Assembly: GCA_905234265.1 (NCBI GenBank)
Contig: CAJOHJ010000009.1
Span: 94,061 to 158,060, forward strand
DNA: 64,000 nt
Reading direction: 5' to 3'
Origin: an uncultured Prevotella sp.
GTDB taxonomy: Bacteria; Bacteroidota; Bacteroidia; Bacteroidales; Bacteroidaceae
Shown: in pieces, positions 1 to 64,000 of the stretch
Position numbering within the stretch: position 1 is the stretch's first letter
Layout: the number at the start of each line of letters is the position of its first letter
Made by a program: the position numbers and the translations under genes
The notes under the pieces: model-generated
The model's database searches: none
Seen by the model: the letters and a program-made list of their open reading frames with translations, nothing else
What the model was told of the DNA's origin: nothing

Positions 1-104
1 GACTTGCTGATGATGTTTCCTCTGACATCCACGATTGCCACTGTTGTCTCATCAACCCTGATGTCAACACTGACAACTCGCCGCTTTACGTTTTCAATAG
101 TCAT
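1..104 (-). CDS. N-terminal fragment of a possible ROK-family protein (partial, runs off window)
   Basis: Reverse strand from ATG at 104: MTIENVKRRVVSVDIRVDETTVAIVDVRGNIISK, resembling the N-terminal nucleotide-binding start of ROK proteins; too short to be sure. Confidence 0.4.
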   Translation of the reverse strand, partial: MTIENVKRRVVSVDIRVDETTVAIVDVRGNIISK

Positions 105-272
105 AACAAACTGTTTACAATAAAGGACAAACGGTATATAAAAGCTTTTATCAGACTACAAATTTATGTATTCTCTGCTAATCTGCAAAGCTTTTGTAAA
201 GATTTTAGCAATTATTAAATCTGGAAAAGTGAATAAATCATAATTACTGCGTTCTATTAATATATAAAATTG

Positions 273-280
273 TATCTTTG
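273..280 (+). promoter_or_regulatory. Putative Bacteroidetes -7 element (TATCTTTG) for lysS
   Basis: TATCTTTG matches TAnnTTTG, about 33 nt upstream of the lysS ATG. Confidence 0.55.
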
Positions 281-312
281 CACCACATGACAATAATAAT
301 TTTATTCAAAGC

Positions 313-2088
313 ATGAACATATTAGAACTCAGCGAACAAGAGATAGGCAGGCGCGAGAGTCTGCAGCAGTTGCGGCAAATGGGAATCGACCCGTATCCCG
401 CCGCAGAATTCCCCACAGACTCCTTTTCGACAGACATACGGCAGAAAGTGGACAGCGGCGAGTGGAAAATCGACGATGACGACGACCAGAACCCAACACC
501 CATCACCCAACACCCAGAGGTATGCATAGCAGGCCGTATCATGAGCCGACGAGTAATGGGAAAGGCCTCGTTCGTGGAACTGCAGGACTCTAAAGGCCGC
601 ATTCAGGTATACATCACACGCGACGACATCTGCCCATCTGACGACAAGGAACTTTACAACACTGTGTTCAAAAAGCTGCTGGACATAGGCGACTTCATAG
701 GCATCAAGGGCTTCGTGTTCCGCACGCAGACCGGAGAAATCAGCGTACACTGCAAGGAGCTGACTCTGCTGTCGAAGGCGCTGAAACCGCTGCCGATCGT
801 GAAATACAAGGACGGCGTGGCCTACGACAAATTCGACGATCCAGAATTGCGCTATCGCCAGCGATATGTAGACCTTGTGGTGAACGAAGGCGTGAAGGAC
901 ACTTTCCTGAAGCGCGCCACCATAGTCCGCACCATGCGACGCATCCTCGACGAAGCAGGATACACGGAGGTAGAAACCCCTACCCTGCAGGCCATCGCCG
1001 GTGGCGCATCGGCCAGACCGTTCATAACACACTTCAATGCTCTCGACATTGACATGTATATGCGCATTGCCACCGAGCTATACTTGAAGCGACTCATCGT
1101 AGGCGGCTTCGAGGGCGTCTACGAAATAGGCAAGAACTTCCGCAACGAGGGCATGGACAAGACCCACAACCCAGAATTTACATGCATGGAGCTCTACGTC
1201 AGCTACAAGGATTACAACTGGATGATGTCGTTCACTGAAAAGATGCTTGAGGAAATCTGCGTCGCCGTGAACGGCAAGCCGGAAGTGGAAATCGACGGCA
1301 ACGTAATATCCTTCCGCGCGCCTTACCGCCGTCTGCCAATCCTTGACGCCATCAAGGAGAAGACTGGCTTCGACTGCAACGGCAAGACTGAAGAGGAAAT
1401 ACGCGCATTCTGCAAGGAGAAAGGCATGGAAGTCGACGAGACCATGGGCAAGGGAAAGCTTATCGACGAGCTGTTCGGCGAATTCTGCGAGGGCAGCTTC
1501 ATACAGCCGACATTCATCACCGACTATCCCGTGGAGATGTCGCCGCTCACGAAGATGCACCGCTCAAAGCCCGGACTTACAGAACGCTTCGAGCTGATGG
1601 TCAACGGCAAGGAGCTGGCCAACGCATACTCTGAGCTGAACGACCCAATAGACCAGGAAGAGCGCTTCATCGACCAGATGCGACTGGCCGACAAGGGCGA
1701 CGACGAGGCTATGATTATCGACCACGACTTCCTGCGCGCCCTGCAGTACGGCATGCCTCCTACGTCTGGCATCGGCATTGGCATCGACCGTCTGGCAATG
1801 CTCATGACCGGCAAGTTCGCCATCGGCGAAATTATGCTCTTCCCACAGATGAAGCCGGAAAAGAAGATACCGCAGTCAACTGCTGCCGAATGGGCCGCCA
1901 TAGGCGTCGGAGAAGAGTGGATACCTGTATTGCGCAAGGCTGGCTTCAACATGGTGCAGAACATTGCAACAGAAAAGGCACAGGGATTGCAGCAGAAAAT
2001 CGGCGACATTGTCAAGAAATACAAGCTTGACATGCAGAAGCCGTCGGTAGACGAAGTCCAGAACTGGATTAATAAAGTAAAGGAATAA
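313..2088 (+). CDS. lysS: Lysyl-tRNA synthetase (class II)
   Basis: 591 aa; class II motifs (FRNEGMDKTHNPEFT, GIGIGIDRLAMLMT). Confidence 0.97.
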   Translation: MNILELSEQEIGRRESLQQLRQMGIDPYPAAEFPTDSFSTDIRQKVDSGEWKIDDDDDQNPTPITQHPEVCIAGRIMSRRVMGKASFVELQDSKGRIQVYITRDDICPSDDKELYNTVFKKLLDIGDFIGIKGFVFRTQTGEISVHCKELTLLSKALKPLPIVKYKDGVAYDKFDDPELRYRQRYVDLVVNEGVKDTFLKRATIVRTMRRILDEAGYTEVETPTLQAIAGGASARPFITHFNALDIDMYMRIATELYLKRLIVGGFEGVYEIGKNFRNEGMDKTHNPEFTCMELYVSYKDYNWMMSFTEKMLEEICVAVNGKPEVEIDGNVISFRAPYRRLPILDAIKEKTGFDCNGKTEEEIRAFCKEKGMEVDETMGKGKLIDELFGEFCEGSFIQPTFITDYPVEMSPLTKMHRSKPGLTERFELMVNGKELANAYSELNDPIDQEERFIDQMRLADKGDDEAMIIDHDFLRALQYGMPPTSGIGIGIDRLAMLMTGKFAIGEIMLFPQMKPEKKIPQSTAAEWAAIGVGEEWIPVLRKAGFNMVQNIATEKAQGLQQKIGDIVKKYKLDMQKPSVDEVQNWINKVKE

Positions 2089-2153
2089 GCTATGTGGAGA
2101 GTGAATTTACGTTCACTTTCCACTATTCTGTTTCCAATAACCTATTATTTAAG

Positions 2154-2279
2154 TACAACGGTCCAGTATTCAAATACAACGGTCCAGTATTCAAATACAA
2201 CGATCCAGTATTCAAATACAACGGTCCAGTATTCAAATACAACGATCCAGTATTCAAATACAACGGTCCAGTATTTAAT
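2154..2279. repeat. Six tandem 21-bp units (TACAACGRTCCAGTATTCAAA)
   Basis: Units start at 2154, 2175, 2196, 2217, 2238, 2259; one G/A variable position and a degenerate last copy. Confidence 0.97.
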
Positions 2280-2292
2280 TTAAACTAAACAA

Positions 2293-3288
2293 ATGTACGA
2301 CTGCGGCAAAATAGCAATAATCGGCGGAGGCTCTTGGGCTACGGCCATTGCCAAGATTGTTGTGGGCAAGGTTCACAACATCGGTTGGTACATGCGCCGT
2401 GACGACCGCATAGAGGACTTCAGGCGACTGGGACATAACCCTGCCTATCTTCAGAGCGTGCATTTCGACACGAGCCAGATATTCTTCTCTTCTGACCTGA
2501 ACAAGATTGCCCAGCAATACGACACGCTGGTTTTCGTAACCCCGTCGCCTTACCTGAAGAGCCATCTCAAGAAACTGAAGGTAAGCCTGCACAACAAGTT
2601 CATCATTACAGCCATCAAGGGTGTCGTACCCGACGAAAACCTTGTCTGCTCCGAATATTTCCATCAGGTTTATGACGTTCCATACGACAATCTTGCATGC
2701 ATCGGCGGCCCGTCGCATGCCGAGGAGGTTGCACTGGAAAGACTCAGCTACCTGACGGTGGGATGCTCCGACCACAACAAGGCACAGGCATTTGCGGAAA
2801 TATTGTCGAGTGAATACATAAAGACGAAGACGTCTACCGACGTCATCGGCATTGAGTATTCCAGCGTCCTGAAGAATGTCTACGCCATTGCCGCCGGCAT
2901 TTGCAGCGGTCTGAAGTTCGGCGACAACTTCCAGGCTGTGCTGATGGCAAATGCCGTACAGGAAATGGCGCGCTTCCTGAAGATTGTCCATCCTCTGGAA
3001 CGCAACATTGCCGATTCGGTATACATGGGCGACTTGCTGGTGACGGGATATTCCAACTTCTCACGCAACCGCACCTTCGGCATAATGATTGGCAAGGGCT
3101 ACAGCGTGAAGTCGGCACAGATAGAAATGGAAATGATTGCAGAGGGATACTTCGGCACGAAGTGCATGAAGGAAATCAACCGCCACCTGCACGTCAACAT
3201 GCCCATATTGGATGCCGTCTACAACATATTATATGAACGCATCAGCCCACAGATTGAAATAAAGCTGCTCACCGACTCGTTCCGTTAA
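2293..3288 (+). CDS. gpsA: NAD(P)-dependent glycerol-3-phosphate dehydrogenase
   Basis: N-terminal IIGGGSWATAIAKI Rossmann motif; AIKGVVPDENLVCSEYF, GGPSHAEEVALE. Confidence 0.9.
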   Translation: MYDCGKIAIIGGGSWATAIAKIVVGKVHNIGWYMRRDDRIEDFRRLGHNPAYLQSVHFDTSQIFFSSDLNKIAQQYDTLVFVTPSPYLKSHLKKLKVSLHNKFIITAIKGVVPDENLVCSEYFHQVYDVPYDNLACIGGPSHAEEVALERLSYLTVGCSDHNKAQAFAEILSSEYIKTKTSTDVIGIEYSSVLKNVYAIAAGICSGLKFGDNFQAVLMANAVQEMARFLKIVHPLERNIADSVYMGDLLVTGYSNFSRNRTFGIMIGKGYSVKSAQIEMEMIAEGYFGTKCMKEINRHLHVNMPILDAVYNILYERISPQIEIKLLTDSFR

Positions 3289-3303
3289 AAAGAAGCAACA
3301 TTC

Positions 3304-3370
3304 ATCGTAAGGAAACAAAAACAAATCGTAAGGAAACGACAATATATTAAAGGAAACAATATCTATAACT
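3304..3370. repeat. Degenerate tandem repeat, about 21-bp period (ATCGTAAGGAAAC...)
   Basis: GGAAAC at 3311, 3332 and 3352 (spacing 21 and 20). Confidence 0.6.
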
Positions 3371-3392
3371 AAACAAAACACATTTTTATCCT

Positions 3393-4892
3393 ATGAACAA
3401 CATTCCTAAAATCAAGATTGGCATCGTGGCAGTCAGCCGCGACTGTTTCCCCGAGTCACTGGCAGTCAACCGCCGCAAGGCTCTTGTGAAGGCCTACGCA
3501 GACAAGTTTGGCACCGATAGCATCTATGAGTGTCCCATCTGCATCGTTGAGAGCGAAATCCACATGCAGCAGGCTTTGGAGGATGTTAACAAGGCTGGCT
3601 GTAATGCCCTCGTAGTCTACCTGGGCAACTTCGGCCCGGAGATTTCTGAGACCATGCTGGCCAAGTACTTCAACGGCCCTGCCATGTTCTGCGCAGCCGC
3701 TGAGGAGACACAGAACGACCTTATTGACGGCCGTGGCGACGCTTATTGCGGCATGCTGAATGCCAGCCACGCCCTGTCGCTTCGAAAGACACGTGCCTAT
3801 ATCCCCGAGGAGCCTGTAGGCGACGCCAACCACTGCGCAGAGCTCATCCATGAGTTCCTGCCCATCGCCCGTGCCATCGTTGGTCTGCAGAACCTGAAGA
3901 TTATCAGCTTCGGTCCGCGTCCCAACAACTTCCTGGCCTGCAACGCACCCATCCGCGCCCTGTACGACCTTGACGTTGAGATTGAGGAGAACTCTGAGCT
4001 TGACCTGCTGGAGTCTTTCCAGAAGCATGCCGGCGACCCACGCATCGACGAAGTTGCCAAGGACATGGCAAAGGAGCTTGGCCACGGCAACAAAATACCG
4101 CAGGTTCTTCCGAAGCTTGCTCAGTACGAGCTGACGCTGCTCGACTGGGTTGAGGCTCACAAGGGCTGCCGCCAGTTCGTTGCTCTCACCACCAAGTGCT
4201 GGCCCGCCTTCCAGACGATGTTCGGCTTTGTGCCCTGCTACGTCAACAGCCGCTTGACAGGCCGTGGCATTCCCGTCAGCTGCGAGGTGGACATCTACGG
4301 CACACTGTCAGAGTTCATCGGCACCTGCATCACCGAGGATGCAACGACCCTGCTCGACATCAACAACACCGTTCCTCAGGACATGTACGAGGAGAGCATC
4401 AAGGGCAAGAAGTTCCTCTGCGACGAATATACCGACAAGGAAATCTTCATGGGCTTCCACTGCGGCAACACCGCCAGCTCTAAGGTCTGCAACTGCCAGA
4501 TGTGCTTCCAGCGCATCATGGCCCGCGCCCTGCCTATCGAGGTTACCAACGGTACGCTCGAGGGCGACATCAAGCCCGGCAAGGCAACCATCTACCGCCT
4601 GCAGTCTACCGCCGACACCAAGCTTCGCGCCTACATTGCACAGGGTGAGGTTATCCCCGTTGCAACCCGTTCGTTCGGCAGCATCGGCATCTTCGGCATC
4701 AAGAACATGAGCCGCTTCTACCGTCACGTCCTCATCGAGAAGCACTATCCTCACCACTGCGCCGTTATGTTCGACCACTCCGGCAAGTACCTGTGGGAGG
4801 TTCTGAAGTACATGGGAATATCTGTTGAAGAGATTGACTACAACTTCCCGAAGGGTAACTACTATCCCACAGAGAATCCTTTCGTCGACTAA
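3393..4892 (+). CDS. L-fucose/L-arabinose isomerase-family protein
   Basis: 499 aa; fucose/arabinose isomerase-like architecture (ALVVYLGNFGPE, MGFHCGNTASSKVC). Confidence 0.75.
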   Translation: MNNIPKIKIGIVAVSRDCFPESLAVNRRKALVKAYADKFGTDSIYECPICIVESEIHMQQALEDVNKAGCNALVVYLGNFGPEISETMLAKYFNGPAMFCAAAEETQNDLIDGRGDAYCGMLNASHALSLRKTRAYIPEEPVGDANHCAELIHEFLPIARAIVGLQNLKIISFGPRPNNFLACNAPIRALYDLDVEIEENSELDLLESFQKHAGDPRIDEVAKDMAKELGHGNKIPQVLPKLAQYELTLLDWVEAHKGCRQFVALTTKCWPAFQTMFGFVPCYVNSRLTGRGIPVSCEVDIYGTLSEFIGTCITEDATTLLDINNTVPQDMYEESIKGKKFLCDEYTDKEIFMGFHCGNTASSKVCNCQMCFQRIMARALPIEVTNGTLEGDIKPGKATIYRLQSTADTKLRAYIAQGEVIPVATRSFGSIGIFGIKNMSRFYRHVLIEKHYPHHCAVMFDHSGKYLWEVLKYMGISVEEIDYNFPKGNYYPTENPFVD

Positions 4893-4934
4893 CAGGAAAA
4901 TCCAAAGAAACCGTTTTAAAACTATACTATCCTT

Positions 4935-6284
4935 ATGAACAACATTAAACTTGACATCACAAAGGCCGCCTGCTTCCTGGAAGCAGGCGCCGTGAAGGCC
5001 TTCGAGCCGAAAGTAAAGGCTGCCCAGCAGTCGCTTGAAGACGGCACATGCCCCGGCAACGACTTTTTAGGCTGGCTTCACCTGCCCACAAGCATCATGC
5101 CGGCATTCCTCGACGAGATTGAGGCTGCTGCCAAAGTGCTGCGCGAGAAGTGCGAGGTAGTTGTAGTTGCCGGCATCGGCGGCTCCTATCTTGGTGCGCG
5201 TGCAGTCATCGAGGCTCTGAGCAACTCTTTCGCCTGGCTCGTTCAGGACGGCAAGAACCCGACCATCCTGTTTGCCGGCAACAACATCGGCGAGGACTAC
5301 CTGTCAGAGATGACCGAGTATCTGAAAGGCAAGAAGTTTGGTGTCATAAACATCTCCAAGAGCGGCACAACCACAGAGACGGCCCTCACCTTCCGCCTGC
5401 TGAAGAAGCAGTGCGAGGCACAGATGGGCAAGGACGTAGCGCGTCAGGTCATCGTAGCCGTCACCGACGCCAAGCGCGGCGCTGCCCGCACTTGTGCCGA
5501 CAAGGAAGGCTACAAGTCGTTCGTCATTCCTGACAATGTCGGCGGCCGCTTCTCAGTGCTTACTCCTGTAGGTCTTCTGCCCATTGCCTGCGCCGGCTTC
5601 GACATCAAGGCTCTCGTGCAGGGTGCTGCCGACATGGAGAAAGCCTGCGGCAAGGACGTTGCCTTCGAAGACAACATTGCCGCCCAGTATGCCGCCGTCC
5701 GCAACGGCCTCTATGCTGCCGGCAAGAAGATAGAAATCGTTGTCAACTACCAGCCGAAGCTTCACTACTTCAGCGAGTGGTGGAAGCAGCTCTACGGCGA
5801 GTCAGAAGGCAAGGACAAGAAGGGCATCTTCCCTGCCAGCGTCGACTTCACTACCGACCTGCACTCCATGGGCCAGTGGATACAGGATGGCGAGCGCACC
5901 ATCTTCGAGACAGTCATCTCCATAGAGAAGCCCAACCGCAGCCTGCTGTTCCCCAGCGACGACGAGAACCTTGACGGTCTGAACTTCCTTGCCGGCAAGC
6001 GCGCCGACGAGGTCAACAAGATGGCCGAGCTTGGCACTCGCCTGGCACACGTGGACGGTGGCGTGCCAAACATGCGCCTCTCTGTTCCTGAGCTGAACGA
6101 ATACTACATCGGCCAGCTGATCTACTTCTTCGAGATTGCCTGCGGCATCAGCGGCAACCTGCTGGGCGTCAATCCGTTCAACCAGCCAGGCGTAGAGGCT
6201 TACAAGAAGAACATGTTCGCTCTTCTCAACAAGCCCGGCTACGAGGCTGAGTCGAAAGCTATCCAGGAGAGGCTGAGAGATTGA
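4935..6284 (+). CDS. pgi: Glucose-6-phosphate isomerase
   Basis: 449 aa; [48 protein letters not shown]. Confidence 0.96.
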
Positions 6285-6431
6285 GAAAGTTGAGAGTTGA
6301 AAGTTGAGAGTTGAGAGTTGAAAGTTGAGATTGGAAAATTGTGATATGAACAAAGGGGAATTACAAGGTAATCATAATTATCAACTCTCGACTTTCAACT
6401 CTCAACTTTCAACTCTCAACTTTCAACTTTC
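6284..6431. repeat. Inverted clusters of heptamer repeats (GTTGARA)n / (TCAACTY)n
   Basis: 6287-6330 TTGAGAAAGTTGAGAGTTGAAAGTTGAGAGTTG... and 6381-6431 TCAACTCTCGACTTTCAACTCTCAACTTTCAACT..., mutually complementary. Confidence 0.9.
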
Positions 6432-7152
6432 ATTTGACAATTATCAATCAAAGCACGGCTTTGGGCGTTTTGCGCCCAAGGCCGTGCTTTTCGATATGGA
6501 CGGCGTCATCTACGACTCCATGGGCGGCCACTCCGTCAGCTGGCACGATGCCATGGCTGCCGAGGGCATCAGTATGGAATATGCCGACGCCTACCGCTTC
6601 GAAGGCATGCGCGGCGTAGAGACCATCCGCCTGCTGGCGCGCCAGCAGTGGCACCGCGACATCAGCGACAGCGAGGCTGCCGCAATGTACGCACGCAAGG
6701 CGCAGGCCTTTGCCGCCTACTGCATGCAGCACCCCGTCAGCCTCATGCCCGGCATCAGGAAACTGATGCAGCAGCTGAAAGACGACGGCATGAAGATTTG
6801 CGTGGTTACGGGCAGCGCCCAGAAAGCCCTGCTCGACCGTCTGCACAGCGACCTGCAGGGACTTGTGAGCGAGGAGCTGACGGTGACAGCCCTCGACGTA
6901 GCCCACGGCAAGCCAGCCCCCGAGCCTTATCTGAAAGGCATGCAGAAGTGCGGCCTCGAGGCGTGGGAATGTATTGTTGTTGAGAATGCCCCATTGGGCG
7001 TTCGCGCAGCCGTTGCCGCCCGTTGCTTCACCATTGCCGCCAACACAGGGCCGCTGGCCGACGACGCCCTGGCGGCTGAGGGCGCAGACATCATCTTCCC
7101 CAGCATTGCCGCACTCAGCAGGCAATGGCCCGAATTCAAGAAAGCACTCTGA
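6346..7152 (+). CDS. HAD-superfamily hydrolase (beta-phosphoglucomutase-like), repeat-derived N-terminal extension
   Basis: KAVLFDMDGVIYDSMGGHS motif I; VVENAPLGVRAAVAA motif. Start uncertain: ATGs at 6325 or 6346 both precede the heptamer-encoded [17 protein letters not shown]. Confidence 0.8.
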   Translation: MNKGELQGNHNYQLSTFNSQLSTLNFQLSFDNYQSKHGFGRFAPKAVLFDMDGVIYDSMGGHSVSWHDAMAAEGISMEYADAYRFEGMRGVETIRLLARQQWHRDISDSEAAAMYARKAQAFAAYCMQHPVSLMPGIRKLMQQLKDDGMKICVVTGSAQKALLDRLHSDLQGLVSEELTVTALDVAHGKPAPEPYLKGMQKCGLEAWECIVVENAPLGVRAAVAARCFTIAANTGPLADDALAAEGADIIFPSIAALSRQWPEFKKAL

Positions 7153-7190
7153 ATGGCTGAAAATGCTGAAAGCTTTCTGAGCAGAAAACC

Positions 7191-7772
7191 TTAGTCTTCC
7201 ATATCGTCATCGTCCCCGACAGTACTGGTGCTGCCGGTGTCTAACGACGTGTCGCGCTGTGTGCTTACATTGCCCATGCGCGACAGCCTGACGACGAGCG
7301 GGATATACTCGTCGGTCTGCGGATGTGCCACGCTGGCGGCAAACACCAGATAGTCGCCATCGACCTTGTCGAACACGAAGCCTTCCAGAATGCCCGTCTT
7401 CATGTAGTCGTCGTCGAGCTGGGCTTCAAAGTCTTTCTTCTTAAACGTCCTTGTGAAGAACACCGAGCCGTCCGCTCTCACCACCTGCAGGCGCACGGTG
7501 TTGTCGACGAACTTCTGTCCCGTCTCGTCCTTCACCATTGGCAGCGAGTCGGCAGCAGCGCGGTTTATCAGCACCCTGTAGCTGTTGCCTCCCACCCAGC
7601 GCACGCTCTTCTCTTCGTTGAAGGGCTGCATGCTGATGGGTGCAGCAGGCTTCACCCTGACCACTCTCTCGGCAATGATGTCGTCACTCTTCTTCTTACC
7701 GCCACAGGCAGCTGTTGCCAAGCAGACGGCTGCGACAGTCAACAGCAGGAAAACATTGTTTTTCATTTCCAA
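7191..7772 (-). CDS. Putative lipoprotein (DUF4738-like)
   Basis: 193 aa with lipobox-like signal LATAACGGKKKSDD. Confidence 0.65.
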   Translation of the reverse strand: MEMKNNVFLLLTVAAVCLATAACGGKKKSDDIIAERVVRVKPAAPISMQPFNEEKSVRWVGGNSYRVLINRAAADSLPMVKDETGQKFVDNTVRLQVVRADGSVFFTRTFKKKDFEAQLDDDYMKTGILEGFVFDKVDGDYLVFAASVAHPQTDEYIPLVVRLSRMGNVSTQRDTSLDTGSTSTVGDDDDMED

Positions 7773-7928
7773 AGATTATTGTTTCTGCAAAAATACGAAA
7801 AAAAACGTGGCTGACAAACAAAACAATTCCTTTTTTCGCCGACAACAGAAAAAACCGCGGGAAACGCCGGCGGCACATTTGTCGCAAGGAGTTTCCCACG
7901 GTAGCAGGATTGTTGTGCAGCTATTTGC

Positions 7929-8087
7929 TTATTTGAAATAGCTGTCGAGGTCTTCGTCTACCGTCAGTTCCGGTGCCAGCTGCTCGCCGTCGCCGAGCAG
8001 GTCGTTGACACTCGATGCTGCCAGCAGCGACTGCTGGAAGCTGATCATCACGATTTCCATTTCTGGAATGATATATGTCTTTTTCAT
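7929..8087 (-). CDS. Small ORF, about 52 aa (MKKTYIIPEMEIVMISFQQSLLAASS...)
   Basis: MKKTYIIPEMEIVMISFQQSLLAASSVNDLLGDGEQLAPELTVDEDLDSYFK; resembles the small 'MKK.YI.PEMEI' ORFs common in Prevotella/Bacteroides. Confidence 0.55.
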   Translation of the reverse strand: MKKTYIIPEMEIVMISFQQSLLAASSVNDLLGDGEQLAPELTVDEDLDSYFK

Positions 8088-8232
8088 AATTACTCTATAT
8101 TTTGGCCCACCCAAGCCCTCCCAAAGGGAGGGATGTCTTGTCAGACAATGGGCTGTTATTGTTTTGAAATTATTTGTATTATTTCTGACTTCCCACAGTC
8201 CCCTCCAGTGGGGAGGGGTTAGGGGTAGGCCA

Positions 8233-10035
8233 CTATTTAACTACTATCTTCTTGCCGCCGACGATGTACAGTCCCCTCTTAGGCTGCTGGATGCGCTGGC
8301 CTTGCATGTTGAAGACTGTTCGGTCTGTGTCAATACTATTGACACCAACAGAACTGATGGCCGTTGCGTCGCCGAAGAGCGAGAGGAACGGAGCAGGCGA
8401 TGCTGCCGGCAGGGCCAGATAAGCCTTGTTGGCGCCATTGGTGAATGCAGCACCATCGGCCGCCATCCAGTAGAAGCCCAGGCCGTTTGCGCCGTTCTGC
8501 AGGGCATAGTACTTAGTGCCGCCAGTAGTCAGGGCAGCCTCGTCAGTACCCTTCAGCAGGTTGCCAGCAGGAGCGGCAGTAGCGTCGCCAATCTTCTCAG
8601 TAAGAGTGTAAACCATGTCGGACGTAGCCTTCAGCAGCACAGCAGTGCCTGCAGGGACAACGTCGCCAGCATTGTACCGCCAGTTCAGCGTCAGCACTCC
8701 GCCATTCTCCTCGTCAACAGTAGCAGCCTGCAGACCGTCGGGCAGAGTAACGGCCATCGTGCTGTTATAGTATGTGCCGTAGAGCAGCTCACCATTGTAT
8801 ATATTCTGGTATTCAGGACCTGGATAGACGACTGTAATGGTGCGATAATAAGAGCCGTCACCGATGACAATGTCAATCGTAGCATCAGAGCCATTATAGG
8901 TAGCTGTAGTAGAGAAATTGCCTGCCGAGCCAGAAGAAGGAGCATCGTATTCTGATGAGCCGGCGATTGTTGTGGTTGTCATGGCATTGTATGTAACGAT
9001 AGTTACTTTCATTCCCTTTGCAGCAGGAATAGTCAGCTTAGTGCCACCGTTCAGCTGCGCCCAGTCGTTCCAGCTGCCATTGGCCAGCTTGCCGCCATTG
9101 TTTGTGTCAAAATACATCGGAACATCAATATTGTATCCAAGAACATCAGCCTGTGCAACCCAAACGCCGGTCTTACCCTCATAGCTAACCGTCGGCGCAC
9201 CGTTTTTCCGTTGGAAATCCCAGACGACTGTAGTAGCCTGGCTACGGTCATTCAAAGAAACAGTGTTTGCCTCAAAACGCGGCGTAACGACAGCATCCTC
9301 GTCGAAACCATAGGCTGTACCAGCCCACAGTGCACCACCTGCATCTTGCCAACATTCAAAGGTGTAGCCCTCCTTATACAGCATAAAGTTGCCTGGCATC
9401 GTAAATTCAGGGGCAGCCTTTATGTCCTGAGTGATTGAAGGTGGTACATCGCCTTCTGCTCCTGTGTCGCCCTTTGAGAAAGACAGTGTAACATTATTTG
9501 GCACATAGGTGGTCTTCTCAACGGCAAAGTACGGAGTGTAGCTGCCACCGGAAATGGTCAGTGTTGTTGCTGCGTCGATAACAACTACCGTAGAAGCGAT
9601 GTTGTCTGTCTTGTTATTATGATAGCAAACACCAGTGCATGTACTGAATGTCGCTATTTCTGTACCACCATTCTTGATTTTTACATCACCACCCCAATTA
9701 CACGTTCCCATATAGATACGGTAAGTACCTGCTTCCACAGGAACCGTTGCGCTGAAGTTTCCCCATCCGTGTTCATCTGAGTGGTACTTTCCACTTAAAA
9801 CAGCAATAGCCTCGGCAGCGTCTTTGTCAACGCGTGCCATTGTTGCATCAATACCAATCTCTACAGAAGTCTTATTGGTAATCTCATCGCTCGTCAGCAG
9901 ATTGGCATTCAAGGTAAGATGTGTACCGCTTGTAAGCTCAACCTTAATGTCTGTCCAGTCAGCATTTGCAGCTGTCGGCACCATTAGAAGGGCAAGAAGT
10001 ACCCCCCCCACGATTTTTGTAAAATTTCTTTTCAT
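8233..10035 (-). CDS. Secreted protein with '...KRGLYIVGGKKIVVK' C-terminal tail
   Basis: 600 aa; signal peptide MKRNFTKIVGGVLLALLMVPTAANA; C-terminus VFNMQGQRIQQPKRGLYIVGGKKIVVK. Confidence 0.8.
   Translation of the reverse strand: MKRNFTKIVGGVLLALLMVPTAANADWTDIKVELTSGTHLTLNANLLTSDEITNKTSVEIGIDATMARVDKDAAEAIAVLSGKYHSDEHGWGNFSATVPVEAGTYRIYMGTCNWGGDVKIKNGGTEIATFSTCTGVCYHNNKTDNIASTVVVIDAATTLTISGGSYTPYFAVEKTTYVPNNVTLSFSKGDTGAEGDVPPSITQDIKAAPEFTMPGNFMLYKEGYTFECWQDAGGALWAGTAYGFDEDAVVTPRFEANTVSLNDRSQATTVVWDFQRKNGAPTVSYEGKTGVWVAQADVLGYNIDVPMYFDTNNGGKLANGSWNDWAQLNGGTKLTIPAAKGMKVTIVTYNAMTTTTIAGSSEYDAPSSGSAGNFSTTATYNGSDATIDIVIGDGSYYRTITVVYPGPEYQNIYNGELLYGTYYNSTMAVTLPDGLQAATVDEENGGVLTLNWRYNAGDVVPAGTAVLLKATSDMVYTLTEKIGDATAAPAGNLLKGTDEAALTTGGTKYYALQNGANGLGFYWMAADGAAFTNGANKAYLALPAASPAPFLSLFGDATAISSVGVNSIDTDRTVFNMQGQRIQQPKRGLYIVGGKKIVVK
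10002..10009. repeat. C8/G8 homopolymer inside signal-peptide codons of the 8233-10035 CDS
   Basis: + strand ACCCCCCCCA; coding strand ATC GTG GGG GGG GTA. Confidence 0.95.
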
Positions 10036-10140
10036 GTTAGTTTTAGTTAATAATTTATGTATTGAAAAAATATAAAATCTTACAAACGGTGCAAAGGTAA
10101 CGAATTCCGCTTAACAAAAAGAGTATTTTGCAAAAAAAAA

Positions 10141-10231
10141 AATTATCTCTGCAAGATACAAATTTATCTCAATGACTTACGAAATTATCTTACGGAGATA
10201 ATTTTTTATCTCTGCATGTTACAAAAATGTC
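10141..10231. repeat. Copies of the dispersed 21-bp ATTATCTCTGCATGTTACGA family
   Basis: AATTATCTCTGCAAGATACAA / ATTTATCTCAATGACTTACGA / AATTATCTTACGGAGATAATTTTTTATCTCTGCATGTTAC. Confidence 0.85.
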
Positions 10232-10726
10232 TTACGCATCGGCAAACACACGGCCGTCGCTGAGCGTCACGGTGAGCTTGGTGTATTCCGAGTGGAAGTC
10301 GTTGCGCAGGCGGTCGAGATAGCGGCGGCACTCCCAGTGGCACATGGGCAGGTCGTGCAGCAGATAGTTGCCGCAGGTGTCGGGAGTGGTTGCCGGCACC
10401 TCCTGTTGTGTAAGCATCCACTCCAGGCACTCGATGGTCAACTGGCGCATGTCCTCAACGCTGTAGTCGCCGAGCATGATGATGTACATGCCCGTAAGGC
10501 ATCCCATGGGGCCTACGTAGACGACGTCGTCCTTCACCCTCGAGTTGCGGAACCATGTTGCCATGAGGTGTTCGATGCTGTGGATGGCCGACGGGGCTAC
10601 GGCCGGCTCCTTGTTAGGCTCGGTGATGCGGAGGTCGAAGGTGCGGAAGCCCTTGTCGTCGCGCGAAATGTAGATGCCCGGCTTCAGTCGGGTATGGTCG
10701 ATGGTAAAGCTCTGAATTACTTCCAT
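10232..10726 (-). CDS. luxS: S-ribosylhomocysteine lyase
   Basis: Start at 10726 (MEVIQSFTIDHTRLKPGIYISR); HSIEHLMATWFRN zinc-site motif; GPMGCLTGMY. Confidence 0.95.
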   Translation of the reverse strand: MEVIQSFTIDHTRLKPGIYISRDDKGFRTFDLRITEPNKEPAVAPSAIHSIEHLMATWFRNSRVKDDVVYVGPMGCLTGMYIIMLGDYSVEDMRQLTIECLEWMLTQQEVPATTPDTCGNYLLHDLPMCHWECRRYLDRLRNDFHSEYTKLTVTLSDGRVFADA

Positions 10727-10794
10727 GGCTGTTCTGTTATATATATAATAATGTGTAGGCTGCTGTGGCAAGCCGCCTGCAAAAGTACATAAAA

Positions 10795-10830
10795 AATGCC
10801 GCCCGGCAAATTCGGACGGCACTTTTTTAT
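10795..10830. terminator. Rho-independent terminator between gap and luxS
   Basis: TGCCGCCCG..CGGACGGCA stem flanked by A/T runs. Confidence 0.7.
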
Positions 10831-10872
10831 TTAATCTTATAATTTTAGCAAGCTTTCGTTTGCCCTTGCTGC

Positions 10873-11898
10873 TTATTTGAGCTCTGCAAGATACTTGATG
10901 GTGCGAACCATCTGGCTGGTGTAAGAGTTCTCATTGTCGTACCAGGCAACAACCTGAACGAGAGAGTTGCCGTCGCCAATCTTGCTGACCATTGTCTGGT
11001 TGGCGTCGAAGAGCGAACCGAACTTCATGCCGATGATGTCGCTTGAAACGAGCTTCTCCTCAGTGTAGCCGAACGACTCGTTGGCAGCAGCCTTCATGGC
11101 GGCGTTGATGCCCTCTACGGTAACCTCACCCTTTACAACAGCGTGCAGGATGGTGGTAGAACCTGTAGGAGTCGGAACGCGCTGGGCAGCACCGATGAGC
11201 TTGCCGTTCAGCTCGGGGATAACCAGACCGATGGCCTTGGCAGCACCAGTAGAGTTAGGAACGATGTTCTGGGCACCGGCACGAGCGCGCTGTACGTCGC
11301 CCTTGCGCTGAGGACCGTCGAGAATCATCTGGTCGCCAGTGTAGGCGTGAACAGTTGTCATGATACCGCTCTGGATGGCAGCGAAGTCGTTAAGAGCCTT
11401 CGTCATAGGAGCCAGACAGTTGGTGGTGCAAGAAGCAGCAGAGATAACGGTGTCGGCAGGAGTCAGAGTCTTGTGGTTAACGTTGTAAACGATGGTGGGC
11501 AGGTCGTTGCCGGCAGGAGCAGAGATGACAACCTTCTTGGCACCAGCCTGGATGTGAGCGCTGGCCTTCTCCTTAGAAGTGTAGAAGCCTGTGCACTCCA
11601 GCACTACGTCTACGTCCAGCTTGCCCCAAGGCAGCTCAGCAGCGTTAGGAATAGCATAGATGGTAATTTTCTTACCGTCAACTACGATGTAGTCCTCACC
11701 AGCCTCTACAGTGTGCTTGTTCTCGCCGAACTTGCCAGCGAAACCACCCTGAGCGGTGTCATACTTCAGCAGGTGAGCCAGCATCTTCGGGCTGGTCAAG
11801 TCGTTGATTGCTACTACTTCATAACCTTCAGCCTCGAACATCTGACGGAAAGCGAGGCGACCAATACGGCCAAAGCCGTTAATAGCTACTTTTGTCAT
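10873..11898 (-). CDS. gap: Glyceraldehyde-3-phosphate dehydrogenase, type I
   Basis: [19 protein letters not shown]; active site [12 protein letters not shown]. Confidence 0.98.
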
Positions 11899-12152
11899 AC
11901 TTTTTTATAAAAAATGGTGTTAAAAATCTCTTTTACATCAAGAAAATCATGTATTTATTACACTTTTTCCTTATTTCGGGTGCAAAGTTAGTAATTTTTC
12001 TCTATATTTGCACGTAATTTCAGTATTAATTTAAGTGAAAAGTGGCCGACGGCAGGCGAAAAATGAGATAAATCAAGACTGCAGGCCTGAGATTGCAAAA
12101 CGAAGATGACAAAATCAATTTAAATATTAATCTTTTAAAAAACAAAAGCATT

Positions 12153-12536
12153 ATGGGATTTATCAGTGAATTCAAGGAGTTTGCCATGAAGGGCAACGTT
12201 ATGGACATGGCAGTAGGCGTCATCATCGGCGGTGCCTTCGGCAAGATTGTGTCAAGCCTCGTCGATGACATTCTGATGCCTCTGGTTGGCGTGCTGACCG
12301 GCGGTGTGAACTTCACCACGCTGGCTGCCACCGTGGGCGACGCTGAGGTGAAGTACGGACAGTTCATCCAGAACATCGTCGACTTCCTCATCGTGGCCTT
12401 CTGCATCTTCCTCATGCTGAAGGGCATCAACAAGCTGAACCGCAAGAAGGCTGAGCCAGAGGCTCCTGCAGCTCCTGCCGGACCTACGCAGGAAGAGCTG
12501 CTGGCCGAAATCCGCGACCTGCTGAAGCAGAAGTAA
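12153..12536 (+). CDS. mscL: Large-conductance mechanosensitive channel
   Basis: [43 protein letters not shown]. Confidence 0.96.
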
Positions 12537-12553
12537 GCTATTACCTCCAACGA

Positions 12554-12600
12554 CTGCTACGCCTTTATTTATATATAAGGTGTAGCAGCCGCTTTTGTTT
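12554..12600 (+). terminator. Rho-independent terminator after mscL
   Basis: CTGCTAC...GTAGCAG stem (12554-12588) followed by a T-rich tail. Confidence 0.7.
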
Positions 12601-12608
12601 TCCCTACT

Positions 12609-14318
12609 ATGGACAAGAAACTCGACTTCAAGCCGAAGATCATATCGGCCATAAAGAATTACAACAAAAAGACTTTCACTGCCGACCTGATGGCCGGCAT
12701 CATCGTCGGCATCGTGGCCCTTCCGCTGGCCATAGCATTCGGCATTGCCAGTGGCGTAAGCCCTGAGAAGGGCATCATCACGGCCATCGTGGCCGGACTG
12801 GCAATATCACTCTTCGGCGGCAGTAAGGTGCAGATTGGCGGCCCAACGGGAGCGTTCATCGTCATCGTGGCAGGCATCATCCAGCAATACGGCATACAGG
12901 GCCTTACCATCGCAACGCTGATGGCAGGCGTCTTCCTCATACTGCTCGGCGTGCTGCGACTCGGCACCATAATAAAATACATTCCCTACCCCATCGTAGT
13001 GGGATTCACCAGCGGCATTGCCGTAACCATCTTCACCACTCAGATAAAGGACCTGCTGGGCCTCACCATGAACAGCGTGCCGGGCGACTTCATAGAGAAG
13101 TGGATTGCATACATCAGCAACATTGGCACCATCGACTGGTGGAGCGCTGCGGTGGGCATCTGCAGCGTGGCCATCATTGCCGCATGGCCGCTGCTGGTGC
13201 GACTGTTCAAGCTGTCGCCGCTGAAGTCGCTGCCTGGCTCGCTGGTGGCCATCATCGTGATGACCGCAGGCGCACTGCTGCTGAAGCAGTATGCCGGCGT
13301 CAGCAGCATTGAAACCATCGGCGACCGCTTCAGCATCAATTCCAGCCTGCCGGGAGCCGTTGTCCCCGAAATGTCATGGACTGTCATCAAAAGCCTCGTG
13401 GGGCCTGCTGTAACCATAGCCGTTCTGGGAGCCATCGAAAGCCTGCTGTCGGCAACGGTGGCCGACGGCGTCATCGGCGACCACCACAATTCAAACACGG
13501 AACTCATCGGCCAGGGAATTGCCAACTTGGCATCGCCGCTGTTTGGAGGCATTCCGGCAACAGGAGCCATTGCACGCACCATGACCAACATCAACAACGG
13601 CGGACGCACGCCTGTCGCAGGCATCATTCACGCCGCCGTGCTGCTGCTGATATTCCTATTCCTCATGCCTCTGGCACAGTACATCCCCATGGCCTGCCTG
13701 GCTGGCGTGCTGGTGGTGGTGGCCTACGGCATGAGCGGATGGCGCTCGTTCCTTGCAATGGCGCGGCGCAATCCGAAGAGCGACGTCACCGTGCTGCTGC
13801 TGACTTTCTTCCTGACCATCATCTTCGACCTCACCGTAGCCATTGAGTTCGGACTCGTATGCGCATGCCTGCTGTTCATGCGCCGCATGGCAGAGACCAC
13901 TGATGTACACGCCGTCATCAACGAGATAGACCTCAACGCCGACGCCGACATGGAGCGCGGCAATCTGGAGCATCTCACCATTCCCGACGGCGTAGAGGTC
14001 TACGAAATCAACGGCCCTTACTTCTTCGGCGCCGGCAACCGCTTCGAGGACATCATGGCACGCTACGGCAGCCACCCCAAGGTGCGCATCATACGCATGC
14101 GTAAAGTACCTTTCATTGACTCCACGGGCATGCACAACCTCGAAAACATGTGCATGATGAGCCGCAAGGAGGGCATCACCGTTGTGCTTTCGGGCGTCAA
14201 CGCGAAAGTAGAGGCTGTCTTGAAGCGCAACGGCTTCGACAGCCTGCTGGGCGAGAAGAACATCTGCAACCACATCGACCTGGCACTGGCAAGGGCTAAT
14301 GAGATTATTGGAAATTGA
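12609..14318 (+). CDS. SulP-family anion permease with STAS domain
   Basis: 569 aa; N-terminal SulP TM segments; C-terminal STAS (IRMRKVPFIDSTGMHNLENM). Confidence 0.92.
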   Translation: MDKKLDFKPKIISAIKNYNKKTFTADLMAGIIVGIVALPLAIAFGIASGVSPEKGIITAIVAGLAISLFGGSKVQIGGPTGAFIVIVAGIIQQYGIQGLTIATLMAGVFLILLGVLRLGTIIKYIPYPIVVGFTSGIAVTIFTTQIKDLLGLTMNSVPGDFIEKWIAYISNIGTIDWWSAAVGICSVAIIAAWPLLVRLFKLSPLKSLPGSLVAIIVMTAGALLLKQYAGVSSIETIGDRFSINSSLPGAVVPEMSWTVIKSLVGPAVTIAVLGAIESLLSATVADGVIGDHHNSNTELIGQGIANLASPLFGGIPATGAIARTMTNINNGGRTPVAGIIHAAVLLLIFLFLMPLAQYIPMACLAGVLVVVAYGMSGWRSFLAMARRNPKSDVTVLLLTFFLTIIFDLTVAIEFGLVCACLLFMRRMAETTDVHAVINEIDLNADADMERGNLEHLTIPDGVEVYEINGPYFFGAGNRFEDIMARYGSHPKVRIIRMRKVPFIDSTGMHNLENMCMMSRKEGITVVLSGVNAKVEAVLKRNGFDSLLGEKNICNHIDLALARANEIIGN

Positions 14319-14397
14319 GAAATTGAGAAAATTATTCATTATGCATTAAGCATTACCCAGGGGTACTTGCACAACCCCCTTTAACAAAACAAGATTT

Positions 14398-15102
14398 ATG
14401 GAACAAAACAACAATTCTTCAAAAGTCAGTGTGCTGTTTATGCTTTACGGCACACTGTTTTGCGTCTGCCTGATAACGGCCAACGTACTCGAGACAAAGC
14501 AGATTTCCTTCGGCCCGGTAAATCTTACTGCCGGCATCATCGTGTTCCCCATATCCTACATCCTCAACGACGTCGTGTGCGAAGTGTGGGGCTATCAACG
14601 CACACGCATGCTGATATGGATGGGCTTTGCCATGAACTTCCTGTTCGTCGTCTTCGGAGCCATTGCCGACTGGATACCCGGTGCGCCCTACTGGCACGGC
14701 GACGAGGGCTTCCACGTCATTTTCGGCCTTGCGCCACGCATTGCCGCTGCCTCGTTCATAGCCTTCCTGGCTGGCTCGTTTGTCAACGCCTACGTGATGT
14801 CGCGCATGAAGATGATGTCGAAGGGAGAGAAGTTTTCAGCACGCGCCATTCTCAGCACCGTCTTCGGCGAAAGCGTCGACTCCGTCATCTTCTTCCCACT
14901 GGCACTCGGCGGCGTTATTCCATGGGAGGAAATGCCTTCGCTGATGATTTCACAGGTGACGCTGAAGACTCTCTACGAAATCGCCGTACTGCCCATAACC
15001 ATCCGCGTGGTAGGTTTCACCAAGCAGCACGACCATGAGGACGTCTACGACCATGAGATTTCGTACAACATCTTCAAAATCCTTGAAACAAGGAAGAAAT
15101 AG
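14398..15102 (+). CDS. Queuosine precursor transporter (YhhQ/VUT family)
   Basis: 234 aa; FPISYILNDVVCEVWGYQRTR; next to queF. Confidence 0.88.
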   Translation: MEQNNNSSKVSVLFMLYGTLFCVCLITANVLETKQISFGPVNLTAGIIVFPISYILNDVVCEVWGYQRTRMLIWMGFAMNFLFVVFGAIADWIPGAPYWHGDEGFHVIFGLAPRIAAASFIAFLAGSFVNAYVMSRMKMMSKGEKFSARAILSTVFGESVDSVIFFPLALGGVIPWEEMPSLMISQVTLKTLYEIAVLPITIRVVGFTKQHDHEDVYDHEISYNIFKILETRKK

Positions 15103-15154
15103 AAAATAAAGATTAAAAATTAAATTATGCATTATGCATTAAGCATTATAAATT

Positions 15155-15610
15155 ATGAGAGAACAAGAAAACCTGAAGCTTCTGGGCAAGAAAACAGAAT
15201 ACAAGACAGACTATGCACCAGAAGTGCTGGAGACTTTCGAGAACAAACATAAGGACAACGACTACTGGGTGCAGTTCAACTGCCCTGAGTTCACATCGCT
15301 CTGCCCCATCACCGGACAGCCCGACTTTGCAGAAATAAAAATAATGTATATTCCCGGCGAACGCATGGTTGAGTCGAAGAGCCTGAAACTCTACCTCTTC
15401 TCTTTCCGCAACCACGGCGACTTCCACGAGGACTGCGTGAACACTATCATGAAAGACCTCGTGCGCCTTATGCAGCCGAAATACATTGAGGTCGTCGGAC
15501 TGTTCACTCCTCGCGGTGGCATAAGCATATACCCCTTTGCCAACTACGGACAGCCCGGCACAAAGTATGCCGACATGGCACAGCAGCGCCTCATGGGACA
15601 CGGACTTTAG
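15155..15610 (+). CDS. queF: NADPH-dependent 7-cyano-7-deazaguanine reductase
   Basis: [42 protein letters not shown]. Confidence 0.96.
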
Positions 15611-16303
15611 GACAGCGGAATTGTAAGCAAGAAGCCCACCTGACAGCCAGCAGGATGCTTGTCGGCAAGTTCAAGCTTTCCACCCTGTATCACCATCATC
15701 CGCTTGCTCAGGGCCAGACCAATGCCATTGCCACTGGGCTTGGTAGTGAACGAAGGGAAGAACAGCGACTGCCGGTCCTCGTCCGCAATGGGCTGGCCGT
15801 CGTTGCCTACGTATATCACCATGCTGCGCGAAGAATGTCTCGCAGAGTCCAGGCTGACAAACAGGCGCTTGGCGCCAGCCTCCACAGCATTGTTCACAAT
15901 GTTTATAAACACATGCTTCAACATGCTTGCGTCGGCACGGACTGTAACGTCAGGCAACGCCTGCGTTTCGATGACAAGGCCGGGGTATAGCATAAAGACG
16001 CTCTCTATTATCGGGCGAAGCGGTATGTCTTCCAGCTGCGGCTTTTCGATATTCGATATCTTGCGATAGCTTACAATCAAGTCGCACATGCGCTGGCTGC
16101 TGCTACTGATGGCTGCGATGCCTGCTTCGAGGGGCGTCCCCTTAACGTCATCGCGCCCCAACAAAGAACGGCTGATGCTGACGATGGGCGTCGTGACATT
16201 GATAATCTCATGCGACATCACACGGGCTATCATCTTCCACGCACCAGCCTCATACATGATGGCCTGCTGGCATGCAATGTCGCTTAAGCGGTTTAAAGCC
16301 TAA
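15607..16303 (-). pseudogene. Sensor histidine kinase, 5'-truncated (DHp + HATPase remain)
   Basis: VMSHEIINVTTP H-box; FTTKPSGNGIGLALSKRM. Frame open upstream only to about 16302 (ALNRLSDIACQQAIMYEAGAWK), then a stop at the junction. Confidence 0.75.
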
Positions 16304-16858
16304 GAAGGCAGAAATCGACAACAGGCTGCGCGCCACCAGCGGCATCGCGGCCTTTAGATACTCGCGCTTCATACTCAGCAATCTGGACACCTACCTCGAA
16401 TGGCGCATCTTCAACGACCAGACGGGCGAGCAGAACTTCTTTACATGCCTGTATGTCGACAGCAACTATATGCGGACGATGGGCATCAACATCGTACAGG
16501 GCCGCAGCTTCAACGAGCGCGACAGCAACTGCTTCATCGTCAATGAGGCTACCCAGCGGCGATGGCCCTACATCAAGCCCGGCTATGAGATTGGCGGCTT
16601 CACCGTTGTAGGTGTCTGCAAGGATATTGGCTTCACGTCTGTACACAAGACCGTCATCAGGAACCGCTGGCATTTGCCATACTCAGCGACGAATTTGAAG
16701 AATGGCACGACAGGCTGGGCATTCTCAATGTGCGCATGGAGAAAGATGCTGACCGGCAACAGCTCTGCAGGCAGATTAAGAAAGTCCTTGACGGCATGGC
16801 TGGCGAACGGCAAAGGATAGTCCTGCAAAATCAATTTATGTTTCATGACAGAGTGTAA
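16304..16858 (+). pseudogene. MacB/FtsX-type ABC permease fragment, 5'-truncated and frameshifted
   Basis: AEIDNRLRATSGIAAFRYSRFIL...GINIVQGRSFNERD...; frameshift near 16660, continuing AFAILSDEFEEWHDRLGILNVRMEKDADRQQL... to a stop just before 16862. Confidence 0.7.
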
Positions 16859-16861
16859 GAA

Positions 16862-17557
16862 ATGATAAAACTTGAAAACATCGGAAAGATATTCCATACG
16901 GGCGATGTCCAGACGGTTGCACTCAGCAACGTGTCACTGGAAGTTGGGAAAGGCGAGTTCGTAGCAGTGATGGGGCCGTCGGGCTGCGGCAAGACCACAC
17001 TGCTCAACATTCTCGGCATGCTCGACAGTCCCACCAGCGGCAGCTACCTCTTCGACGGCGCCGACGTCGGACGTCTGGGCGAGAGCCAGCGCACTAAGTT
17101 GCGCAAGGGGCAGATAGGCTTTGTGTTCCAGAGCTTCAACCTCATCGACGAGCTTAACGTCTACGAGAATGTGGAACTGCCGCTCCATTACCTCGGAGTG
17201 CCAAAGAAAGAACGGCAACAACACGTGACAGACATCTTACAGCGCATGAACATCAGCCATCGCGCACAGCACTTCCCCCAGCAGCTGTCCGGCGGTCAGC
17301 AGCAGCGCGTGGCAATAGCGCGGGCCGTAGTGACTAAACCGAAACTGATACTTGCCGACGAGCCTACAGGCAATCTGGACTCCACGAACGGAATGGAGGT
17401 CATGCAGCTGCTTTCACGGCTGAACAAAATGGGAACCACCGTCATCATTGTTACGCACTCTCACCGCGATGCCGCCTATGCGCAGCGCGTGGTCAATCTC
17501 CTCGACGGCCAACTGCTGAACATGCCGAGCCTATATTATTCTAAATTGCATGAATAA
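16862..17557 (+). CDS. ABC transporter ATP-binding protein (MacB/LolD type)
   Basis: Walker A GPSGCGKTTLLNILG; signature LSGGQQQRVAIARAV; Walker B LILADEPTGNLDS. Confidence 0.95.
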   Translation: MIKLENIGKIFHTGDVQTVALSNVSLEVGKGEFVAVMGPSGCGKTTLLNILGMLDSPTSGSYLFDGADVGRLGESQRTKLRKGQIGFVFQSFNLIDELNVYENVELPLHYLGVPKKERQQHVTDILQRMNISHRAQHFPQQLSGGQQQRVAIARAVVTKPKLILADEPTGNLDSTNGMEVMQLLSRLNKMGTTVIIVTHSHRDAAYAQRVVNLLDGQLLNMPSLYYSKLHE

Positions 17558-17601
17558 TACAAGCCAAAGCCACTCAGTTGTTGATTTCAGACAAAAGCGT
17601 T

Positions 17602-17669
17602 AAAAATGCCTTATTTCCAGCGGAAACATGAAAAAAAAGTGGCGTTTCCGCTGATTATAAGGTATTTTT
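17602..17669. terminator. Long imperfect inverted repeat; likely terminator of ABC gene / upstream of BspA-like gene
   Basis: AAAAATGCCTTATTTCCAGCGGAAAC (17602-17627) against GTTTCCGCTGATTATAAGGTATTTTT (17644-17669). Confidence 0.55.
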
Positions 17670-17672
17670 TGC

Positions 17673-17680
17673 TATATTTG
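17673..17680 (+). promoter_or_regulatory. Putative -7 element (TATATTTG)
   Basis: Matches TAnnTTTG; 39 bp upstream of ATG 17720. Confidence 0.5.
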
Positions 17681-17719
17681 CAGCGGATTATTTAATTATT
17701 AACAACAAAGTTAACTACA

Positions 17720-18930
17720 ATGAAAAAATCTTTACTTTTCAAGACACTGCTCGTTCTGGCAGCCTTAGCAATCGGCACAAAGGTGCAGGCACAAAATGCG
17801 TATTACGTACTCAGCGACGACGGCAAGACCCTTACATTCTACTATGACCTTCAAGGGGAAAGCCGGGGGGGGTATTTTTAAATGGCGGTACCGAACTCCC
17901 TAAAAGTATTATTTCTGCCGTCTTTGATGCATCATTTGCGAACTATCGTCCAAAAGGTAGCATATCGTTTAGCGGTTGTTCTTCTCTCACCACTATCACA
18001 GGTATAGAAAATCTCAAGACCGACAACGTGACGGGAATGAGCTTTATGTTCTATAACTGCTCCAGCCTGACAAGCCTTGACTTAAGCAGCTTCAACACAA
18101 GCAACGTGACGGACATGAGCTATATGTTCAATGGCTGCTCCAGCCTGACAAGCCTTGACTTAAGCAGCTTCAACACAAGCAACGTGACGAACATGAGCTT
18201 GATGTTCTATAACTGCTCCAGCCTGACAAGCATTGACATGAGCAGCTTCAATACAAGCAACGTGACGAACATGAGCTTGATGTTCTATAAGTGCTCTGAG
18301 CTGACAAGCCTTGACTTAAGCAGCTTCAACACAAACAACGTGACGGACATGAGCTATATGTTCAATGGCTGCTCCAGTCTGACGAGCCTTGACTTAAGCA
18401 GCTTCAACACAAGCAACGTGACGGGAATGAGCTTTATGTTCTGTGGCTGCTCCAGCCTGACAAGCCTTGACTTAAGCAGCTTCAATACAAGCAACGTGAC
18501 GGACATGAGATCTATGTTCTGGGGCTGCTCCAGCCTGACAAGCCTTGACTTAAGCAGCTTCAACACAAACAACGTGACGGACATGAAATCTATGTTCGAT
18601 GGCTGCTCCAGCCTGAAAACGATATATGCAGGTGATGGTTGGAGTACTGAGAAGGTGACGTCGAGCGGCTATATGTTCTGGGGCTGCAACAATCTTGTTG
18701 GCGGACAGGGAACTACATATTGGCATCTCGACTACTACCTCGCCTACGCCCGCATCGATGGCGGCCCTGACGCTCCTGGCTTCTTCACGTACAAAGCAGC
18801 CAGCGGCATCGCCAGCATCACAACAGACGGCATCAAGGCTGCTCCCGTCTTCAACCTGCGCGGCCAGCGGATTGCTGCTCCGCAGAAGGGCATCAACATC
18901 GTTGGCGGACGGAAGATTGTAGTGAAGTAA
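17720..18930 (+). pseudogene. BspA-like (DUF285) surface protein, out of frame at a G8 tract
   Basis: 17720 signal peptide MKKSLLFKTLLVLAALAIGTKVQAQNAYYVLSDDGKTLTFYYDLQGESRGG then stop TAA 17879-17881; one extra G gives an open frame into 18028-18930 with 26-aa repeats (MSYMFNGCSSLTSLDLSSFNTSNVTD) and tail KGINIVGGRKIVVK. Confidence 0.85.
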
Positions 18931-18986
18931 AAAGAAGTGACGAAATAAAAATTACAAGTTGTTTGAAACAAATGGCTCGCGGAAAA

Positions 18987-19808
18987 CTATCTCCGTGAGC
19001 CTTCTTTGTTGTAGTAGCCCTGCTCGCGGTCGGGGAATGCGAGTATGAGGGTGTCCTCACGAAGTTCCTTTATGGCGGCTGTGTCGCTGACGGGCTGCTC
19101 ACCCTCGTGGGCGAAGCCGCTGATGGTGTCGGCCTTCAGCACTAAGCGGCCGTTGTAGATGTGCCACTCGGTGTAACGGCGTGGCATGGGAAACTCTACG
19201 GGCGACATGTCGTCGGTGGTCGTCTGCGCCATCATGCCTCCGTGCACCTGCGCCGTGTAGTCGCTCTTCAGGCGCAGGGTATACTCACGCGGCGTGAGCC
19301 ACAGCTGCCTCAGCGAGTCTGGCAAGTTCTGCATTTCGGCCATCATGCGGCGCTGCATGCGCCGTGGCATGTTTTCCACATTACGCAGCTCCGGCGTCAC
19401 CATGTAGCACCATGAGCCTCGCAGCACTTCCAGATTGATGACGCACAGTGCCTCGCAGGAGTCTTCCGGATTGAGCGTGATGGCCAGCTCGTCGCCGATG
19501 TGCGGCTTGCCGAAGATGCGTTTCTGCTGCCATGCATCAATGATGTCCAGGGTGTCGAGCCTGTCAGACATGTACGGCAGGAACACCAGCACCGAGTCGG
19601 TGCATCCGTCGCAGGCCAGTCCATAGAGCGTTGAGTCGCCGGCGATTTCCCTGCGGCTGTCGGCAATGGTCGTTTCCACTTCAGTAGGATGCTCCTGCTT
19701 GCTGCCGCAGGCGCCAAGCACCATGGCGACGGTCATCAGCACAAGTGCTGCCATCGGCAGGAAGCGCATGCTGCTGCCGGTCATTATTGAAAAAAATCGT
19801 GATAGTCT
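18987..19808 (-). CDS. Putative lipoprotein
   Basis: MRLSRFFSIMTGSSMRFLPMAALVLMTVAMVLGACGSKQ lipobox; no clear family. Start chosen at the internal Met. Confidence 0.6.
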   Translation of the reverse strand, partial: RLSRFFSIMTGSSMRFLPMAALVLMTVAMVLGACGSKQEHPTEVETTIADSRREIAGDSTLYGLACDGCTDSVLVFLPYMSDRLDTLDIIDAWQQKRIFGKPHIGDELAITLNPEDSCEALCVINLEVLRGSWCYMVTPELRNVENMPRRMQRRMMAEMQNLPDSLRQLWLTPREYTLRLKSDYTAQVHGGMMAQTTTDDMSPVEFPMPRRYTEWHIYNGRLVLKADTISGFAHEGEQPVSDTAAIKELREDTLILAFPDREQGYYNKEGSRR

Positions 19809-20012
19809 CATAATAAAAAACGGTAGTAGATGTCGTTCGGTGTGCAAAATTAGGTTTTTCGGCTGAAATAAAGAAAGAAAAATCCTTCTTTTCTTTTTTT
19901 TGTCCCACTATTTTCGTACTTTTGTCGCTTTCATAATGCATTTCAACTTTCGGAACTTAAAGAAGTTAAGGAAGTTAAAGGAGTTAAGGAAATTAAAGGA
20001 GTTAAAGGACGA

Positions 20013-20195
20013 ATGTCTAACATTAGAAGTAGAATCAGGGAATTCCTCGGCATGCTACTCGTAGTTGCAGGCGTCACCGTGCTTGCCCTCACACGCACCC
20101 CAGTTCTGGAACCGGCCAACGGCGTTCTCGTCGGCGGACTTCTGCTCATCGTGGCCGGTGTGGTTGTCGAGATAAAGATGATAAAGAGTCTATGA
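20013..20195 (+). CDS. Small hydrophobic (membrane) protein, 60 aa
   Basis: Two hydrophobic stretches; overlaps the uvrA start by 4 nt. Confidence 0.5.
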
Positions 20196-23035
20196 GCGAA
20201 AATATAGAAATCAGAGGTGCCAGAGTAAACAATCTGAAGAACATCAGCGTCACCATTCCGCGCGACAAGCTGATAGTAGTCACCGGTGTCAGCGGCAGCG
20301 GCAAGTCGTCGTTAGCCTTCGACACGCTCTATGCCGAAGGACAGCGCCGCTACGTGGAGAGTCTGTCGAGCTATGCACGCCAGTTCCTCGGGCGCATCAG
20401 CAAGCCTGAGTGTGACTTCATTCAAGGCATTCCCCCGGCTATTGCCATCGAGCAGAAAGTCATTTCGCGCAATCCGCGGTCTACCGTCGGCACGACGACG
20501 GAAATCTACGAATATCTGCGCCTGCTGTATGCGCGCATCGGCCACACCTATTCTCCCGTCAGCGGTCAGGAGGTAAAGAAGCACACTGCTGAAGACATCA
20601 TCCGCTGCGTGCATACGTTTCAGAGCGGCACGCGCTTCATGGTGGCCGCTCCTATAAAGCTCCGCGAGGGCCGCACGATGGAGAAACAGCTGACCATGTA
20701 CAACCAGAACGGCTACAACAGGATATTCGTCGGCGGTGATGTTGTGCGCATCGAGGATTTCCTGGCGTCGCCCAACACCCAACACCCAACAGCCAACACC
20801 CAACAGCCCATCTACCTCATCATCGACCGCCTGTCGGTCGACGATGGCAGCGACAGCATCTCGCGCCTCATCGACTCCACAGAGACAGCCTTCTACGAGG
20901 GTAACGGCGAGTGCAGGCTGATATTCCCTCCGTCGAACATCTGCTACGACTTCTCCACGCGCTTTGAGGCCGACGGCATCAGCTTCGAAGAACCCTCCGA
21001 CCAGATGTTCTCATTCAACTCCCCTGCCGGCGCATGCCCTGAATGCCAGGGCTTTGGCAACATCATCGGCATCGACGAGCATCTTGTAATTCCCAACACT
21101 TCGCTGTCGGTCTACGACGGCTGTGTGGTCTGCTGGCACGGCGAGAAGATGAGCTGGTGGAAGGACGAGTTCTGCCGCCGTGCCGCCAAGGACGACTTCC
21201 CTATTTTCGAACCCTACTATAATCTCACACAGACGCAGAAGGACTGGCTGTGGCACGGTCTGCCGTCGGACACCGGCTTCGACTTCATAGACAAGATCAG
21301 CATCGACTCCTTCTTCCAGATGGTCAAGGACAACCAGTACAAGATACAATACCGCGTGATGCTGAGCCGCTACCGTGGCAAGACCACATGCCCGAAATGT
21401 CACGGCACACGCCTCCGCGAAAACGCCAACTACGTGAAAATCAACGGCCGCAGCATTACCGACCTCGTGCAGATGCCCATCAGCAATTTGCATCAGTGGT
21501 TTGCCACCATCGAGCTAAGCGACAGCGAAAAGGCCGTTGCCAGGCGACTGATGGCAGAAATCACGTCGCGCCTCAGCTTCCTGAACGACGTAGGACTGGG
21601 CTACCTGACGCTGAACCGCATGTCGAACACCCTGTCGGGCGGCGAGAGCCAGCGCATCAACCTCACCACGTCGCTGGGGTCGTCGCTCGTCGGCAGCCTC
21701 TACATCCTCGACGAGCCAAGCATCGGACTCCATCCGCGCGACACCGAGCGGCTGATAAAAGTTCTCAAGGAACTGCGCGACGTGGGCAACACCGTTCTCG
21801 TGGTGGAACACGACGAGAACATCATGCGCGCCGCCGACTATCTTATTGACGTAGGCCCCGACGCCGGACTGCTGGGCGGCGAAATAGTCTTCGAGGGCGT
21901 CCTGCCCAACACCCAACAGCTCACCCAGCTCAGCAGCCAGCACCCACGCAGCTACACCCTGCGCTACCTCTCCGGACAGGAGCAGATAGCCATTCCCGCA
22001 AGCCGCCGCCCCTGGAACCAGAGCATCGAGGTGAAGGGCGCACGCATGAACAACCTGAAAGGCATCGACGTGGCCTTCCCACTGAATGTCATGACCGTAG
22101 TCACAGGCGTCAGCGGCAGCGGCAAGTCGTCGCTGGTGAAGGGCATCCTCTACCCTGCCCTTAAGCGAATGATGGGCGACCCCTGCGACGCCCCTGGCGA
22201 ATACAGCGGACTGGCCGGCGACGTCAGCGCCATCAAGCGCATAGAGTTCGTCGACCAGAACCCAATCGGCAAGTCGACACGCTCCAACCCAGCCACCTAC
22301 GTCAAGGCCTACGATGCCATCAGAGACTTGTTCGCCGAGCAGGCGCTGGCCAAGCAGATGGGCTTCACGTCACAGTATTTCTCATTCAACACCGACGGAG
22401 GCCGCTGCGACGAGTGCCACGGAGCCGGCGTAATAACCGTCGAGATGCAGTTCATGGCCGACCTGGTGCTTACCTGCGAGGCCTGCCACGGCCAGCGCTT
22501 CAAGCAGGACGTGCTTGACGTGCGCTTCGAGGGCAAGAACATCGACGACGTGCTGAACATGACCATCGACGAGGCCATCCAGTTCTTCACCAGCACCACA
22601 AGTCCATCACCCAACACCCTGTGCAACACCATCGTCAGCCGCCTTAGGACACTGCAGCAAGTGGGACTGGGATACATCAAGCTGGGACAGAACTCCAGCA
22701 CCCTCTCCGGCGGCGAGAACCAGCGCGTAAAGCTGGCCTACTTCATCGGACAGGAGCGGCAGGAGCCTACCATGTTCATCTTCGACGAGCCGTCGACAGG
22801 CCTTCACATGCACGACATCAAGCGGCTGCTGGAAGCCTTCAATGCACTGATAGAGCGCGGCCACACCGTCATCGTCATCGAGCATAACACCGACATCATC
22901 AAGTGTGCCGACCACGTCATCGACCTTGGCCCCGACGGCGGCAACAAGGGCGGCCATCTCGTAGCCACAGGCACGCCAGAGGACATAGCCCGCTGTCAGG
23001 AAAGCCACACCGGCCGCTTCCTGGCCGCCACCTGA
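20192..23035 (+). CDS. uvrA: Excinuclease ABC subunit A
   Basis: [88 protein letters not shown]. Confidence 0.98.
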
Positions 23036-23059
23036 CACAGCCATTCCGCAAGCAAAAAA

Positions 23060-23162
23060 ATTATCTCTGCGAGTTACAAGATTATCTCTGCATGTTACGA
23101 AATTATCTTACGGAGATAATTTTTTATCTTACGGAGATAATTTTTTATCTCTGCATGTTATT
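23060..23162. repeat. Tandem/inverted copies of the dispersed 21-bp TTATCTCTGCATGTTACGA family
   Basis: AATTATCTCTGCGAGTTACAAG ATTATCTCTGCATGTTACGA AATTATCTTACGGAGAT AATTTTTTATCTTACGGAGAT AATTTTTTATCTCTGCATGTTA. Confidence 0.9.
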
Positions 23163-23181
23163 TTCTTATTGTGGAAATTAT

Positions 23182-23189
23182 TATCTTTG
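23182..23189 (+). promoter_or_regulatory. Putative -7 element (TATCTTTG) for the hsd operon
   Basis: TAnnTTTG match 68 bp upstream of the hsdR ATG. Confidence 0.5.
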
Positions 23190-23256
23190 CAGTAACTTGT
23201 AATAATCTGCGCTCATCCGTAGTTAGATTTTCTACGAGCAAAGCAACAGGCAACTT

Positions 23257-25962
23257 ATGACACCAGAAGAAAAAGCAAGGGTAAAAATAGACCAGATGTT
23301 TGAAGAGGCTGGCTGGAAAGTTGTGGATAGAGACTTCTATTCGCCTGCTATTACTGCTGCCGCTATTCGTGAAGGGCTTCTTGAAGGTAACCGTGAGGCA
23401 GACTACTTTTTATTTATCAATGGAAAGGCTGTTGGTGTGTTAGAGGCAAAGCGTGAAGAAATAAATGTCGCATCTGATGTAGTATGTGAGCAGGCTATCA
23501 GATACACCCGTTATGTTCCCCAGTGTTATCAGGCTTTTGCACGTCCTCTCCCGTTTGTCTATCAGTCAAACGGAGTAACAACATATTTTCGAGACTGCCG
23601 CATTGAGGATTCTGATTTGGAAGAACTCAACAGAATTCATACGCCGAAGGAAATTTCAAAGATGCTGGGAATTGAAGACCCCTATGCTGGACTACCAACA
23701 TTGAAGAAGAAAGGCTTACGAGATTGTCAGTATGAAGCCATTACGGAATTAGAAAACAGTTTCCGCACGGGTCAAAATAGGGCTTTAATTGTATTAGCTA
23801 CTGGTGCTGGTAAGACATATACTGCATGTCTGGCAGCATATCGTTTCCTGGCTTATACTCCGATGAAGCGCATCCTTTTCTTGGTAGACCGTAACAATTT
23901 AGGCAAGCAGGCGGAGGGTGAGTTTGGTATGTTCCGATTGACGGAGAACGGCGACCCTTTCAATACCATCTACACGGTGAACCGTCTAAAGTCACCAAAA
24001 GTCCCGTCGGACAGTAATGTCGTAATATCCACGATTCAGCGCCTCTTCTCCTTACTTACAGGTCAGGAAATCACCGATAGCGACGATGACGATGAGGATA
24101 CGCCGGCTGGCGAGGTGCAACTGACAGGCAACCTTCTGTTGCCACCAAACTTCTTTGACCTTATCATTATAGATGAGTGTCATCGCTCTATTTATGGTAA
24201 CTGGCGCAGGGTGTTAGATTACTTTAACACCGCTAAAATCATTGGCTTGACCGCAACTCCAGTTCCTGAGACAATGGCTTTCTTCAATAACAATCGTGTC
24301 GTGAACTACACATTAGAGCGTTCTATCGTTGATGGCGTAAATGTGGATGGACGTATATATCGCATTAAGACAGAAGTAACGGAGAATGGCGGTGCAATCC
24401 GCAAAGGTGACAAGTTGAAACGTGAAACGCGATACACAGGCAAGACAGAAACCGTAAAAAACGAAGAGACAAGGAATTACACCAAAGAGGAACTGAACCG
24501 GAGCGTCGTTAATCCAGCACAAATCAAACTGGTACTTGAAACCTATCGGGATGCGGTCTATACGGAGATGTTTACTGATCCTCAGCGTGAGCCGATTATT
24601 GACTATCTGCCTAAAACGCTGATTTTTGCCTTGAACGAGAATCATGCCACCAACATTGTGCGCATTGCCAAAGAAGTGTTTGGAAGGTCGGATGATAAGT
24701 TTGTGCAGAAAATTACCTATTCATCAGGCGACAGCAATGAACTGATACGGCAATTCCGCAACGATAAGGAATTTCGTGTTGCGGTAACTTGCACGTTGGT
24801 CGCTACAGGAACAGACGTTAAGCCGCTTGAAGTGGTAATGTTTATGCGCGATGTTGCATCTGAGCCACTCTATATCCAGATGAAAGGGCGTGGTGTACGT
24901 ACCATCGGGGATGAACAACTGCGTAATGTTACGCCCAATGCATTTAGCAAGGATTGCTATTTCCTTGTAGATGCTGTGGGGGTCACAGAACATGAACACA
25001 CCATAACTGCAACTGGTGACGATACCCCAACGCAAACAATCACCTTGAAGCGGCTGCTCGAACTGCTGACACATGGCAATGTCGGTGATGATTATATACG
25101 AATGATAGCATCGATGTTGTCGCGCATCTACAACAAAGCTAACGAACAACAGCGCGAAGAGTTTATGCATTTGGCTCATAGTGACATGAGAGAACTATCC
25201 TCGAATATTTTTGATGCGTTTGAAAATGGAACGCTACCACCATACGAGAACATCAACGAGCCGAACAATGAACGCAAAGGATTGGTGGCTCCGCTTACCC
25301 ATCATCCCGAAGCCCGTCAATATCTGCTGATTCTCGCAGCCGGCTTTATTGAGACACTGCAGCCAGGCGAAGATACACTCATCTCCAAAGGTTTCTCGCA
25401 AGAAGAAGCAACAGAAGTAACCTCCGCATTTGAGCAATATTGTAATGAACATCAGGATGATATAGAGGCACTACGAATGATTTATAACAATGATGGTGAA
25501 CTTCTGACATACGCTTCACTGAAGGACTTGGAAACTAAACTGAAGCTGGCAAACAATAAATTCCAGACATCACGCCTGTGGAACTGCTACTCTATTGTTA
25601 GCCCGCAATCTGTTAAGAAACATTCCACTAAAGAAGAAAAGGAGGCACTAACGAATATCATTCAGTTAGTGCGCTTTGCTAATCACCAGATAGAGACGCT
25701 TGAAAGCCTATATCCCTCGTCCCAACAACGATTTAACCTTTGGTATGGTCAGGTACAGCGCACTGTGACGGAATCACAGATAACAATTATACGACAGATA
25801 GTAGATTACATTGCTTCCAATGGCGCTTGCACCATCAAGGACATTATTGATGATGACAAGACACGTGCCGCCCAGCTTATCAAGGCATTTGGTGGAAAAG
25901 CCAAAGCAGACGAGGCACTTACATCTTTGTCCAAGTTCATTCTTTACAGGAAAACAGCATAA
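23257..25962 (+). CDS. hsdR: Type I restriction endonuclease subunit R
   Basis: 901 aa; ATGAGKTYTACLAAYRFL, IIDECHRSIYGNWR, LTATPVPETMAFF, MKGRGVRTIGDEQ. Confidence 0.95.
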   Translation: MTPEEKARVKIDQMFEEAGWKVVDRDFYSPAITAAAIREGLLEGNREADYFLFINGKAVGVLEAKREEINVASDVVCEQAIRYTRYVPQCYQAFARPLPFVYQSNGVTTYFRDCRIEDSDLEELNRIHTPKEISKMLGIEDPYAGLPTLKKKGLRDCQYEAITELENSFRTGQNRALIVLATGAGKTYTACLAAYRFLAYTPMKRILFLVDRNNLGKQAEGEFGMFRLTENGDPFNTIYTVNRLKSPKVPSDSNVVISTIQRLFSLLTGQEITDSDDDDEDTPAGEVQLTGNLLLPPNFFDLIIIDECHRSIYGNWRRVLDYFNTAKIIGLTATPVPETMAFFNNNRVVNYTLERSIVDGVNVDGRIYRIKTEVTENGGAIRKGDKLKRETRYTGKTETVKNEETRNYTKEELNRSVVNPAQIKLVLETYRDAVYTEMFTDPQREPIIDYLPKTLIFALNENHATNIVRIAKEVFGRSDDKFVQKITYSSGDSNELIRQFRNDKEFRVAVTCTLVATGTDVKPLEVVMFMRDVASEPLYIQMKGRGVRTIGDEQLRNVTPNAFSKDCYFLVDAVGVTEHEHTITATGDDTPTQTITLKRLLELLTHGNVGDDYIRMIASMLSRIYNKANEQQREEFMHLAHSDMRELSSNIFDAFENGTLPPYENINEPNNERKGLVAPLTHHPEARQYLLILAAGFIETLQPGEDTLISKGFSQEEATEVTSAFEQYCNEHQDDIEALRMIYNNDGELLTYASLKDLETKLKLANNKFQTSRLWNCYSIVSPQSVKKHSTKEEKEALTNIIQLVRFANHQIETLESLYPSSQQRFNLWYGQVQRTVTESQITIIRQIVDYIASNGACTIKDIIDDDKTRAAQLIKAFGGKAKADEALTSLSKFILYRKTA

Positions 25963-27390
<1,428 letters not shown>

Positions 27391-27392
27391 AC

Positions 27393-28541
27393 ATGAACGA
27401 GGTTAGCATAGAATTAAGAAGTGCTGTCAAAGCGATAAAGGCCGCTATACTGCAAAGTCAGTATAGAGCGGCCAAGACGGTAAACCGTGAGCAACTGTCA
27501 CTGTATTTTGGTATAGGAAAGTATGTGTCCGAGAATTCCCGCAAGGGATTTTGGGGAACTGGGGCCATAGAGACTATCAGCGAACAGTTACAGAAAGAAT
27601 TGCCTGGGCTAAGAGGATTTTCGGGTACGAGTATCAAAAAGATGCGTCAGTTCTATGAAGCATGGGCAGAAATAATTCGCCCACTGGCAATGGGCGAATT
27701 GCCCGTCAATTCAAATCGACCGCCATTGGCGGACGATTTTGATATCGTGAACTATAACCTGCTGATGCCAGCAAATCGACCGCCACTGGCGGTCAATTTA
27801 GAGTTTGAAGAGTTCGTGGGAATCGGTTTTTCTCATCATATTGAGATATTGAACAAAGCACAAACAACTGAAGAACGTCTGTTCTACATCCATCAAGCCT
27901 CTATAAACCAGTGGAATAAGTATCGTCTTCGTGACATGCTCAAAGCCGACCTATATCATCATCAAGCAACCTTGCCTAACAACTTTGGCAAGGCCATGCC
28001 CGATACTCGTTCTGCCTTAAAAGCACTGGAAATGTTCAAAGATGAGTATCTGCTCGACTTCATCAACGTAGAGGAAATTGGCGAGCGCGACAAGGCCGAT
28101 ATTGACGAGCGCGAGGTGGAGAAAGCAATTGTTCACAACGTGAAGAACTTCATCATGACCTTCGGGCGTGACTTCACATTTGTCGGAAACCAATACCATC
28201 TGGAAAAGTTTGGTCATGACGCATATCCCGATCTATTGTTCTATAATAGGGAACTGGCTGCATTGGTGGTTGTGGAGTTGAAGCGCGGCGAGTTTAAACC
28301 TGCCTATCTCGGTCAGTTGAGTGCCTATTTGCGTATTCTTGATAGCGAGGTGAAGAAGCCTTTTGAGAATCCAAGTATTGGCATCATATTGTGTAAACAG
28401 GCCGACAAGAGTTTCGTAGAATTTCTGATTCAAGGTTATGATAACCCCATGGGTGTCGCCACGTACAAGACGGCCGAAGATGTTCGGAAGGTGCTGCCTA
28501 CTGAAGAGGAACTCCGCCGTGTGATGGATGAAGAAATATAA
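27393..28541 (+). CDS. DUF1016 (YhcG-like) putative PD-(D/E)XK nuclease
   Basis: N-terminal DUF1016_N-like; FTFVGNQYHLEKFGHDAYPDLLFYNRELAALVVVELKRGEFKPAYLGQL nuclease-like core. Confidence 0.85.
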   Translation: MNEVSIELRSAVKAIKAAILQSQYRAAKTVNREQLSLYFGIGKYVSENSRKGFWGTGAIETISEQLQKELPGLRGFSGTSIKKMRQFYEAWAEIIRPLAMGELPVNSNRPPLADDFDIVNYNLLMPANRPPLAVNLEFEEFVGIGFSHHIEILNKAQTTEERLFYIHQASINQWNKYRLRDMLKADLYHHQATLPNNFGKAMPDTRSALKALEMFKDEYLLDFINVEEIGERDKADIDEREVEKAIVHNVKNFIMTFGRDFTFVGNQYHLEKFGHDAYPDLLFYNRELAALVVVELKRGEFKPAYLGQLSAYLRILDSEVKKPFENPSIGIILCKQADKSFVEFLIQGYDNPMGVATYKTAEDVRKVLPTEEELRRVMDEEI

Positions 28542-28576
28542 ATTTCGTCTACAGTGCAGACGATATTCGTAAAAAA

Positions 28577-29878
28577 ATGGACACGAAAAAACTACGTAAA
28601 AAGATACTCGACCTTGCCATCCGTGGTAAGCTCGTACCCCAAGACCCGAACGACGAGCCTGCGTCCGTACTGCTTGAGCGCATCCGTGCCGAGAAGGAAC
28701 GCTTAATCAAAGAGGGAAAAATAAAACGAAGCAAAAAAACTGCTTCTGATACGCCCCATTATGAGGACGTTCCATTCGAAGTGCCGGATGTATGGGTATG
28801 GACAACATTAGGGGAAATCATCTCAATCAAGTCTGGAGAAAGTATCAAAGTCAGAGAAAACAGCATTGGACAATATCCAATATACGGTGGAAATGGGATT
28901 AATGGTTATTATAAAGATTATAATGTAGAACCAAACACTATAACCATTGGCAGAGTTGGCTTTAATTGTGGAAGTGTACATATTACGGTTTCCAAGTCTT
29001 GGGTAACAGATAATGCGTTTATTGTATCTTGTGAGGACGCTTTTAATATTAAATTTCTCAAGTATCTCCTAATTTGGCTAAATTTAGGGAATACTTCTAA
29101 CTCTACTGCACAACCCGTAATTTCCAGAAAGGGAATTTACCCATTGCAAATTCCTATTCCTCCACTTTTTGAACAGAGACGTATCGTCAATGCTATTGAA
29201 CGCTGGTATTCGCTAACCGACATCTTAGAAAATGAACAAAATGATTTGGCCATAACTATCCAGCAAACAAAAACAAAAATCCTTGACCTTGCCTTTCATG
29301 GTAAACTTGTTCCACAAAACACGAATGACGAGCCTGCAATAGAACTATTGAAGCGCACGAATCCTAAATTCACTCCTTATGATAACGTACATTACGGGAA
29401 TGTGCCTAAAGGGTGGATTCTCGCTGAAGTCGGAAAGATATGTCAACTGGCAGAAGGGGAGCTAAGAGAAGATGCGGAACTGCCATATCTTGATGTAAAG
29501 GCTATGCGGACAGGACAAATGATATATAAGAGAAGTGGCAAGCATGTAGATGCAGGTACAATGCTCATACTTGTTGATGGAGAAAACTCTGGGGAAGTGT
29601 TTAGAACTAAGACTGCAGGCTATCAGGGCAGTACTATGAAAGTGTTGCAAATTGACAACAACATGAACAAGGGATATGTTCTGCTGTATATCAAAATGTG
29701 CAAGAACACATTAAAAGGAAACAAAGTCGGGTCAGCAATTCCACACCTAAACAAGAAAATGCTAAAAGAAATGATTATTCCAGTACCTCCTCTCCGTGAA
29801 CAACAACGCATCGTTGCTAAGATAGAAGAGTTGTTTGCCGTGCTTGATAAGATACAGATATCCATAGAGACGGGATGA
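28577..29878 (+). CDS. hsdS: Type I restriction specificity subunit S
   Basis: Two TRD halves; repeated conserved regions KILDLAIRGKLVPQDPNDEPA and KILDLAFHGKLVPQNTNDEPA; IPIPPLFEQRRIV / IPVPPLREQQRIV. Confidence 0.95.
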   Translation: MDTKKLRKKILDLAIRGKLVPQDPNDEPASVLLERIRAEKERLIKEGKIKRSKKTASDTPHYEDVPFEVPDVWVWTTLGEIISIKSGESIKVRENSIGQYPIYGGNGINGYYKDYNVEPNTITIGRVGFNCGSVHITVSKSWVTDNAFIVSCEDAFNIKFLKYLLIWLNLGNTSNSTAQPVISRKGIYPLQIPIPPLFEQRRIVNAIERWYSLTDILENEQNDLAITIQQTKTKILDLAFHGKLVPQNTNDEPAIELLKRTNPKFTPYDNVHYGNVPKGWILAEVGKICQLAEGELREDAELPYLDVKAMRTGQMIYKRSGKHVDAGTMLILVDGENSGEVFRTKTAGYQGSTMKVLQIDNNMNKGYVLLYIKMCKNTLKGNKVGSAIPHLNKKMLKEMIIPVPPLREQQRIVAKIEELFAVLDKIQISIETG

Positions 29879-29884
29879 ATATTG

Positions 29885-29950
29885 TAAAATAAATCCCCGA
29901 CCTTGCCATCCGTGGCAAACTTGTACCACAAGACCCAAACGATGAAAACT
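29885..29950 (+). pseudogene. hsdS conserved-region remnant
   Basis: CCCGACCTTGCCATCCGTGGCAAACTTGTACCACAAGACCCAAACGATGAA encodes PDLAIRGKLVPQDPNDE, near-identical to the 28605-28660 region of hsdS. Confidence 0.85.
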
Positions 29951-30041
29951 GCATTCGTTCTTCCCCCCTCCTGAATTATCAAAGTTTTAGACATAAACAA
30001 ATAATTCCTGATTTTTTCTTTCATATCTGTTTCTTATTTAT

Positions 30042-30049
30042 TATCTTTG
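30042..30049 (+). promoter_or_regulatory. Putative -7 element (TATCTTTG) for rubrerythrin-like gene
   Basis: TAnnTTTG match 52 bp upstream of the ATG. Confidence 0.5.
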
Positions 30050-30100
30050 CCAACAAAGAATAAAACCTATTCAACTAAACAAACAAATATTTACTGAATT

Positions 30101-30658
30101 ATGAAGAAAAAATTCATTTGCGCCGTTTGCGGCTACATCTATGAGGGCGACGCCGCTCCTGAGAAGTGTCCAATATGTAAGGCTCCTGCCTCAAAGTTCT
30201 CTGAACTGAAGGAAGGCGGTGAAACCACCTACGCTACCGTACACCGCATTGGCGACGGCAAGCCGGAGGGCGTCAGCGAAGAAATGATACAGGACCTGCG
30301 CGACCACTTCAACGGCGAATGCGGCGAGGTGGGCATGTATCTGGCCATGGCCCGTCAGGCCGACCGCGAGGGCTATCCGGAAATTGCCGAGGCTTTCAAG
30401 CGCTATGCCTTCGAAGAGGCCGACCACGCCAGCCGCTTTGCCGAACTGCTGGGCGAATGCGTATGGGACACCAAGACAAACCTCGAAAAGCGCGCAGCCG
30501 CAGAGGCCGGTGCCTGCGAGGATAAGTTCCGCATTGCCAAGAATGCCAAGGCTGCCGGCTTCGACGCCATCCACGACACCGTTCACGAAATGGCCAAGGA
30601 CGAGGCACGCCACGGTGCAGGCTTCGCAGGACTGCTGAAACGCTATTTCGGAAAATAA
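30101..30658 (+). CDS. Reverse-rubrerythrin-like protein (N-terminal rubredoxin domain)
   Basis: [23 protein letters not shown] rubredoxin knuckles then a ferritin-like four-helix domain with ExxH motifs. Confidence 0.9.
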
Positions 30659-30710
30659 GTAATTTCGGATGAAAGTACAACAAAATTGGGAAAATGTCGT
30701 TTTATCATTG

Positions 30711-32027
30711 ATGACAAGACGGCATTTCCCCTTTTTCTTTGTACTGCTGATGCTGCTGGCGGCATGCTCCGACGACGAGACTTTCAGCAGCAGCCCGTCG
30801 GACAGGCTTTCCTTTTCGACAGACACCGTCCGCCTGGACACAATGTTCAGCGGCACACCGTCACCAACATACACTTTCTGGGTGCATAACACCACGAGCA
30901 AAGGGCTGCGCATGAGCAACGTGCGCCTGGAACGCGGCAACCAGTCGGGCTTCCGCGTAAATGTCGACGGCACATTCCTCGACCCGATAGCCACCGGGCT
31001 GGAGATACGCCACGGCGACAGCCTGCGCGTCTTCGTTGAGGCCACCACCCTGCTGCAGAACTCTGCCACGCCGCAGCTGGTAGAGGACAACCTTATCTTT
31101 GCACTTGAAAGCGGCATAGAGCAGAAAGTCAACCTGAGGACATACAGCTGGGACGCAGAGAAGATAGGCACCCTGCGCATCAGCCGCGACACCACCATAC
31201 AGTCGGCCATTCCGCTGGTGGTCTTCGACAGCATAATCGTTGAGCAGGGAGCCACGCTGACAATAAGCGACACTCAGCTGTTCTTCCACGACAAGGCTGG
31301 CATCCGCGTCAGCGGAACCATCACGGCACAGCGGTGCCTGTTCCGAGGCGACCGGCTGGACCACATGTTCGACTATCTGCCTTACGACCGCATCAGCGGC
31401 CAGTGGGGCGGCATCGTCATCAGCTCACCGCCGGGAAACATCAACTCATTCACCGACTGCGACATCCGCAACGCAACCGATGCCGTCGTCTGCGACAGTG
31501 CTGCAGTAGCCTTCACGCGCTGCACGATACACAACAGCCGAGGCTATGGAGTCAAGGCTGCCAATGCCACAATGTCGTTCTACAACTGCATCATGAGCAA
31601 CAGCATGAACGACTGTCTGGCCATCGACGGCGGGACAATACTCATCGACCACTGCACGCTGGCACAATTCTACCCCTTCAAGGCTGACCGCGGCGTGGCC
31701 CTGCGCTTCACCAACGGATGTGCTGACATGCTGCTGAAGTGCGTCAACACGCTGGTGACAGGCTATGCCGACGACGTCATCATGGGCGACGCTGCCGACA
31801 CGGCAAGAGTCTTCGACTACTATCTTGCCGACTGCATACTGCGCACCATCCCCGTGGAAGACACGCTGCGCTGCGAGCGCGTAGTGTGGGAGACAGCACA
31901 GGACAGCGTACAGGCGACAAAGCACTTCAAGACCATTGATGAGACCAACTTCATCTACGACTTCACCATCGACTCCATATCGCCGGCCATAAAAGCGGAC
32001 GCCGGGGCAAGGCTGGAGAAACAATGA
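30711..32027 (+). CDS. Putative lipoprotein with right-handed beta-helix-like region
   Basis: MTRRHFPFFFVLLMLLAACSDDE lipobox; repeated parallel-beta-helix-like stretches. Confidence 0.65.
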   Translation: MTRRHFPFFFVLLMLLAACSDDETFSSSPSDRLSFSTDTVRLDTMFSGTPSPTYTFWVHNTTSKGLRMSNVRLERGNQSGFRVNVDGTFLDPIATGLEIRHGDSLRVFVEATTLLQNSATPQLVEDNLIFALESGIEQKVNLRTYSWDAEKIGTLRISRDTTIQSAIPLVVFDSIIVEQGATLTISDTQLFFHDKAGIRVSGTITAQRCLFRGDRLDHMFDYLPYDRISGQWGGIVISSPPGNINSFTDCDIRNATDAVVCDSAAVAFTRCTIHNSRGYGVKAANATMSFYNCIMSNSMNDCLAIDGGTILIDHCTLAQFYPFKADRGVALRFTNGCADMLLKCVNTLVTGYADDVIMGDAADTARVFDYYLADCILRTIPVEDTLRCERVVWETAQDSVQATKHFKTIDETNFIYDFTIDSISPAIKADAGARLEKQ

Positions 32028-32076
32028 AAGAAACTGTATTCAAGACAAAACTATAAACTTAAAAAGAAATAACATT

Positions 32077-32502
32077 ATGCAAAGCGATCCAAAACAGTGC
32101 CTTTACTGCACAAACAACGAAACACTTCACAATCTGATGATTGAGTTCGCACAACTGCGCGTGTCGCGCGCCTTCCTCTTCAAGGAGCAGACTTATCGCG
32201 GCCGCTGCCTCGTGGCCTACAAGGACCACGTGAACGACCTCAACGAACTGAGCGACGAAGACCGCAACGCCTTCATGGCTGACGTGGCACAGGTGACACG
32301 CGCCATGCAGAAGGCTTTCAACCCAGAGAAGATAAACTACGGAGCATACAGCGACAAGCTCTCGCATCTGCACTTCCATCTGGCCCCCAAGTATGTAGAC
32401 GGCCCTGACTACGGCGGCACATTCCAGATGAACCCCGGCAAAGTATACCTCAGCGATGCCGAATATCAGGAGATGATTGACAAGATCAAGGCTTGTCTGT
32501 AA
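32077..32502 (+). CDS. HIT-family-like protein
   Basis: LSHLHFHLAPKY (HxHxH-type); VAYKDHVNDLNELSDED. Confidence 0.75.
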   Translation: MQSDPKQCLYCTNNETLHNLMIEFAQLRVSRAFLFKEQTYRGRCLVAYKDHVNDLNELSDEDRNAFMADVAQVTRAMQKAFNPEKINYGAYSDKLSHLHFHLAPKYVDGPDYGGTFQMNPGKVYLSDAEYQEMIDKIKACL

Positions 32503-32556
32503 AAACAATACTATAGTAAATCCGAAAATAGTAAACAGTAAATAGCAAATCTCAAG

Positions 32557-33804
32557 ATGGCAATAGTAAAACCGTTCAAGGGCATACGTCCGCCTCGCGA
32601 TCTCGTCGAGCAGGTGGAGAGCCGCCCCTACGATGTGCTGAATTCTGAAGAGGCACGACAGGAGGCCGGCGACAACGAGAAGAGCCTCTACCACATCATC
32701 AAGCCTGAGATAGACTTCCCCGAAGGCACCAGCGAATACGACCCTCGCGTCTACGAGAAGGCTGCCGAGAACTTCCAGAAGTTCCAGGACAAGGGATGGC
32801 TGGTGCAGGACACGCGCGAACATTATTATATATATGCACAGACAATGAACCAGAAGGCTCAGTACGGTCTTGTGGTCTGCGCACATACCGACGACTACCA
32901 GAAGGGTAACATCAAAAAGCATGAGCTGACACGCCGCGACAAGGAGGAAGACCGCATGAAGCATGTACGCGTAAACAACGCCAACATCGAACCGGTGTTC
33001 TTTGCCTATCCCGACAATGCCACTCTCGATGCCCTCATCAAGCGATATGCACAGACGAAGCCGGAATACGACTTCATTGCTCCAATAGACGGGTTCCGCC
33101 ACCAGTTCTGGATTATCGACAACGACGAGGACACAAAGACCATCACCGCCGAGTTTGCCAAGATGCCCAGCCTCTACATTGCCGACGGACACCACCGCTC
33201 GGCAGCAGCTGCACTCGTGGGCGCTGAAAAGCAAAAGCAGAACCCCAACCACCGTGGCGACGAGGAATACAACTTCTTCATGGCCGTCTGCTTCCAGGCT
33301 TCACAGCTCACCATTCTCGACTACAACCGTGTGGTCAAGGACCTTAACGGAATGTCATCGGAGGAATTCCTTGCCGCACTGCAGGTAAACTTCACCGTTG
33401 CCGACAAGGGAACGGAAATCTACAAGCCACAGCAGCTGCACGAATTCTCACTCTATCTGGACGGACACTGGTACAGCCTCACAGCCAAGGAAGGAACCTA
33501 CGACAACAGCGACCCAATAGGCGTGCTGGACGTAGACATCTCCAGCCGTCTTATTCTTGACGAGATACTGAACATCGGCGACCTGCGCTCGTCAAAGCGC
33601 ATCGACTTCGTTGGCGGACTGCGCGGACTGGGCGAGCTGAAGCGACGCGTTGACAGCGGCGAGATGAGAATGGCTCTGGCTCTCTATCCAGTAACTATGC
33701 AACAGATTATGGACATTGCCGACAGCGGAAAAATCATGCCGCCAAAGGCAACATGGTTTGAACCTAAGCTGCGTTCAGGACTGGTAATTCACAAACTTGC
33801 CTGA
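32557..33804 (+). CDS. DUF1015 family protein
   Basis: MAIVKPFKGIRPPRDLVEQVESRPYDVLNSEEAR; LYIADGHHRSAAAAL. Confidence 0.88.
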   Translation: MAIVKPFKGIRPPRDLVEQVESRPYDVLNSEEARQEAGDNEKSLYHIIKPEIDFPEGTSEYDPRVYEKAAENFQKFQDKGWLVQDTREHYYIYAQTMNQKAQYGLVVCAHTDDYQKGNIKKHELTRRDKEEDRMKHVRVNNANIEPVFFAYPDNATLDALIKRYAQTKPEYDFIAPIDGFRHQFWIIDNDEDTKTITAEFAKMPSLYIADGHHRSAAAALVGAEKQKQNPNHRGDEEYNFFMAVCFQASQLTILDYNRVVKDLNGMSSEEFLAALQVNFTVADKGTEIYKPQQLHEFSLYLDGHWYSLTAKEGTYDNSDPIGVLDVDISSRLILDEILNIGDLRSSKRIDFVGGLRGLGELKRRVDSGEMRMALALYPVTMQQIMDIADSGKIMPPKATWFEPKLRSGLVIHKLA

Positions 33805-33824
33805 TTGCCAGCAAGGACAACAGA

Positions 33825-34403
33825 ATGACCGACGAATACAAGACTATAGCAACAGAAAGCGAGGGCTACTATACTGAAAAGCGTAGTAAGTTCCTCGCTT
33901 TTGCTCATCCCGTCAAGACCGTTGACGAGGTGAAGGGCATCATTGAAAAGTACAGAAAGAAATACTATGATGCCCGCCATGTCTGCTATGCCTACATGCT
34001 TGGAGCCGAACGCAAGGACTTCCGTGCCAACGACGACGGAGAGCCAAGCAGTACTGCCGGCAAGCCTATTCTCGGCCAGATAAACAGTAACGAACTTACA
34101 GACATTCTCATTGTCGTGGTGCGCTATTACGGTGGTGTCAACCTTGGCACCAGCGGTCTCATAGTTGCATACCGCGAGGCTGCTGCCGATGCCATAGCCC
34201 ATGCCTCCATTGAGACACGACAAGTGGAAGAAATCGTAAAGTATTCATTTGCATATCCGCAAATGAATGATGTTATGCGCATTGTCAAGGACTTGCAGCC
34301 ACGCATCATCAGCCAGACATACGACAACACCTGTGAGATTGTCTTGTCGATACGCAAAAGCGGAGCCGACGAACTGCGAAAAAAGTTAGACAGTCTGCTG
34401 TAA
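33825..34403 (+). CDS. YigZ/IMPACT family protein
   Basis: SKFLAFAHPVKTVDEV; DDGEPSSTAGKPIL; VVRYYGGVNLGTSGLI. Confidence 0.93.
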   Translation: MTDEYKTIATESEGYYTEKRSKFLAFAHPVKTVDEVKGIIEKYRKKYYDARHVCYAYMLGAERKDFRANDDGEPSSTAGKPILGQINSNELTDILIVVVRYYGGVNLGTSGLIVAYREAAADAIAHASIETRQVEEIVKYSFAYPQMNDVMRIVKDLQPRIISQTYDNTCEIVLSIRKSGADELRKKLDSLL

Positions 34404-35981
34404 ATAGGCTGCACACATCTCGGCGCATCGTTCTCCGTCGACACCGGCAGAAACTATACCACCAGCATAGCCGGCACCTTCGCCGCATGGGAAAAGGCCT
34501 GCAATCTGGACATGCATCAGAGTGTCGGCATTGCGGACAATGCGTACAGGACTACTGGTGCGTGTCTCTACACCTATCATTACTGCCTCATTCGTCAGAA
34601 AGCCATGGCTCTGGCGACCAAAGGCCTTGAAGCCTTCCTGCAAGCGATGGCTAATGCCATCGGGCAGCCAAAAATGCAGCGGCGAAGATATAAGTCCCGG
34701 CGCGTATGACGAACGGGGCAAATCATAGCTCAGCCGCCTGTTGACGAAGTCGGCCATGCGCTGGGCAGGAGCCGTCTGCTTCATGTTTCCCTGCTGCCAG
34801 CAGTCACGCTCGAGCCGTTCCTGGAAGTGCATGACGCGCAGAGGGTCGTCACCCTCAATATCCTCAGCACGCATTTCCACTACCATGCCGCTGTTCGACC
34901 ACTGGCCGCCACGATTAGAAGGTGACATCCCATTGACTACAATTTGTTGCTTGCCTGTGGCTGCAGGAATGACAAAGCCGCCAGGACACATGCAGAAGGA
35001 ATAGACGCCACGGCCATCGACCTGCGTGACAAAGGAATATTCAGCAGCAGGCAGGTACTTGCCCCTACCCTGCTTGTTATGGTACTGTATCTGGTCAATG
35101 AGTGCAGAAGGATGCTCCAGACGCACACCAAAGGCAATACCTTTAGCTTCTATCGCGATGCTGCTGTCGAAAAGGTATTGATAAACATCACGGGCACTAT
35201 GGCCTGTAGCAAGAATGACAGGACCGAAGAATTGGTGTTGGGTGTTGGGTGTTGGGTGTTGGGTGATGGCCTCAACGCCGACAACCTTAGGGCTTCCATA
35301 ACCGCCATCACCTTCTATAAGCAGACGGGTCATCTTTGTCTGGAAGTGTACCTCGCCGCCACAGCGCAGGATGGTGTTGCGCATGTTCTCGATAACTCGC
35401 GGCAGCTTGTCAGTGCCAATATGAGGATGAGCATCGGCCAATATGTTAGCAGATGCTCCATGCTGGCAGAACACGTTTAAGATTTTATCTATCGAGCCGC
35501 GCTTCTTTGAACGAGTATACAGCTTGCCGTCGCTATAGGCACCAGCCCCACCCTCGCCGAAGCAATAGTTGCTCTCGCCGTCTATCTGCTGCGTCTTCGT
35601 AATCTGCGACAAGTCCTTCTTACGCTCATGCACATCCTTGCCACGCTCAAGCACTATAGGCCGAAGGCCAAGTTCTATAAGACGAAGGGCTGCAAAAAGG
35701 CCGCCAGGGCCTGCACCGACTACTATCACCTGTGGCCTGCTGCTGACATCGGGATATTCGGTATGAACATATTCGTCGTCCTGTGGCTGTTCGTTGATGT
35801 ACACACGCACTTTCAGATTGACGTATATGTTACGCTGACGTGCATCAATGCTACGGCGCAGAATGCGCAAGCCCGTAATCGTACGCACGTCAAAGCCATA
35901 CTCATCGGCCAGCCAGTTGCGCAGCAAAGGCTCGTTGGCTGCGACCGCAGGTGTCACACGTATCTGATACTCGCTAATCAT
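34386..35981 (-). CDS. FAD-dependent dehydrogenase (NAD(P)/FAD oxidoreductase)
   Basis: VIVVGAGPGGLFAALRLIELGLRPIVLERGKDV; GEGAGYAGGIVSAGVDG. Confidence 0.9.
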   Translation of the reverse strand: MISEYQIRVTPAVAANEPLLRNWLADEYGFDVRTITGLRILRRSIDARQRNIYVNLKVRVYINEQPQDDEYVHTEYPDVSSRPQVIVVGAGPGGLFAALRLIELGLRPIVLERGKDVHERKKDLSQITKTQQIDGESNYCFGEGGAGAYSDGKLYTRSKKRGSIDKILNVFCQHGASANILADAHPHIGTDKLPRVIENMRNTILRCGGEVHFQTKMTRLLIEGDGGYGSPKVVGVEAITQHPTPNTQHQFFGPVILATGHSARDVYQYLFDSSIAIEAKGIAFGVRLEHPSALIDQIQYHNKQGRGKYLPAAEYSFVTQVDGRGVYSFCMCPGGFVIPAATGKQQIVVNGMSPSNRGGQWSNSGMVVEMRAEDIEGDDPLRVMHFQERLERDCWQQGNMKQTAPAQRMADFVNRRLSYDLPRSSYAPGLISSPLHFWLPDGISHRLQEGFKAFGRQSHGFLTNEAVMIGVETRTSSPVRIVRNADTLMHVQIAGLFPCGEGAGYAGGIVSAGVDGERCAEMCAAYLQQTV

Positions 35982-36026
35982 GCAATTGTTACTTTTTCAA
36001 CTCTCAGAGTTATCTCTCAGGACACT

Positions 36027-36419
36027 TCACTTTTCAGTCCCGAACAGGTCGTTGATTTCTTCTATCTCGTCGCTGTCAAACCACTTCGAGAGACGCTCAC
36101 GGGCTTTCTTCTGAATGTCGACATCGACATCGGTCCAGACTTTCTTAAGCACATAGAGCAGCACGGCGAGGTCGTCGGTAAGGCCAGCAATGGGAATGGC
36201 ATCGGGAATGACATCCAGCGGACTGATCATATATCCCAAGGCTCCAATAATCATGGCCTTGTTGGCAGCACTGACCTTCTTGCTCTGAAGTGTATAATAC
36301 AATATCAAAGCAGCATACACCAGCTTCGCACCTGCACGCTTGGCTATGCGGGCTATTTTCTCAACAAAATCCGATTGGGAAAACTTGCTGGCATAATTCA
36401 TAAAATCGGGTAATTCCAT
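36027..36419 (-). CDS. YkvA/DUF1232 family protein
   Basis: MIIGALGYMISPLDVIPDAIPIAGLTDDLAVL. Confidence 0.88.
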   Translation of the reverse strand: MELPDFMNYASKFSQSDFVEKIARIAKRAGAKLVYAALILYYTLQSKKVSAANKAMIIGALGYMISPLDVIPDAIPIAGLTDDLAVLLYVLKKVWTDVDVDIQKKARERLSKWFDSDEIEEINDLFGTEK

Positions 36420-36446
36420 ATCTCCAAGTTTATTGATTATTACTGT

Positions 36447-37388
36447 TTACTTTTTCTGGGGCGGATTAATCCTGATAATCTTCACACCGGTGAATGAAGG
36501 ATGCTTGGAAAGGTAGTCGTGGAGCGTCATAGGCTCGTCGACGACGCACTTGTGGATAGACGAGGCATTCAGAAGGTGCAACTGGCCATCATGCCAGGCG
36601 GCAAAGCCAAGATGAGCAATGTCAAGCCCTTTCTTCTTCGTCGTAATGGCTATGATGTCGCCATCACGGACACACGTTGACAATAATTTCGCATTTGCCG
36701 TCTGAGCCTTTGGTATGTAGCGCCATTTGCGCCCCGTAAGCTTTTTCTCCTGCAGCCTGATGAGTGGCACAAGGCGGCCGTCAGCCTTCAAAGCCTTGTA
36801 AGACTGCACGTGAGTACTCATGAAATTGATGCTAAGCGTCTGTATTGCCGAAAACGGAGGACGCGGCATCTGTATGTCTGTGACAAGATGAAGACTCTCA
36901 CCATTGTCAATTATCCAGTCTGAGAAATAATGCAGCCTTGACGCATATCCTGCAATCACGCCGCCGCGATAGCGAAGCTTCGTGAGCATGGCAAGAAAGT
37001 CTGTCCACCGGCACAGTCTCCTGTCAACACACATCTTCAATGCTGTCACTGTTTCTACAAATGTTGTACAATCCAGCTGGCGTGTGTTTACAACCAACTT
37101 CTCCGTGTCGTTGACTTCCAAGGTGTGGGCAACATAAGGCACGCCTATGAAATGTTGCGCAAACCATAGCGTACCGGCATTGGGCGGTGCCTCATTCAAC
37201 AAGCGGCATATCGTGATACTGTCTGCCTTGGTGTAAGTTACATCAGAAGGCAAGCCTACGACGGCTGAAGGCAAGCCTACGACATCAGAAGCCAAAGCAA
37301 CAACAGCAGAAGCAGACGGGACGGCTGCCTCAACTATAGAGAAGACCCCCGAAAGCCACGCAATAATTATGGAAAAAATGTATCTCAC
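36447..37388 (-). CDS. DUF1460 amidase-like protein with 7-aa repeats after the signal peptide
   Basis: LDCTTFVETVTALKM; GDIIAITTKKKGLDIAHLGFA; repeats VPSASAV/VALASDV/VGLPSAV/VGLPSDV. Confidence 0.8.
   Translation of the reverse strand: MRYIFSIIIAWLSGVFSIVEAAVPSASAVVALASDVVGLPSAVVGLPSDVTYTKADSITICRLLNEAPPNAGTLWFAQHFIGVPYVAHTLEVNDTEKLVVNTRQLDCTTFVETVTALKMCVDRRLCRWTDFLAMLTKLRYRGGVIAGYASRLHYFSDWIIDNGESLHLVTDIQMPRPPFSAIQTLSINFMSTHVQSYKALKADGRLVPLIRLQEKKLTGRKWRYIPKAQTANAKLLSTCVRDGDIIAITTKKKGLDIAHLGFAAWHDGQLHLLNASSIHKCVVDEPMTLHDYLSKHPSFTGVKIIRINPPQKK
37240..37323. repeat. Four in-frame 21-bp units in the DUF1460 gene
   Basis: ACATCAGAAGGCAAGCCTACG / ACGGCTGAAGGCAAGCCTACG / ACATCAGAAGCCAAAGCAACA / ACAGCAGAAGCAGACGGGACG. 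Confidence 0.9.
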
Positions 37389-37391
37389 TTG

Positions 37392-38513
37392 TCAATGCTT
37401 CTTTTTCTTGTAATGTTCCCTGGCGCCAAAATTATATCCGACATAGATTTTCAGATTGCCAAAAATATTATTGGCTGCGAACTGTGACTTCCTGTAATTA
37501 TATGCCCTCACAATGGCAGATGCCCCTGCATACCAGCGATTGTTGTTGTAAACAAGGCCAAAACGGCCGATGCCATCAAGATTAATGTTTGAGAAATCAA
37601 AGCCTCGCGAAACCGTACTTGTGTTCTCACCCTTAGACTTCTTATAAGCCAAAGCCATAGACAGCGAAGCGCAAAACAGGCAGTTACGTGCAAACACCCA
37701 GTTGTAGGCATAGCCTGCGGAGAGGTTTATATCGGTGTATTTGACACTATTGAACGCCAGCCCACTGTCCAATTTAACTTCACCGCCGGTTCGCTCGTCA
37801 ATGACGCGCTGCATTTCGCCACTGTCAAATTCCAAAGAGTTGGACGTATATCCAAAGCCTGCCATCCATGAGCCACAACTGATTTTCTGCATGCTGCTCT
37901 GCGCAAAGGCTGCAGGATAGGAAAAACGCTGATGATTGAATATGTAATAAACATTGAAGCCGGTAATGCCGACACTCAAACCACTGAATGGAACACCTTC
38001 CATCTGCCTGCTTGCAGACTCGTTGCCAAGACGCGCATTACGAATCTTGTAGTCGCTGCCCGTACGACGATAATATAAATCGGCACCTACCTGCGCAGCA
38101 TATATGCTAAAGTCGAATTCCTGCTTACGTGATTTGTTGGCAACATCAACAGCCGTAAGGTCAATGGTATATCCCATGAAAATCCACCGCCAACCAAAAT
38201 AAGGGCCGAACTTTATCGTAGGTGCAGGTGAGAAGGTGATAGACTGCATGTTGCTGCCAAGGGTACTCAAGCGATAGAAGTCGTAGTTATATGTTGTCTG
38301 CAACATTACCGACCAGTTATAATGCTGGGGCTCTACATAATTAGTGTCTATATAACTGAAACCCCTTATTGTCCGGCGCAGCCAGCTCATCTTTTTGCCT
38401 GTCTGTTCAGTCTCGCTGCTGTCAGCAACGGCCGTCAGTCTCTGCATGTCACCAGCGGAAAGCCTGCATGCAGTCATGGCAAGCATTAGGAATATCAGGA
38501 TGCGCTTCATCAT
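37392..38513 (-). CDS. Outer-membrane/secreted protein (DUF4421-like)
   Basis: Signal MMKRILIFLMLAMTACRLSA; beta-strand-rich C-terminal body. Confidence 0.65.
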   Translation of the reverse strand: MMKRILIFLMLAMTACRLSAGDMQRLTAVADSSETEQTGKKMSWLRRTIRGFSYIDTNYVEPQHYNWSVMLQTTYNYDFYRLSTLGSNMQSITFSPAPTIKFGPYFGWRWIFMGYTIDLTAVDVANKSRKQEFDFSIYAAQVGADLYYRRTGSDYKIRNARLGNESASRQMEGVPFSGLSVGITGFNVYYIFNHQRFSYPAAFAQSSMQKISCGSWMAGFGYTSNSLEFDSGEMQRVIDERTGGEVKLDSGLAFNSVKYTDINLSAGYAYNWVFARNCLFCASLSMALAYKKSKGENTSTVSRGFDFSNINLDGIGRFGLVYNNNRWYAGASAIVRAYNYRKSQFAANNIFGNLKIYVGYNFGAREHYKKKKH

Positions 38514-38515
38514 AG

Positions 38516-39499
38516 TCAGAACTTGCCAAGTATACGATCTAACACCCAGTTGACAGGAGTTACATTTACACTGGTACATCTGCAGACGCCAAGGCCCTGC
38601 AAGTGTTCACAGACATTCTTAATCAGAGGGAACTGGACGTTCGGCGGATTAGGCACGGCTATGCTTTCCTCACCATAGATGGTGTGAAGCCTGATAGGCT
38701 TGTAGTCGAAAACTGAAAAAGCTACCGAGCCACGGTCGCCAATCAAGTCAATACGGTCTTCACGAGCCGACTCATGTGCCACAAAGCACCACGAACCACT
38801 GCCAGGAAGGCCATTCTCAAACTCAAAGCAGACACTGACAGTGTCTTCGGCAGCATAAAGGCCGCCCCTGTTGGAACATATTCCATAAGCATCGATGATA
38901 ATGCCGAAAAGATGTTGCAACAGGTCCAACTGATGTGGAGCCAGATCGTAGAAATAGCCACCGCCGGCAATATCGGGCTGCAATCTCCACGGCAGAAGAC
39001 CATTGCGGCCGTAGTCAACGTCGCGCGGCGGCGTGGCAAAACGAATTTGAACGCTGACGACCTTGCCTATAACGCCACGGTCCACGATTTCCTTCACCTT
39101 CTCAAAATAAGGAAGGTAGCGGCGATAATAGGCAACGAAGCATGGCTGTCCCGTCTCTTCGGAGACCCTGTTGACACGTGCGCAGTCTTCGTATGATGCC
39201 GCCAGTGGTTTTTCTACATAGACAGGCTTGCCAGCCTTCATTGCCATAATGGCAAAGGTTGCATGGCTTGAAGGAGGAGTGGCAATGTAGACGGCATTGA
39301 CTTCCGGGTCGTCAATGAGTTCCTGAGCATCGGTGTACCAGCGGCTGACGCCATGCCGTTGCGCATAGCTTCTTGCCTTGGAGCCGTCGCGGCTCATTAC
39401 GGCAACAACGCTCGAACCTTCAACCTTCGAGAAGGCCGGTCCGCTTTTTATTTCCGTAACTTCACCGCAGCCGACAAATCCCCACTTCAGTATTTTCAT
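38516..39499 (-). CDS. Gfo/Idh/MocA family oxidoreductase
   Basis: WGFVGCGEVTEIKSGPAF; YIATPPSSHATFAIMAMKAGKPVYVEKPLA. Confidence 0.93.
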   Translation of the reverse strand: MKILKWGFVGCGEVTEIKSGPAFSKVEGSSVVAVMSRDGSKARSYAQRHGVSRWYTDAQELIDDPEVNAVYIATPPSSHATFAIMAMKAGKPVYVEKPLAASYEDCARVNRVSEETGQPCFVAYYRRYLPYFEKVKEIVDRGVIGKVVSVQIRFATPPRDVDYGRNGLLPWRLQPDIAGGGYFYDLAPHQLDLLQHLFGIIIDAYGICSNRGGLYAAEDTVSVCFEFENGLPGSGSWCFVAHESAREDRIDLIGDRGSVAFSVFDYKPIRLHTIYGEESIAVPNPPNVQFPLIKNVCEHLQGLGVCRCTSVNVTPVNWVLDRILGKF

Positions 39500-39549
39500 C
39501 TATTACTAGCACAATGTAAGGACGCTAACAGCTCCGCCCTATTATGAGT

Positions 39550-41025
39550 TTAATAGCTCCGGGCAATAATCACACGGTGCTTGGCAGGCTTTCCGCTAAC
39601 CATGTCAACACCAGGAGTCTGTTCGAAAGCGAATGGCACGCAGCGTATCGTTGCCTGAGTCTCTTCCTTAATCTGAGCCTCAGTCTCGGCAGTGCCGTCC
39701 CAGTGGCAGAGGAAGAAACCACCATCCTTGATGCGCTCCTTGAACTCTTCGTAATTGTCGCATTCATATATGCGCTCATCACGGCTCTTGCGGGCTTTTT
39801 CGAAAATATTCTTCTGGATGTCCTCAAGCAACTGCTCAACATACTCGGCAATGCCTTCAATGGGGCGCGACTCCTTTTCAAGCGTGTCACGGCGCATAAC
39901 TTCAATGGTACCGTTCTCCAAGTCACGCGCACCGATTACCAGCCTTACCGGGACGCCCTTAAGCTCATAGTCGGCAAACTTGAAACCAGGGCGCTTGTTG
40001 TCAGCATCGTCAAACTTAACACTGATGCCCTTGCTGCGCAATTCGGCAACGATGGGTTCAACTTCCTGATTGACCTTTTCTACCTGTTCAGGCTTGTTGG
40101 CAATGGGGATAATTACCACCTGAAGCGGTGCAAGACGCGGAGGCAGCACAAGACCATTGTCGTCAGAGTGGGTCATGATGAGTGCACCGATAAGTCTGGT
40201 GGAAACACCCCATGAAGCAGCCCAGACATATTCGGGCTTGTTCTCCTTGTTAAGATATGTCACGTCGAAAGCCTTTGCAAAATTCTGCCCGAGGAAATGA
40301 GAAGTACCGCTCTGCAAAGCTTTGCCGTCCTGCATCATTGCCTCAATGGTATAGGTGTCGAGTGCGCCGGCAAAGCGTTCTGTTTCCGACTTCACGCCCT
40401 GCAGCACAGGCACTGCCATCCATTCCTCAACAAACTTTGCATACACTTTTACCATTTTCTGTGCATCAGCCTCTGCCTCCTCACGCGTGGCATGGGCTGT
40501 ATGTCCCTCCTGCCACAAAAATTCAGACGTACGCAGGAACGGACGTGTACGCATTTCCCAGCGCATCACATTGCACCACTGGTTACACTTCAGTGGCAGG
40601 TCGCGCCACGAGTGTATCCAGTTCTTATATGTGTTCCATATAATAGTTTCCGACGTAGGACGTATGATGAGTTCTTCTTCCAGTTTTGCAGCAGGGTCTA
40701 CTACTACTCCACCGTCGGCAGCCTTCAGACGGTAGTGCGTCACCACGGCGGCCTCCTTTGCAAAGCCTTCTACATGTTCAGCTTCTCTCGAGAGAAACGA
40801 CTTCGGTATCAGCAGTGGGAAGTATGCGTTCTGCACACCTTCTGCCTTGAACATCTTGTCCAGCTGCTGCTGCATTTTCTCCCAGATGGCATAACCATAG
40901 GGCTTAATAACCATGCAGCCGCGCACTGCTGACTGCTCTGCCAAATCTGCCTTAACCACCAAGTCGTTGTACCACTGACTGTAATTGTCAGCTCTCTTGG
41001 TCATTTCTTTCAATTCTTTAGCCAT
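39550..41025 (-). CDS. proS: Prolyl-tRNA synthetase (ProS type 3)
   Basis: 491 aa; [61 protein letters not shown]. Confidence 0.98.
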
Positions 41026-41126
41026 TATTGTAAATTATTTTTTTCTGAAATTTCGTGCAAAGATAACATTTTTCTTGAATTATATTGCCGTCTGCGAAAA
41101 AAAAGTTACTTTTGCAACAGAAAAAT

Positions 41127-41888
41127 ATGGCAAAACCTGTAGAAAAGAGTTTTCTTCATAAGTTGACAACCATAACAAGCGCCATTAACATTAAGAAGTT
41201 CTTGCTATGGTCTGTGGTGGCTTTTTTCGCCTCTACGGTTTTTGCTGTAGTAGCACTAAGATGGATACCAGTCTATATAACTCCATTGATGGTCATTCGC
41301 CTTTATCAGCAGGCATCGGCAGGCACTCCGATGGCATTGCACCACAAATGGGTTCCGCTGACAGAAATATCTCCATCGCTTTCACATGCAGTAATGTCGT
41401 CGGAAGACGTTCATTTCCTGGAGCATAACGGTTTCGACTACAAGGCCATCGAGCATGCTGCCATGCGCAATATCAAGCACCCTGAGAAGCAGAGACTCGG
41501 CGCAAGCACCATTTCCCAACAGACAGCCAAGAATGTCTTTCTGTGGCCAGGCCGTTCATGGCTGCGCAAGGGGCTGGAAGTCTATTTCACCGCACTTACA
41601 GAGTTCTTCTGGTCGAAGCAGCGCATAATGGAAGTCTACCTGAACTCCATCGAGATGGGCGACGGCATCTATGGTGCAGAGGCCGTTGCCGTGTGGCACT
41701 TCGGCACCCATGCCAAGAGCCTCACCGACAAGCAGTCAGCACTCATTGCTGCCACGCTGCCCAACCCACGGCGCTTCAATTCTGCCAATCCGTCAAGATA
41801 CATGAAGAAACGACAGAAACGCATTCTTCACGAAATGCGCTTCGTAGAACCAATGCCACACGGCAAAGACACTCCAAAAGAAGAATAG
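41127..41888 (+). CDS. mtgA: Monofunctional biosynthetic peptidoglycan transglycosylase
   Basis: GT51 motifs SSEDVHFLEHNGFDYKAIEHA, KQRLGASTISQQTAKNVFLWPGRSW, EVYLNSIEMGDGIYGAEA. Confidence 0.95.
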   Translation: MAKPVEKSFLHKLTTITSAINIKKFLLWSVVAFFASTVFAVVALRWIPVYITPLMVIRLYQQASAGTPMALHHKWVPLTEISPSLSHAVMSSEDVHFLEHNGFDYKAIEHAAMRNIKHPEKQRLGASTISQQTAKNVFLWPGRSWLRKGLEVYFTALTEFFWSKQRIMEVYLNSIEMGDGIYGAEAVAVWHFGTHAKSLTDKQSALIAATLPNPRRFNSANPSRYMKKRQKRILHEMRFVEPMPHGKDTPKEE

Positions 41889-41891
41889 ACT

Positions 41892-42818
41892 ATGAGATTT
41901 ATAACCACACTACGCATGCTGACAGCCATGTCGCTAAGCTTATTCCTTAGCGGCACACAGCTTTGCTCCGCCCAAGAACTGATAGCAAAAGTAAACATCA
42001 ACAGCTCTCAGGTTGAAGGCTCGGACAAGAGCGTCTTCGAAAACCTGCAGCAAACCTTGGAGCAGTTCATCAACGACCACCAGTGGACTGCCATGCAATT
42101 CCAGAAGAACGAGCGCATATCGTGCAGTTTCAACATCACCGTCTCCAAATATGACAAGAGCAACAACCGCTTCACTTGCTCGGCAATGATACAGGCCAAC
42201 CGCCCTGTGTACAACTCTGCCTATACCACCACCATATATAATAATAAGGACGGCGACTTCAACTTCGACTTTGTGCAGTTCGACCAGCTAAACTTCAACG
42301 AGGAAGTTATCGACAACCAGCTTATGGCTCTCATTGCCTACTATGCCTATCTCATCATTGGCCTCGACTTGGACACATTTGCCCCTCTCGGAGGCACAGA
42401 AGTCCTTCAGCGCTGCCTACAGCTGACCAATAATGCACAAGACTTAGGTTTCACTGGCTGGAAAGCTTTCGAGAACAGCCGCAACCGCTTTGCCATCATC
42501 AACGACTATCTCGACGAGGCAATGAAGCCGTTCCGCCAGCTGCAGTATGCCTACTACCGCAACGGTCTCGACGAAATGGCAAACAACGCCGAGCGTGGCC
42601 GCACCAATATAACGACAGCCCTGGAGGAGCAGCTGCAGGTGGCTCACAAGGAGAAGCCGCTGAGCTTGCTTCCGCAAATCTGGACAGACTACAAACGCGA
42701 CGAACTGTCTAATATCTACAAGGGCAAGGGTACACAAAAGGAGAAACAGTCTGTCTACGACATCCTCATGGGCATCAATGCTTCCCAAAGCAATGCCTGG
42801 GACAAGGTAAAGGAGTAA
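41892..42818 (+). CDS. DUF4835 family protein
   Basis: Signal peptide; CSAQELIAKVNINSSQVEGSDKSVFENLQQTLEQFINDHQWT. Confidence 0.8.
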   Translation: MRFITTLRMLTAMSLSLFLSGTQLCSAQELIAKVNINSSQVEGSDKSVFENLQQTLEQFINDHQWTAMQFQKNERISCSFNITVSKYDKSNNRFTCSAMIQANRPVYNSAYTTTIYNNKDGDFNFDFVQFDQLNFNEEVIDNQLMALIAYYAYLIIGLDLDTFAPLGGTEVLQRCLQLTNNAQDLGFTGWKAFENSRNRFAIINDYLDEAMKPFRQLQYAYYRNGLDEMANNAERGRTNITTALEEQLQVAHKEKPLSLLPQIWTDYKRDELSNIYKGKGTQKEKQSVYDILMGINASQSNAWDKVKE

Positions 42819-42826
42819 TCAGGAAT

Positions 42827-44485
42827 ATGCTTACACGACTATATATCAAGAACTACACGCTCATTGACGAGCTTGACATAGATTTGTTCTCCGGCTTTTC
42901 GGTCATCACCGGCGAGACAGGTGCCGGCAAGAGCATCATTCTCGGCGCCATAGGCCTGCTGCTTGGACAGCGCGCCGACTCAAAGGCCATCAAGCAGGGA
43001 GCCGACAAGTGCATCATTGAGGCACACTTCGACGTGTCGCGCTACGATATGCGGCAGTTCTTCGACAATAACGACCTGGAATATGACGACGAAACCATAA
43101 TCCGACGCGAGCTTACCGCCAGCGGCAAGAGCCGCGCCTTCGTCAACGACAGTCCTGCACCGCTATCAGCCCTGAAAGAGCTTGGCGAACGGCTTGTAGA
43201 CATACATTCCCAGCACCAGAACCTTTTGCTGAACAAGCAGGACTTCCAGTTATCCGTCATCGACATCATCGCCAACAATTCACGACAGGCAGCCGACTAT
43301 CAGACTGCCTATAGCAAATATCAGGAAAGCCGCAGGCAACTTGAAGCCTTGGAGCGCGACATAGAAGAAGCACGCCAGCGCAAGGACTTCCTGCAGTTCC
43401 AGTACGACGAACTCACTGCTGCCAACCTCTCTGCCGGCGAGCAGGAAGAGCTGGAGGCACAAAGCAACACCATGACGCATGCCGAAGACATCAAGGCTGC
43501 ACTTTACACCGCCAACGAGGCACTCATGGGCGACGACCGCGGCTGTCTGTCCATGATCAGCAGCGCTCTGTCGGCAATGCATAACGTCAGCAAGGTGCTG
43601 CCAGCCGCAGCATCACTGGCGGAGCGCCTTAACTCAACGAACATTGAACTCAAGGACATTGCTGCCGAAGTGTCAGACGCTCTTGACTCCGTAGACTTCG
43701 ACCCTGCCGAACTTGACAGGGTGAACAACCGCCTCGACCGCATCTACGACCTGGAAAAAAAATACAATGCCTCAACCGTTGACGAACTTATCAGCAAGCG
43801 CGAAGAGTTGCAGACATTGCTCGACGGCATTGCCGGGAGCGACGACACCCTACAGCAGCTGCGTGAAGCCACAGAAACGCTGCATCAGCAGTGCTGCACG
43901 CTGGCCGACAAGCTCACGGCCACGCGAGAGAAGGCTGCACATACCGTCGAGGCCAACATGCAGAAAGCCCTCGTTCCTCTCGGCATGCCCAACGTACGCT
44001 TTGCCGTCGACATCCGCCAGACGGACATCAGCAACACCGGGCAGGACACTGTAAGCTTCCTGTTCTCGGCAAACACACAGACACCAATGCTGCCAGTGAC
44101 GCAGGTAGCCTCCGGCGGCGAGATTGCCCGTGTGATGCTTTCGCTGAAGGCTATGATCAGCGGTGCCGTAAAACTGCCCACCATCATCTTCGACGAGATA
44201 GACACAGGCGTCTCAGGAAAGATTGCCGAACAGATGGCAGCCATAATGCTGCAGATGGGCATCAACGAGCGTCAGGTAATCAGCATTACCCACCTGCCTC
44301 AGATAGCAGCCCAGGGACAGCACCACTACAAGGTCTCCAAGAGCGAAAGCCAATCTGGCACTGTCAGCCGCATGATGCTGCTCGCCGACGAAGAGCGCAT
44401 TACGGAAATCGCCCAGATGCTCAGTGGCAGTCAGATTACCGAAGCTGCCATTCAGAATGCCAAAGAACTGTTGAAGCTAAGATAA
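42827..44485 (+). CDS. recN: DNA repair protein RecN
   Basis: MLTRLYIKNYTLIDELDIDLFSGFSVITGETGAGKSIILGAIGLLLGQRAD; FDEIDTGVSGKIAEQM. Confidence 0.97.
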   Translation: MLTRLYIKNYTLIDELDIDLFSGFSVITGETGAGKSIILGAIGLLLGQRADSKAIKQGADKCIIEAHFDVSRYDMRQFFDNNDLEYDDETIIRRELTASGKSRAFVNDSPAPLSALKELGERLVDIHSQHQNLLLNKQDFQLSVIDIIANNSRQAADYQTAYSKYQESRRQLEALERDIEEARQRKDFLQFQYDELTAANLSAGEQEELEAQSNTMTHAEDIKAALYTANEALMGDDRGCLSMISSALSAMHNVSKVLPAAASLAERLNSTNIELKDIAAEVSDALDSVDFDPAELDRVNNRLDRIYDLEKKYNASTVDELISKREELQTLLDGIAGSDDTLQQLREATETLHQQCCTLADKLTATREKAAHTVEANMQKALVPLGMPNVRFAVDIRQTDISNTGQDTVSFLFSANTQTPMLPVTQVASGGEIARVMLSLKAMISGAVKLPTIIFDEIDTGVSGKIAEQMAAIMLQMGINERQVISITHLPQIAAQGQHHYKVSKSESQSGTVSRMMLLADEERITEIAQMLSGSQITEAAIQNAKELLKLR

Positions 44486-44512
44486 TTTCGTAACATGCAG
44501 AGATAATTTTGC
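44480..44512. repeat. Single copy of the dispersed 21-bp family overlapping the recN stop codon
   Basis: AGATAATTTCGTAACATGCAGAGATAATTTTGC; recN stop TAA at 44483-44485 lies inside. Confidence 0.8.
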
Positions 44513-44551
44513 AGAACTCATAAGTTATATAAAAAAAGTAGCATAGAAGAT

Positions 44552-46096
44552 ATGAAATATAGAATATTACTGTTTCTCGCCGTCATGTCCCAACTTCCCT
44601 TGGCAGCACAGACACCGTCGTGGGTTAAGAAGGCCTCACAGGCCGTGTTCACGCTGAAGACGTTCAATGCTGACGGCACACTGCTTGCCAGCCGCAACGG
44701 TTTCTTCATCGGCAGCGACGGCGTGGCAATGTCTGAATACACACCGTTCAAGGGAGCCGCCTCGGCAATAGTAATCGACGCCAACGGCAAGGAGTGGCCC
44801 GTCAGCGAGCTGCTGGGAGCCAACGGCATTTACGATGTTGCCCGTTTCCGCATAAGTGGCAAGGTTGCCGGAGTGTTAAGCCACAGCAGCGCCAACGCCA
44901 ATACTGACGCCAAGGTATGGGTACTGCCCTACGGCCTTAAGAAATCCGCTACCGCCCATTCTGCTATCGTAAGCCGCAGGGAACTGTTCGATAAGAACTA
45001 TGCGTATTACACTCTCAGCAAGTCCATGCCTGAGCAGTTCGGAGGTTCACCAGTCCTCGACGACAACGGCTCACTCATTGCAATCTTGCAGACTGAGACG
45101 TCAGCCCAGCAGAACAGTTTTGCTGTCAGCGCACTGTTTGTCGACAGCCTTCGCCTGACAGGGCTGAGCCTGAACAGCGGCGAGCTGAGGCAGACTGCCA
45201 TGCCAATAGCCATCCCCGAAGGCAAGGACGATGCCATAGTGTCACTGTTCATTGCCGCCTCTGTCATGGACACGCTGCGCTACGCCGACTACATCGGGCG
45301 CTTCATACGCCAGTACCCCAAGCTGCCCGACGGATACATCAGCCTGGCACGCCTGCATGTCAGCCAGAACAACTACCAGCAGGCCGACGACGACCTGCAA
45401 CAGGCCCTGCGCGTAGCCGAACGGAAAGACGACATCAGCTACCAGCAGGCACAGATACTCTTCACCATGCAGCGTTACGACGAGGCCGCTGCCATCTTCA
45501 CGCGACTGGCCCAAAAGGGCATCAGTGCTGCCGACAACTACTATAATGCCGCACAATGCAACCTTCAGAAGAAGGACACAGCTGCCTATATGGCTCTCAC
45601 CGACAGCGCACTGGCGACATTCCAAAAGCCATATCCACGACAGGCAGCGCCCTACCTGCTGGCTCGCGCCCAGACAAACCACGACATGCGCAAATACAGA
45701 CTGGCTGTCAGCGACTACAACGAATATGCGTCCATACAGGGCGTACGCCTCACGGCAGCCTTCTACTTCCAGCGCGAACAGGCAGAGATGGCCGGAAGAC
45801 TCTACCAGCAGGCCCTCGACGACATCAAGCAGGCCATAAGCATTGACTCTGGCGAATACACCTACAGGGCCGAAAAAGCCTGCGTAGAATTGCGCGTCGG
45901 ACTGCTTGACGATGCTATAAGCACTGCCACGGAGTGCATAGCCATGAATTCCGAAGAGAGCGACGGCTACCTCTTCCTCGGCTTAGCACAATGCTTGAAG
46001 CGACAGACTGCTGAAGGCCTTGAAAACCTCCGGAAAGCCCAGCAGCTTGGCAACCCTCAGGCTGAGCCGCTGATAGCCAAATATGGAAGTAAATGA
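44552..46096 (+). CDS. Trypsin-like peptidase-related protein with TPR-like C-terminus
   Basis: Signal peptide; AVFTLKTFNADGTLLASRNGFFIGSDGVAMSEY; C-terminal TPR-like helices. Confidence 0.7.
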   Translation: MKYRILLFLAVMSQLPLAAQTPSWVKKASQAVFTLKTFNADGTLLASRNGFFIGSDGVAMSEYTPFKGAASAIVIDANGKEWPVSELLGANGIYDVARFRISGKVAGVLSHSSANANTDAKVWVLPYGLKKSATAHSAIVSRRELFDKNYAYYTLSKSMPEQFGGSPVLDDNGSLIAILQTETSAQQNSFAVSALFVDSLRLTGLSLNSGELRQTAMPIAIPEGKDDAIVSLFIAASVMDTLRYADYIGRFIRQYPKLPDGYISLARLHVSQNNYQQADDDLQQALRVAERKDDISYQQAQILFTMQRYDEAAAIFTRLAQKGISAADNYYNAAQCNLQKKDTAAYMALTDSALATFQKPYPRQAAPYLLARAQTNHDMRKYRLAVSDYNEYASIQGVRLTAAFYFQREQAEMAGRLYQQALDDIKQAISIDSGEYTYRAEKACVELRVGLLDDAISTATECIAMNSEESDGYLFLGLAQCLKRQTAEGLENLRKAQQLGNPQAEPLIAKYGSK

Positions 46097-46139
46097 GAGA
46101 ATGAGAGATTGAGAGATTGAGAAAAAACAAATAATAAAT

Positions 46140-46958
46140 ATGGAAACGATGTACACAAAAATTCAAGAGACGGCCAACTTCCTCAAGGAAAGAATGACCA
46201 GCAGCCCCACTACAGCCATCATCCTCGGCACAGGCCTTGGACAACTTGCAGCAGAAATCACTGACAAGACCGAGTTTCCCTACAGCCAGATACCCAACTT
46301 CCCCGTCAGCACCGTCGAAGGACACAGCGGCAAGCTCATCTTCGGCAAGCTGGGCGGCGTAGACATTTTGGCCATGCAGGGACGCTTCCATTACTATGAA
46401 GGCTACTCCATGAAGGAAGTCACCTTCCCTATACGCGTCATGTACGAGCTGGGCATCAAGACTCTCTTCGTCAGCAATGCCGCAGGAGGCATGAATCCCG
46501 CATTCAAGATCGGCGACTTGATGGTTATCACCGACCACATCAACCTCTTCCCAGAGCATCCGCTGCGCGGCAAGAACTTCCCCACCGGTCCACGCTTCCC
46601 CGACATGCACGAGACTTACGACCACCAGCTCATAGCCCTCGCCACACAGATAGCCCGCGAGAAAGGCATCCGCCTCGTCTATGGAGTCTACGTCGGCGTA
46701 CAAGGTCCCACCTTTGAGACGCCTGCCGAATACAAGATGTACCGCGGCTTCGGCGGCGACACCGTAGGCATGTCCACCGTGCCAGAAGTCATCGTAGCCC
46801 ACCACTGTGGCATAAAGACCTTCGGCATCAGCGTAGTCACCGACCTCGGCGGCTTCGACAACCCTGTGGAGGTGAGCCATGAAGAAGTACAGGAGGCCGC
46901 CGACAAGGCACAGCCACTCATGACCGAAATCATGCGCGAAATGGTGAAAAGAAGCTAA
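46140..46958 (+). CDS. Purine nucleoside phosphorylase (trimeric type)
   Basis: ILGTGLGQLAAEI; VEGHSGKLIFGKLGGVDILAMQGRFHYYEGYS; NAAGGMNPAFKIGDLMVITDHINL. Confidence 0.95.
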   Translation: METMYTKIQETANFLKERMTSSPTTAIILGTGLGQLAAEITDKTEFPYSQIPNFPVSTVEGHSGKLIFGKLGGVDILAMQGRFHYYEGYSMKEVTFPIRVMYELGIKTLFVSNAAGGMNPAFKIGDLMVITDHINLFPEHPLRGKNFPTGPRFPDMHETYDHQLIALATQIAREKGIRLVYGVYVGVQGPTFETPAEYKMYRGFGGDTVGMSTVPEVIVAHHCGIKTFGISVVTDLGGFDNPVEVSHEEVQEAADKAQPLMTEIMREMVKRS

Positions 46959-46996
46959 GTCTGCCACCCACCACCCACCACCCATCACCCATCACC

Positions 46997-48115
<1,119 letters not shown>

Positions 48116-48235
48116 AATACGGAAGAATCTGACGGGAACAGGGCTAACAACCACTGTTTTCGTCAGATTTTCATTGAAAAATCAACTTTTTTGAAAAAAA
48201 AACGGTAAAAGTTTGGCAGGTTAAATTTTTCTCCT

Positions 48236-48243
48236 TACCTTTG
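48236..48243 (+). promoter_or_regulatory. -7 element (TACCTTTG) of tRNA-Phe promoter
   Basis: TACCTTTG with -33 TTTG at 48212-48215, spacer 20 bp; 42 bp upstream of the tRNA. Confidence 0.7.
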
Positions 48244-48284
48244 CAAGCGCAAACAAGAAAGGAAGCGTTCTTTTAATTACTAAT

Positions 48285-48357
48285 GGTGCCTTAGCTCAGT
48301 TGGTAGAGCATCGGACTGAAAATCCGTGTGTCCCCGGTTCGATTCCTGGAGGTACCA
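48285..48357 (+). tRNA. tRNA-Phe (GAA)
   Basis: GGTGCCTTAGCTCAGTTGGTAGAGCATCGGACTGAAAATCCGTGTGTCCCCGGTTCGATTCCTGGAGGTACCA; 7-bp acceptor stem, anticodon GAA. Confidence 0.97.
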
Positions 48358-48399
48358 CTCCTCCTTTCATTATGAACACGGAGCAGGGTTTTTTGTTTT

Positions 48400-48462
48400 C
48401 GTATCTTACGGAGTTTCGAAATTATCTGCGTAAGATAATTTCGTAACATGCAGAGATAATTG
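48400..48462. repeat. Copies of the dispersed 21-bp family (inverted arrangement)
   Basis: GTATCTTACGGAGTTTCGAAATTATCTGCGTAAGATAATTTCGTAACATGCAGAGATAATTG. Confidence 0.85.
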
Positions 48463-49275
48463 TCAGACGTCTACTCCATAGCCGAAAAGGGCAAAGTCGC
48501 CTTTCAAGGGGTCGTCGGGAAATACAGTGGCAAGCGACTGTGTGAGCTGACGGGCGGCAGACATGGAGGCCGTCTTGCAATGCATCAGGCCAAGGCGCAC
48601 CGATTCGCTGACGACATGGGTGTCGAGGGGCATGATGAGCGTACGGCGGTCGATGAAGCCGGCCCACAGGCCAAGGTCGACGGGTGAGCCGCTGCGCACC
48701 ATCCACCGCAGAAACATTGCCACTCGCTTGCAGGCTGACTGTGTGTCCTTGGGGACAACAACGGAGACGCCATGCGCCGAGAAGTAGCTGCAAATGGAAG
48801 CTATGGCGGAAAGGCCTGTTGGGTGATGGGTGTTGGGTGATGGGTGCTGGGGTATGGGTGTTGGGTGATGGGTGATGGGTGTTGGAGAAAACTGGCGCAC
48901 ATAGTTGCCCAGCGTTCCGTAGTCGGCAAGCAGCTGGCGATAGGCGGCAAGGAAGCCGTTCATGGTGGAATGAGTGTAGAGACGATAGAAGCAGCTGCTG
49001 TCTGACGCCCGGAACATGCGCTCATAGTCGGCGGAAAGCACCCACTGGTGGACTTCGCCACGGGAATTGTCGAGTATCTGCTGTATCTTGGGCAGAAACT
49101 GCTTGCGGCTGCCATAGCTAAGCACTGAGGCAACGAAGGCCATTGCTTCCTGGTTGGCAGCTCCGCTGACCTGATGCATAAACCACGAAGGGTCGCCGTC
49201 GAGGAATGCTGCCGTCTCGTAACGCTCGGCATATTCACGAAGCTGACGGGCAACGTCGGCACTTATTTCCACCAT
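48463..49275 (-). CDS. TIGR02757 family protein with in-frame heptamer insertion
   Basis: DPSWFMHQVSGAANQEAMAFVASVLSYGSRKQFLPKI; SACKRVAMFLRWMVRSGSPVDLGLW; insert [25 protein letters not shown]. Confidence 0.9.
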   Translation of the reverse strand: MVEISADVARQLREYAERYETAAFLDGDPSWFMHQVSGAANQEAMAFVASVLSYGSRKQFLPKIQQILDNSRGEVHQWVLSADYERMFRASDSSCFYRLYTHSTMNGFLAAYRQLLADYGTLGNYVRQFSPTPITHHPTPIPQHPSPNTHHPTGLSAIASICSYFSAHGVSVVVPKDTQSACKRVAMFLRWMVRSGSPVDLGLWAGFIDRRTLIMPLDTHVVSESVRLGLMHCKTASMSAARQLTQSLATVFPDDPLKGDFALFGYGVDV

Positions 49276-49331
49276 AAAAAACTATTTTTCGAGTCTATCC
49301 AACATTCCTCTCACCTCTAAACTCTTAACGC

Positions 49332-52106
49332 TCACCTCTTACCACTCACCTCTACCGGAATGCGGAACCAGAATGTGCTGCCCTGCCCCACTTCGCTGTC
49401 GACGCCTATCGTGCCGCCGCACTTGTCGATGATGGCCTTGCAGATGGCAAGCCCCAAGCCGGTACCCTGCACGAAGTCGTTGAGCTTGACGAAGCGTTCG
49501 AAGACGCGCGGACACTGCTCCTTGGGAATGCCGGTGCCGGTGTCTTCGCAGAAGACGTAGATGCTGTCGACGCCGTCAGCGCCAGACTCCACGCGGTAGC
49601 CCACCTTGATGTGGCCCTTAGTGGTATACTTGACGGCATTGGTGACGAAGTTGGTAACCACCTGCCAGAGGCGCCTAATGTCGACAGTCACGACCAGCGA
49701 AGTGCATGGATTTTCCTTCTGGAATTCAATGTCGGGATTGGTGACGCGCCCGGAGAGCGTCTGGCAGATGTCGTTGAACGACTGTGCGAAGTCGACGGTT
49801 TCTGGCAGCAGCTGCATGGCATTGGCATCGACATTGCTGATGGCAAGAATGTCGTTGATGAGGCGCAGCAGCATGTCGCAGTTGTTGTGGATGATGCGTA
49901 TGAACTCCTGGCGCTCCTCCTCGTTGTCGATGGTCTGCAACAGGTCGCTGAAGCCTACGATGGCATTCAGCGGCGTGCGGATTTCGTGGGTCATGTTGGC
50001 AAGGAACACCGACTTCAGCTTGCCGGAGTCTTCGGCACGCGCTGTCTCGTAGCGCAGCTGCTGCTGGGCCTCCATAAGTTCTGTCATGTCGCGGACCACG
50101 CCAAAATACTCATGCGTCTTGCCGTCGGCAGCGACTATGGGAATGCCGCTGATGGAATACCATGTCGACTTTGCCGACAGCGGAGTGCGGTCGAAATGGT
50201 GCATGGCTGTGAACGGCTTGCCTTTCAGCACTGCTTCCTCGAGATTGCGTCGCGCTATAGGGGCGCTTTCTGCCGACATGCCCGACATATACTCCTCAAG
50301 GGTCTCGCTATACTGTGCACTGTTAAGCGTCCGCGTGAAATGGATTGTCCTTTCTGCGATATTATAGTGCCACACGAACATCTTGTTCTCCTCAAGCAGA
50401 TAGACCAGCTGGCGGTCGTACTCTCCGATGGCGGCCTGTGCGGCACGCAGCTGGCGCTCGTGGTCGCGCTGGTCGAGATATAGCTGACGCTCGGCCGTGA
50501 CGTCGCGACTCGTGACTATATAGTAAATCAGCTGTCCGCCATCATTGAATACCGGACGAATGCGCAGTTCGACGAACTTGTTGAGGTTCAGCTCCGGATA
50601 GTTCATGTGCTGGCAGATATGCACCATTTCGAGCCTGGCCGGGTCCATGACACCCTTTATCAGCGGCGTCTCAAAGAGCGACGTCTTATAGAAGAAGTCG
50701 AGACTCCGCTCGTCGATGCCGCAAAGTTCCTTCATGCGGTCGTTAAGGTCGAGGAGCATTCCGTCGGCCGAATAGAACGACATGGCCACCAGATTAGTGT
50801 CGAAAATCTTCATATACCTGTTGCCCATCTCCTGGTTATGCTTCTCTTCGGCCAGCGCAGCAGTGTTGTCCCTGATGGTGCAGACGAAGAAGCGCGGCTT
50901 GCCATGATCGGCTTCCACCTGTGCGTTGCCATACCATTGGCACCAGCGAGGCTCACTGTCCGTGCCGGCATTCCACAGCACCTGCGAGTTCCATTTTGCC
51001 ACTTCGCCGTTGATCGATCGTGCGATGTTGTCCCTGATGGACGCCTGGCTGTCACAGTCGATGCGGCTCATGAATTCCTCAGGAGTCATGCCCTCTGCCG
51101 GCAGCAGATTGCCGTAGACGTTGGAGATGCGCCAGGTGTTGGCGTCGTAGAGGATGACAGAGTGGTTGGTCATGCTCAGAGCCTGCTTCATGATGTTGTT
51201 GATGTCGGCACTGTGGGCCACGGCGGCCTTCACCCTGCCGACGAGCAGACGGCTGAGCAGTATCAAGAAGACTGCCACCGCCAGCAGGCCGCAGACCAGC
51301 AGGAGGCTCAGCGGCGACTCGTCGTCGTGGATGCGGTTGGGACGGAACCATTTGTCGTAGACTTTCTGCAAGTCGCCGGCCTGTTCCAGACGGGTGTACT
51401 CCTCGTCGATGAGTTCTATGAGCTGTTTGTCGTAGCCGATGATGTGCAGCTCGCCGGCAGGAATGTCTATCTCGTCGACGGTAATGCTGTCAAGGCGCAG
51501 CTCCTGAATTTTGCGCGTCAGCGGCGTCTCGCCCCACACCATGTACTTGAACTTGCCGCTGCGAATGCCGGAGAGGCCATACTTGGGGGGGTGGTAGTCA
51601 ACGGCGAACGGCAGGCCCTCCTTGCTCTTGATGTATAGCTCTGCATAGTCGTTCTTCTTGAGTATCAGCGTGTCGCCGGCGCCAAGATTTGACAGGCGGT
51701 GCAACGGAGGAGTGGTGACCTTGCGGGCAACAAGCATGGTGTAGTAGTTGACGAACTTCTTCGTCATGTAGTAAGGCCTGTCGCTGTAGTTGTAGGACAT
51801 GGCGTGTATCAGGTCGGCATCGCGGCGCTCGAACAGCTTGGCAGCCATGTACCACTCCTGCATGACAAACTTATGGGGAATGTCCAGACGGTTGAGGATG
51901 ATGTCCAGTATTTCAACGTTGTAGCCGGCAGGCTTTCCGTCGGAAGTCTGGTATTCGAAAGGCAGGAAGTCCCAGTCGCTGACAATCACCAGAGGGTTAT
52001 CCTTGGAATATCCGCCGAGGCTGCGGCCAACGGCAGGACTGCCCACCGACAGCAGCAGTGCCGTCAGCAGCAGGAATAATGGGATGATGACTGTATGCCT
52101 TTTCAT
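49332..52106 (-). CDS. Sensor histidine kinase with periplasmic SBP_bac_3-like domain and PAS domains
   Basis: Extracytoplasmic solute-binding-like N-terminus; PAS-like repeats; HEIRTPLNAIVGFSDLLQ H-box; DTGTGIPKEQCPRVFERF, GTGLGLAICKAI. Confidence 0.9.
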   Translation of the reverse strand: MKRHTVIIPLFLLLTALLLSVGSPAVGRSLGGYSKDNPLVIVSDWDFLPFEYQTSDGKPAGYNVEILDIILNRLDIPHKFVMQEWYMAAKLFERRDADLIHAMSYNYSDRPYYMTKKFVNYYTMLVARKVTTPPLHRLSNLGAGDTLILKKNDYAELYIKSKEGLPFAVDYHPPKYGLSGIRSGKFKYMVWGETPLTRKIQELRLDSITVDEIDIPAGELHIIGYDKQLIELIDEEYTRLEQAGDLQKVYDKWFRPNRIHDDESPLSLLLVCGLLAVAVFLILLSRLLVGRVKAAVAHSADINNIMKQALSMTNHSVILYDANTWRISNVYGNLLPAEGMTPEEFMSRIDCDSQASIRDNIARSINGEVAKWNSQVLWNAGTDSEPRWCQWYGNAQVEADHGKPRFFVCTIRDNTAALAEEKHNQEMGNRYMKIFDTNLVAMSFYSADGMLLDLNDRMKELCGIDERSLDFFYKTSLFETPLIKGVMDPARLEMVHICQHMNYPELNLNKFVELRIRPVFNDGGQLIYYIVTSRDVTAERQLYLDQRDHERQLRAAQAAIGEYDRQLVYLLEENKMFVWHYNIAERTIHFTRTLNSAQYSETLEEYMSGMSAESAPIARRNLEEAVLKGKPFTAMHHFDRTPLSAKSTWYSISGIPIVAADGKTHEYFGVVRDMTELMEAQQQLRYETARAEDSGKLKSVFLANMTHEIRTPLNAIVGFSDLLQTIDNEEERQEFIRIIHNNCDMLLRLINDILAISNVDANAMQLLPETVDFAQSFNDICQTLSGRVTNPDIEFQKENPCTSLVVTVDIRRLWQVVTNFVTNAVKYTTKGHIKVGYRVESGADGVDSIYVFCEDTGTGIPKEQCPRVFERFVKLNDFVQGTGLGLAICKAIIDKCGGTIGVDSEVGQGSTFWFRIPVEVSGKR

Positions 52107-52110
52107 TGGG

Positions 52111-54933
52111 TTAGCTAATGCGTTCAAATTCGTGACAGCTGCATGGAATGGTTATCCACACGGTGGTTCCCTTGCCGACTTCTGAGCTGATGGTAATCTT
52201 TCCGCCCATCTGGCGCAGCAGTTCGTGGCAGATGCTCAGCCCAAGCCCCGTCCGCTGGCTGTCGGAAGTCATGAAGCGGTCGTAGATGCGATCCAGACGG
52301 TCGGCAGGAATGCCGCAGCCGGTGTCCTGCACGGCTATCAGCAGATCGGCACCAGTGAAGTCGTAGCGCGCCCTCACTCTGCCTTCCGTGGTGTTCTGAG
52401 CGGCGTTGGCAACGATGTTGCGGACTATTATGGACACGTTCTGCTGATTAATATCTACCACAAGCTTGTTATAGGTCTTGTCAACGAGATACTCCACTCC
52501 GTCATGCTTGTAGTTCAGCCATGCATCGTGGCACAGCGACTCGAAAATCTGGGCAAAGTCTACAGGCGAAGTCTGCATTTCTATCATGCCTGCGTCAAGG
52601 CGTGAAATGAACAGTATGTCGTTGATGAGTTCCAGCAGCTGCTTGGAGTTGTTCTTTATCTCATTGATGAACACCTTGTCGTCCTCTGCATCATGCTTCT
52701 GGCTGAACAGCTCGGCGAAGCCCACCACTGACGTCAGCGGCGTCCTGATTTCGTAGCTCATGTTTCGGAGGAATGCGTTCTTCACGGTTTCCACCTCCTG
52801 AGCGCGCAGCGTTTCGCGTGCCAGTTCCTTCTCTGTGGCCTTTATGTCACTGCTGTCGCGCACCATGCCGAAATAGCTTGTCACTGCGCCATGCTCGTCT
52901 GTCACTGGCACAAACGACACGCTGAGTGCCAGCGGTTTGCCGTCTCTTCGCCTCAGCGCAGTCTCCACTTCAGCCGTCAGGGATGCATTGGCATGGCGGT
53001 CAAGGCTGCTGAGAAGGTGGTGGACGGTTCTGCGTGACTCGGGCTTAGTCATCATGAGCATGCGCATCTGCGTAAGCTTGTACTGGGCGTGGTTGATGCT
53101 GTTGTAGATGGTAAGCTCGTGCGTGTCGGGCTGATAGGTGGCCATGCGGACGCCACCGTTGTGCAGCACGAAGTCGATGTTGTTGATGTATTCCTCCACC
53201 TCGCCGCTGGCCTGGCTGATCTTCTGGCTGTTGCTGCGCAGACGAGAGTAGGAAACCGCAATGTCGGTAACGTCGCGGCCTGTGACATAGATGGCCAGCA
53301 GCTGGTTGTTGGCGTCGAAGACGGGAGTCATCAGCACCTCATAGTTGAATTGTCCACGCTTCTGGTACTGACAGATGCGGCGTGTGTCGGTGGCGGCAAC
53401 AAACCTCAGCGTGAGGTATTCCGACTGGTCAGTGGTGAAGTCGAAGTCCAGCTCGCCCAGCACGTCGGACAGTGTAAAGCCCTGCCCGATGAGAGTCTGC
53501 TTGTCGGCACCGAATGTCTGCTCGGCCTTTATGTTCATGTCTGTCAGCAGCCTGTCGGCCCCGAAGGCCATTGTGTCGACCATCGACGAGTCGAAGATGG
53601 CCTGATAGCGGACTCTGTCGTCCTTCACCTTCTGCTGGCGCATGCGCTCGGCTGTGGTGTCGCTGATGGTTTCCATGATGTCGGTGGCCTTGCCGCCCTT
53701 GTCGCGGCGGAACACAGACAGGTGGATGGTAAGGTTGCGCTCGTTGCCCTCCTCGTCGATGCTTCTGATGCCTTCGAGCGTCTTCTCACTTTGCAACGAG
53801 GGGTTGCTCTCAAACTCCTTCAGAGCTGTGAGCAGACGCTCGCGGTCGGCAGGCATGAATTCGATCAGCGCAGTGGCCACCGGCAACGACCAGCTGCCGT
53901 CGTCTTCAAGCCGCGAGAATGTCTGCTGTGCAATGTTGAACAGCCACGTGTGTACGCCACTGGTGTGCAGCACCAGAGACAGACGGTCGTTGCTGTGGCG
54001 AAGCTCGTCGGTAAGGCGTATTTCGCGAACCTTATAGATTACTATAATAGAAATTACTATTGTGGCGAAGAGGATAAGTGCAACCACTACCTGCCATATC
54101 CACGACGGAATACCGCTGTCGCGACGCTCCGGATAGAACCACTTATTCTGAATGGCCTGCAGGCGTCCCGACGAGTTCAGCAGGGTGAACACGCTGTCGA
54201 GCTTGTTGAGCAGCGCAGGATTGTTTGACATGAACTTATACTCGCCGCTCTGCATCGAAACTGGCGTCAGCTGCAGGTTGTCGAAGTGGTAGTTGTTGAT
54301 GAGCCACTTCAGCGACATTGTGTTCCAGACTATCTGCAGCCCCTGTTCGTTGTGGGCGCGCTGCATGGCGTCGCGCATGTCGTCGTAGGGCAAGGCATTG
54401 TCGCCCCAGCCGTGCTGCATCATGTAGTGGTGGCTGAAGCTGCCGCCATGCACTGCGACGCGGTGCCGGGCAAGGTCTTCGGTGGTCTTCACCTTTGGCT
54501 GCTCCGACTTGCGGTGTGCAATGCTGTGGGTGAAAATCTGTATCACCGACTTGCCGTATTCTGCATATTCGTTATGGAAATGCGCATCCATGCCAAGCAT
54601 CAGGTCTGACTGGCCGTTCTTAAGGTCGTTCAGGGCCTCCTTGGTAGGCTTCAGCTTAATGACGTATGGAATGTTCAGCTCATGGAAGACTTCGCGCAGC
54701 AAGTCTACGTTGTAGCCAACGGCGTCGCCGTTTTCGTTCAGGAAGACGTATGGCCACAGGTCCCACGCATCTTCATACACCAGCGGATGCTCGTCGGTGA
54801 ACTCCCTGTCGGTGGGTGTCTGTGCCAACAGCTGCCCACTGCCTGCCACCATAAGCAGCAGCGAGGCCACGAGCAGCAGCCGTCTGCGCCAGAGGGCCTG
54901 CACTGGGATGTTCTTATGACTTGCCATACACAT
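52111..54933 (-). CDS. Sensor histidine kinase with periplasmic SBP_bac_3-like domain (paralog of upstream gene)
   Basis: YEIRTPLTSVVGFAELFS; DTGCGIPADRLDRIYDRF, TGLGLSICHELLRQMGG. Confidence 0.9.
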   Translation of the reverse strand: MCMASHKNIPVQALWRRRLLLVASLLLMVAGSGQLLAQTPTDREFTDEHPLVYEDAWDLWPYVFLNENGDAVGYNVDLLREVFHELNIPYVIKLKPTKEALNDLKNGQSDLMLGMDAHFHNEYAEYGKSVIQIFTHSIAHRKSEQPKVKTTEDLARHRVAVHGGSFSHHYMMQHGWGDNALPYDDMRDAMQRAHNEQGLQIVWNTMSLKWLINNYHFDNLQLTPVSMQSGEYKFMSNNPALLNKLDSVFTLLNSSGRLQAIQNKWFYPERRDSGIPSWIWQVVVALILFATIVISIIVIYKVREIRLTDELRHSNDRLSLVLHTSGVHTWLFNIAQQTFSRLEDDGSWSLPVATALIEFMPADRERLLTALKEFESNPSLQSEKTLEGIRSIDEEGNERNLTIHLSVFRRDKGGKATDIMETISDTTAERMRQQKVKDDRVRYQAIFDSSMVDTMAFGADRLLTDMNIKAEQTFGADKQTLIGQGFTLSDVLGELDFDFTTDQSEYLTLRFVAATDTRRICQYQKRGQFNYEVLMTPVFDANNQLLAIYVTGRDVTDIAVSYSRLRSNSQKISQASGEVEEYINNIDFVLHNGGVRMATYQPDTHELTIYNSINHAQYKLTQMRMLMMTKPESRRTVHHLLSSLDRHANASLTAEVETALRRRDGKPLALSVSFVPVTDEHGAVTSYFGMVRDSSDIKATEKELARETLRAQEVETVKNAFLRNMSYEIRTPLTSVVGFAELFSQKHDAEDDKVFINEIKNNSKQLLELINDILFISRLDAGMIEMQTSPVDFAQIFESLCHDAWLNYKHDGVEYLVDKTYNKLVVDINQQNVSIIVRNIVANAAQNTTEGRVRARYDFTGADLLIAVQDTGCGIPADRLDRIYDRFMTSDSQRTGLGLSICHELLRQMGGKITISSEVGKGTTVWITIPCSCHEFERIS

Positions 54934-54967
54934 TAATATATATTACGCGCGCGCGGACACGCTGTTC

Positions 54968-55954
54968 TCAATAGGCTTCACGGTATTTGTTCTCGTCTTT
55001 GTCGCCAAGCATCGACAGATACGACTGGTAGCGGCTCTGGGCTATGTAATGCTGCTCGACGGCATCGCGGACGGCACAGCCGGGTTCATGGGTGTGCGTG
55101 CAGTTGGAGAAGCGGCACTGCTTGGAGAACTCAAAGATTTCCTTGAAATAGCTGGTCACTTCCTCCGGTTCCATGTCGAAGGTGCCAAAGCCCTTGATGC
55201 CCGGTGTGTCGATAAGGTAGCCGGGTGTTGGGTGATGGGTGGTGGGTGATGGGGGGTGGGTGATGGGGGGCAGAGGTATCATTTCCGAAAAGGTCGTGGT
55301 GTGCATGCCCGTATTGTGTGCATCGCTGATGTCGGCCGTGCGCAGCTGTGTTCCAGGTACGAGGGTGTTGATGAGCGTCGACTTCCCCACCCCGGAGTTT
55401 CCGCTCAGCAGGGTTATCTTGCCTTGCAGCATCTGGCGCAGCGGCTCGATGCCCATGCCGGTGACGGCGGAGATGGCCATGCACTGATAGCCCACGGTCT
55501 CGTAGAGGTCGATCATCATCTGCTGATAGCGCTGCTCGTCGGCATTGAGCAGGTCGGTCTTGTTGAACACCAGCACCACCGGCACCCTATAGGCTTCTGC
55601 CGAGGCCAGGAAGCGGTCGATGAATGTAGTGCTGGTCTCCGGACGCACAACGGTGACTACCAGCAGGGCCAGGTCGACATTGGCTGCCAGAATGTGGCTC
55701 TGCTTGGAGAGGTTGATGCTCTTGCGGATAATGTAGTTGCGGCGGTCTTCTATTTCGGTGATGAAGGGGGTTGGGTGTTGGGTGTTGGGTGATGGGTGTT
55801 GGGTGATGGTGACCCTGTCGCCAACTGCCACGGGATTAGTGGTCCGTATGCCACGCAGCCGGAAATTACCTTTTATCTTACAGTCAACAGTCAGTCCATC
55901 GTCCGTAAGGACGGTGTACCAACTGCCTGTATTCTTTATCACAAGCCCTTTCAC
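54968..55954 (-). CDS. rsgA: Ribosome small-subunit-dependent GTPase A with two in-frame heptamer insertions
   Basis: [33 protein letters not shown] zinc site; inserts [13 protein letters not shown] and [16 protein letters not shown]. Confidence 0.95.
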
Positions 55955-55994
55955 CGCAACTGTGAAGCTTTTGTCCGCCGTAGCCTGCCGTGGA

Positions 55995-56555
55995 CTACAC
56001 CGTCATTATCTCCTTGTTCTTGGCGTCCATCAGCTCGTCAAGGCGCTTGATGTACTTGTCGTGCAGCTTCTGCAGGTCCAGCTCGGCGTCCTTCTCGTTG
56101 TCCTCCGACAGACCGTCCTTGATGGCTTTCTTCAGCTTGTCCTTGACGTCGGCACGCACGTTGCGCACCTCCACCTTGGCCTTCTCGGCAATCTTGTTGC
56201 ACTGCTTTACCAGGTCGCGGCGGCGCTCCTCGGTGGGCTGAGGAATGCCAAGGCGGATAATCTCGCCATTGTTCTCGGGAGTGATGCCTACGTCGCTGTC
56301 CATGATGGCCTTCTCTATGTCGCGGATCATCTTCTTGTCCCACGGCTTGATGGCTATCGTGCGGGCATCGGGAGTGGACACGTTGGCCACCTGGTTCAGC
56401 GGCACCTTCTGCCCGTAGGACTCCACACGGACGCCGCTCAGAATGGCAACATTGGCACGTCCGGCACGCACTCTGTTAAGTTCTTCTTCCAAATACATGG
56501 CTGCCATTTCCATACGCTCTTCGGCAGCTGACAGTGTTTCTTTTACGTCTATCAT
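55995..56555 (-). CDS. frr: Ribosome recycling factor
   Basis: [48 protein letters not shown]. Confidence 0.97.
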
Positions 56556-56674
56556 GTTAGTAAGTAATAGTAGGTGTTCTGAAAAAATTTTCACAAATTT
56601 AAGCATAATAATAATAATCCACAAAATTTTGGCATTTTTTTTTCCGTTTAAGCCCTAATTATTACTTTTGCAGC

Positions 56675-57934
56675 ATGATTAGCGACCCTTCACTGCGCGA
56701 CAGGCGCATTGCCCTGCTGCTCTCCGGCGGCGTAGACTCGTCGGTGGCACTCTACGAACTCGTGCGGCGCGGACTCAAGCCCGACTGCTTCTACATAAAG
56801 ATTGGCCCGGAGGACAATCTGTCTGCCGACGGCGGCAACGGAGACGGACAGACATGGGACTGTTCGGCAGAGGAAGACCTGGAAATGGCTACCGCCGTAA
56901 GCCGCAAGTACGGATGCAGCCTGGAAATCGTTGACTGCCACCGCGACTACTGGGACCAGGTGACGCGCTACACCATGGAGAAGGTGCGCAACGGCTTCAC
57001 GCCAAATCCCGACGTCATGTGCAACCGGCTGATAAAATTCGGAGCCTTCCACGAAAAGCGCGGCCACGAATATGACCTTATTGCCACAGGCCACTATGCA
57101 CAGACGGAACCTGCCGGCATTTCTGAGGGCAGCGGAACTCTGGACGCTGAACAGGGAAGCAGCACATCGCCCAACAGCCAGCTACAATGGCTTTGCACCA
57201 GCCCCGACCCGGTGAAAGACCAGACCGACTTCCTGGCTCAAATCTACGGATGGCAGCTGCAGAAAGCACTCTTCCCCATCGGCCACATGCTCAAGGATGA
57301 AGTGCGCCGCATTGCCGACAGCGAGAGGCTGGCGCCTGCACACCGCCGAGACTCGCAGGGCATCTGCTTCCTGGGGAAAATCGACTACAACGAATACCTG
57401 CGACGCTATCTGGGACAGCAGCAGGGCGACGTCGTTGAACTGGAGACTGGCCGGCTCATCGGGCATCACCAGGGACACTGGTTCCACACCATAGGACAGC
57501 GAAAGGGCCTCGGACTGGGCGGAGGCCCGTGGTTTGTAGTCAAGAAAGACATCCAGCAGAACATAATCTACGTATCGCATGGCTACGACCCGCAGACGGC
57601 CTACCGACAGGAGTTTGTCATTGCCGACTTCAACAGCCTCATACCCACGGCAGGCTATTCCGTACCCACGGCAGGCAATTCCGTTCCCGCGGCAGGCAGC
57701 AATAACGGCAGCGGCCAATCGGCCTCTGCCGCCGACAGACTGCTGCGGGGCAACGTAACCATAAAAATCCGCCACACGCCCGAATTTACTGCCGCCACCA
57801 TCGAGCCACTTCCCGACGGCCGCTACATCATCCGTGCCGCAGAGCCTATCCACGGCGTGGCTCCGGGACAGTTCTGCGTAGTCTACGACAGCAACCACCA
57901 CCGATGCTACGGCAGCGGCGAAATCACCATCTGA
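56675..57934 (+). CDS. mnmA: tRNA-specific 2-thiouridylase with in-frame 21-bp repeats
   Basis: ALLLSGGVDSSVALYEL; GFTPNPDVMCNRLIKFGAF; RDSQGICFLGKIDYNEYL; repeat PTAGYSV PTAGNSV PAAGSNN. Confidence 0.95.
   Translation: MISDPSLRDRRIALLLSGGVDSSVALYELVRRGLKPDCFYIKIGPEDNLSADGGNGDGQTWDCSAEEDLEMATAVSRKYGCSLEIVDCHRDYWDQVTRYTMEKVRNGFTPNPDVMCNRLIKFGAFHEKRGHEYDLIATGHYAQTEPAGISEGSGTLDAEQGSSTSPNSQLQWLCTSPDPVKDQTDFLAQIYGWQLQKALFPIGHMLKDEVRRIADSERLAPAHRRDSQGICFLGKIDYNEYLRRYLGQQQGDVVELETGRLIGHHQGHWFHTIGQRKGLGLGGGPWFVVKKDIQQNIIYVSHGYDPQTAYRQEFVIADFNSLIPTAGYSVPTAGNSVPAAGSNNGSGQSASAADRLLRGNVTIKIRHTPEFTAATIEPLPDGRYIIRAAEPIHGVAPGQFCVVYDSNHHRCYGSGEITI
57644..57706. repeat. Three in-frame 21-bp units in mnmA
   Basis: CCCACGGCAGGCTATTCCGTA / CCCACGGCAGGCAATTCCGTT / CCCGCGGCAGGCAGCAATAAC. 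Confidence 0.92.
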
Positions 57935-57935
57935 G

Positions 57936-58050
57936 AATTTGTAACTCGCAGAGATAATTTCGTAACATGCAGAGATAATTCCGTAACATGCAGAGATAAT
58001 TTCGTAACATGCAGAGATAATTTCGTAACATGCAGAGATAATTTCGTAAA
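57936..58050. repeat. Tandem array of the dispersed 21-bp family (AATTTCGTAACATGCAGAGAT), about 5 units
   Basis: Units start at 57936 (20-bp variant), 57956, 57977, 57998, 58019, plus a partial. Confidence 0.95.
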
Positions 58051-58051
58051 C

Positions 58052-58090
58052 AAAAAAAATCAGGGAGAAAACCTTCTCCCTGATTTTTTA
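58052..58090. terminator. Bidirectional Rho-independent terminator
   Basis: AATCAGGGAGAA-AACC-TTCTCCCTGATT flanked by A and T runs, between convergent mnmA and 58110 genes. Confidence 0.9.
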
Positions 58091-58109
58091 TAATCACATT
58101 TCATTGCGC

Positions 58110-60002
58110 TCACTTAACCACAATCTTTTTGCCATTGATGATGACAATGCCCTTGAACGACTTGTCAACACGCTGGCCAGCAAGGTTGAAGACTGCACCG
58201 TTGGCAACAGTCTGCACAGTCTTAATGCTCTCAACGGCAGTGTCATCCTGTCCCCATGTAGGATAGTCGACAAGCATCTGGGAAGCAATCTCACCGGCAG
58301 AGAATGCCTTGTTAGAGATAATCAGCTTGGCGAAATCGAACGGAGCGTCGTTGTCATTCAATTCCCATGCCTGATTACCGCCGAGGCAGACATACTTAAG
58401 GTCGGCACCATTAGAGAAGAGGCCTTTCTGCGTGGTCGTACGGTTCTCCGGATCACCCTTGGAAGCGTCGGCCCACTCGTTCTTCAACTCACCGTCGATG
58501 TAGACCTTTGCATTCTCACCATCGAAGACGGCTGTATAGTAGTGCCACTTCTTGTCGGCCAACCAGTCGATGCCGCCGTGATAGAGGGTGTTGACACCCT
58601 TCACGTTCTGAGCGTCAGCATAGTCGCAGAAGCCAGAACAGTTAACCTGCAGCACGCCACGATACTGGAGAGCCAGCATTGGGAACGTGTTCACGCCGCC
58701 AACAGGAGCTGCACCATAGGCGGTGAGCAGCGGAGCCCACATATAGTCGGCAGACTTTGCCTGTTCCTGAGCGCGAACCCAGACACCAACGGTCAGAGCC
58801 TCAGTCTTTGCAGAGTGTGCAAAAACTTCCTCTGGCAGCAGGCAGTAGCTCGTGCGCTTGGCCGAGCCGTCGTTGTGATAATAGTTACCGAAGACAGCTC
58901 CTTCTTCGTCGGTAGAAGCGAATTGGCCGTTACCAACAATCTTCTCACCGTGCCACGTCACGCGTTCACCGCTGTCTTCATCCTCATAAGTAGAGAAATT
59001 AGTAGCATAGGTATAGTCTGCTTCAATGCCGTTAATCAGTTCCTCAGCACTGCCGCCCTCATAAAATTCATAGCCACCGAAACCAATCTGAGTAGAACCC
59101 TGGAACACAAGATATTCATCGCCAGCTTCAACGTCGAATGTCAGCCAACCAAAAAATGGCTGATTGTTACGACCTACGAAATACTGATATCCGGCATCTA
59201 CGTTTACAGAATCAATATATTCCTGTTCACTAAGCAGCGAACCCTTCTCGACAGCAGCAGCATAGCCTTCAAGAATCCATGCATTGTGAACAGAGTCTAC
59301 CTGTTCAACCGACAAGAACTTAAGCTGACCGTTCTCTGTCTGCCCATTAATATAGCCAGAAGCATACAAACGCTGAGCTTTAGCATCCTTAGCATTTACA
59401 ACATAAGTCTGTCCGCTGCCATTCTTATTAATCCACACTTTCACCTTGAATGCACCGGCAACAGTAGAGGTAAACTTATAATAAAGACCTGTAACAGGAA
59501 GGCCCAATGAACCGTCAGGAGCATAATTCTGAGTTGCGACCTTATAATTTCCAGTACCAACGCCATCCGTTACTATTTCTTCGGCGAGCATAGAGACATA
59601 AGGATTACCTGTACCTGTCACCCAATTAAAATTTATATCGCCACGGTTTCCTTTACCCCACGTGATGTCGTTCCAAGCACCTACCGAGGCCAATTCATAA
59701 AGATGCTTATCAGCGTCAACTACAGCACCCGGAGTAATCTGCTGTGCACCGCCACCTACATTGGTATCATTTGCAGGTGTAGTTCCACCCACAGCCGTCA
59801 CAGTCGCCTTACCAGTAGTAACAGTAACGATAGACTTGCCGTCTTTCACATTGTTTGCCACGCCGCCAGCTGCACCGGCCACGGCAGCAAACTCTGGAGC
59901 CAGACTGCCGTCGACGATGGCCTCATAGCTCTCAGTCTGTGCGCTGACACTCGCTGCGCAAAGCACAGCAGAAATAAGCGTAAAAATTTTCTTCATAGAC
60001 AT
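58110..60002 (-). CDS. Secreted protein with LamG-like region and 'KGIVIINGKKIVVK' tail
   Basis: Signal MKKIFTLISAVLCAASVSAQ; KKWHYYTAVFDGENAKVYIDGELKNEW LamG-like; C-terminal tail. Confidence 0.8.
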   Translation of the reverse strand: MSMKKIFTLISAVLCAASVSAQTESYEAIVDGSLAPEFAAVAGAAGGVANNVKDGKSIVTVTTGKATVTAVGGTTPANDTNVGGGAQQITPGAVVDADKHLYELASVGAWNDITWGKGNRGDINFNWVTGTGNPYVSMLAEEIVTDGVGTGNYKVATQNYAPDGSLGLPVTGLYYKFTSTVAGAFKVKVWINKNGSGQTYVVNAKDAKAQRLYASGYINGQTENGQLKFLSVEQVDSVHNAWILEGYAAAVEKGSLLSEQEYIDSVNVDAGYQYFVGRNNQPFFGWLTFDVEAGDEYLVFQGSTQIGFGGYEFYEGGSAEELINGIEADYTYATNFSTYEDEDSGERVTWHGEKIVGNGQFASTDEEGAVFGNYYHNDGSAKRTSYCLLPEEVFAHSAKTEALTVGVWVRAQEQAKSADYMWAPLLTAYGAAPVGGVNTFPMLALQYRGVLQVNCSGFCDYADAQNVKGVNTLYHGGIDWLADKKWHYYTAVFDGENAKVYIDGELKNEWADASKGDPENRTTTQKGLFSNGADLKYVCLGGNQAWELNDNDAPFDFAKLIISNKAFSAGEIASQMLVDYPTWGQDDTAVESIKTVQTVANGAVFNLAGQRVDKSFKGIVIINGKKIVVK

Positions 60003-60168
60003 TTCTGATTTTAAAAGGTTGTTAATTAGTAGGTTATTTCATTATCTATTTGGCGCAAAAATATGAATTCTCCAACAATCTGCAAAATTTTTTTACCTTT
60101 AATTGTATTTTTAACGCTTAACGCTGAAAAAAAGAAATAAAATACATTGCTAATACATTTTTTGTTCC

Positions 60169-60176
60169 TATCTTTG
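60169..60176 (+). promoter_or_regulatory. Orphan -7 element (TATCTTTG) with no ORF downstream
   Basis: TATCTTTG with TTG at 60147-60149 (19-bp spacer). Confidence 0.5.
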
Positions 60177-60204
60177 CACTATTAACAAAGCAAGACACAA
60201 ACGC

Positions 60205-60245
60205 AACAGAGGCAGTCGCTGACGGGACTGCCTCTGTTATTTTTG
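60205..60245 (+). terminator. Strong hairpin + T-run terminator
   Basis: AACAGAGGCAGTC (60205-60217) / GACTGCCTCTGTT (60226-60238), then ATTTTTG. Confidence 0.85.
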
Positions 60246-60346
60246 CTTCACTTGCATTTCGCTTACTTAGTCACGACCTTGGGCTGCGCCCGAAGTCGCT
60301 AACGCTCGGAAATGCAAGAGAAAGCGTTGCTTTACTTGCTTTTCGC

Positions 60347-60955
60347 TTACTTAATCACGACCTTTTTGCCGTTCTTGATGACGATGCCCTTGAAGCCGGC
60401 AGCAACCTTCTGGCCTGCGATGTTGAAGGCAGGAGCGTCCTGAGCAACAGCGCTTACAGTGCTGATGCCGTCGGCGCCACCGCGAGTGATGACAATCTTG
60501 GTAATGAACACGTTAGTGCTGGCCTTGGAACGGGCGAGACGTATCGTCTTGCTGCCAGCCTGGTCTGTAATTGTGTAGTTATTGGTGTTTGGCTCCTGGC
60601 CTACGTTCTCATGGATGTTGTTCCAGACGACATTGTCACCTTCGTCGATAGCAGTACCAACGCCGAAATCAATGTACAAGGTTCCATTGGCATCAGTGTC
60701 CTTTTTGCGATAGCCGGTGATGGCAATCACGTCGTCAGCAGCCAAAGCCTCGTCGAGCGAAATCGTAACATTGTCGGTGTCAATATTGGCCTTTTTTGCA
60801 CTCACGGTAATAAGAGTTTCTGAAACGGCTGTGTTACCACCATTAGCTTCAACTGTGCCACCAGTAGCCACACCGGCTTCCCAAGAGAAGATTGTCTGTG
60901 CGTTAACACCTGCTGCCAAGAATGCAGCTGCAATAAGAGTAAAAACTTTTTTCAT
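60347..60955 (-). CDS. Secreted protein, paralog of 61312-61995, 'KGIVIKNGKKVVIK' tail
   Basis: MKKVFTLIAAAFLAAGVNAQT signal; C-terminus DGISTVSAVAQDAPAFNIAGQKVAAGFKGIVIKNGKKVVIK. Confidence 0.8.
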   Translation of the reverse strand: MKKVFTLIAAAFLAAGVNAQTIFSWEAGVATGGTVEANGGNTAVSETLITVSAKKANIDTDNVTISLDEALAADDVIAITGYRKKDTDANGTLYIDFGVGTAIDEGDNVVWNNIHENVGQEPNTNNYTITDQAGSKTIRLARSKASTNVFITKIVITRGGADGISTVSAVAQDAPAFNIAGQKVAAGFKGIVIKNGKKVVIK

Positions 60956-61016
60956 ACGCTTTTTGTTTGTTTTTAAAGTTAATAATGTAGTGAATAAAAT
61001 ATAATAATGTGTTTTC

Positions 61017-61240
61017 CTATTTAACATAACTGCGGTTATGTCGCATAACTGGCAGTTGTCTTATGCATATAAATCTATGCAAAGGTATATCTTGCACGCC
61101 GTTTGGGCAAATTTTCATGTGCTTTATTCTCTTTTTTTAACATTAAAAACGTCAAACTTCATTTTTATGCAACTAAAAGTCACGAAACACTGGGCTTTCC
61201 TGTGGCAGTTATGCGACATAACCGCAGTTATGTTAAATAG
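61017..61240. repeat. Perfect 35-bp inverted repeat flanking a 154-bp segment (candidate invertible promoter)
   Basis: CTATTTAACATAACTGCGGTTATGTCGCATAACTG (61017-61051) and its exact reverse complement (61206-61240). Confidence 0.97.
61080..61111 (-). promoter_or_regulatory. Bacteroidetes-type promoter inside the invertible segment, directed toward 60347-60955
   Basis: Minus strand: -33 TTTG (61111-61108), 20-bp spacer, -7 TACCTTTG (61087-61080). Confidence 0.7.
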
Positions 61241-61311
61241 AACTTGAAAGACACAACTTACCCAAACTAATTTATTTACACATTATTATTAATTAAAACA
61301 CAAAAAAGCGT

Positions 61312-61995
61312 ATGAAAAAAGTTTTTACTCTCATTGCCATGGCAGTAGCTGCCATGAGTGTTAACGCACAGACAGTTGTATTCTCCGCAACTCCTGCCAG
61401 CACACTCGAAGCAAACTGGTCTGTTCCTGCCGGTTCTGCCGATCTTGAGATTACTAGTGCTGAAGCTACTATTGTTGGTGGCAAGATGTATGCCTTCAGC
61501 CAGCAGGCTGATGCTAAAGACTTAATCAAGAAACAGGGTGGCGAATATGCCTTCCAGTTCACAAACAACAACACATACTTTAAGATTGTTCTTGACCAGG
61601 CTCTTAAGGCTGGTGACATTATCAGCGCACGCATGCAGTCAAGAACAGACACAGACTTAGGCATATTCTTTAATACTGGCGCACGTCCTTCAGAGACAAC
61701 CACTGCAATACTCTTCCCGACTGCCAGTGAGCAGAGTTGGGCAGCAGCACCAACATACACTGTTGCTGAAGGTGACGGAATCTGTGGTGAAACTGCTATA
61801 TTCCTTTATCGTGCCACTGGTAAGAGTACTTTCTTCAACGAATTTGTTATCACTCGCACAGGCGGTACCGACGGCATCAGCACTGTAAGCGCTGTTGCTG
61901 AGGACGCTCCTGCCTTCAACCTCGCTGGCCAGAAGGTTGGTGCCGGCTTCAAGGGCATTGCCATCAAGGGCGGCAAGAAAATCATTGTAAAGTAA
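61312..61995 (+). CDS. Secreted protein, paralog of 60347-60955, 'KGIAIKGGKKIIVK' tail
   Basis: MKKVFTLIAMAVAAMSVNAQT signal; TDGISTVSAVAEDAPAFNLAGQKVGAGFKGIAIKGGKKIIVK. Confidence 0.8.
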   Translation: MKKVFTLIAMAVAAMSVNAQTVVFSATPASTLEANWSVPAGSADLEITSAEATIVGGKMYAFSQQADAKDLIKKQGGEYAFQFTNNNTYFKIVLDQALKAGDIISARMQSRTDTDLGIFFNTGARPSETTTAILFPTASEQSWAAAPTYTVAEGDGICGETAIFLYRATGKSTFFNEFVITRTGGTDGISTVSAVAEDAPAFNLAGQKVGAGFKGIAIKGGKKIIVK

Positions 61996-62018
61996 TCAGC
62001 TCAGCACAGAGTTTTTAG

Positions 62019-62056
62019 CAGGGGCGGCATTGCAGTATGCCGCCCCTGTATTTTTG
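62019..62056 (+). terminator. Rho-independent terminator
   Basis: CAGGGGCGGCAT / ATGCCGCCCCTG stem followed by TATTTTT. Confidence 0.85.
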
Positions 62057-62121
62057 TCGCCAAGGGTGTGCTTTTTCTATTTTTTTAAACTTTTTTCTTA
62101 GGCTCTTTGCTGCCAATCAGC

Positions 62122-62129
62122 TACCTTTG
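62122..62129 (+). promoter_or_regulatory. Putative -7 element (TACCTTTG)
   Basis: TAnnTTTG match 28 bp upstream of ATG 62157. Confidence 0.5.
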
Positions 62130-62156
62130 CTCATAATAACAGCTAAAAACCTAAGA

Positions 62157-63344
62157 ATGAAAAGACTTCTTGCAGTGTTTCTTACCATTGCGGCAGCAGC
62201 CACTTGCGCTGCCCAGCAGACGATAACACTGAATAATCCCACCGACATGCAACGCCACGAAGTGGTGGAAATCCCGATGAACAAGATTACGCAGCGGCAG
62301 CCGTTCATCGTCTTCGACGCCTTCGGCATCGAGCAGCCCTACCAGCTGACCTGCGACGGTCATCTGCTGCTGTTTGCCTCCATAAGGCCCAACGGCACTG
62401 CCACGTACACGCTGCAGCCAGGCACGCCCAAGACATTCAAGACTAAGGTGTCGGCAAAGCTCTATCCCTACCGCCTCGACGACATCGTGATAGAGAACGA
62501 CCGCACGGGCTACCGCTTCTACGGCCCCGGCCTGCAGCGCAAGGGCGAGAAAGGCTACGGCATCGACGTCTGGATAAAGAACACGCCGGAACTGATACTC
62601 GACAGCCTCTACAGCTTCGACCGCTCGCTGCATGCCGAGCAGGCGCGGCTGCGCAAGGCCGGCCAGAAGGCCAAGGCCGACTCGCTGCAGACCATTACCT
62701 CGTTCCACCTGAACCATGGCCTCGGCATGGACTGCTACAGCGTAGGCCCATCGCTGGGCTGCGGCACGCCGGCTCTCGTAGAGGGCGGAAAGCTGCTCTA
62801 CCCCTGGTGCTACGACACCTATCGCATCATCGAGAACGGCCCTCTGCGCTTGCAGGTGCTGATGGACTTTGCACCCACCGACAAAGGCAGCTACCAGCAG
62901 GTGCAGGAACACCGCCTGGTGACGCTTGACAGAGGCCAGAACTTCTGCCGCATGGACGTGTGGTACACTGGCCTTGCGAAGCCTGCCGACGCCGCTGCCG
63001 GCTTCGCCATACGCCAGACGGACACCAAGAGTGTCGTCGTCGGCAAGGACTTTGTGCAGTATGCCGACCCCACTACCGACCCCTACCGGCAGAACTGCCA
63101 GATCTACGTTGCTACGCTGTTCCCCTTCGGTGCGGTAAGCACAGACAAGATGCTCTTCGACAAGCCCCAGAACGGCAATGCCGGCCATGCCGTCGGCCTG
63201 CGCAAAGGTCTTCGCAGCGGTGAGCATTTCGTTTATTACTTCGGCTCCGCCTGGAGCGAGTTCGACGTCCGCAGCCAGAAGGAATGGCAGCTGCGCATCG
63301 ACAATTTCATGAAGGGAGTGAGAAAACCAATTCGGGTAAATTAA
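62157..63344 (+). CDS. Secreted DUF4861-like protein
   Basis: MKRLLAVFLTIAAAATCAAQ signal; GYGIDVWIKNTPELILDSLYSFDRSLHAEQ, HLNHGLGMDCYSVGPSLGCGTPAL. Confidence 0.75.
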   Translation: MKRLLAVFLTIAAAATCAAQQTITLNNPTDMQRHEVVEIPMNKITQRQPFIVFDAFGIEQPYQLTCDGHLLLFASIRPNGTATYTLQPGTPKTFKTKVSAKLYPYRLDDIVIENDRTGYRFYGPGLQRKGEKGYGIDVWIKNTPELILDSLYSFDRSLHAEQARLRKAGQKAKADSLQTITSFHLNHGLGMDCYSVGPSLGCGTPALVEGGKLLYPWCYDTYRIIENGPLRLQVLMDFAPTDKGSYQQVQEHRLVTLDRGQNFCRMDVWYTGLAKPADAAAGFAIRQTDTKSVVVGKDFVQYADPTTDPYRQNCQIYVATLFPFGAVSTDKMLFDKPQNGNAGHAVGLRKGLRSGEHFVYYFGSAWSEFDVRSQKEWQLRIDNFMKGVRKPIRVN

Positions 63345-63464
63345 AAATTATTTTCGTAAAATTGGAAGAATTAGCAAACCTTTTGTAAATAAAGGCAGTC
63401 TGAGGGGTTAGAAAAAATCGGGGTTACGAATAAGAGACCGTTCTATTTCTGCGAATATCAAGGT

Positions 63465-63937
63465 TGTTGGGAAGTGACCTGTTGCTGATAGCCTGCTACA
63501 CGGGTATGGCTTATATTGATGCCGTATCAGTCACACAAGATAACCTGTCATACGATGAGCAAGGAAGCCTGTGGCTGAAATACAAACGCAAAAAGACAGG
63601 AGTACAGGCTACCAGAAGCCATTGAACTGTTCGACAAGTATAAGGGCGCTGGTCTGCCAACGCTGATGCCCCACCAGAACTACACCTTCCTTCTGAAGAA
63701 CTTGAAGAAGATAGCGGAGATGGCAGGCTGTACACAGCCAATCAGCCACCACATGGGAAGGCACTACTATGCCTCTATCCTCACACTGTCCAATGATGTG
63801 CCGATAGATGTCATCAGCAAGATGCTCGGTCATACTAATGGAGGACAACGCAGGTGTATGCAATGGTGACTCAGGACAAACTCTTTGAGGAAGCCGACAA
63901 GTCATTGGCGGATTGGACAAACATATTATATGAATGA
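63465..63937 (+). pseudogene. Tyrosine recombinase/integrase C-terminal remnant with at least two frameshifts
   Basis: LGSDLLLIACYTGMAYIDAVSVTQDNLSYDEQGSLWLKYKRKKTG ... ISHHMGRHYYASILTLSNDVPIDVISKMLGHTN ... TTQVYAMVTQDKLFEEADKSLADW across three frames. Confidence 0.85.
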
Positions 63938-64000
63938 GGCACTACACTTGAATATGCAAAGTTTAATACACGACAAAGCTAAGCACTATCGAGAAAGAGC

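Follow-up and report, generated by a model that had tools for sequence, protein, structure and literature searches.

Inverted dif-like sites around a promoter between divergent secreted-protein paralogues: a candidate XerCD-driven either/or switch in Bacteroidota

In the Mpi, Tsr0667 and Tsr19 systems of B. fragilis, as well as in gut invertons, short inverted repeats surround a TTTG/TAnnTTTG promoter at genes for surface or secreted proteins (PMC4747536; PMC11892184), and the locus analyzed here has a similar layout. At the mba locus of Ureaplasma parvum, the Xer-family recombinase UU222 (XerC-type) inverts DNA at short inverted repeats, by which two opposed genes are alternated (PMC3599477). 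The pdif (pXerC-D) modules of Acinetobacter plasmids also carry 28-bp Xer sites that share one core and face in opposite directions, and their reversible inversion was detected by PCR (PMC9947245). Furthermore, Xer-integrating microviruses and filamentous phages use dif-like sites in the same bacterial order without a recombinase of their own (PMC3091885). For the locus described below, the chances appear about even that a Bacteroidota chromosome flips a promoter between two secreted-protein paralogues via XerC/XerD, which could tie phase variation to segregation and division.

The window, i.e. the whole 64,000-nt stretch of DNA that was analyzed (G000:C9:94061-158060), forms the right end of its contig, which stops at window position 64000. 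A candidate cassette of 224 bp, arms included, is located between two divergent genes encoding secreted-protein paralogues (Table 1). An earlier note on this DNA had described a perfect 35-bp inverted repeat with a 154-bp spacer between divergent paralogues, and within each arm the palindrome ACATAAC-TGCG-GTTATGT. Both were recovered: the arms are exact reverse complements and each contains the palindrome with its 7-4-7 core. When one mismatch was tolerated, the inverted repeat grew to 38 bp at 97%, and in the 396 kb of the genome that were scanned the 35-bp repeat was the longest perfect inverted repeat with a spacing below 1.5 kb. With 35-bp arms 154 bp apart, a short segment is enclosed by inverted repeats in the manner of an inverton.

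The flanking genes had been called paralogous as well, and a sequence identity of 39% over the full length (E=8e-32) bears this out. Much of the similarity resides in the signal peptide and the C-terminal domain. At the DNA level, the gene starts are 97% identical across 35 nt at the start codon and 75% over the next 28 nt, and the last 135 nt are 87% identical. The C-terminal domain, read by eye, is common to both paralogues and a neighboring 630-aa protein (58110-60002); from its appearance, it presumably resembles that of type IX secretion cargo. No Pfam family was obtained above cut-off for either paralogue, and searches of protein families, PADLOC and PDB sequences yielded no usable function for either of them. 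The AlphaFold model (mean pLDDT 45) was not considered further.

Table 1. Coordinates of the features discussed in the text, given as window positions unless a contig is named.
Feature	Position	Strand	Basis or remark
Perfect 35-bp inverted repeat, left arm	61017..61051	.	repeat search
Perfect 35-bp inverted repeat, right arm	61206..61240	.	repeat search
154-bp segment proposed to invert	61052..61205	.	between the arms
Left gene, 202-aa secreted protein	60347..60955	-	ORF; signal peptide and C-terminal domain recognized by eye
Right gene, 227-aa paralogue of the left gene	61312..61995	+	ORF, sequence comparison
Leader and start of the left gene, homologous to their counterparts at the right gene	60930..60988	-	DNA comparison
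Leader and start of the right gene, homologous to their counterparts at the left gene	61280..61337	+	DNA comparison
Sole exact Bacteroidetes-type promoter between the genes, TTTG-N20-TACCTTTG	61080..61111	-	motif search; aims at the left gene
Left dif-like 28-bp Xer site, ATGCGACATAA CCGCAG TTATGTTAAAT	61019..61046	-	XerD half outward, XerC half inward
Right dif-like 28-bp Xer site, sequence and core identical to the left	61211..61238	+	XerC half inward, XerD half outward
21-bp repeat TTATCTCTGCATGTTACGAAA	10143-10223, 23057-23162, 44489-44506, 48442-48459, 57936-58049; also G000:C7:87367, C27:4176		
Heptamer repeats	490-514, 20769-20807, 35234-35272, 46964-46996, 48815-48885, 55223-55270, 55762-55812		

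Apart from the arms, further repeats are present in the window. The 21-bp intergenic repeat, which occurs singly and in tandem, gave 12 matches in the window (0.02 expected), and the heptamers GGGTGTT / GGGTGAT are scattered over the window, with 30 matches to an 18-mer (0.07 expected). Two of the heptamer arrays lie within an rsgA-like CDS (54968-55954), where they are read as Thr/His/Pro-rich insertions. An in-frame 21-bp tandem repeat was found in an mnmA-like gene (56675-57934) at 57642-57698, a stretch that is unmatched by the MnmA of relatives, and a 78-bp unit repeated 7.6 times at 18024-18616 looks coding and recalls leucine-rich repeats of the BspA type.

The region between the two genes was then considered with respect to its promoters. 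According to the earlier note, one exact promoter points left from the minus strand, an exact TAnnTTTG is absent from the plus strand between 61052 and 61311, and inversion of the segment would place the -7 box at about 61170-61177 facing the right gene. The single promoter was found exactly as described, and the same plus-strand stretch held no TAnnTTTG even at one mismatch. Among 20,000 dinucleotide shuffles of the 154-bp segment, either strand counted, 228 (1.1%) yielded such a promoter. When the segment was inverted in silico, the promoter came to lie at 61146-61177 on the plus strand with the -7 box at the predicted position (61170-61177), while both arms were unaltered. The flip thereby re-aims an internal promoter at a gene, and a lone promoter placed between the two sites can aim at just one gene per orientation. 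Assuming a transcription start about 7 bp beyond the -7 box, the leader would be approximately 120-130 nt long for either gene, and its first part would be identical in both orientations. The predicted RNA fold of the leader showed nothing noteworthy (z = -1.3). Leaving aside the question of the recombinase, we regard an invertible promoter at this locus as very probable.

Each arm contains a 28-bp Xer-type site (ATGCGACATAA, CCGCAG, TTATGTTAAAT) in the XerC/XerD layout, that is, with ATAA, a 6-bp core, TTAT and an XerD half like that of the host. Both sites have the core CCGCAG and lie in opposite orientation; they thus share their core as partner Xer sites do. The perfect identity of the arms ends no more than 2 bp outside the XerD half, so the outer limit of the arms is that of the recombination site. 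To place these sites among those of the genus, a dif motif was used that had first been hinted at by a search for dif-like sites and was then tested separately from the arms. As of 2011, dimer resolution was unstudied in any Bacteroidetes (PMC3091885). The genus consensus ATAA-TC(A/G)GCA-TTATGATAAAT, in which the XerD half TTATGATAAAT is near-invariant and the core variable, was matched in 84 of 120 genus genomes with few control matches. Among the matches listed, several genomes with two large contigs had one dif site per contig, as would be expected of dif if these contigs are two chromosomes. A usable dif consensus for the genus is now at hand. The probable chromosomal dif of the present genome was found on contig C7 (201024-201051), near a turn of the GC skew from positive to slightly negative, a weak sign since the contig ends 15 kb further. 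Using mnmA as a marker gene in relatives did not place the locus relative to dif, as this distance was not conserved.

The XerD half of the arms equals that of the genome's own dif at 10 of 11 positions and is the XerD half of E. coli dif (PMC2731167). When the whole 2.69-Mb genome was searched for the dif-derived pattern ATAAN6TTATGATAAAT at no more than one mismatch, three matches were obtained, namely dif and the two arms. In a scan of 396 kb with a profile built from the dif sites of 71 other genomes (which score 20.6-34.3 bits), the arms ranked second and third: the own dif scored 31.1 bits, each arm 24.8 bits and the next site 20.0 bits. Judged by these sequence matches, the arms are Xer-type sites. 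That they represent the chromosomal dif itself was considered and rejected, as they form an inverted pair, their core is not that of dif, and the genome has its own dif on C7.

Subsequently, the recombinases available to the cell were surveyed. XerC- and XerD-type recombinases are both encoded, each being the best-scoring protein with a full-length match to its model, slightly under the curated cut-offs. The genome (93.8% complete) gave no match to the serine recombinase family PF00239, to which an Mpi-type enzyme would belong, and no intact invertase of the local Tsr type was found beside the locus up to the contig end. A broken tyrosine integrase with interrupted frames, whose C-terminal part matches PF00589, is located at the contig end (63480-63910), about 2.2-2.7 kb to the right of the 154-bp segment. 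Apart from this remnant, tyrosine recombinases are encoded on contigs C1, C4 and C27, the one on C27 (4.4 kb) being additional to XerC and XerD. The earlier note had advised looking for a trans-acting recombinase elsewhere in the genome; XerC and XerD were indeed found there, while the likeness of the arms to dif had escaped it. Because the arms match an Xer/dif site, it is probably XerC/XerD that would act here in trans, rather than a dedicated invertase of the Mpi or Tsr type.

A dedicated tyrosine recombinase encoded elsewhere might nevertheless flip the promoter in a Tsr-like manner, the dif-likeness of the arms then being convergence on a palindromic tyrosine-recombinase site. The C27 integrase could be such an enzyme, or, at 93.8% completeness, one that is absent from the assembly, and in B. 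fragilis one tyrosine invertase does control distant sites (PMC4747536). However, both halves of the arms match dif, the arms are unique in the genome, C27 carries no similar repeat and no intact invertase adjoins the locus, which makes this alternative unlikely.

We slightly favor an either/or promoter inverton between the divergent paralogues that is flipped by the housekeeping XerCD at its dif-like ends, which would be an uncommon driver for a switch of this kind. XerC and XerD, the recombinases of chromosome dimer resolution, would bind both inverted sites and bring them together as a pair, and strand exchange within the identical CCGCAG cores would then invert the segment. Inverted Xer sites with identical cores provide the geometry from which XerCD recombination would give inversion. 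In the assembled orientation, the promoter would drive the left gene while the right gene is silent, and in the flipped orientation the right gene would be driven and the left one silent. A two-way A/B switch had been put forward in the earlier note; the architecture fits it, and each sequence-level prediction that was checked came out as expected. From the sequence, we infer the inversion, its execution by XerCD and its control of expression; the rate of flipping and its dependence on FtsK are likewise matters of inference.

Several observations were counted against the involvement of XerCD. At the chromosomal dif, XerCD normally needs FtsK. The core of the arms, CCGCAG, differs from the genus dif core TCRGCA. 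In addition, intramolecular recombination between Xer sites of A. baumannii plasmids was inefficient in one study, in which the ATAA-core-TTAT motif was said to determine where binding and cleavage occur, and in which Xer sites with the core T/CCGCCA recombined without FtsK (PMC11705084). The arm core has CCGC in common with this FtsK-independent core, which is suggestive only.

Alternatively, the arms could be paired operators of a regulator that were copied together with gene and upstream region in an inverted duplication, without any inversion of the segment. Each arm has the 7-4-7 palindrome in a symmetrical position, and the starts and ends of the genes are duplicated in inverted orientation, as such a duplication would leave them. 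Against this, the arms are 100% identical, whereas outward of them the leaders show no relationship over some 28-39 bp and reach just 75% similarity after that; the arms are thus better conserved than the duplicated DNA that flanks them. Moreover, the locus has a single promoter and it faces left, no regulator gene was recognised adjoining it, and the palindrome ACATAACTGCGGTTATGT has no copy outside the two arms in the whole genome, even at 3 mismatches. As an operator would leave the match to dif across both halves unexplained, this origin of the arms appears improbable.

To find related loci, 399 genus genomes (including the present one, the only member of its species in the set) were searched at the DNA level with the segment, and no other homologous locus was obtained. 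The exact arm sequence had no match in GTDB and IMG/VR. The two-site pattern at similar spacing gave eight matches in these collections, mostly direct repeats of the filamentous-phage type adjoining dif and none an inverted pair with identical cores; further viral scans were empty. Within the genus, close inspection was directed at genomes with dif-like matches on both strands. Among the matches listed, forward and reverse matches were mostly one per contig or replicon, and no second inverted pair with identical cores was present in the sampled genomes, which makes the present locus a lone case to date and counts against the XerCD reading. Three genomes (G109, G144 and G132) have inverted dif-like pairs with unlike cores, 66 bp apart and near contig ends (L129:7347-7433, L130:2239-2325 and L131:4226-4312), which look like attachment regions of Xer-using integrating elements. 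It is very unlikely that the present arms are such an old attachment region, left without a role by a Xer-integrating filamentous phage or microvirus: Prevotella/Bacteroides microviruses do use dif-like sites, some of their proviruses having a second one (PMC3091885), and the three genomes supply inverted pairs, but those pairs are imperfect with differing cores, whereas the present arms are identical over 35 bp including the cores, the segment carries a promoter in place of phage genes and is located exactly between the paralogues, and no phage genes, be it for replication or capsid, were recognised among the ORFs from 55 to 64 kb, although the contig ends there.

Switches between two genes and inversions by Xer recombinases are both already known elsewhere, in Ureaplasma and on Acinetobacter plasmids, while in the open-access literature searched no dif-type promoter inverton was found for Bacteroidota. 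To our knowledge, many invertons still lack an assigned enzyme. Should XerCD drive some of them, phase variation could do without a specialised recombinase, might be linked to FtsK and the division cycle, and would become searchable as inverted pairs of dif-like sites. The candidate XerCD-driven switch differs from each of its closest relatives. Bacteroidales invertible promoters turn an operon on or off, whereas here the promoter is aimed at one member of a divergent pair of paralogues; where their enzyme is known, it is a dedicated serine or tyrosine invertase, whereas here the arms are dif-like and neither a serine recombinase nor an intact local invertase was found. In the mba system of the mollicute Ureaplasma, a single Xer-family enzyme acts on repeats that are not dif, while the present arms are dif-like and both XerC and XerD are proposed to act on them. 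The sites of Xer-integrating phages mediate integration and flank phage genes, and the inverted pairs found in the genus have non-identical cores. The Acinetobacter pdif modules are plasmid-borne, comprise whole genes and belong to a gammaproteobacterium, whereas the identical-core sites described here enclose a 154-bp promoter segment on a chromosome.
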